33,325 nucleotides of DNA from Planctomycetota bacterium (lineage in GTDB: Bacteria; Planctomycetota; PLA2), in assembly GCA_027297745.1 (NCBI GenBank), contig JAPUHK010000054.1:1-33325 (forward strand), given 5' to 3'. A program made the position numbers and the translations under genes. The notes under the pieces are model-generated. The model worked only from the letters and a program-made list of their open reading frames with translations. It searched no databases and was not told the origin of the DNA. Each line of letters begins with the position of its first letter. Position 1 is the stretch's first letter. This document shows positions 1 through 33,325 of this stretch, in pieces.

Positions 1-1
1 C

Positions 2-796
2 CAGCCGTCGAATCCGTACGCGCCGTCTAGCGAGGCGCCGGTGACGCAGCAGACAGCGCCCACGCCGGGACACGGGATCCCGCCGGAGGTGCTGGCCCTG
101 CACGAGCGGCCGGCGGAGCCCGAGACGGGCCTGCCGGCCAAGGCGTTGATCGGCGCAGCCATCGCGGCCAGCGTCGGCTTGTGGGCCTGGGCGCTGCTGA
201 TCCTGTGGCTCGACATCGAGATCGGCTGGCTGGCTTGGGGTATCGGCGCCGGCGTCGGCTTCACGTTCCACCAGCTCGGCGGCCGCGGTCTCGCGGGCGC
301 CGGCATTTGCGCCGTGCTCACGATCCTGGCCATGTTCGGCGGGAAGCATCTGGGCGCTTCGTGGCTGATGGACGACTTCCAGGATCAGTTCAGGGAGGTC
401 GGGGAGCAGGCCATTGGCGTGCTCCTCACCGAGGACTTGTACGACGAGGCCATGTCCAACGCCAGCGACTTCGCGACCGTGGCTACGGACTACGACATGC
501 GCGAGTACATGGTCAATCACGACATGTCCATGGCCGGCAACCCGCTCGACGTCGAAGACGAAGAGCTCGAGATGTTCAAGCAGTTCACGGCGCCCGGGCT
601 CAAAGAGCTCCACAACGAGCAGCCGGGCTACGAGGAGTGGAGGGAGGAGGCCATGTCGCTTGTCTCCAACCCGCTGCAGATGATCTCCACGACCGACGTG
701 GTGATGGATAGCTTGACCGGCATCGACATCTTGTTCCTGGTGCTCGGCGTCTTCTCGGCCGGCGCCCTGGCGCTGGGCCACTACGGCCACCGCTAG
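2..796 (+). CDS. Membrane protein of unknown function, 5' end outside the window
   Basis: The reading frame is open to the left edge, so the gene probably starts upstream. The GTG at 41 is only the first start-like codon inside the window. The residues before it contain SNPYAP, a composition I associate with N-termini of planctomycetal membrane proteins (recollection, not a search). A hydrophobic core of about three membrane segments follows (about residues 33-105 counted from the GTG), including a Gly-rich WLAWGIGAGVGF stretch and LGGRGLAGAG. Then comes an acidic soluble region, and a last membrane segment near the C-terminus (DILFLVLGVFSAGALALG). No catalytic motif is visible. The frameshifted gene at 2270-2909 is a paralog with the same order of elements (WLAGGIGAGVGY, MGGRGMGAA, GKYIGAS, and FDLLFNALGVGSA at the end). 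It ends in TAG, 5 bp before the TAG of the opposing gene. Function unknown. Confidence 0.7.
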   Translation, partial: QPSNPYAPSSEAPVTQQTAPTPGHGIPPEVLALHERPAEPETGLPAKALIGAAIAASVGLWAWALLILWLDIEIGWLAWGIGAGVGFTFHQLGGRGLAGAGICAVLTILAMFGGKHLGASWLMDDFQDQFREVGEQAIGVLLTEDLYDEAMSNASDFATVATDYDMREYMVNHDMSMAGNPLDVEDEELEMFKQFTAPGLKELHNEQPGYEEWREEAMSLVSNPLQMISTTDVVMDSLTGIDILFLVLGVFSAGALALGHYGHR

Positions 797-807
797 CCCC
801 GCTAGCG
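791..807. terminator. Palindrome carrying both stop codons of a convergent pair
   Basis: CGCTAGC (791-797), CCC (798-800) and GCTAGCG (801-807) form a perfect 7-bp dyad with a 3-nt spacer. The left arm holds the TAG of the upstream membrane protein and the right arm holds the TAG of the opposing peptidase-like gene. There is no T tract, so intrinsic termination is uncertain. Confidence 0.45.
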
Positions 808-2187
808 CTTGACCGGGAACGTCCAGGTCACGGTCACGCCCGGCTTGCCGATGCGCCCCGGCGGCGCCTCGATCTGCAGGTTCAGGTAGCGGCTTCCGCC
901 CCAGACCTCGTGGCGCAAGTGGTGGCGCGTGATCTCGACCGCTTTGTTTTCGTGCATCACGCGGATTAGCGGCTCGCCGAGACGGCCCACGGCTGCTGCC
1001 GGTACGGCTGCGCGCACGTAGAGCCTGCGGTCGAAGCGATCCGAGGGCGGCTTGGGAAGGTAGTTCAGCATCTGGCCCTGGCTCCAGCGCTTGACCTCGA
1101 GCTTGACCTCCAGCGTCTTGGAGGTGGGGTCGTAGCGGGTTGCGACCACCGTCGCCGGCTCGTCGAGCGGTGCGCTGAGTGGGCGGTAGGCCGGATCCGA
1201 GAGCAGGATGCGCGAGACCATGCCGCGTAACATCACGTTGTAGAAGCTCATCAGCTTGCGCTTGCCCGGCACGTAGCGCGGGAAGCCCTTGAAGTCCGTG
1301 GGCAGGCTCGTGAACGCCAGGCGGTACTGGTAGCCGATCACCTCGCCGAGCGAGCATGCGCGCTCGCGGAAGTAGTCCCACTCGGCCATGGCCATCTCAC
1401 CGCGGTCTCCCTCGAGCGCTGCCAGGTAGCCCGACACGCCCGCGTGCACCCAGTTGAGCGTCATCAGCTTCTCGGGCGCGATCAGCCGCGGCTTCAAGTA
1501 GATCAGCTGGTAGGCGCAGGGGTGATAGCTGCGCGACAACACGCCGTTGAAGCAGGCCCCGGAGAAGACGACCGGGTTGCGCGGCAGCTGCAGCTTCCCG
1601 ATCTGTTCGCCGGTCAAGCCCTTGTCCACACGCCAGGGCTGCCCATGTCCGAAGTGCAGGATGAAGTCGTACTTGGCCAGGTGCTCGCCCGTACCGCTGA
1701 GCGCCACGACGTCGGGAACCGGCTGGGCGTGCTTCCTGGTTGTCTTGAGGACGCGGTCCACCAGCGCCTGCATGTCGTCCTTGTCGCGCGCGCACAGGTA
1801 GCCGAACAGGAAGTCCGGCATCGGGTCGCCGTCGAGGTTGCGGCACAGCTCGAGCATCTCGAAGTGGAAGTTGATGTCGACGGTGGTGGGGGTTACCGCG
1901 ACGACTACGTATTCGGGTCCGATGCGCGCCAGCTCCCGCGCCGTGGAGGCCACGTCGCGCTTCTTGAAACGCAAGATGCGGGCCGTGCGCTGTTTGGCGA
2001 ACGTCAGCACCGCCTTCCTGCCCTGGCCGGCCGACAGGTTTGTGAGCACCACGACGCCCCCGATCCCTTTCGCGCGCGGGCGGCCCTTCTTGAGTGAGAT
2101 CCAGCCGGGCTCGGGCTTGCCCCACGCGCGCGAGGCTGGAAACACCACGAGGGCCAGGGCGAGCAGGAACGAGCAGGTGCTTCGCAT
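802..2187 (-). CDS. Exported C25 (gingipain)/caspase-like cysteine peptidase domain protein
   Basis: 461 residues. I start at the ATG at 2187, which gives a signal peptide (LLALALVVFPASRAWG). The frame is open further upstream but reads as Arg-rich non-coding sequence. Clan CD features can be seen. A Rossmann-like start (GGVVVLTN, 43-50) is followed by PDFLFGYLCARDKDDMQAL (124-142), which resembles the gingipain segment 'PDxxxGRxPxRTxxEA'. HFGHG (178-182) supplies a candidate catalytic His181 and VVFSGACFNG (206-215) a candidate Cys212. The region after about residue 340 is beta-rich and may be an Ig-like C-terminal domain. The protein would act outside the cytoplasm, with an unknown substrate. 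It sits between two paralogous membrane proteins. A TAGAAT box (2229-2234, minus) lies 41 nt before the start. The family call rests on motifs only, and an inactive homologue is possible. Confidence 0.6.
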   Translation of the reverse strand: MRSTCSFLLALALVVFPASRAWGKPEPGWISLKKGRPRAKGIGGVVVLTNLSAGQGRKAVLTFAKQRTARILRFKKRDVASTARELARIGPEYVVVAVTPTTVDINFHFEMLELCRNLDGDPMPDFLFGYLCARDKDDMQALVDRVLKTTRKHAQPVPDVVALSGTGEHLAKYDFILHFGHGQPWRVDKGLTGEQIGKLQLPRNPVVFSGACFNGVLSRSYHPCAYQLIYLKPRLIAPEKLMTLNWVHAGVSGYLAALEGDRGEMAMAEWDYFRERACSLGEVIGYQYRLAFTSLPTDFKGFPRYVPGKRKLMSFYNVMLRGMVSRILLSDPAYRPLSAPLDEPATVVATRYDPTSKTLEVKLEVKRWSQGQMLNYLPKPPSDRFDRRLYVRAAVPAAAVGRLGEPLIRVMHENKAVEITRHHLRHEVWGGSRYLNLQIEAPPGRIGKPGVTVTWTFPVKR

Positions 2188-2269
2188 CCGAGTTCTTCGA
2201 CGAACCGCGCACAGGCGGCGGTGCGCTGATTCTATCCATCCCGCCGCGCAGCGGATGCGGCGATTGGGT

Positions 2270-2909
2270 ATGTTGCGGTCGTGGCTGAGCGGGGACCGGC
2301 GCCCACGCCCGGCAGGCGGCGTGCAGGCGCCCGCGGCGCCCTCCAAGTACGCGGAAACGACTCAGCTCCCGCCGATCGCACTGGCAGCCGCCGGCGGTGT
2401 CGCACTAGCCGGTGCGCTGGCCTGGGGCTTCTTGATCTCGAGCGCCGGCTACGAGCTCGGGTGGCTGGCCGGGGGCATCGGCGCTGGGGTCGGCTACGCG
2501 TGCCGCCAGATGGGCGGACGCGGCATGGGCGCGGCGCTGACTTGCGGCGCGCTGGCTCTGGTCTCCATTCTTCGCGGGCAAGTACATCGGCGCCTCCGAG
2601 CGGATCGACGACGAGCGCGAGAAGTTCGAGGCCCTGCTGACGCCCGCGGACGACCCGGAAGTGCCTTCCGCAGCTCTGCGCGAAATCTTCGAGGAGGCTC
2701 TGCCGACGCCGACCGAGCTCGTCCAGAGGGAGCTCGGCGGCTTCGACCTGCTGTTCAACGCGCTGGGCGTAGGTTCCGCCGTCTCGCTCGCGGGAGGGGG
2801 AGCGGCAGGCCGCCGCCCGTCGCGCAGGCGCGGCAGGCGCATCGAGCCGCCGCCGCCGGATCCGGAAGAACCGGACGAGCCGCGACCGCCTCCGCTGCCG
2901 AACGCTTGA
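2270..2909 (+). pseudogene. Frameshifted paralog of the membrane protein at the left edge
   Basis: The first part reads in one frame from ATG 2270 (alternative GTG 2321): IALAAAGGVALAGALAWGF, then WLAGGIGAGVGYACRQMGG, then ALVSI. At about 2570 the meaningful frame moves by one base and continues as FAGKYIGASERIDDEREK down to FDLLFNALGVGSAVSLAGG, with a Pro/Arg-rich tail ending at TGA 2907-2909. Removing one base near 2570 would give about 212 residues that align along their length with the protein ending at 796. The cause may be a real inactivating insertion, programmed frameshifting or a sequencing error, and I cannot tell which. A second possible start, GTG 2281, is in another frame and sits 6 nt behind TATGTT. 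Function unknown. Confidence 0.65.
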
Positions 2910-2933
2910 AGCCGCGGACTCACCGGCTATCGT
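2906..2933 (+). promoter_or_regulatory. Candidate promoter of the HEAT-repeat gene pair
   Basis: TTGAAG (2906-2911), a 16-bp spacer and TATCGT (2928-2933), 24 nt before ATG 2958. The -35 box overlaps the TGA of the preceding gene. Each box matches 4 of 6 consensus positions. A second -10-like TACGCT lies at 2945-2950, 7 nt from the ATG. Confidence 0.3.
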
Positions 2934-2957
2934 CCCGGCCGTTGTACGCTGGTGCAG

Positions 2958-5900
2958 ATGGCTGGAAGGACGGGGATCGCCATCGCCCTGCTCGCAGGGC
3001 TACTGCTCGCGGACGAGCCCGGGCTTGCGCAGAGATTCCGTACGGGCGACTGGCTCGAGCGCAACCGGGTGCTCGACGCGCTCGTTGTCGCGCCGGCCGA
3101 GACCGCAGTCCCGATCCTGATCGAGGCGCTGGAGCAAGAGGACTCGTCCCTTCGCCGCCGCGCCGTGCAATTGCTGAGCTTGTACGGCGAGGGATCGTCG
3201 CCTGCGATCCCCGCCATGATCCAGGCTCTCTATGACGAAAACCACAGTGTGCGCGCGCAAGCCCTGACCACATGCTCCGAGTTGGGCAAGGTGGTCACCT
3301 CGGCGTCGCTCTACTACTACGAAGTCATCCAGGAAGGCGTTCGCCCTGCAGTGACCATGTACGGCCGCGGGGTGCCCCGGCAGCCGGTCCAGCCCTCGCC
3401 GCTCGACGTGTGGATGAAGGACAAGCAATGGAAGCGTTCGGGACTACAGGCGCTGCCAAAGCTGCTCAAGGCTCTCAAGCAAGAGGACTGGCTGCTCTGC
3501 GGGCGGGCGGCAGAGGCCCTGGGAACGCTGCAGGCCCAGGAGAGCAGAGTCATCCGCGCACTCGAGAGCGAGTGGAAGCGTCCCCAATCCTTCGTGCGCC
3601 GCAAGTTGGCCGAAAGCCTCAGCCGTCTCGGGCCCAAGGGTGCGGCCGCCCTGAGCCGGGCGTTGGAAGATCCGCACCTGCGCAAGCGGCGCATGGCTGC
3701 GGTTGCACTCGCCGGGCTACGCAAACCGCCCGCGTCGGCGGTGCACGCGCTGCGCAAGGCCGTCGCGACCGACGACCGCACGCTGCGCATGGCCGCGCTC
3801 GAAACCCTGCGCAAGATCGGCGCTCCGGCGGCGCCCGCCGTTCCCGAGTTGCTGCCACTGCTCGACAGCGACGACGTCGAGCTCGTCTCGTCGACCCTCG
3901 ACGTACTCGCCCAGGCCGGCCCTCAGGCGTCGGCCGCGGTCGAGCGCGTCGTGCTGCTGCTCGGTGACCCGCGCGATGGGGGGGCGCTGAGGAAGCGCGC
4001 GACCCGTACGCTCAAGGCGGTCGGCTCCGACGCCGCCGTCGCAGTCCCCAAGCTGACCGAGATGTTGCTGCGTAGCGGACGGCGGGGAAACGGCGCCGCC
4101 GCGGCGCTGGCCGCGATGGGCGACGAGGGACGCGCGGCCTTGATGCGTGCGCTCGAACACGAGAACGAGTGGGCACGAAGCAGCGCCATCGGGGCCCTGT
4201 GGTCCTCGGGTCAGACTTCGCCCGAAATCTACGCCGCGTTGCAGAAAGCGGCGGATGATCCATCCGAGAACGTTCGCCAGGCGGCGCACCGTGCGCTGAA
4301 AGCCTATCCGTCCAAGGACGACGTGGGTGTGGATGCGGTCATCGCCGAGATCCGGAAGGCCGACGATTTCGCGCGCGCCGGCAGTCATGCGTATGCACTG
4401 CAACAGAAGGCGAGCCCGGCGACGATCGCGGCGCTACTCGGCGATGCCGACGACAAGGTCCGCTACGCCGCGCTTCAGGTAACGGTCTCGATGAAGCAAG
4501 GGGACTTCGGCGCCGCCCGCGCGATCGCCGTCGAGAACTTGAAGCGGGCGGTAGGCGATGAATTCGGGCAGATTCGCGGCCTGGCTGTCCCCACCCTGGC
4601 CAAGCACGGTGGCATGGACGGATTCAGCACTCTGTTCGAAGCCGCCCTCGGCCCCCGCAAGCCCTTCGTCTATGTGAGAGGCATCGCCGCCATCGGAGCC
4701 CCGGCCGTCGCGCGACTCGTCGACTTCACGGAACACGAGGACGCTCGACATCGCGCCGTTGCGGTGCAGACCCTCGCGCTGATGGGCGACGAGGCGCAGG
4801 CGGCGATTCCCGCCCTGGTGGCGGTGCTCGACGACCGCGCCCTCTACAAGCACGCCTCGGGTGCCCTGGCCGGCATGAAGGCGGTCGCGGTACCGGCTCT
4901 GATCGAGGCCTTGCGCTCGAAGGACCGCGACCTGCGGCGTCGTGCGACATCCACGTTGAAGGAGATCGGCGGGCTCGCGTTGCCCTATCTGCGCAAGGTC
5001 CGCAACGACAAGAATCAAGAGTTTCGCAAGTCCGTGTCGTGGCTGCTTCTCGAGCTGGGCGGTATCGAAGAGGCCATGGCCTCCTTCAGCGACAAAGATC
5101 CCCGCATCCGTCAGTCTGCTGTCCGCGCGTTGGCCCGGCAAAAGGATGGCTCCGGGGTTGCCGGCCTTCTTCTGGCGCTGAAGGATCAGGACAGCGCTGT
5201 GCGGGCGTCGTCGGCGCGGCTTCTGTCGGGGTTCCGCCCGCACGTAAAGCGAATCATCCCGGCGCTCGTGCCGCTCATGGGAGACCGGGTCGAGGACGTG
5301 CGACGCAGTGCTGCCCACACGCTCGGCAGCTTCGGTCAGGCGTCCCGGCGCGCGATCGAGCGCGCGTACTCATCGAAAGAACTGAACGTCCGGCTGGCGG
5401 CGGTAGACGCGTTGCGTGGTTGGGGTGAAGACGGTGTGCCGTTTCTGCAGCGGGCCCTCACGAGCAGCGAATCCCGGGTGCGCAGCCATGCGGCGCACGC
5501 GTTGCGGGGGCGGCCCGCCGCACTTCAGGCTCTGATGGGTGCGGCCGGCGACCCGGTTTCTTCCGTGCGCTCGGGTGCTGTGAGCTCGATCGGCAGCCTC
5601 GGGGAGGCGGCCGCCCCCGCGGCGCCGATGCTGGTGAGCATGCTGGAGCGGCGCCACAACGTCGGGACCGTGCGTAGGGCGCTGGTGCAGATCGGCGGGG
5701 CTGCCGTTCCGGCCCTCCTGGAGGGCGCGAAGAACGGCAAGCCCGACACATACCGCGACGTGTTCCAAAGCCTGCGCTTTCTAGCCGTTCCCGCGCTGAT
5801 CGAGTCGCTGGACGACAAATCACCCAAGCTGCGCGGCACGGCTGCGTGGGCACTGGGCACGCTGGGGCCAGACGCACAAAGGGCAGTGCCCGCGTTGACG

Positions 5901-6068
5901 AAGGCGCTCTCGGACCACCGCCGGTTCGTAGATTCGACGGCTGCGTGGGCGCTTGGCGAGATCGGCCCAGGCGCCAGGAGCGCGGTTCCGGCCCTCAGGA
6001 AGCTCTACAAGGAAAAGCCGGGCGTGCGCGAGGTCGTCGCCGATGCGCTGCGGAAGATCGAGTCATGA
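2958..6068 (+). CDS. Exported HEAT-repeat protein, 1036 aa
   Basis: I prefer ATG 2958 to GTG 2952, two codons upstream, because it gives a clean signal peptide (GIAIALLAGLLLADEPGLAQ). Almost the whole mature protein is built from roughly 35-residue HEAT/PBS-lyase-like helical pairs, for example ILIEALEQEDSSLRRRAVQL near the start and TAAWALGTLGPDAQRAVPAL and TAAWALGEIGPGARSAVPAL at the end. A non-repeat insertion occurs at about residues 120-155 (YYYEVIQEGVRPAV through LDVWMKDKQW). No enzymatic motif is seen. HEAT solenoids usually serve as protein-binding scaffolds, and this one would act in the periplasm. Its stop overlaps the start of the next HEAT gene (ATGA), so the two are translationally coupled and probably act together. 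Partner unknown. Confidence 0.85.
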   Translation: MAGRTGIAIALLAGLLLADEPGLAQRFRTGDWLERNRVLDALVVAPAETAVPILIEALEQEDSSLRRRAVQLLSLYGEGSSPAIPAMIQALYDENHSVRAQALTTCSELGKVVTSASLYYYEVIQEGVRPAVTMYGRGVPRQPVQPSPLDVWMKDKQWKRSGLQALPKLLKALKQEDWLLCGRAAEALGTLQAQESRVIRALESEWKRPQSFVRRKLAESLSRLGPKGAAALSRALEDPHLRKRRMAAVALAGLRKPPASAVHALRKAVATDDRTLRMAALETLRKIGAPAAPAVPELLPLLDSDDVELVSSTLDVLAQAGPQASAAVERVVLLLGDPRDGGALRKRATRTLKAVGSDAAVAVPKLTEMLLRSGRRGNGAAAALAAMGDEGRAALMRALEHENEWARSSAIGALWSSGQTSPEIYAALQKAADDPSENVRQAAHRALKAYPSKDDVGVDAVIAEIRKADDFARAGSHAYALQQKASPATIAALLGDADDKVRYAALQVTVSMKQGDFGAARAIAVENLKRAVGDEFGQIRGLAVPTLAKHGGMDGFSTLFEAALGPRKPFVYVRGIAAIGAPAVARLVDFTEHEDARHRAVAVQTLALMGDEAQAAIPALVAVLDDRALYKHASGALAGMKAVAVPALIEALRSKDRDLRRRATSTLKEIGGLALPYLRKVRNDKNQEFRKSVSWLLLELGGIEEAMASFSDKDPRIRQSAVRALARQKDGSGVAGLLLALKDQDSAVRASSARLLSGFRPHVKRIIPALVPLMGDRVEDVRRSAAHTLGSFGQASRRAIERAYSSKELNVRLAAVDALRGWGEDGVPFLQRALTSSESRVRSHAAHALRGRPAALQALMGAAGDPVSSVRSGAVSSIGSLGEAAAPAAPMLVSMLERRHNVGTVRRALVQIGGAAVPALLEGAKNGKPDTYRDVFQSLRFLAVPALIESLDDKSPKLRGTAAWALGTLGPDAQRAVPALTKALSDHRRFVDSTAAWALGEIGPGARSAVPALRKLYKEKPGVREVVADALRKIES

Positions 6069-9000
6069 GGGGAGCTCTGCTGCTGCTCTGTGTGGGCGCC
6101 GCGGCGCACGCCGCCGACGACCCGCTCGAAATGCTGCGCGCTTCGGACTGGGATACGCGCGCAAAGGGCTTCCAGATGATCGAGCGCATGCCGCCCGGAC
6201 CGCGTGTGTCCGCGTTACGCGCGGTGCTGCGCGACGTGGACGAGTCGCTCTGGCGGTCCGAGGCGGCCAGCAAGCTCGGCGAGTTGGAGGTCCGCGCCGC
6301 GCCGGCGCTGCCCGAACTCATGGCGGCCTTGTTCGACGAAAGCGGCCGCGTGGGCGGGCAGGCGTCGCAGGCCTTGCAGCGCATCGGCCCCGTGGCCTGG
6401 AGGGTTGTGCCGCTCGTGCGTGAGTTGGACCGCGAGGATCCGTGGTTCACCGGTGGCCAGAGGATCTTGAAGGCTGTAGGACTGCCCGACGCTTCCGTTC
6501 CGAACCCGCTGGCGCAGGAAGCGTGGTACGTCGCCGGGCGAGCCGCGGCGAACGGCGAGAGGAGCTTCCAGCAGCTCGTGACCGACCTGGATCACGAACA
6601 CCTCTACGTGCGCTACCACGCCGTCAAGGCGCTACTTCGCCACGGCGAGACTTCGATTCCCGTCTTCGCGGCCCGCCTCAAGAGCGAGAGCGTACGATCC
6701 CGGCGTGCTGCCGCCAAAGCGCTGGCGCGACTGGCGGCCAAGAACAGCGCCGCCGTCGCGCCGCTGATCACGTGCCTCGAGGACACGGATCGTGAAGTTC
6801 AGCAGTTTGCGGTGAGAGGGTTGACCGTGTCCGAAGCGGGCACGGAGGCCATAGCGCGGTCCCTTCCTGATGCGCAGCTACCTGTCTTCCGTGCCGCGGT
6901 CGTCCAACTCGAGAAGGCCCGCCCGGGCTCCACGCACGCCGTGCTGAGGAAGGCTATGGCCGCACAGGATCTGGAGCGCGCTGCGACGGCCGCTCAGGCT
7001 ATCGGTCCCCTTGGAAAATCCGCGAAGCCCCTGGTACCCGACCTGCTCCAGGCGCTGTTCAGTCCGTCGCCGGCGGTGGCCTCGATGGCAAGGTCGTCCC
7101 TGCGGCAACTCAGGTTCAACGGCCTTCGCGACGAAGTCACGGAGCTTGTTCCCTTCCTGCGAGTCCTCAAGTCCGAGTACGTAGTACTGTCGAGCCCGGT
7201 GGCTCCCGGCGGCGAGATCCTGCGCCCGCTGTCCAACCCCACGCGTGCCGAGTTGCTCCAGGCGCTCGGGAGCGACGACTGGCTGCGCGCCGGCCAGGCC
7301 GCCGAGCTCCTGGGTTCGCGTAACGGCCCGGCGGAGAAGGTGCTCCCCGCACTGGGGGCTGCCCTGCGGCATCGCTCCAACTATGTGAGCTTCCGAGCTG
7401 CAGAGGCGTTGGTCGCCCGCGGCGGCGAGGCAACGCCGGTTTTGATCGACGCGCTGCGCGCGGACGACATTCGCGTTTCGCTGCGTGCGGTTTTCACAGT
7501 GGCGGAATTGGGGCCGCGAGCACGTCCGGCCGTCCCCGCCCTCGTGGAGTTCCTGGAACGCCACTGGAAGCACGGGCTCGCGGCTGCCGCAGCGATCACG
7601 GCCATGGGCCCGCTCGCCGAAGAGGGCGTGCCGGAGCTCACCGCCCTGCTCGATAGCCCGCGGCGGCGGCTGTCTGCGATGAAGGCTTTGCAGGGCATTG
7701 GACCGCCCGCCGCGCCGGCCCTGCCCAAGCTGATCGAGATCGCAGAGGGTCCGGACGATAGGGCCAGCATCTTCGCGATGGAAGCGCTGGTGGGCCTGCA
7801 CCCCGTAGGCGAGCAGGAGGTGATTCGGACGTTGATCGAGCAATGCAAACGGCCGTCGCGCGCGGGGAACGCAGTCCGCGCCCTGGGCGAGTACGGGGAG
7901 CACGCCGCGCCGGCGGTTCCGGCGCTCGTGGCGCTCGTGTCCAACCCGCATCCCGACCCGATGCGGGCGGACGGGATGACGGGCACGGTGATCACCGCCC
8001 TCGTGCAGATGGGTGAGCCAGGGCACAGGGGGCTGGCCGAATTCATCGAGGACGCCAACGCCCAGATGCAGTTCGCCGCGATGGAGATGGTGCTGCATCA
8101 AAAGGCAACCTCGCCTGCCCTCACGGCTTTGCTGGAACGCATGGCCGAACACGGCAAGGGCCGCGCGCGGAGCCGGGCGCGCATGGCGCTTGCTCGGGTG
8201 CAGAAGCCGGAGGAGTTGGAACTAGAGGCGTTGTTGCAGTGGCTGAGGCACGGGAGGGCCAACGACCGGACCGTAGAGCTTCTGGCGGAGCAAGCGAGCG
8301 TCGACGTATTGTTGGCCCTGCTGGACGACCCGGTACTCCGCTGGAGCGCCGCGCGCGCGCTGGGCAGGAAGGGAGACGAGGCGCGCCCGGCTATCGAGCC
8401 GCTGGCCCGCATGCTGGCGGAGGAGAAGTCCGACAAGCTGCGCATCGCAGCCCTGCACGCGCTCGCCTCGATCGGCGGCAAGTCCACACAGGGGCATGTG
8501 ATCCGCGCCATGGGCAAGGGTCGCTTCGGGGACCGCGCCGAAACAGCCATCACGAAAAAACTGGCGCAGTGGGGGGACACGGCCGCGCTGATCGAGGCTC
8601 TATCGGACCCGGAGCCGCGCATTCGCGTCGGGGCTACGCGCGTCCTGGTCGTTCTCGGCCCGCCGCCGCCGCAACTGGTCTCCCAGCTAGGGGCCCTCTT
8701 CGTCCAACACCCCGACCTTTCGGAGCTTGTCCTCGCATACAAAGTCGATCTCGCCCCGCTTGTCGTCGAATTGCTGCGCCGGGACAACTCCTCGCTGCGT
8801 TCTCAGGCCGAACGCCTGCTCGTCAAGATGGGTCCGCTGGGCATGGCGGAGGTCACGGTGGCGCTTCGCGATCACGACCCCCAGTACCGCATGCGTCTCG
8901 TGGACACACTGGTCAAGTTCGGAGAGCCCGCTCATGCGGAGTTGTTGCGTGTCGTGACCCGGGACTCGCACCGCGACGTGCGCATACGAGTGCTCAGGCA

Positions 9001-10036
9001 CACGCTCCTTCAGAGCCCTCCGCTGTTCGCCGTGCTCGACCTCGCTCTCGACGACAAGGACGAGCTGGTTCGCAAGGCGGCGGAGGACGAGTTGAAGAAG
9101 CTGCGTGCGAGCGTGCAGGACCTGGATCTGCTGATGGAGAGGGTTCGGGACCCCGGCAAGCGCCGGTACGTGTGGCAGGGGCTGGGCCGGCACGGCCCGG
9201 CCGGCCGCGAAGCGCTTCGGGGCGCGCTGCAGTCGGAAGACGATGAGCTGCGCTGGGGGGCGGCGATCACGCTGGCCCGGCTCGCGGAGCCGAACGCGCG
9301 CGATCTCGCCGGCGCGCTCGCGTCTGAGCAGCTGCTGACGCGCACGCAGGCGGCACACGCGCTACGCGCCATGGGACCGGATGCGGCTCCAGCGCTTCCC
9401 GAGCTGACGGCGGCACTCGGGGACAAGGACCGCGACGTGCGCAAGAGCGTGCTGGGTGCGTTGGGCGCCATGGGAGCGGCCGGCGCGCCTGCCGCGGAGG
9501 CGGTGGTGAACATGGATATGGCGGGCGTGCTGGCCCCGTCCTTCACGACGCTCGTGCGCATCAGCATCTCGGGCGAGCACCTCAAGGCTGTTCTCGACGA
9601 GGGAGACCCCTACCGGGTCCGCAACGTGTGGATGGGCGTGTCGAGCGCGGGCGATGCCGGCATCCCGGCCACGGTTGGCTTGATGCGCATCGGCAACGCC
9701 GCTCAGCGTGAGAACGCGGCGCTCAAATTGCGCGCGCGGGGCCGCTCCGCGGCCGTGCCGGTCGCCGAGTTGCTGGCCGCGGACAAGCCCGAAGTGCGGG
9801 CCGAGGCCGCACACATCCTGGGGAGCATCGGGCCGGCCGCGAAAGCTGCAGTGCCGGCGCTTCAGCAGGCGCTCGGCGATACCGACCCGGCAGTGCGCAA
9901 GCAAGCCGCGTGGGCGTTGGGGGAGATCGGCTACCTGGCCAGCACGGCGCTGCCGACGCTGGAGAAGCTGAAGGCCGACCTCGAGGTGGCTGCGGAAGCC
10001 ACGGCGGCCGTCGACAAGATCCTCGGCCGGCGCTAG
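6065..10036 (+). CDS. Exported HEAT-repeat protein, 1323 aa
   Basis: The frame is open upstream inside the previous gene. ATG 6065 is chosen because it overlaps the previous stop (ATGA) and begins a signal peptide (MRGALLLLCVGAAAHA, then ADDP). The mature protein is a long HEAT-like solenoid, with repeats such as VRSRRAAAKALARLAAKNS, VRAEAAHILGSIGPAAKAAV and, last, QAAWALGEIGYLASTALPTL. The final repeats closely resemble those of the upstream protein, so the two genes are probably an old tandem duplication that later diverged in length. An insertion at about residues 370-400 (LRVLKSEYVVLSSPVAPGG) breaks the repeat pattern. No catalytic residues are visible. I infer a periplasmic scaffold co-produced with its neighbour. 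The gene ends in TAG, 2 bp before the opposing TAG of pyrG. Confidence 0.85.
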   Translation: MRGALLLLCVGAAAHAADDPLEMLRASDWDTRAKGFQMIERMPPGPRVSALRAVLRDVDESLWRSEAASKLGELEVRAAPALPELMAALFDESGRVGGQASQALQRIGPVAWRVVPLVRELDREDPWFTGGQRILKAVGLPDASVPNPLAQEAWYVAGRAAANGERSFQQLVTDLDHEHLYVRYHAVKALLRHGETSIPVFAARLKSESVRSRRAAAKALARLAAKNSAAVAPLITCLEDTDREVQQFAVRGLTVSEAGTEAIARSLPDAQLPVFRAAVVQLEKARPGSTHAVLRKAMAAQDLERAATAAQAIGPLGKSAKPLVPDLLQALFSPSPAVASMARSSLRQLRFNGLRDEVTELVPFLRVLKSEYVVLSSPVAPGGEILRPLSNPTRAELLQALGSDDWLRAGQAAELLGSRNGPAEKVLPALGAALRHRSNYVSFRAAEALVARGGEATPVLIDALRADDIRVSLRAVFTVAELGPRARPAVPALVEFLERHWKHGLAAAAAITAMGPLAEEGVPELTALLDSPRRRLSAMKALQGIGPPAAPALPKLIEIAEGPDDRASIFAMEALVGLHPVGEQEVIRTLIEQCKRPSRAGNAVRALGEYGEHAAPAVPALVALVSNPHPDPMRADGMTGTVITALVQMGEPGHRGLAEFIEDANAQMQFAAMEMVLHQKATSPALTALLERMAEHGKGRARSRARMALARVQKPEELELEALLQWLRHGRANDRTVELLAEQASVDVLLALLDDPVLRWSAARALGRKGDEARPAIEPLARMLAEEKSDKLRIAALHALASIGGKSTQGHVIRAMGKGRFGDRAETAITKKLAQWGDTAALIEALSDPEPRIRVGATRVLVVLGPPPPQLVSQLGALFVQHPDLSELVLAYKVDLAPLVVELLRRDNSSLRSQAERLLVKMGPLGMAEVTVALRDHDPQYRMRLVDTLVKFGEPAHAELLRVVTRDSHRDVRIRVLRHTLLQSPPLFAVLDLALDDKDELVRKAAEDELKKLRASVQDLDLLMERVRDPGKRRYVWQGLGRHGPAGREALRGALQSEDDELRWGAAITLARLAEPNARDLAGALASEQLLTRTQAAHALRAMGPDAAPALPELTAALGDKDRDVRKSVLGALGAMGAAGAPAAEAVVNMDMAGVLAPSFTTLVRISISGEHLKAVLDEGDPYRVRNVWMGVSSAGDAGIPATVGLMRIGNAAQRENAALKLRARGRSAAVPVAELLAADKPEVRAEAAHILGSIGPAAKAAVPALQQALGDTDPAVRKQAAWALGEIGYLASTALPTLEKLKADLEVAAEATAAVDKILGRR

Positions 10037-10046
10037 CGCTAGGCCG
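10024..10046. terminator. Dyad containing the two facing TAG stops (HEAT gene / pyrG)
   Basis: CGGCC (10024-10028) pairs with GGCCG (10042-10046) around the palindrome GCGCTAGCGC (10030-10039). The TAG of the plus gene (10034-10036) and the TAG of the minus gene (10039-10041) are 2 bp apart inside it. No U tract is present. Confidence 0.35.
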
Positions 10047-11667
10047 TTGCCCGGTTGTGCTTGGGCTGGGGCTCGGGCCGCGGCGCGCAAGCCGCAGCTA
10101 TGAAGGCGCGGAACAGCGGGTGGGGGCGCGTCGGCTTCGACTTGAACTCGGGGTGGTACTGCGTGGCCACGAAGACGGGGTGGTCCGTGATCTCGACCAC
10201 CTCGACCAGGTCCAGATCCGGATTGACGCCAGCGATCGTCAGCCCTGCCTCCTTCAGCGTGTTGCGGTAGGCGTTGTTGACCTCCCAGCGGTGGCGGTGG
10301 CGCTCCTGCACGTCTTCGACGCCGTAGGCTTCCCGGGCGCGTGTGCCCTCCGCCAGCTTGCAGGGGAAGGCGCCCAGCCGCATCGTGCCGCCGAGGTTCC
10401 TGATCTTCTTTTGCTCCTCCATCAGGTCGATCACCGGCGTCCACTGGTCGCCGAACTCCGAGCTGCCGGCGTCCTCGATGCCGCACACGTTGCGCGCGAA
10501 CTCGGTCACCGCCGCATGCAGCCCGAGGCACAGGCCCAGGAACGGCACCCGGTTCTCGCGCGCGTAGCGGACGGCCGTGACCTTGCCCTCGAACCCGCGC
10601 TCCCCGAAGCCGCCCGGCACGAGCACACCGTCCACGCCGTCCAGGCGCGCCGCGACGTTGTCCGGCGTCAGCTCTTCGGGATCGATCTTGCGCAGCCGGA
10701 TCTTGGCCTCGTTCGCGAAGCCGCCGTGGCTCAGCGCCTCGTAAACCGACTTGTACGCATCGTGCAGCACGATGTATTTGCCCACCACGCCGATCTCGAG
10801 CTCGCGCTTGGGGTTCTTGATGCGCTCCACGAGCTCCGCCCAGGCTGAGATGTCGGGATCGCGGGTCTCGAGGCCGAGCTTTTCGCACAGGATGCGGTCG
10901 AGCCCCTGCTGGTGCAGCATCAGCGGCAGCTCGTAGATGGAGTAGTCGACGTCCTTCTCTTGGAGCACGCAGGGCTTCTCGACGTTGCAGAACAGCGAGA
11001 TCTTGTCCGTGAGCTCGCTGCCCATCTCCTTTTCCGTGCGGCACAGGATCAGGTCCGGCTGGATACCGATCTCGCGCAGGCGGCCGACACTGTGCTGGGT
11101 GGGCTTGGTCTTCATCTCGCCGCTGACCCGCAGGTAGGGGATCAGCGTCAGGTGGATGAACAGGACGTGGCTACGCCCCTTGTCGAGCGCGAACTGCCGG
11201 ATGGCCTCCAAGAAGGGCAGGCTCTCGATGTCGCCGACCGTGCCGCCGATCTCCGTGATCAGCACGTCGACGTCGTCCTCGGCGGAGGTGATGGCCTCGT
11301 TGAGCGCGTCCGTGATGTGCGGAATGACCTGCACCGTGCAGCCCAGGTAGTCGCCGCGCCGCTCCTTGGTGATCACCGAGTGGTAGATCTGCCCGGTCGT
11401 GTAGTTGGAGGCCCGGGTCAGGACGGCGTTCGTGAAGCGCTCGTAGTGCCCCAGGTCGAGGTCGGTCTCGGCACCATCCTCGGTGACGTACACCTCTCCG
11501 TGCTGGTACGGGGACATCGTTCCGGGATCGACGTTGAGGTACGGGTCGAGCTTCTGCAGGCCGATCTTGAGGCCCCGGCACTCCAGAAGGGACCCGATGG
11601 CGGCAGACGTGAGCCCCTTGCCAAGACTCGAAACAACGCCGCCCGTGACAAAGATGTACTTGCGCAT
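10039..11667 (-). CDS. pyrG: CTP synthase (glutamine-hydrolysing)
   Basis: 542 residues, the usual family length. It makes CTP from UTP, ATP and glutamine in the cytoplasm. The N-terminal synthetase domain opens with [18 protein letters not shown] (P-loop) and contains [15 protein letters not shown] (39-53), [11 protein letters not shown] (139-149) and KTKPTQHSV (187-195). The class I glutamine amidotransferase domain has GGFGERG (352-358), nucleophile Cys380 in FLGLCLGLH, and His505/Glu507 in QYHPEF. The start is the ATG at 11667. Frame residues further upstream are non-coding, and GGAGGG lies about 12 nt before the ATG. It follows kdsB on the same strand after 121 bp and probably has its own promoter. 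The CTP it makes is the co-substrate of KdsB, which fits the common kdsB-pyrG association. Confidence 0.97.
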
Positions 11668-11697
11668 GAGCGGGGAGAGCCCTCCGTGGAAAAGGAG

Positions 11698-11725
11698 AGT
11701 ATAGGGTGGTCCGGGGACGCGGCAA
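11698..11725 (-). promoter_or_regulatory. Candidate pyrG promoter
   Basis: On the minus strand: TTGCCG (11720-11725), a 16-bp spacer and TATACT (11698-11703). The -10 box matches 5 of 6 and the -35 box 4 of 6. The expected start near 11691 gives a leader of about 24 nt carrying the GGAGGG. A 7-bp dyad (CGGGGAC/GTCCCCG) overlaps the -35 region and could end the kdsB transcript. Confidence 0.45.
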
Positions 11726-11788
11726 GCGGCGGTCCCCGCAAACGCGCTCCAAACCACCAAAAAGCGGACAAAAGACCAAGAAGAGGCG

Positions 11789-12499
11789 TCAGGAGCCGCG
11801 CACGCGCCGCACGAAGGCCGCGTAATCCTCGGGGGTGTCGATGCCGCGCACGCGTCGCCCGGCCGGCACCGCGCGGATGCGGTAGCCGTGGTCCAGGGCG
11901 CGCATCTGCTCGAGCCGCCGCTCCAGCTCGCGGGCCGTCGGCGCGAGCGCCGTGAAGCTCTGCAAGAACGGGGCGCGGAAGCCGTAGACGCCCACGTGAC
12001 CTGCCGCGCCGGGGGTAGGCTCGCGCAGGAAATCCACGGCCCAGCCGTCTTGGATGACCGCCTTCACGACCGAGGGATCGGCCTGCTCGGCCTCGCCGAT
12101 GTGCTGCACTACCAGCGTGGCCAACTCCACCTCCGGCTCCGTCTGCAGCACCTCGATCAGGCGCTCGACGTCCGCGGGGTCCAGCTCCGGCTCGTCCCCC
12201 TGCAGGTTGATCACGATCTCGAACTCGTGCCGGGCTGCCACCTCCGCCACGCGGTCGGAGCCCGATCGGTGCCCCGGGTCCGTCATCTCGACCCGTCCGC
12301 CGAAGGCCTGCACGACCGCGAAGATCTCTTCGTGGTCGGTGGCGACGATGGCGGCGTCCGCCCGCCGTACCTGCGCCGCCGCTTCCCACACGTGTTGGAT
12401 CAGGGGCTTGCCGGTCTCTGAGAGCAGCGCCTTGCGGGGCAGGCGTGTCGAGTGGAGCCGCGCCGGGATGACCAGGAGCGCGCCGGCCCCGGAGCTCAC
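11789..12499 (-). CDS. kdsB: 3-deoxy-manno-octulosonate cytidylyltransferase (CMP-Kdo synthetase)
   Basis: 236 residues, slightly shorter than the E. coli enzyme (248). It activates Kdo with CTP for lipopolysaccharide inner-core assembly, in the cytoplasm. Family motifs: [16 protein letters not shown] near the N-terminus, ATDHEEI, a Gly-rich loop followed by [12 protein letters not shown] (the substrate-binding SGxDR), and [12 protein letters not shown], where the conserved QGDEP binds metal and substrate. The start is GTG at 12499, overlapping the upstream lipoprotein stop as GTGA, so the two are translationally coupled. pyrG lies downstream. Its presence indicates an outer membrane with Kdo-containing glycolipid. 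Confidence 0.95.
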
Positions 12500-13098
12500 T
12501 TCGGGACTCTCTTGACCTTCAGGGCTTCCTTGCCCTGGCGCGTGAACTGGTACTTCGGCGTGGCGTCGTACACGGCCAGGACTGTCTTGCGGCAGTCGCG
12601 GTACGCGTACTGGAGCTTCCTCTTATCGAGTGCGAGGCCGCCGGTGAACAGCAGCGATTGCGACCCCTTCTCCGTCTGTAGCCGGATCTCGCCGCGGGCG
12701 CCCAGCCCCTCGGGATCGGAGGGTGAGCGGATCGCGTACTTGTAGAAGTCGTACTTCTTCAGGTACTTGAGCAGCTCGCGCATGACCTCGTCCTCGACGT
12801 AGGCCGGCACCGGCTGGCCCCGCCTGAGGGTGCGGCTGCGCAGCTTGCCGATGTCCCGCCCGGCATAGTTCTCGACGATGAAGGTGGGGGTCTTCACGCG
12901 CGCGCCGGTCTTCTTCTTGTAGACGAACTGGCGCAGGGTCACGCGGGTCGGCGGGTCTGCCGCCTCGGCTTTCGCAGTCGTGTCCTCGGCCGGGGTGGCC
13001 CTTGCGGAGTCCTTCGTCCGGCCCGCGCCGGGGGACCCGCAGCCGCTGAACAAGGCGGCGGTCAGGACGTAGAGGAGGGTGTATGCAGTCTTCGACAC
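12496..13098 (-). CDS. Putative lipoprotein of unknown function
   Basis: 200 residues from a GTG start. The N-terminus (TAYTLLYVLTAALFSGC) is a lipoprotein signal with lipobox FSGC, giving lipid-modified Cys20. A low-complexity Ala/Asp/Lys spacer follows to about residue 50. The rest is a compact basic domain with no motif I recognise (for example YVEDEVMRELLKYLKKYDFY at about 117-136). The stop overlaps the kdsB start (GTGA), so it is co-translated with kdsB and pyrG. That context hints at an envelope role, but nothing in the sequence proves a link to lipopolysaccharide. It diverges from the peptidyl-prolyl isomerase gene across a 106-bp gap in which I see no convincing promoter boxes. Confidence 0.75.
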   Translation of the reverse strand: MSKTAYTLLYVLTAALFSGCGSPGAGRTKDSARATPAEDTTAKAEAADPPTRVTLRQFVYKKKTGARVKTPTFIVENYAGRDIGKLRSRTLRRGQPVPAYVEDEVMRELLKYLKKYDFYKYAIRSPSDPEGLGARGEIRLQTEKGSQSLLFTGGLALDKRKLQYAYRDCRKTVLAVYDATPKYQFTRQGKEALKVKRVPK

Positions 13099-13204
13099 GG
13101 TTCGTGGATTTTGCGGGGAAAACCGATTGGGGTAAAGGAGTCACTCGTTCGGCCGCGTCTCAGATCGTGACCCCGCCGTGACGCGCCTAAGAGAAGGAAA
13201 CAGG

Positions 13205-14623
13205 ATGCGCTTGCCCGTCTTGCTGGCCCTGCTGGCCCTGCCCGCGGCTGCCCAGAATGCGCCCGTCGCTGCGGCCAAGGACCCGCTCCCGCCCGACATT
13301 GCCGCACGCCATGCGGAGGGCAAGTGGGAGGTGCGGCGCTCCGAGCTCTACCGCTACGCTGCGACGCTCTTCGGCGATAGCCAGGCGATCGCCATCCGCG
13401 ACGACTACATGAAGCTGCGTTTCATCCAGGATGAGGCGCGGCGCCGCGGCATGCAGGCGACGGACGCCGACGTCGACGCCTGGCTGGCCGCTCTGGACCG
13501 GCAGGTCCGGGAGAAGTCCGGGGGGGAGAAGAGCCTCGAGACGATCGCCAAGGAAACGGGCATGACGGAGCGTGCCCTGCGCCGGCGCGCGCACACGGGC
13601 GTCCTGCGCGAGCGGCTCGCGCTCAGCGAATACCGCAAGCGCGGCGACCAGCGCAAGAAGCTACCCGAGGCCGACATCGTGCTCGCCGTCGACCAGCTGT
13701 ACAACCAGGCCAAGAAGGAGACAGACCCGGAAAAGCTACCCGCCGGCGTCGTGGCGCGCGTCAACGAGGTCAAGATCACCGACTACGACTACGGTCGGGA
13801 GCTCGTCTTCGACTACTCACCCAAGGAGATCACCCGCGCGCTCAACAACCTGATCCTCGTGCGCGAGGCGCAACTGCTGCTGGGGGAGGGCTTCAAGCCG
13901 CGCAGCGACGACCTCAGGATCCATCAGGACTGGTACCGCGAGCAGATCGCGCAGCAGTTTCGCCAGGGCGGGCTGTCGGCGGACATGATCTCGCCCGACG
14001 TGTTCGATCAATACCTGAAGAGCCGCGGCACGACGCTGGAAAGCGAGTTCGCCAACCCCGCCTTCAAGGCCGAGGCGGCCGTGCGCGGCCACCTCCGGCG
14101 CACGCTGGGCGACAAGGTGCGCAAGTTCTACGAGGAGAACCGGGGCCGCTACGGCGAGCGGCTGCGCGTGGCGCGCCTGTTCCTGCTGTCGCGCGGCCAT
14201 CGCCAGGTCCAGGTGCGCGGGAAGCGGGTGCGCACGCTGGAGCAGGGGCGGCAGGAGGCGGAGGCCATCTGGGTGCGGGCGCAGAGCGGCGAGAACTTCG
14301 CCGAGCTCGTGCGGCGCCACAGCGACGACGGACCCAAGCTCAAGGCCGCCGGCGGTGTGCTGCCGTTCTGGGTTCACGCCGACACGCGCGGCCACCAGAT
14401 CACGTTTCGCCAGGCGCGCCTGCTCGAGCGCAACCGGATCTCGCGACCCTACTACAACGGCAGCGGTTTCGAGATCGTGAAGCTGGTCAAGCGGGAGAAG
14501 GAGCCGTCCTTCGAAGACGTGCGCGAGCGCGTCCGCAAGGACACGGCGGAGGTCGAGTACCGGATCTGGCGGCGCACGGCCTTCAACCGCGCGCAGCGTG
14601 CAAGCACACTGACCGAGGAGTAG
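13205..14623 (+). CDS. Exported parvulin-type peptidyl-prolyl cis-trans isomerase (SurA/PpiC-like)
   Basis: 472 residues from ATG 13205, which has an AAGGA ribosome site about 8 nt upstream and begins a signal peptide (MRLPVLLALLALPAAAQ). The frame is open to 13178, but that start lacks these features. The N-terminal half is helical and basic, with a chaperone-like segment (VVARVNEVKITDYDYGRELV, about 182-201). The parvulin domain spans about 318-430: ARLFLLSRGH, then AEAIWVRAQSGENFAELVRR with HSDDGP, then GGVLPFW, then a strand ending at FEIVKLV. It probably helps fold or deliver periplasmic or outer-membrane proteins. An Arg-rich insertion (RQVQVRGKRVRTLEQGR) separates the first strand from the helix. 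TAG stop, 9 bp from the opposing TAG. Confidence 0.85.
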   Translation: MRLPVLLALLALPAAAQNAPVAAAKDPLPPDIAARHAEGKWEVRRSELYRYAATLFGDSQAIAIRDDYMKLRFIQDEARRRGMQATDADVDAWLAALDRQVREKSGGEKSLETIAKETGMTERALRRRAHTGVLRERLALSEYRKRGDQRKKLPEADIVLAVDQLYNQAKKETDPEKLPAGVVARVNEVKITDYDYGRELVFDYSPKEITRALNNLILVREAQLLLGEGFKPRSDDLRIHQDWYREQIAQQFRQGGLSADMISPDVFDQYLKSRGTTLESEFANPAFKAEAAVRGHLRRTLGDKVRKFYEENRGRYGERLRVARLFLLSRGHRQVQVRGKRVRTLEQGRQEAEAIWVRAQSGENFAELVRRHSDDGPKLKAAGGVLPFWVHADTRGHQITFRQARLLERNRISRPYYNGSGFEIVKLVKREKEPSFEDVRERVRKDTAEVEYRIWRRTAFNRAQRASTLTEE

Positions 14624-14641
14624 GCGGCGTCGCTAGCCTCC
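14617..14641. terminator. Imperfect dyad around facing TAG stops
   Basis: GGAG followed by TAG (14617-14623) faces CTA (14633-14635) followed by GCCTCC. GGAG pairs with CTCC and TAG with CTA, with a 2-nt GC bulge. This is weaker than the dyads at 791 and 10024, but it has the same arrangement of stop codons. Confidence 0.25.
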
Positions 14642-17524
14642 GCACCCGGCGAGAGGCTGCTCTTTGAGGAGGCGGGCATCGATCTCGGGCCAGAGCGCAC
14701 GGTACCGGTGCTGGATCCGTTTCATGGACTTCAGGTCCTTCGCTACCGGATCAATTTCCTTCATCATGCTACGGGTGACCCCGGGGCGCTTGAAGGCCCA
14801 GGGGAAGAGGTCTTTCGGGCGTGCGGCCGGTGCGCGCGGCGGCTTCTGGAACATCTCGGGCCGCGGCGGCTCCGCCATCATATGGAAGAGAGACCAGAGC
14901 GAGATCCACGCCTCCCGCCGGACGAGATACGCATCCCGTTGGTAGGGCGAGCCTTTCTGTTCCGTGTGCGTCAAGTGCCCCGTGAGGATGTCGAAGGTGA
15001 CCTTGTCTTTCATTCCCAGCAAGGCCATCGCCACCGCGGCGTCCTGCCGGATGTAGAGGTAGCGGTGCGTGTAGACCCGGCGATTCGTGACCAGCTGCTT
15101 GAGCCGGTCGAGTGGCATGTGCGCGCCGAGCGAAGTCAGCGCCGAGCGCTGCCTCACGATCTGCTCGAGCGGGACGTCTTGCTCGAGCAGGATCTCCTCC
15201 AGCGCCTTCCAGGTCTTCTCCCCCGCGTAGCGCTGCATCTTGAGGTCCACTGCCGCCGTCGTGCGCACGTGCTTGTCTTCCCTCGGATCGAGCAGGTACG
15301 AGATCAGCAGGTCGCGTACTTCGTTGACGGGCACTTGCTCGGATCGGCGTAGCACGCTCAGAGCAGCGCGGTGCACACTGGGCGTGTAACGCTTGTCCCT
15401 TGCTACGCGTAGGGCCGTTTCCCCCGCCGTGCGGGGTGCCAACTGCGGTAGGGCCCGGAGCGCGGCTTCGAAATCCAGTGTCTCTTGCTCGCCTTGAGGC
15501 GGTTTCTCCAGGATCCCCTGGACCACGGGCAGCGCCTCGCTCAGGCGGATCCGGCCAGCGACCTCGATGGCGAGGTGGCGCGCTGGTGCCCCGGGATCCT
15601 TCAGCCATTCCAGGGTGACGGTGCGCGCCTTCTTCTGGTAGCCCTCGGCGTAGTACAGCCTGGCCGTGACCGCGCGCCGTGCCGAGAGGGGCCCGGAACT
15701 AAAGGCGCGGCGGACGATGTGCGCTTGCTTCCATCTAAGCAGGATGGAGACGAGCCTCACCTTCCCGTCGATGTTGTCGTCGTCCTTGTTCAGGTACTCA
15801 CTCAGAACCTCGAGCGTGCCCGGCCGGTCACGAAGCACCTCGAGCTCGCGGCGCTCCCCCCGGATCATCTTCTTGTTGGTGTAGATCCCGTCGACGAGGC
15901 CCCGGGCCGCGCTCGCAGGGGCCGGCTTGCTCTCCGTAGGGGGCGGCGGTCCCGGCGGTCCCTTGTCCTTGGACTTCTCGCTCTTCCCTTGTTTGTCCCC
16001 CGCGGGTTCTTGCTTGTCGCCCGGGTCCGCGCCCTTGTCCGCAGCGTCCTTGTCAGCGGGGCCGTCCTTCGGGGGTGCGCCCGGCGGAGGCTTCGTGGCG
16101 CTCGGCGGGGGCTTCGTGCCTCCCGGCGGAGGCTTTGCGCCGCCCGGCGGCGGCGCCTGCGCCGCATCCTTGGCCTCTTCCGCGAGACGGGTCTCGATCT
16201 CGGCCCAGAGCGAGCGGTACTGCTGCTGCACGCGCTTCATGTACTCGAGGTCCTTGCTGTGCGGATCGAGCGAGGCCACCATCTCGGCGTTTACGCCGGG
16301 ACGGTTCTGGGCCCACGGGAAGAGGCGTGCGGGCCGCGTGGTCGACATGCGCGGCGCACGCTGGAACAGCTCCGGCTTGCTGGCGCCCGGGATCATGCCG
16401 AACAGCGTCCAGAGCGACAGCCAGGCCTCCCGCCGCACGAAGTATTCGTCACGCCCATAGGGGGAGTGCTCGGGCTCCACGTCGGTCAAGAGCTCCGTGA
16501 GGATGTCGAAGGTGAGCTTGTCCTTCATGCCCAGCATGGCCATCGCCACCGCGGCGTCCTGCCGGATGTAGAGGTAGCGGTGCGTGTAGACCCGGCGCTT
16601 TTTGACCAGCTGCTTGAGCCGGTCGAGGGGCATGTGCGCGCCGAGCGAATCCAGCGCCGAGCGCTGCCTCACGATCTGCTCGAGCGGGACGTCTTGCTCG
16701 AGCAGGATCTCCTCCAGCGCCTTCCAGGTCTTCTCCCCCGCGTACCGTTGCATCTTGAGGTCCACTGCCGCCGTCGTGCGCACGTTCTTGTCTTCCCTCG
16801 GATCGAGCAGGTACGAGATCAGCATGTCGCGCACCTCGTCGACCGGCACGTCGGGCACGCGCCGCAGCACGTCCAGCGCCGTCTTGCGCAGGCGCGAGGA
16901 GAAGGCCTTGTTCTTGGCCACGCTCACGGCCAGCGCACCGACCTTGTCCGGCGCCAGGTTCCGCAGGGCGCGCAGGGCCGCAGCGAAGTCGAGCGTCTCC
17001 TGCGGGCTCTCCGGCACGTGGGCCAGGATGGCCTCGATGTCGGGCAGCGCCTCCTCGATCTTCAACTGCGCCACGACGGCGATGGCGCGGTGGCGCGCGG
17101 GCGCGTTCGCGTCCCGGAGCCAGTCCAGGGCGATGGTTTCCGCCTCGTCGTGGTAGCGCTGCGAGCTGTAGAGGATCGTGGTCACGGCGCGCCGGGCCGA
17201 GGGCGGGCCGGAGGTGAAGGCGCGATGCACGACCCGCGCCTCCTTCCATTTCCACAGCAGGGTGACGATCCGCACCTTGCCGTCGATGTTGTCGTCGTCC
17301 CGGTTGAGGTACTCCTTCAGCACCTCGAGCGCGAGGCCGCGGTCGTTGAGGCCCTTGAGGTCCTGCTGGACCTTGATGGGGGCCGGCGTCGTATAGATCT
17401 CCTCGACCAGGCGCTCGGTCTGGGCGCGCACGGAGGTCAGCGTGAGGAACGCAGCGACGGCGATCGCGAGGACCGCGCCGGCGCCCAGGAGGATGCGGCT
17501 GTTTTGGGACTGAAGCAGTTTCAT
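14633..17524 (-). CDS. Membrane-anchored protein with an internally duplicated ~410-residue helical module
   Basis: 963 residues. An N-terminal signal anchor (ILLGAGAVLAIAVAAFLTLT, 11-30) is followed by module A (about 37-450), a low-complexity Pro/Lys/Asp linker (about 451-540, several PPPG-x-KPPP units) and module B (about 541-957). The modules align at a constant offset of 505 residues: DNIDGKVR at 78 and 583, DPREDK at 241 and 746, and both end in an 'xxRPGV...MKR.Q..YR.LW.EI..RL' tail. The content is alpha-helical and weakly HEAT-like (ALEEILLEQDVPLEQIVRQR). No catalytic motif is seen. Residues about 242-337 of A are nearly identical to B while the flanks have diverged. It would be anchored in the inner membrane and face the periplasm. 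Function unknown. Two facing TAG stops separate it from the isomerase gene. Confidence 0.85.
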   Translation of the reverse strand: MKLLQSQNSRILLGAGAVLAIAVAAFLTLTSVRAQTERLVEEIYTTPAPIKVQQDLKGLNDRGLALEVLKEYLNRDDDNIDGKVRIVTLLWKWKEARVVHRAFTSGPPSARRAVTTILYSSQRYHDEAETIALDWLRDANAPARHRAIAVVAQLKIEEALPDIEAILAHVPESPQETLDFAAALRALRNLAPDKVGALAVSVAKNKAFSSRLRKTALDVLRRVPDVPVDEVRDMLISYLLDPREDKNVRTTAAVDLKMQRYAGEKTWKALEEILLEQDVPLEQIVRQRSALDSLGAHMPLDRLKQLVKKRRVYTHRYLYIRQDAAVAMAMLGMKDKLTFDILTELLTDVEPEHSPYGRDEYFVRREAWLSLWTLFGMIPGASKPELFQRAPRMSTTRPARLFPWAQNRPGVNAEMVASLDPHSKDLEYMKRVQQQYRSLWAEIETRLAEEAKDAAQAPPPGGAKPPPGGTKPPPSATKPPPGAPPKDGPADKDAADKGADPGDKQEPAGDKQGKSEKSKDKGPPGPPPPTESKPAPASAARGLVDGIYTNKKMIRGERRELEVLRDRPGTLEVLSEYLNKDDDNIDGKVRLVSILLRWKQAHIVRRAFSSGPLSARRAVTARLYYAEGYQKKARTVTLEWLKDPGAPARHLAIEVAGRIRLSEALPVVQGILEKPPQGEQETLDFEAALRALPQLAPRTAGETALRVARDKRYTPSVHRAALSVLRRSEQVPVNEVRDLLISYLLDPREDKHVRTTAAVDLKMQRYAGEKTWKALEEILLEQDVPLEQIVRQRSALTSLGAHMPLDRLKQLVTNRRVYTHRYLYIRQDAAVAMALLGMKDKVTFDILTGHLTHTEQKGSPYQRDAYLVRREAWISLWSLFHMMAEPPRPEMFQKPPRAPAARPKDLFPWAFKRPGVTRSMMKEIDPVAKDLKSMKRIQHRYRALWPEIDARLLKEQPLAGCGG
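15033..15316 (-). repeat. Near-identical internal repeat, copy in module B
   Basis: By eye this 284-bp stretch differs at about 10 positions from 16548-16831, at a constant offset of 1515 bp. Sequence outside it, particularly towards the module's N-terminus, has diverged much more. Confidence 0.85.
16548..16831 (-). repeat. Near-identical internal repeat, copy in module A
   Basis: Partner of 15033-15316. It encodes the stretch from DPREDK to RQDAAVAMA. The longest runs without mismatch cover the QRYAGEKTWKALEEILLEQD region apart from two changes. Confidence 0.85.
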
Positions 17525-17618
17525 GCGATCGCTCTCGGCTGGTCCGGCCGCGCGGAAAGCGGGCGGAACCGGTCACCATAACAGGGCGGCACGGGCGGTC
17601 CAGAGGGCCGCAGGGGCG

Positions 17619-17647
17619 TGGACGGACCCTGCCGGAGATTCTAGTCT
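17619..17647 (+). promoter_or_regulatory. Candidate rluD promoter, nearly leaderless
   Basis: TGGACG (17619-17624), a 17-bp spacer and TAGTCT (17642-17647). The GTG start follows after only 7 nt, so transcription would begin at or very near the start codon. Confidence 0.35.
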
Positions 17648-17654
17648 GGGCGCT

Positions 17655-18620
17655 GTGGACGACGTCCCGCAGCGGCTCGATTTCACGGAAGCGGCCGAGC
17701 GCCGCTTCCCGGTCTCCGCCGAAGAGGCGGGCGCGCGCCTGGATCTGTTCCTGGCGCGCCGGCTGCACGACTGGAGCCGCGCCGGGGTCCAACGCTTGAT
17801 CCGGGAGGGCGCCGTGCAACTGGACGGAGCTGCGGCCCGCGCCGCCACGCGTCTGCGGGCGGGCGCCGAGGTGACGGTGCGCGTCCCGCGCGTGCTCCCC
17901 TTCGAGGTCGTGCCGCAGGATCTGCCGCTGGACGTGCTCATGGAAGAGGAGGCCTTCGTCGTGCTGCACAAGCCCGCGGGCATCGCCGTGCACCCCGGCG
18001 CGGGCAGACCCGACGGCACGCTCGCGAACGCCCTGGCGTACCGCTACGGACCGCTGGCCGAGCGCGGCGGCAAGCACCGTCCGGGCATCGTGCACCGGCT
18101 CGACCTCGACACGAGCGGGGTGTTGGTGGTGGCCAAGTCGGATGCGGCCCATCGGGCGCTGCAGAACGCTTTCAAGGCGCGCACCGTGCGCAAGGAGTAC
18201 CGTGCGCTGGCCTTCGGGGATCCCGCCGCGCGCAGCGAGCGCATCGATGCTCCGCTGGGCCGCAGCCTGGCGCACCCCGAGCGCATGGCCGTGCGCTTCG
18301 ACGGGGGGCGCGACGCGGCGACGGAGGTCGAGGTGATCGAACGCTACGGCACTGCCTGCCTGCTCGCCTGCCGCCCGGAGACGGGGCGTACGCACCAGAT
18401 CCGCGTCCATCTGCAGAGCCGTAGGCATCCCATCCTCGGCGACGCACTGTATGCCGGCCGCCGCAAGCCTCCCGTTCCGGTGCCGCGCCTGATGTTGCAC
18501 GCGCTGCGTCTGTCCTTTCCGCATCCGCGCTCCGGGGAGCAGATCGAGGTGGAAGCGCCCTTGCCGGACGACTTTCGCGAGGTGGTGGCGGCGCTGCGCG
18601 CGCAGCATGACGCGGATTGA
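17655..18620 (+). CDS. rluD: RluA/RluD-family 23S rRNA pseudouridine synthase
   Basis: 321 residues from GTG 17655 (E. coli RluD has 326). The frame is open upstream, but that part is not RluD-like. An S4 RNA-binding domain lies at about 20-85 (ARLDLFLARRL, VQRLIREGAVQLDG). The catalytic domain has LHKPAGIAVHPG (104-115) and HRLDLDTSGVLVVAKS (147-162), in which Asp150 is the expected nucleophile, and ETGRTHQIRVHLQ plus HPILGDALY towards the C-terminus. It modifies uridines in 23S rRNA, and exact site specificity cannot be read from sequence. It diverges from the duplicated membrane protein across 130 bp. Its TGA lies inside the -35 box of the downstream mutase promoter. Confidence 0.93.
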   Translation: MDDVPQRLDFTEAAERRFPVSAEEAGARLDLFLARRLHDWSRAGVQRLIREGAVQLDGAAARAATRLRAGAEVTVRVPRVLPFEVVPQDLPLDVLMEEEAFVVLHKPAGIAVHPGAGRPDGTLANALAYRYGPLAERGGKHRPGIVHRLDLDTSGVLVVAKSDAAHRALQNAFKARTVRKEYRALAFGDPAARSERIDAPLGRSLAHPERMAVRFDGGRDAATEVEVIERYGTACLLACRPETGRTHQIRVHLQSRRHPILGDALYAGRRKPPVPVPRLMLHALRLSFPHPRSGEQIEVEAPLPDDFREVVAALRAQHDAD

Positions 18621-18645
18621 CGGCAGTCGGCCGGGGGATTAGCCT
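18617..18645 (+). promoter_or_regulatory. Candidate promoter of the propionyl-CoA/methylmalonyl-CoA cluster
   Basis: TTGACG (18617-18622, 5 of 6 to consensus), a 17-bp spacer and TAGCCT (18640-18645). ATG 18655 is 9 nt further on, so the leader would be only a few nucleotides. No Shine-Dalgarno sequence is seen. The -35 box contains the rluD stop codon. Confidence 0.5.
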
Positions 18646-18654
18646 TCGCGGCGC

Positions 18655-20265
18655 ATGGACCGCGAGACTTGGCGCGCCAAGGTGTACGGTCCCTTCACCG
18701 GCAAGCACCGGGAGCGCAAGGGGGATTTCCGCACCCCCAGCGGCGTTCCGCTGGAGCCGTCGTACGGGGACGGGGAGCAACCCGGCGTGCCGCCCTTCAC
18801 GCGCGGCATCCTGCCCAGCATGTACCGCGGCCGGTTGTGGACCATGCGCCAGTACGCCGGTTTCACCTCTGCCCGCTCGAGCAACGATCGCTATCACGCC
18901 CTGCTCAAGAGCGGCAGCACGGGTCTGAGCATCGCCTTCGACCTGCCGACGCAGATCGGCTACGAGTCGGACGATGCGCGCGCGGAAGGCGAGGTGGGCC
19001 GCGTGGGCGTGCCGATCAATTCGCTGCGCGACATGCAGGTGCTGCTCGACGGCATCCCGCTCGAGCGCGTGACGATCTCGATGACGATCAACTCGACCGC
19101 GTCGATCCTGCTCTGCCTGTACGTTGCGGTCGCCAAGCAGCAAGGGATCGCTCTCCACAAGCTCGGCGGCACGATCCAGAACGACATCCTGAAGGAGTAC
19201 GTGGCGCGGGGCACGTACCGCTTTCCGGTCGAGCCCTCGATGCGGCTCATCTGTGACACCTTCCGCTACTGCTCGGAGCATCTGCCCCGTTTCAACCCGA
19301 TCTCCATCAGCGGCTACCACATCCGCGAGGCGGGGGCCACCGCGGTGCAGGAGGTGGCCTTCACGCTGGCGCACGGTATCGCCTACGTCCAGGCCGCGCT
19401 CGACGCCGGCCTGGAGGTGGACACCTTCGCCGGCCGTCTTTCCTTCTTCTTCAATGCGCACAACAACCTGTTCGAGGAGGTGGCCAAGTTCCGGGCCGCG
19501 CGCCGCATGTGGGCAAAGATCATGAGCGGGCGTTTCGGCGCCCGGAAGGAGCGCTCGTGCCAGCTGCGCTTCCATACTCAGACGGCCGGATCGACGCTGC
19601 AGAGCCGCCAGATCGACGTCAACGTCGTGCGCACTACGCTTCAGGCGCTGGCCGCCGTGCTCGGCGGCACGCAGTCGCTGCACACGAACGGACGCGACGA
19701 GGCATTGTCGCTGCCGACCGAAGAGGCCGCGCGCCTGGCGTTGCGTACGCAGCAGGTGCTGGCGTACGAGAGCGGGGTGGCGGACGTCGTCGACCCCGTC
19801 GGCGGCGCACCCTTCGTCGAGGCGCTGACGGACGAGATCGAGGCGCGCGCGACGGAGCTGATCGCGCGCATCGACCAGCTCGGCGGGGCGGTGGCCGCGG
19901 TGGAGCAGCGCTTCATGCAACGCGAGATCGAGCGCAGCGCCTACGAGGTCCAGCGGCGTATCGAGAACGCCGAGGACGTGGTCGTGGGCGTGAACCGCTT
20001 CGAGGTGGAGGACGAAGCTGCGCCGCCGGTCTTCCGCGTGGACGCTGTGGAGCAGCAACGCGTGATCGCGGCGCTGCGCCAGAACCGCGAAGCCCGCGAC
20101 GACACCGAGGTCACGTCGGCGCGCGCCGTGCTGAAGGTGGCCTGCGAGGGGACGGACAACCTGCTGCCCGCGATCCTGCGCTGTGTCGAGGTATACGCCA
20201 CGGTGGGTGAGATCTGCGCCACGCTGGAAGAGGTCTTCGGCGCCTACAGCGAGACCATGGGATGA
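18655..20265 (+). CDS. Methylmalonyl-CoA mutase, catalytic (large) subunit without the B12-binding domain
   Basis: 536 residues, about the length of the catalytic chain of two-subunit mutases. Single-chain enzymes are longer and carry a C-terminal cobalamin domain that is absent here. It rearranges (R)-methylmalonyl-CoA to succinyl-CoA. The TIM-barrel motifs are clear: WTMRQYAGF (62-70), [17 protein letters not shown] (90-106), [12 protein letters not shown] (217-228), [13 protein letters not shown] and [16 protein letters not shown]. Substrate residues match true methylmalonyl-CoA mutase rather than isobutyryl- or hydroxyisobutyryl-CoA mutase: Tyr67, Arg185 and His222 have exactly the spacing of Tyr89, Arg207 and His244 of the Propionibacterium enzyme. 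The stop overlaps the epimerase start (ATGA). The B12 subunit and a MeaB-type chaperone are not in the window. Confidence 0.95.
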
Positions 20266-20640
20266 GACACCTGGATCACGTCGGCGTAGCCGTGCCCGAT
20301 CTGGACGCGGCCTTGAAGCTGTGGAAAGCACTCCTCGGCGAGGAGCCCGTGATCGAGGACGTCGAGGGGCAGAAGGTGCGCACCGCGACCTTCCCGAGCG
20401 GCATCGAACTGCTGGCGCCGCTGAGCGCCGCGAGTCCCATCTCGCGTTTCTTGGACAAGCGCGGCGCCGGCATCCACCACGTCACGCTGCGCGTCCAGGA
20501 CCTGGATGCCGAGCTGAAGCGCCTGAAGGATGCGGGCGTGCGGTTGATCAACGAGGAACCGGTTCCCGGAGCGGGCGGCTGCCGTATCGCCTTCGTGCAC
20601 CCGAAGGCTACCGGCGGCGTCCTGCTGGAGTTGGCCGAGC

Positions 20641-20648
<8 letters not shown>
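20262..20648 (+). CDS. mce: Methylmalonyl-CoA epimerase
   Basis: 128 residues, a normal length for this small vicinal-oxygen-chelate protein. It interconverts (S)- and (R)-methylmalonyl-CoA, linking the carboxylase product to the mutase substrate. The two beta-alpha-beta halves are visible: [19 protein letters not shown] with metal-ligand candidate His6, then [20 protein letters not shown] with His72/73, and LLELAEHE with Glu123. Glu49 in IELLAP fills a further ligand position. It starts in the mutase stop (ATGA) and overlaps the carboxyltransferase gene by 8 bp, which is tight operon packing. Confidence 0.95.
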
Positions 20649-22140
<1,492 letters not shown>

Positions 22141-22189
22141 GCCGTACGCCGGCAAGAGATAGCCGACGGCCGATAACTGCCCCGGATGT

Positions 22190-22331
22190 GTTGCACCGGC
22201 GCAGTGACCCGCAACGGGGGCGGGAGCGATAGTCCGGGTGAACGTGAACCCGGTGTTGCAAGGCCACCGAGGGTATGGAGGTTCCCCCTTTCTCGACGGC
22301 GCAGCCGTCCTGGGACCTCGCTCCCGCTCCC
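22190..22331. other. Highly structured intergenic segment, possible RNA element
   Basis: Helices seen by eye: GTTGC/GCAAC (22190-22194 with 22211-22215), and a 14-bp stem, 22216-22229 with 22318-22331, containing one G-T pair. Inside it are CCGGGT/ACCCGG (22234-22239 with 22248-22253) and GACGGC/GCCGTC with a 3-nt loop (22295-22300 with 22304-22309). GTGTTGCA occurs twice (22188 and 22253). This branched fold could be a cis-regulatory RNA in the 3' region of pccB or part of a larger RNA. The strand is undetermined. I do not recognise a family. Confidence 0.35.
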
Positions 22332-22341
22332 ACTCCGGTCA

Positions 22342-22492
22342 CGTTGAAAAAGAATGGGACGGGCAAGACCACGGGGGGCTGCCCGTCCCAGCTGGCGCTG
22401 GCTCCTCCCACTCTTCCGATGCCGGGATGCAGAGACGCAGCGGCATCGCTCGTTTCACCTTCTCGTCCTTGAACCAGCGCCTTTTCTCGCGC
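22342..22492 (-). ncRNA. Candidate small RNA with its own promoter and intrinsic terminator
   Basis: On the minus strand, TTGGCA (22520-22525), a 15-bp spacer and TAGAAA (22499-22504) could start an RNA near 22492. It would contain an 8-bp stem GGCGCTGG/CCAGCGCC (22474-22481 with 22394-22401) enclosing an 8-bp stem CGATGCCG/CGGCATCG (22441-22448 with 22417-22424). It would end with an 11-bp hairpin (22380-22390 with 22355-22365) followed by TTCTTTTTC, a good intrinsic terminator that only makes sense on the minus strand. Both neighbouring genes are on the plus strand, so no protein gene needs this terminator. A 35-codon ORF (ATG at 22446) lies inside but looks fortuitous. The alternative is a dispersed palindromic repeat. 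Confidence 0.35.
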
Positions 22493-22581
22493 CTTGACTT
22501 TCTACTTAAGCGAGCCCCGTGCCAATCGAGACCCTGCCCGGCGGCGCTTCCAACCCGTGTGGTTTCAGGCGCTTACAAGAA

Positions 22582-22616
22582 GGCGCGCAGCGGGCGCGCG
22601 AGCGGCGCTGCGCGCC
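22582..22616. repeat. Perfect 11-bp inverted repeat
   Basis: GGCGCGCAGCG (22582-22592) and CGCTGCGCGCC (22606-22616) with a 13-nt GC-rich loop. It lies in the non-coding stretch before the biotin carboxylase gene and has no U tract. Confidence 0.6.
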
Positions 22617-22660
22617 ATTGGTCGCACCATTGCCTCACGTTCGTCCCAAATGCACGGGTG

Positions 22661-22684
22661 AACTCCGCGTTCAACTCCGCGTTT
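22661..22684. repeat. Two-copy 12-bp direct repeat
   Basis: AACTCCGCGTTC (22661-22672) is followed directly by AACTCCGCGTTT (22673-22684). It is a short spacer-type tandem repeat in non-coding DNA, with no function visible. Confidence 0.6.
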
Positions 22685-22740
22685 CGCGTGCTCCAAACAG
22701 CGCGACTGCCTGGGGCGCTTTTGGGATAGGCTCTGCGCCC

Positions 22741-24258
22741 GTGTCGATCGAAAAGGTGCTGATCGCCAACCGTGGCGAGATCGCCCTGCGGGTCATTCGG
22801 ACCCTGCGCGAGATGGGCATCGGCTCCGTGGCGGTCTTCAGCGAGGCCGATCGCCGCGAGCTGCACGTGCGCGCGGCCGACGAAGCCTATCCGATCGGCC
22901 CGCCCGCCCCTGCGGAGTCCTACCTGTGCGTCGATCGCCTGCTGGAGGTGGCGGCAAAGGCCGGCTGCGACGCCGTCCATCCCGGCTACGGGTTCTTGAG
23001 CGAGAACGCCGCCTTCGCGCAGGCGGTCGAAGACGCGGGGCTGATCTTCATCGGGCCGAGCGCCCGGACGATCGCGCGCGCCGGGGACAAGCTGCAGGCC
23101 CGCAAGACCATGGAGGCGGCCGGCGTGCCAGTGATCCCCGGCGGCGAAGTGCCGGAGGGCGACCGCAAGCGGCTGCAGGCCGCCGCCAAGGCCTGCGGGC
23201 TGCCGGTCATGCTCAAGGCGGTCGGCGGCGGCGGCGGCAGAGGAATCCGCGTCGTTCGTGAGCCGGGAGAGCTCGAGGCCTCCTTCGAGCGCGCCTCTTC
23301 CGAGGCCGCGGAGGCCTTCGGCAATCCCGCCGTCTATGTGGAGCGCCTGCTGCAGTCGCCGCGCCACATCGAATTCCAGATTCTGGCCGACCAGCACGGA
23401 AACACGGTCCACATGGGGGAGCGGGAGTGCTCTATCCAGCGCCGCCATCAGAAGCTGCTCGAGGAGACGCCCTCCCCGCTGCTCGACGACTCCCTGCGTG
23501 AGCGCATGGGAGCGGCGGCGGTGGCGGCGGCGAAGGCGGTGGACTACCGCGGCGCAGGCACCGTGGAGTTTCTGGTGGACGCGCAGGGCGAGTTTTTCTT
23601 CTTGGAGATGAACACGCGCATCCAGGTCGAGCACCCGATCACGGAGCTGTGCTACGGGGTCGACCTCGTACGGCTGCAGATCGAGGTGGCCGCCGGCGCG
23701 AAGCTCCCCTTTGCGCAGAGCGACCTGCGCTCCAAAGGGCACGCCATCGAAGTGCGCTTGACCGCCGAAGACCCCGAGGCCGGCTTCCTCCCGGTGACCG
23801 GCCGCGTGCGTGCCTTGCGACTGCCGCAAGGGCCGGGCGTGCGAGTCGACTCCCACCTCTTTCCGGGGCAGGAGATCAGCCTGCACTACGACTCGATGCT
23901 CGGGAAGATCATCGCCTGGGGCGGCACGCGCGATGAAGCTATCGACAAGCTGTGCCGCGCGCTGGTGGAGATGCGTGTGGTCGGTCTGAAGACGTGCGCA
24001 CCGCTCCTGCTGGCGCTCTTGCGCGATGAGCGTTTCCGGCGGGGCGATGTGGACACGACCTATCTCGAGAGCTTCGTCAAAGACCCCCAGTGGAGCCGGC
24101 CGCCCCAGTACGGCGGTCTGGCCGCGGAGTTGCCCGCAGTGCTGACGGCCGTGCTGTACGCGCACCGGCGTCAGGGAGCGGCGCGCGCCGTGCGCTCCGG
24201 GCACGGCGGAGGCGGCCGCCGTTGGCTGGACGCCGGCCGCCGCGACGCGCTGCGATGA
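22741..24258 (+). CDS. pccA: Biotin carboxylase subunit of acyl-CoA (propionyl-CoA) carboxylase
   Basis: 505 residues from GTG 22741, where the family's N-terminus begins (SIEKVLIANRGEIALRVIR). The frame is open upstream through non-coding sequence. It uses ATP and bicarbonate to carboxylate biotin. Motifs: HPGYGFLSENAAFA (80-93), the ATP-grasp Gly-rich loop AVGGGGGRGIRVV (160-172) with Lys159, MGERECSIQRRHQKLLEETPS (225-245), and FLEMNTRIQVEHPITE (287-302) with catalytic Arg/Glu residues. The C-terminal ~50 residues are poorly conserved and Arg/Gly-rich. It has no biotinyl domain, which is supplied by the next gene, overlapping as ATGA. TAGGCT (22727-22732) ends 8 nt before the GTG. By context it pairs with the carboxyltransferase upstream, but it could also serve another carboxylase (accC-like). 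Confidence 0.93.
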   Translation: MSIEKVLIANRGEIALRVIRTLREMGIGSVAVFSEADRRELHVRAADEAYPIGPPAPAESYLCVDRLLEVAAKAGCDAVHPGYGFLSENAAFAQAVEDAGLIFIGPSARTIARAGDKLQARKTMEAAGVPVIPGGEVPEGDRKRLQAAAKACGLPVMLKAVGGGGGRGIRVVREPGELEASFERASSEAAEAFGNPAVYVERLLQSPRHIEFQILADQHGNTVHMGERECSIQRRHQKLLEETPSPLLDDSLRERMGAAAVAAAKAVDYRGAGTVEFLVDAQGEFFFLEMNTRIQVEHPITELCYGVDLVRLQIEVAAGAKLPFAQSDLRSKGHAIEVRLTAEDPEAGFLPVTGRVRALRLPQGPGVRVDSHLFPGQEISLHYDSMLGKIIAWGGTRDEAIDKLCRALVEMRVVGLKTCAPLLLALLRDERFRRGDVDTTYLESFVKDPQWSRPPQYGGLAAELPAVLTAVLYAHRRQGAARAVRSGHGGGGRRWLDAGRRDALR

Positions 24259-24761
24259 AGTACTTCGCGCAAGTGGGGGACAAGCGCTTCGAGTGCGCCG
24301 TCGAGACGGGCAACGGGAGCACGTTCGTGCGCGTCGACGGCCGGCGCTACCGCGTGGATTTGGAGCACATCGCCGCGACGGACGCTTATAGCGTGCTCGT
24401 GGATGGACTGAGCTACGAGTTCGCGTTGCACGACGGCGGCGAGTGCATCGAGTTGACGGGCGCCGCCGGGCACTTCGAGGTGCTCGTGGAAGACGAGCGC
24501 ACCCGCGCCGCCCGCGCCGTCGCCGCGCCTCCCGAAATGCAGGCCGGCCCGCACCGCGTATCCTCGATGATGCCCGGCATCGTGCGCGAGGTCCTGGTGC
24601 AGCCCGGGCAAGAGGTTCAGAAGGGCACGCCGCTACTGATCCTCGAGGCGATGAAGATGCAGAACGAGATCCGCGCCGACCGTCCCGGAACCGTCGAGCG
24701 CGTGCACGTTCAACCCGGCGCGACGGTGGAAAAGGGTGCAGCGCTCGTGGAGCTCTCGTAG
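24255..24761 (+). CDS. Biotin carboxyl carrier protein
   Basis: 168 residues. The C-terminal biotinyl domain (about 100-168) contains the biotinylation motif EAMKM with Lys134, preceded by MPGIVREVLVQPGQEVQKG and followed by the mirror-image hairpin (VERVHVQPGATVEKGAALVEL). The N-terminal ~80 residues form a beta-rich segment like the linker domain of propionyl-CoA carboxylase alpha chains. The biotin carboxylase and carrier therefore look like a two-gene split of a PccA-type chain. The start overlaps the biotin carboxylase stop (ATGA). The next gene begins within its last codons. Confidence 0.95.
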   Translation: MKYFAQVGDKRFECAVETGNGSTFVRVDGRRYRVDLEHIAATDAYSVLVDGLSYEFALHDGGECIELTGAAGHFEVLVEDERTRAARAVAAPPEMQAGPHRVSSMMPGIVREVLVQPGQEVQKGTPLLILEAMKMQNEIRADRPGTVERVHVQPGATVEKGAALVELS

Positions 24762-27252
24762 GAGGCGCGGTCAGCAGGAGACACGCGCGCCCCTGAGGTG
24801 GATCGCGCTCGTCGCCGCGGCGGGCCTGATCGTCTGGATCCTGCTCTCGTTCCTGGGGCCCGACTCTACCGGTCCGCGGCTGCCGCCGATCCCGCCCACG
24901 GTGCGCGTCGTGACGGGCACCGTGGGGGTCGCCGATGCCCGCCTGCGCTTGTACGAGGATGTCGATGACGGTTTCGCCCACGAGCCGGGCGTCTCCTCGG
25001 GTACCGCGGGCGCGTTTACGCTGGAGTGGAGCCCGCGACTCAGCGACCGCCGCGAGCACCTGTACCTGATCGTAGAGGCGGAGGGCTTTGCGCGCACGGT
25101 CGTCGCGGCGCATGCCGATCCCGTCCACGCGCGGCTGGAACCGGGGGTAGCGGTGGCGGGCCACGTGCTCGATTTCGAGGGCGCTGAAGTCCCGGACGTA
25201 CCCCTGCGCATCGCCATGGCCCACGATCCGGCGTTGGCGCGCGAGGTCCGGACCGACCGCTTGGGCAGGTTCTCAGTGCCCGGGTTTCCGCGGGGAGCGC
25301 CGCTCGAAATCCTCATCCTGCAGCCGGGAGCCCTGCAGTACGTCGAAGCGCGCTTTCACGCAGGTGACTCCATCACCCTGCGTGTACACCGCGCCGAGCC
25401 CGTCACAGTGCAGCTGTACGACCCCACCGGCCGTCCCATCGCCGGCGCGCGTGTCGCGCTGCCGGGGCCTCCGTCTCTCGAGGATCATCTGCCGGCCGCG
25501 TACACCGACGCGAACGGCGTTGCGCAGTTGCGCGATGTTTCGCGCGGGGGCCCCGTGCGGCTGCAGCTGAAGGCGGACGGCTACCTCTCCGCGCAGATCT
25601 CGGCCGTTCCGAATCTCATCTCGCGCGAGACCCTATGGCCCGCGCGCACGCTCGAGCTGCAGGTCTGGGACGCCGAGCGCGGGGGCGGGGTTGCCAACCT
25701 CGAGCACGAGGTGGAGCTCGTCGAAGATCTCGAAGCCTGGCACCGCAGCAGCTCCGGCGGCATCCAGCACCGTTTCCCGCTGCGCTTCAGCACAACCCCC
25801 GGCCGCTACCTGCTGGACCTACCCGCCGCGCCGGTGGAATTGGCGCTCGAGGCGCCAGGCTACCGCTACCGGCGGGTGCGCGTGCGCGCCAAGACCACGC
25901 GCACGTCTGCGCCCCTCGTGCCCCGGGGCAGCGCACCCACGGCCATGCTCCGTCTTCGTCCGCGGCCGGGGGAGGAGCCGGCGCCGATCGCCATGCCCAT
26001 GGTGATCGTGGACGAAGACACGGGGTGGCACCGCGTGGTCGACCTCGTGCCCGGAGGAGTGGACGTGCAAGTGCCGCCCGGTCGCGACCTCTTCCTCGCG
26101 TCCGTCGGAGCGCAGGACGGCTTCTGGACGCCGAAGCGCGCGGTGCGCTCCCCGGCCGCGGGCGAGCTGCTCGAGGTCGTTGTCGGGTTGCGCGCCGCCC
26201 GGTACATCCACGTCACCGCGCGCCGGCCGCTGAACGGTGAGCTGTTGCTCAAGGACACCAAACAAGGGGCTCTCGAGCTTCCGCTGCGGGCAGAGTTGCG
26301 CGGGGGGCGGGCGGTCTTGTGGGGACGGCCGGGCCGCGAGCTCTTGCTCGAGGTGCGCTATGAGGGGAACTTCTTCGTGGAGCGCGTACAGGTTACTCCG
26401 GGACATGGCGATGTCCGCCTCGATCTGCCGGTGACGGCCGGCGCGGGAGTGAACGTCGTCGTGGCGGATTCGGCAGGCAACCCGATCCCGTTCGCAGAGG
26501 TGCGTCTCTGGCCCCCGGCGGCCGACGGCGTGTACAGCCTGCACCACCGCCCACAGGTGGAGTTCAGCGACGCGGACGGCATCGCCGCGTTCCTGCGCCT
26601 GCAGCCGGGGCAGGCCGCGGTGGAGGTGCGGGCCGACGGCTTCGGGCGCGAGAGCGAGGCCCAGGTGCGGCTGAAGCAGGGCGAGACGACGCACACACCG
26701 CTGGAACTGGGGTCGGCGCTGGTTTGGTGGGGCCGGATCATGGATCCCGACGGCAAGCGGCTGGCGGGCGTGTGGATTCAGGCGCTTGGGCCCGCTGCGC
26801 AGCCGCTGCGCATGCCGAACGGGCAGCAGTGGGACATGTACAACCCGGAGGACGGTGCGCCGGTTCAAGCCGTCACCGATAAGACGGGGGAGTTCGCCGT
26901 GCTCGATGAGACCGACGGGAAGGCGTTGCTAGTAGTCGATGCGCCCGAAGGAGACGAGTTCGGCCCGGCCGCAGTCGTACCGGCCGGCAGGGAGATCCGC
27001 CTCGCGCCGGCCGCCGGGCTGGTGCTGCAGGGCGTGCGGGGCCGCGTGACCGGCGTCTTCTGGTTGCTGCCCGGCAAGCGCGCGCTGCTCCTGTACCGGG
27101 ACCGGGGCATGACCTTCCGCCCCGTTTCGCTCTTGCTGCCCGCAGGACGGCAGTCGCTCTACGTCCGCATGCGGGACGGCAGGACGGCCGTCTTCGAAGT
27201 CGACCTGGTAGCGGGCGAGACGCTCGATGTCACCCCCCGGCTGGAACGGTAA
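24736..27252 (+). CDS. Membrane-anchored carboxypeptidase-regulatory-like (beta-sandwich repeat) protein
   Basis: 838 residues from GTG 24736, overlapping the carrier gene by 26 bp. The start is uncertain: AGGAGG at 24760-24765 has no ATG or GTG in frame at normal distance, and CTG 24793 is another possibility. An Arg-rich N-terminus precedes one membrane segment (21-40, WIALVAAAGLIVWILLSFLG). The outer part has repeated Ig-like or carboxypeptidase-regulatory-like domains, recognised by the strand pattern 'V.G.V.D..G.P...A.V', as in LDFEGAEVPDVPLRI, YDPTGRPIAGARVALPG, ADSAGNPIPFAEVRLWP and MDPDGKRLAGVWIQALG. Such domains are usually binding or structural. No enzyme motif is seen. It resembles the protein at 29034-31751 in design. 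It is probably only co-transcribed with, not functionally tied to, the carboxylase genes. Confidence 0.8.
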   Translation: MQRSWSSRRRRGQQETRAPLRWIALVAAAGLIVWILLSFLGPDSTGPRLPPIPPTVRVVTGTVGVADARLRLYEDVDDGFAHEPGVSSGTAGAFTLEWSPRLSDRREHLYLIVEAEGFARTVVAAHADPVHARLEPGVAVAGHVLDFEGAEVPDVPLRIAMAHDPALAREVRTDRLGRFSVPGFPRGAPLEILILQPGALQYVEARFHAGDSITLRVHRAEPVTVQLYDPTGRPIAGARVALPGPPSLEDHLPAAYTDANGVAQLRDVSRGGPVRLQLKADGYLSAQISAVPNLISRETLWPARTLELQVWDAERGGGVANLEHEVELVEDLEAWHRSSSGGIQHRFPLRFSTTPGRYLLDLPAAPVELALEAPGYRYRRVRVRAKTTRTSAPLVPRGSAPTAMLRLRPRPGEEPAPIAMPMVIVDEDTGWHRVVDLVPGGVDVQVPPGRDLFLASVGAQDGFWTPKRAVRSPAAGELLEVVVGLRAARYIHVTARRPLNGELLLKDTKQGALELPLRAELRGGRAVLWGRPGRELLLEVRYEGNFFVERVQVTPGHGDVRLDLPVTAGAGVNVVVADSAGNPIPFAEVRLWPPAADGVYSLHHRPQVEFSDADGIAAFLRLQPGQAAVEVRADGFGRESEAQVRLKQGETTHTPLELGSALVWWGRIMDPDGKRLAGVWIQALGPAAQPLRMPNGQQWDMYNPEDGAPVQAVTDKTGEFAVLDETDGKALLVVDAPEGDEFGPAAVVPAGREIRLAPAAGLVLQGVRGRVTGVFWLLPGKRALLLYRDRGMTFRPVSLLLPAGRQSLYVRMRDGRTAVFEVDLVAGETLDVTPRLER

Positions 27253-27255
27253 GAG

Positions 27256-27351
27256 AGCCGCAGAAGCGCGGAACGGAAGGGAATAGAGGTCTCGGGTTCG
27301 GGCGGCGGCCTCTCTAGCCGTTGCTTTGTGCGTTTCTGCGCTTCTGCGGCT
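27256..27351. terminator. Long bidirectional hairpin between convergent genes
   Basis: AGCCGCAGAAGCGC (27256-27269) and GCGCTTCTGCGGCT (27338-27351) are perfect 14-bp arms that fill the 103-bp gap between the two stops. Pairing continues inward imperfectly (GGAA with TTCT, then AGAGG with CCTCT). The following bases (GTTCTTACG on plus, CTCTTACCG on minus) are only weakly T-rich. Confidence 0.6.
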
Positions 27352-27355
27352 GTTC

Positions 27356-28684
27356 TTACGTGCGCTCGACGATGTAGCTGATCAGCTCGTCGATGGGGAC
27401 GCGCACCTGCTCCATCGAGTCGCGCTCGCGTACGGTGATCGTGCGATCCTCCAGCGTCTGCCCGTCCACCGTGGCGCAAAACGGGGTGCCGATCTCGTCC
27501 TGGCGGCGGTAGCGGCGTCCGATGGCGCCCGCCTGATCGTAAAAGCACGGGAAATGCGGCAGGCACAGCCGGATGATCTCGCGCGCCACGTCCGGCATGC
27601 CCTCCTTCTTCACGAGCGGGAAGACGGCCAGCGTGATGGGCGCGATGCGCGGGTGCAGGCGCAAGACGACGCGCTTCTCCCCCCCGACCTCCTCTTCCGC
27701 GTACGCGTCGAGCAGGAAGACGAGCACATTGCGCGTAAGACCGGCAGCCGGCTCGACCACATGCGGCGTGATCCACTCCTTGGTGTCCGGGTCCTGCCAG
27801 GCGAGCTTCTTCCCGGTCGCCTGCGCGTGCTTGGTGAGGTCGTAGTCCGTGCGGTAGGCGATGCCCTCGAGCTCGTCCCAACCCCACGGGAACTCGTACT
27901 CGATGTCGAAGCAGCTCTTGGCGTAGTGCGCGAGCTCGTCGGGCTCGTGTGCGCGCCGCCGCATCTTCTCGGGTTTGATGCCGTACTTCAGGTACCAGTC
28001 GTGCCGCTCCTGCACCCAGTACGCGAGCATCTCCTCGCCCTGCTCGGGCCTGCAGAAGTACTCCATCTCCATCAGCTCGAACTCGCGCGTGCGGAAGATG
28101 AAGTTCCCGGTCACGATCTCGTTGCGGAAGGCCTTGCCGATCTGCCCGATGCCGAACGGCAGCTTCATGCGCATCGTGTTCAGCACGTTCAGGAAGTTGG
28201 TGAAGATCCCCTGGGCGGTCTCGGGGCGCAGATAGGTGGTTGCGGCGCTGTCCTCGACCGGGCCCACCTGGGTCTTGAACATCATGTTGAACTTGCGCGG
28301 CTCGGTCAGCTCGCAGTCCGTGTGCTCCCCGGGGTGCTTGGAGGGCTTGCGCGGGCACTCGCTCTGGTCCAGCTTGTCCTGGCGGAAGCGGCCCTTGCAG
28401 GTCTTGCAGTCCACGAGCGGGTCGTTGAAGCCGGCCACGTGCCCGGACGTCTCCCAGACCTGGGGCGCCTGCAGGATGGCCGAGTCCAGCCCCACGACGT
28501 CCTCGCGGCCGGTAACCACGTCCCGCCACCAGGCGTCGGCGATCCGCCGCTTCAGCTCCACCCCCAGGGGGCCGTAGTCCCAGGTGGACTCGAAACCCCC
28601 GTAGATCTCGCTGGCCTGGAAGATGAAGCCCCGCCGCTTGCAGAGCGAGACGAGCTTCTCCATGAGGGTGGGTTCGGGAGCCAT
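27356..28684 (-). CDS. glyS: Glycyl-tRNA synthetase, single-chain (dimeric) type
   Basis: 442 residues. It charges tRNA-Gly with glycine in the cytoplasm. This is the homodimeric class II type, not the bacterial alpha2-beta2 type. Motifs: GFIFQASEIYGGFESTWDYG (19-38), metal-binding-like CKTC (93-96) with Cys110 downstream, YLRPETAQGIFTNF (151-164), motif 2 FRNEI (186-190) and FELMEMEYF. The C-terminal anticodon-binding domain ends with RYRRQDEIGTPFCATVD and SMEQVRVPIDEL. ATG 28684 is used, and Met8 is an alternative. A promoter-like pair of boxes lies 12 nt upstream, which leaves no room for a T-box or riboswitch leader. TAA stop. Confidence 0.96.
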   Translation of the reverse strand: MAPEPTLMEKLVSLCKRRGFIFQASEIYGGFESTWDYGPLGVELKRRIADAWWRDVVTGREDVVGLDSAILQAPQVWETSGHVAGFNDPLVDCKTCKGRFRQDKLDQSECPRKPSKHPGEHTDCELTEPRKFNMMFKTQVGPVEDSAATTYLRPETAQGIFTNFLNVLNTMRMKLPFGIGQIGKAFRNEIVTGNFIFRTREFELMEMEYFCRPEQGEEMLAYWVQERHDWYLKYGIKPEKMRRRAHEPDELAHYAKSCFDIEYEFPWGWDELEGIAYRTDYDLTKHAQATGKKLAWQDPDTKEWITPHVVEPAAGLTRNVLVFLLDAYAEEEVGGEKRVVLRLHPRIAPITLAVFPLVKKEGMPDVAREIIRLCLPHFPCFYDQAGAIGRRYRRQDEIGTPFCATVDGQTLEDRTITVRERDSMEQVRVPIDELISYIVERT

Positions 28685-28696
28685 GGCGAATGGCTC

Positions 28697-28724
28697 AGAG
28701 TAAACCCGCGGTGGGGGACGCCAA
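28697..28724 (-). promoter_or_regulatory. Candidate glyS promoter with a very short leader
   Basis: On the minus strand: TTGGCG (28719-28724), a 16-bp spacer and TACTCT (28697-28702), 12 nt before the ATG. No Shine-Dalgarno sequence is present between the -10 box and the start. Confidence 0.35.
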
Positions 28725-28762
28725 AGGTTCCCCAGGCTGGCCGCGACACCGGGTTAAAGGGT

Positions 28763-28854
28763 CCGGGCCGAGGAGTGGTCGACCCCCCGGCCCGGCGGCA
28801 TCGGGTTTGTGGAGAGGCGCAAAGCGCCTGGGCTTGTCTTGCCCGGAACCCCGA
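28763..28854. other. Hairpin cluster in the 349-bp divergent gap glyS / repeat protein
   Basis: CCGGGCC/GGCCCGG (28763-28769 with 28789-28795), AGGCGC-AAA-GCGCCT (28815-28829) and GGGC/GCCC (28830-28833 with 28841-28844). TCGGG/CCCGA (28801-28805 with 28850-28854) encloses the last two. To the right, about 28855-28965 is markedly AT-richer than the rest of the window and probably holds divergent promoter or operator sequence, but I cannot name boxes there. TAGAGT (29016-29021) sits 12 nt before the next start. Confidence 0.3.
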
Positions 28855-29033
28855 ACGTAGCTGACCGTCCGATATTCCACCTAAACGAATACTGTACGTA
28901 GCAAGGTATGCAAGTCGATCTTGGAAATTTGTTACAAGCGCCTTGAAACACGCGAGTTACGATCACGCCAAGTGGGCCTGATCCGGGATCTGAACGCGCC
29001 GCCGTCCTGCTCGTCTAGAGTGACGTAAGGCCG

Positions 29034-31751
29034 ATGGAGCGCCGGAAGAGATCCAAAGGCTGGGGAGCCCTGCTGGTAGCGCTTCCCATGGCCTTTTTCC
29101 TGGTCTATCTGATCGTCAGCCAGGTTCTCGACACGGATCAACACGCGCGTTACGCCACCACGGTCCTGGCCTCCACCTCGGTGTCTCAGAGTGAGGCGGC
29201 CACGCCCAAGCTGGACAAGGCAAAGGAGGCGGCCGCTCCCGCAGCAACCGGTGCGGACTCAAAGGAGGAGCTGCCGCCGTACGGCGACCCGAACCTGCCG
29301 CGCGAGGAGACCCTGCGCGGGCGCGTCGTGGACGCGGAGCGCAACCCGGTCCCGGACGCGATCGTGATCACCGGCTACAAGGACACGAACACGCGGCCGT
29401 ACTCGCTCGTGCTGGCTTCGAAGGTGCGCACGGACGAAGCCGGCGAGTTCGTGCTCGGCCCGCTCGAGAAGCGCGAGCACTTCATCCTGGCCTCGAAGGA
29501 GGACGTCGGCGTCGCTTTCCGCGTGGGGCAGCGATGGGGCACGAGCCTCAAGCCCGGCACGTGGATCGAGCTCGTCTTGCTGCCGGGCGGCACGATCGAA
29601 GGCCGCGTGACCGTGAGCGGCAAGGACGAGCCTGTGGCGGGCGCGCGCGTCCTGCTGATGACGCAGATCTACGCGCGCGAGATCGAGACCGACGCCGACG
29701 GCCGCTACAAGCTGATCCTGGTGCCGCCCACGCGCAGCACCTGGCAGGGCCACTCCGTGCACGTGCTGGCGGACGGGTACATGCGCGCGAAGCGCACGAA
29801 CCTGCTCTTGCAGGACGGCGAGCAGACCACCATCGACTTCGCGCTCGCGGGGGGCGGCACGCTCAAGGGCAAGGTGCTCGACGGCAAGACGCACAAGCCG
29901 GTCGCCGGCGCGGTGGTCGGCGAGGGTTGGGAGCCGCACGACAAGACCACGACCACAAACGAGGAGGGCCTCTTCGAGCTCGAGCACGTGGACACGGCCC
30001 CCAACCGGATCTTCACGGCGCGCGCCGAGAACTATCTCCCCGCGCAGAAGGAGAGCGACGGGTCGGGAAGCGTGGAGTTCAAGCTCAGCGCCTCGCGCGT
30101 CGTCACCGGCACGGTCTTCAGCCCGGAGGGGAATCCGGCCAAGGACGCACGCGTCTTCCTGCACCGGACCAAGACGGCCCCCGGCTATAAGAACCGCGGG
30201 GGCAGGGGGCGCTTGCAGACCACCACCGACGCCGAGGGCCGCTTCAGCTTCCGCGACGTGCTGCCGGGCGCCGTTGTGGGCATCGCTTTCCACGAGGAGT
30301 ACGCGGCCGGCGAGAGCGAGCCCGTCGAAGTGCCGGAGGAGGTGACGCCGGAGGAGATGCGCGTGGACTTGCGCGCCGGGCTCTCGGTCGAAGGCGACGT
30401 GCGCGACACCTACGACCGGCCGCTCGTGGACACGCGCGTGCTGGTCTACCCCGACTGGCGCAACCGGAACCGCAAGGGCTACAAGTACGCCCAGAACTAC
30501 ACGTGGCAACACCAGCCGTCGGCCTACACCGACAAGGACGGACGGTTCAAGCTGCGCGGGCTGATGGGCGGGAGCTACTACCTCTACGCGATCTCGCGGG
30601 AACACGGCTGGGCCAGCCAGCGGGTCGAAGGCGTCGACGGCGAGAAGAAGTCGGGGATCCGCATCAGTTTCCTGGGCGCCAGCCTCAGCGGTGTCGTGCT
30701 GACGGCCGACGGCGAGCCCGTGCCGGAGGCCAACATCAACGCGCAGGGCAAGGGCGGCAGTCAGGGCTACGACTGGCGCTGGACGCAGACCGACAGCTTC
30801 GGCCGTTTCAAGATGGCGGGGCTCAAGGCCGATCGCTACACGATCAACGTAAATACCGGCTTCGGGCAGGCGGATCCCCTGAAGGAGATCGCTGCCGGGA
30901 CCCATGACCTGGAGATCAAGCTCAAGCCTACGCAGCGTTTGCGGGGCCGCGTCGACAGCATCCTGAACGGCCGTCCCGTTCAGGAGTTCAAGCTCAACAT
31001 TCGCGGGCAACGGGGCGGCGATACCAAGCTGCGCGGGCGGACGAGCTGGAGTGGCACGATCCACTCGCCCGACGGCAGCTTCGAGCGCCCTGTGGCCCCG
31101 GGCATGTACCAGCTCACCGTGCAAGCGGTGGGGCACGCGGCCGCGACGGTGAGCGACATCCTCGTTGAGCGCGACGTCGAGACGCCGGTCGTGGACATAC
31201 GCCTCGACCTGGGCGGCTCCATCCGCGGCACCGTGTATGGCCAGGACGGCAAGCCGCTGCCCTATGCGTACGTGCGCGGCGGCGTGTACGTGGCGCCAGG
31301 CGAGACGATGCGGCAGGAAGACCGGTACATCCGCCTCAACGACCGCGCCGACGACGAGGGCCGCTTCTTCATACGCGGCGTCGGCCCCGGCCTGTACCAG
31401 CTCAACGTGCGCTGGGGGCGCGCATCGGCGCTGGCCCAGGTGCAGGTCACCGGCCAGGACGCGGTCCGCATCGACCTGTACATCCTGCCCACCGGCAAGG
31501 TGGCCATCATCGTGGTTGACGAGGAGGGCAACCCGGTCAAGGGCGTGTGGTTCTCGTTCAAGGATGCGAGCGGCCGCTGGCGCGGCTGGGCTCAGCAGAC
31601 CAACGTGCAGGGCGGCACGACCTCGGCCGACCTGCCGCAGGGTGATCTGACCGCGAGCGGTACGCACGCCAAGTACGTGATCGACCCGTTCACGGTGACC
31701 GTCGAGCCGAGCAAGACGATCACTGTGCGCGTCGTCGCCCGCAAGAAATAG
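29034..31751 (+). CDS. Membrane-anchored protein with about nine carboxypeptidase-regulatory-like repeats
   Basis: 905 residues from ATG 29034 (weak AAGG 5 nt upstream). A basic N-terminus and one membrane segment (about 10-30, GALLVALPMAFFLVYLIVSQ) are followed by an Ala/Lys/Glu-rich spacer to about residue 92. About nine beta-sandwich repeats of 80-95 residues follow. Each opens with a strand pair such as LRGRVVDAERNPVPDAIV, IEGRVTVSGKDEPVAGARV, LKGKVLDGKTHKPVAGAVV, VTGTVFSPEGNPAKDARV, LSGVVLTADGEPVPEANI, IRGTVYGQDGKPLPYAYV or VAIIVVDEEGNPVKGVWF, and most carry a following 'T(D/N)..GRF...' strand. These belong to the carboxypeptidase D regulatory/transthyretin-like fold. A periplasmic or cell-surface binding role is likely. 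No peptidase domain is present. The ligand is unknown. TAG stop. Confidence 0.85.
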   Translation: MERRKRSKGWGALLVALPMAFFLVYLIVSQVLDTDQHARYATTVLASTSVSQSEAATPKLDKAKEAAAPAATGADSKEELPPYGDPNLPREETLRGRVVDAERNPVPDAIVITGYKDTNTRPYSLVLASKVRTDEAGEFVLGPLEKREHFILASKEDVGVAFRVGQRWGTSLKPGTWIELVLLPGGTIEGRVTVSGKDEPVAGARVLLMTQIYAREIETDADGRYKLILVPPTRSTWQGHSVHVLADGYMRAKRTNLLLQDGEQTTIDFALAGGGTLKGKVLDGKTHKPVAGAVVGEGWEPHDKTTTTNEEGLFELEHVDTAPNRIFTARAENYLPAQKESDGSGSVEFKLSASRVVTGTVFSPEGNPAKDARVFLHRTKTAPGYKNRGGRGRLQTTTDAEGRFSFRDVLPGAVVGIAFHEEYAAGESEPVEVPEEVTPEEMRVDLRAGLSVEGDVRDTYDRPLVDTRVLVYPDWRNRNRKGYKYAQNYTWQHQPSAYTDKDGRFKLRGLMGGSYYLYAISREHGWASQRVEGVDGEKKSGIRISFLGASLSGVVLTADGEPVPEANINAQGKGGSQGYDWRWTQTDSFGRFKMAGLKADRYTINVNTGFGQADPLKEIAAGTHDLEIKLKPTQRLRGRVDSILNGRPVQEFKLNIRGQRGGDTKLRGRTSWSGTIHSPDGSFERPVAPGMYQLTVQAVGHAAATVSDILVERDVETPVVDIRLDLGGSIRGTVYGQDGKPLPYAYVRGGVYVAPGETMRQEDRYIRLNDRADDEGRFFIRGVGPGLYQLNVRWGRASALAQVQVTGQDAVRIDLYILPTGKVAIIVVDEEGNPVKGVWFSFKDASGRWRGWAQQTNVQGGTTSADLPQGDLTASGTHAKYVIDPFTVTVEPSKTITVRVVARKK

Positions 31752-31766
31752 CCGTCAGGCTCTATT
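31747..31766. terminator. Small dyad around facing TAG stops
   Basis: AATAG (31747-31751) pairs with CTATT (31762-31766) and AGCC (31750-31753) with GGCT (31758-31761), giving an imperfect dyad with a bulge. The two TAG stops are 10 bp apart. Confidence 0.25.
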
Positions 31767-32067
31767 CAGGCGGGCACGCACACGGGGTGGTCGTGCACCG
31801 TGGGCAGCCGTCTCTGTACTTGGCCGCGGCCTCGCGCATGTCGATGCCGCGCATGGAGGCCAGCGTCACGAGCCAGGCGGCCACGTCGCCGAACTCCTCT
31901 TTCAGGTTTCCGGCGTCGTCGCGCTTCAGCGCCCGGGCCAACTCGCCGACCTCCTCCACGAACCAGGCGAAGGTTCGCTCCCAGCCGCGCGTCCGGTCGC
32001 GCTCCAGGTAGATGTGCTCGATCTGCTTCTGGAACGCCCGCAGTCCCCGGCCGCCCTCGTCGCTCAC
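31762..32067 (-). CDS. MazG-type nucleoside triphosphate pyrophosphohydrolase
   Basis: 101 residues from GTG 32067, which overlaps the upstream stop (GTGA). The frame is open upstream, but that part is the shadow of the phosphatase gene. The MazG metal-binding signature EExxE...ExxD is present: FVEEVGELARALKR (Glu38, Glu39, Glu42) and LKEEFGDVAAWL (Glu58, Asp61). The family hydrolyses NTPs or dNTPs to monophosphates plus pyrophosphate. The C-terminus has a Cys-rich tail (CPRCTTTPCAC, 88-98) that may bind a metal, a feature I recall from short MazG-like proteins. It is co-translated with the SpoIIE-type phosphatase, but a functional link is not evident. Confidence 0.88.
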   Translation of the reverse strand: MSDEGGRGLRAFQKQIEHIYLERDRTRGWERTFAWFVEEVGELARALKRDDAGNLKEEFGDVAAWLVTLASMRGIDMREAAAKYRDGCPRCTTTPCACPPE

Positions 32068-33325
32068 TTGAGCCGCTTGAGGGTGGAGATGGTGATGTCG
32101 TCGTTCTGCTCGCCGCCGCCGAGGAAGGCGTCCACCGTGCCGCCCACCAGGTTGACGAAGGCCGCGCTGTTCATGCCCCCGTTGCGCCGGATGGCCTCGG
32201 TCAAACGCTCCTCCCCGAAGCTCTCGCCCGCCGCGTTCTGGACCGAGATGACGCCGTCGGTGTAGAACACGATGCGGTCGTTCTTCTGCAACGAGAAGCG
32301 CTTGTCCTCGATCGTCTTGTCGAAGACGGGGCCGATGTCGAGTCCGAGCGCGATTCCGCTGGGGTTGATCGTCGCGGTCTTCCCCTGGCGCCAGAGAATG
32401 ATCGGGCGGTGGCCGGCGCTCGCGGCCGTCACCGCGCCATCGGCGGGATCCAGCACGACCGCCATGGCGGTCACGGCCATGCCGGACTTGAGGTCGCGCG
32501 ACAAGTGCCGGTTGACCTCGCGCAGCCACTGCGCGGGCGTCGTGGCCGGATCGATGGCGGACTTCAGATAGGCGCGCGTCATGGCCATGATCATCGCGGC
32601 CGGCACGCCGCGTATGCTCTCGGACACGTCCGCGATGACGAGCGCCAACCGGTCCCCGTCCAACTCGATGTAGTCGAAGTAGTCCCCGCCGATATCGCGC
32701 CCCGGCTTGAAGAGCGTCTCCACGTCGTGCGAGGGGATGCGCGGCGGGTCCTGCGGCCGCAGGCTCTGGTGGATCTGCGCCGCCAGCGACAGCTCTTTCT
32801 CGACCGCCTCGTCCAGGTTCCCCGACCCGGTGCTCTGGATCAGCTCCAGGTTGCGCACCATCTTCTCGGCCGTGCGCTGCAGCATGCCCACCTCGCCGGT
32901 CGCGTCGACCATGATGCGCTGGTCGAGGCGACCGCGTCCGACCGCGTCGAGGTCGCGCGCGAGGGCGCCGAGGCCCTTCGCGGCCTTCGACGCCACCACC
33001 ACCCAGCCCGCGCCCGCCAGGCCGACGAGCAACGGCGTCAGGAACAGCCAGGAGCCGGCGCCGCCCTTGCCGAGGCCGTCCTCGGAGAGGATGGCCACCG
33101 CATCGCCCGCGCGTGTGCCGTTGCGGTTCTTGTACTCGCGCCGGTAGATGCGTGCCGCGAACACGGCGCGCGTCACCGGATCCTGAAGCTTGGCGCGGTA
33201 CACATCGACGTCCCCGACCTTCCCCACAGGCTGCAGCTTCGGATCACGCGGCAGGCTGACGCCAGCGGCCTCCGGACCTTGCTTCTTGTCGAGCCGGACT
33301 TGCAAGCCGCGCACCACGCCACGCG
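32064..33325 (-). CDS. HAMP-containing SpoIIE/RsbU-type (PP2C) serine phosphatase, 5' end outside the window
   Basis: The frame is open through the right edge, so the N-terminus is missing. The visible part runs: end of an extracytoplasmic sensor region, a membrane segment (WLFLTPLLVGLAGAGWVVVAS, near 33000), a HAMP linker (LGALARDLDAVGRGRLDQRI, DATGEVGMLQRTAEKMVRN), a coiled coil, then the phosphatase. Metal-binding regions are FKPGRDIGGDYFDYIEL, LVIADVSE, GHRPIIL and, at the end, GGGEQNDDITI. Such enzymes dephosphorylate anti-anti-sigma proteins in partner-switching cascades, with the signal sensed outside the membrane. Odd: where the family has DVSGxG-VPAA, this protein reads DVSESIRGVPAA, which alters the loop beside the metal site. 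The stop overlaps mazG (GTGA). The target is not in the window. Confidence 0.88.
   Translation of the reverse strand, partial: RGVVRGLQVRLDKKQGPEAAGVSLPRDPKLQPVGKVGDVDVYRAKLQDPVTRAVFAARIYRREYKNRNGTRAGDAVAILSEDGLGKGGAGSWLFLTPLLVGLAGAGWVVVASKAAKGLGALARDLDAVGRGRLDQRIMVDATGEVGMLQRTAEKMVRNLELIQSTGSGNLDEAVEKELSLAAQIHQSLRPQDPPRIPSHDVETLFKPGRDIGGDYFDYIELDGDRLALVIADVSESIRGVPAAMIMAMTRAYLKSAIDPATTPAQWLREVNRHLSRDLKSGMAVTAMAVVLDPADGAVTAASAGHRPIILWRQGKTATINPSGIALGLDIGPVFDKTIEDKRFSLQKNDRIVFYTDGVISVQNAAGESFGEERLTEAIRRNGGMNSAAFVNLVGGTVDAFLGGGEQNDDITISTLKRLK

Follow-up and report, generated by a model that had tools for sequence, protein, structure and literature searches.

A probable palindrome island, centred on one copy of a dispersed intergenic repeat, at the pccB-pccA junction of a Planctomycetota bacterium

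Introduction

REP elements and REPINs are short intergenic palindromes, specific to particular lineages, whose stems contain alternative complementary residues (PMC3733652, PMC3116915). REP elements are mainly located in tandem or convergent spacers near the 3' ends of genes, and the roles proposed for them in this source include termination, mRNA stabilisation and DNA supercoiling (PMC3733652). One of their ends bears a GTAG or CGTC tag, and their stems mostly consist of 6-9 bp. Two other kinds of elements enter the comparison below, the MITEs, which are non-coding, dispersed and palindromic overall, and the intrinsic terminators, which consist of hairpins with a T-tract located just after stop codons.

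The DNA analysed here, subsequently called the window, is a stretch of 33,325 nucleotides from a Planctomycetota bacterium, the assembly of which (3.7 Mb, 312 contigs) is about 94% complete. It carries a propionyl-CoA cluster in which a mutase gene (PF01642) is followed by a gene of the glyoxalase superfamily, probably coding for a methylmalonyl-CoA epimerase, and then, on the plus strand, by pccB (20641-22140), the carboxyltransferase subunit of propionyl-CoA carboxylase (PF01039, E 3e-183), by pccA (22741-24258), the biotin carboxylase (PF00289, PF02786, PF02785), and by the biotinyl carrier gene (24255-24761, PF00364). Around the junction of pccB and pccA, the other genes of the cluster abut or overlap. 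The original prediction had singled out a helix-rich gap of 600 bp at this junction as a candidate for new structured RNAs, and the gap (22141-22740) is real, pccB ending at 22140 and pccA starting with a GTG at 22741. The hairpin that occupies its core belongs to a dispersed repeat which, set against the elements described above, is a new REP-like family and not REP in the strict sense.

The non-coding gap and its hairpins

The G+C content by codon position is flat in the gap, in contrast with the strong periodicity of the flanking genes, and the two longest open reading frames of the gap are devoid of any Pfam match; a coding gene at this place was rejected on these grounds. No recognised RNA family had been seen there from the sequence; a search of Rfam 15 agrees, with no match at the gathering threshold and only chance-level matches below it. 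A known riboswitch is rejected on the same absence of an Rfam match, and 6S RNA is rejected as an identity because the 6S RNA of the source genome sits elsewhere.

All eight helices picked out by eye in the original prediction occur in the gap, the longer ones having been recomputed, and the shuffled-sequence test that it proposed places the helix content beyond chance: six perfect helices of at least 8 bp were counted for 1.46 +/- 1.15 expected, a number reached by none of 300 dinucleotide shuffles, together with two 11-bp Watson-Crick helices for 0.02 expected. Taken alone, the 14-bp helix, in which a G-T pair is allowed, is not rare (22/300 shuffles). The whole gap folds modestly better than its shuffles (z = -1.45 on the plus strand, -2.53 on the minus strand), and the subregion 22200-22345 more strongly (z = -2.99 and -3.56, respectively). 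Since helices of at least 11 bp are about 12 times richer in the intergenic than in the coding DNA of the source genome, part of this enrichment is ordinary; some hairpins of the gap are among the longest found in the spacers of that genome. The gap also holds a GC-rich 11-bp palindrome, GGCGCGCAGCG...CGCTGCGCGCC (22582-22616), with a weak T-rich tail on the minus strand, its short DNA matches elsewhere reflecting a similarity between GC-rich palindromes.

A dispersed repeat with hexamer arms

Among the models derived from a single sequence, R1 gave nothing convincing, and the covariance model R2, covering 22202-22344, revealed a repeat family, with five further places in the source genome (E between 8e-4 and 0.07) and a single marginal match (E 0.09) in 16 relatives of the same order. 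The repeat consists of a GTTGC...GCAAC box followed by (GGGARC)n...(GYTCCC)n arms made of degenerate hexamers, with loops of about 6-103 nt between the arms depending on the copy. In several copies a conserved 19-nt box A, TTGCTCGCARGCTCGCAAC, directly precedes the arms; seven of the nine matches to box A within 4 mismatches adjoin hexamer arms, and all of these seven are intergenic. The order of the paired hexamer tracts is constant, the G-arm standing before the C-arm in 14 cases and after it in none.

In the window, the counterpart of box A is a GTTGC...GCAAC box on the plus strand (22190-22215), which corresponds to the 5-bp helix, has a longer spacer and agrees with the box A consensus only at its ends. 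It is followed by the hexamer-armed hairpin (22216-22331, plus strand), whose arms (22216-22229 and 22318-22331) pair over 14 bp with one G-U on the plus strand and enclose a long loop of 88 nt, in which two inner hairpins (22234-22239/22248-22253 and 22295-22300/22304-22309) are located; an outer GTGACC/GGTCAC pair (22204-22209/22337-22342) extends the structure. Judged by their sequence, the 5-bp and 14-bp helices (22190-22331, probably to 22342) appear to form one copy of the dispersed intergenic palindrome. From the end of the box into the arm (22210-22229), 19 of 20 positions of the window agree with the consensus of the other copies, which is the best agreement in the sample. All seven sites within 3 mismatches of this consensus are intergenic; 384 kb of coding DNA contain no such site, and 816 kb of other genomes a single one. 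The other strong hairpins of the gap are single-copy and do not belong to any repeat.

The repeat was found at about 20 places in the sampled stretches of the source genome and at essentially none in 39 relatives. The 12-mer GGGARCGGGARC occurs 42 times in the source genome vs 23 times for the reversed pattern, and stays below its own reversed-pattern control in the relatives (6 vs 10 in G003, for example). Thirty-five of its 42 copies were counted as intergenic, as compared to about 10% of intergenic DNA in the sampled sequence, a proportion to be read with the simple gene caller that defines intergenic status and with the choice of some of the stretches for holding the 12-mer. A hairpin model built from 13 copies (R3) yielded at least 22 matches at at least 11 places in the source genome, two of them (C128 and C22) being new and outside its training set, as against 0-3 per genome among the matches listed for the 39 relatives; the window copy is not listed by this model. 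A literature search for the hexamer, of shallow coverage, found nothing relevant.

With respect to the pairing of the arms, an arm-swap test detected no in-register pairing beyond the generic complementarity of the hexamers (p = 0.51), and the positive pair counts are biased, the members having been chosen because they pair, so that they are no proof of covariation. The arms are of low complexity as well, so some of their similarity could be convergent. Two of the copies (L228 4354-4390 and L129 9580-9621) contain at least four GGG triplets at 3-nt spacing and might adopt a G-quadruplex instead of a hairpin. A repeat of a different design, a 21-bp tandem repeat of 3.7 copies (16078-16154), occurs within a HEAT / vitellogenin-N-like gene on the minus strand of the window (14633-17524).

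Comparison with REP elements, MITEs and terminators

The family shares with REP elements a palindrome present in many intergenic copies and placed in tandem or convergent spacers near the 3' ends of genes: 13 of 15 copies lie in such spacers (P = 0.04), and the positions of the 15 copies range from just ahead of a stop codon to 94 nt beyond it. It differs from them by its stems, hexamer arrays of about 12-20 bp with loops of tens of nt, and by the lack of a GTAG or CGTC tag; by eye, GTAG stands just before box A in only two of seven copies (L221 and L231) and is absent from the window copy. In an assembly about 94% complete, no RAYT flanked by the same palindrome was found, the sole Y1_Tnp match of the genome having other flanks. 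It is this absence of both the tag and a matching RAYT that keeps the family apart from REP in the strict sense. A link between the hexamer repeat and the Y1 transposase was accordingly rejected, the flanks of the latter carrying GTAGGGGCGCACC...TGTGCGCCC, a different palindrome with GTAG. This transposase, a RAYT-like protein encoded by a 176-aa open reading frame (L242, G000:C93), is flanked by GTAGGGGCGCACC-TATG-TGTGCGCCC, and its palindromes represent another REP family of the same genome, of a more classical type with the GTAG tag.

The repeat shares with MITEs a non-coding, dispersed and overall palindromic nature, and its arms form inverted repeats; its ends are not sharply conserved, a target-site duplication was not established, and no parent insertion sequence was found. 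Intrinsic terminators resemble it by their position, but a T-tract is absent after either arm of the hexamer hairpin of the window.

The pccB-pccA junction in related genomes

Four other genomes of the family (G001-G004), whose pccA proteins are about 66-72% identical, were available for comparison. In G002, pccB and pccA are 46 bp apart, and most members of the neighbouring family have a spacer of about 18 bp. In G001 and G004 the junction extends over 1.9 kb and holds a plus-strand gene (L118 and L116), of which the copy of G001 has an ARPP-1 match. The junction of G003 (L117) extends over 1.2 kb and holds a minus-strand gene resembling pyridoxamine-phosphate oxidase (PNPOx-like, pdxH-like). 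With unrelated genes in sister genera (L116, L117, L118), the junction behaves as a recurrent insertion point. At the DNA level, no homologue of the gap of the window was found elsewhere in the source genome or among 40 relatives, apart from short matches of GC-rich palindromes, and the structure of the gap is not conserved in the sister genomes. A 23-nt motif on the plus strand, CGCCGGCAAGNGATANCCGACGG (22147-22169), is common to the same gap of G003 (pairwise E 4.5e-4) and finds a full match only in the window genome and G003 among 99 genomes. This motif, 21/23 identical in G003, has the potential to form a hairpin, and could possibly be an operator or a remnant of an ancestral spacer.

The probable pccA promoter and the minus-strand hairpin

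On the plus strand, the gap contains TAGGCT (22727-22732), 8 nt before the GTG of pccA, the probable -10 box of a leaderless promoter. The pccA gene of the window is devoid of a Shine-Dalgarno sequence, and a TANNNT box occurs 6-8 nt before the start codon of pccA in all five members of the family, as TAACTT at 6 nt in G001, G003 and G004, and as TACGTT at 6 nt in G002. In a 229-kb sample of the source genome, such boxes are threefold enriched 6-11 nt before start codons (15 vs 4.8 expected, p = 1.4e-4), a peak across the sampled contigs which suggests a frequent occurrence of leaderless mRNAs in this lineage. The boxes, which are consensus matches and not mapped starts, suggest that pccA is transcribed leaderless.

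On the minus strand, the segment 22390 to 22345 resembles an intrinsic terminator, with an 11-bp stem and a 14-nt loop (22390 to 22355) followed by a T-rich tail TTCTTTTTC; it was classed as terminator-like on its GC-rich stem and the tail ATTCTTTTTC, and is one of 13 T-tailed sites of this kind in 229 kb of the source genome. Next to it, a helix that attains 11 bp only on the minus strand by means of one U-G (22481-22471/22404-22394) encloses a hairpin (22417-22424/22441-22448); helix and terminator are possibly parts of one minus-strand RNA, a candidate some 140 nt long (22481 to 22345). Elsewhere in the genome, a (GGGAAC)n hairpin copy stands directly beside a T-tailed terminator-like hairpin on the minus strand, their order being that of the window (L129 9560-9712). 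Another locus (L136 13891-13934) shows a strong 20-bp hairpin with the tail GCTTTTTTCG, about 30 nt before the start of a gene, possibly an attenuator or the end of a small RNA.

Alternative explanations

The original prediction had left a choice between control of carboxylase subunit expression, a trans-acting RNA and a palindrome island. Control of pccA by a cis-regulatory leader of the riboswitch or attenuator type would suit a strongly folding region upstream of this gene. Yet the leaderless promoter box 8 nt before the start, with similar boxes in the four sister genomes, indicates that the gap is probably not the 5' leader of pccA; as the plus strand has no T-tailed terminator, the structure is not conserved in the sister genomes and no known riboswitch is matched, such a leader is highly improbable. 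An untranslated small RNA of the minus strand, which would run from near or upstream of 22485 to the terminator and have its target in trans or in read-through transcripts, is in our opinion unlikely, though less so than the leader. The T-tailed 11-bp hairpin is not preceded by any minus-strand gene, the 22394/22471 helix is completed by its U-G pair on this strand alone, the fold is compact (z = -2.26), and a second copy of the repeat (L129 9678-9712) directly adjoins a terminator-like hairpin of the minus strand. However, the fold of the plus strand is nearly as good (z = -2.09), no TANNNT box occurs on the minus strand between 22345 and 22820, no relative rises above noise in 16 genomes of the order (best other E 0.018), and the sequence has no Rfam match and is not 6S RNA.

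The gap might also be what decay has left of a gene or insert that formerly occupied this variable junction, with its hairpins as leftovers. Both the ARPP-1-like and the pyridoxamine-phosphate-oxidase-like genes of the sister genera and the 23-nt motif in common with G003 agree with such a past, but a tblastn search with the junction proteins of the relatives revealed no remnant in the gap (best E 0.06), no Pfam match occurs there, and leftovers would not be expected to include some of the longest spacer hairpins of the genome; we hold this origin to be improbable. What fits best is a palindrome island, made up mainly of one copy of the dispersed repeat, to which a terminator-like hairpin and a promoter are added. 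A new regulatory RNA is not demonstrable in the gap.

Conclusions

The gap is, in our opinion, quite probably a palindrome island that occupies a variable junction of the operon and has as its core one copy of a dispersed repeat, found in this lineage alone among the genomes compared. The element would have spread in the manner of a non-autonomous repeat of the REP or MITE type, and its insertion between pccB and pccA would be tolerated since pccA possesses a promoter of its own. At the 3' end of the pccB transcript, the element may act as a stem-loop that stops 3' exonucleases or signals where the transcript ends, a role suggested by its position and favoured by the location of the copies near stop codons, as for REP elements. 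More tentatively, box A and the hexamer-array hairpin could constitute an undescribed class of non-autonomous palindromic repeats, not mobilised by a RAYT, whose arms change by hexamer units while the G-arm-first order is kept.

What looked like an orphan regulatory RNA is probably a repeat copy, a pitfall often met in the prediction of structured RNAs from one genome at a time. Should the family prove mobile without a RAYT, a search for its mobiliser could be made. Within this bacterial family, the pccB-pccA junction tolerates inserts, probably because pccA carries a leaderless promoter.
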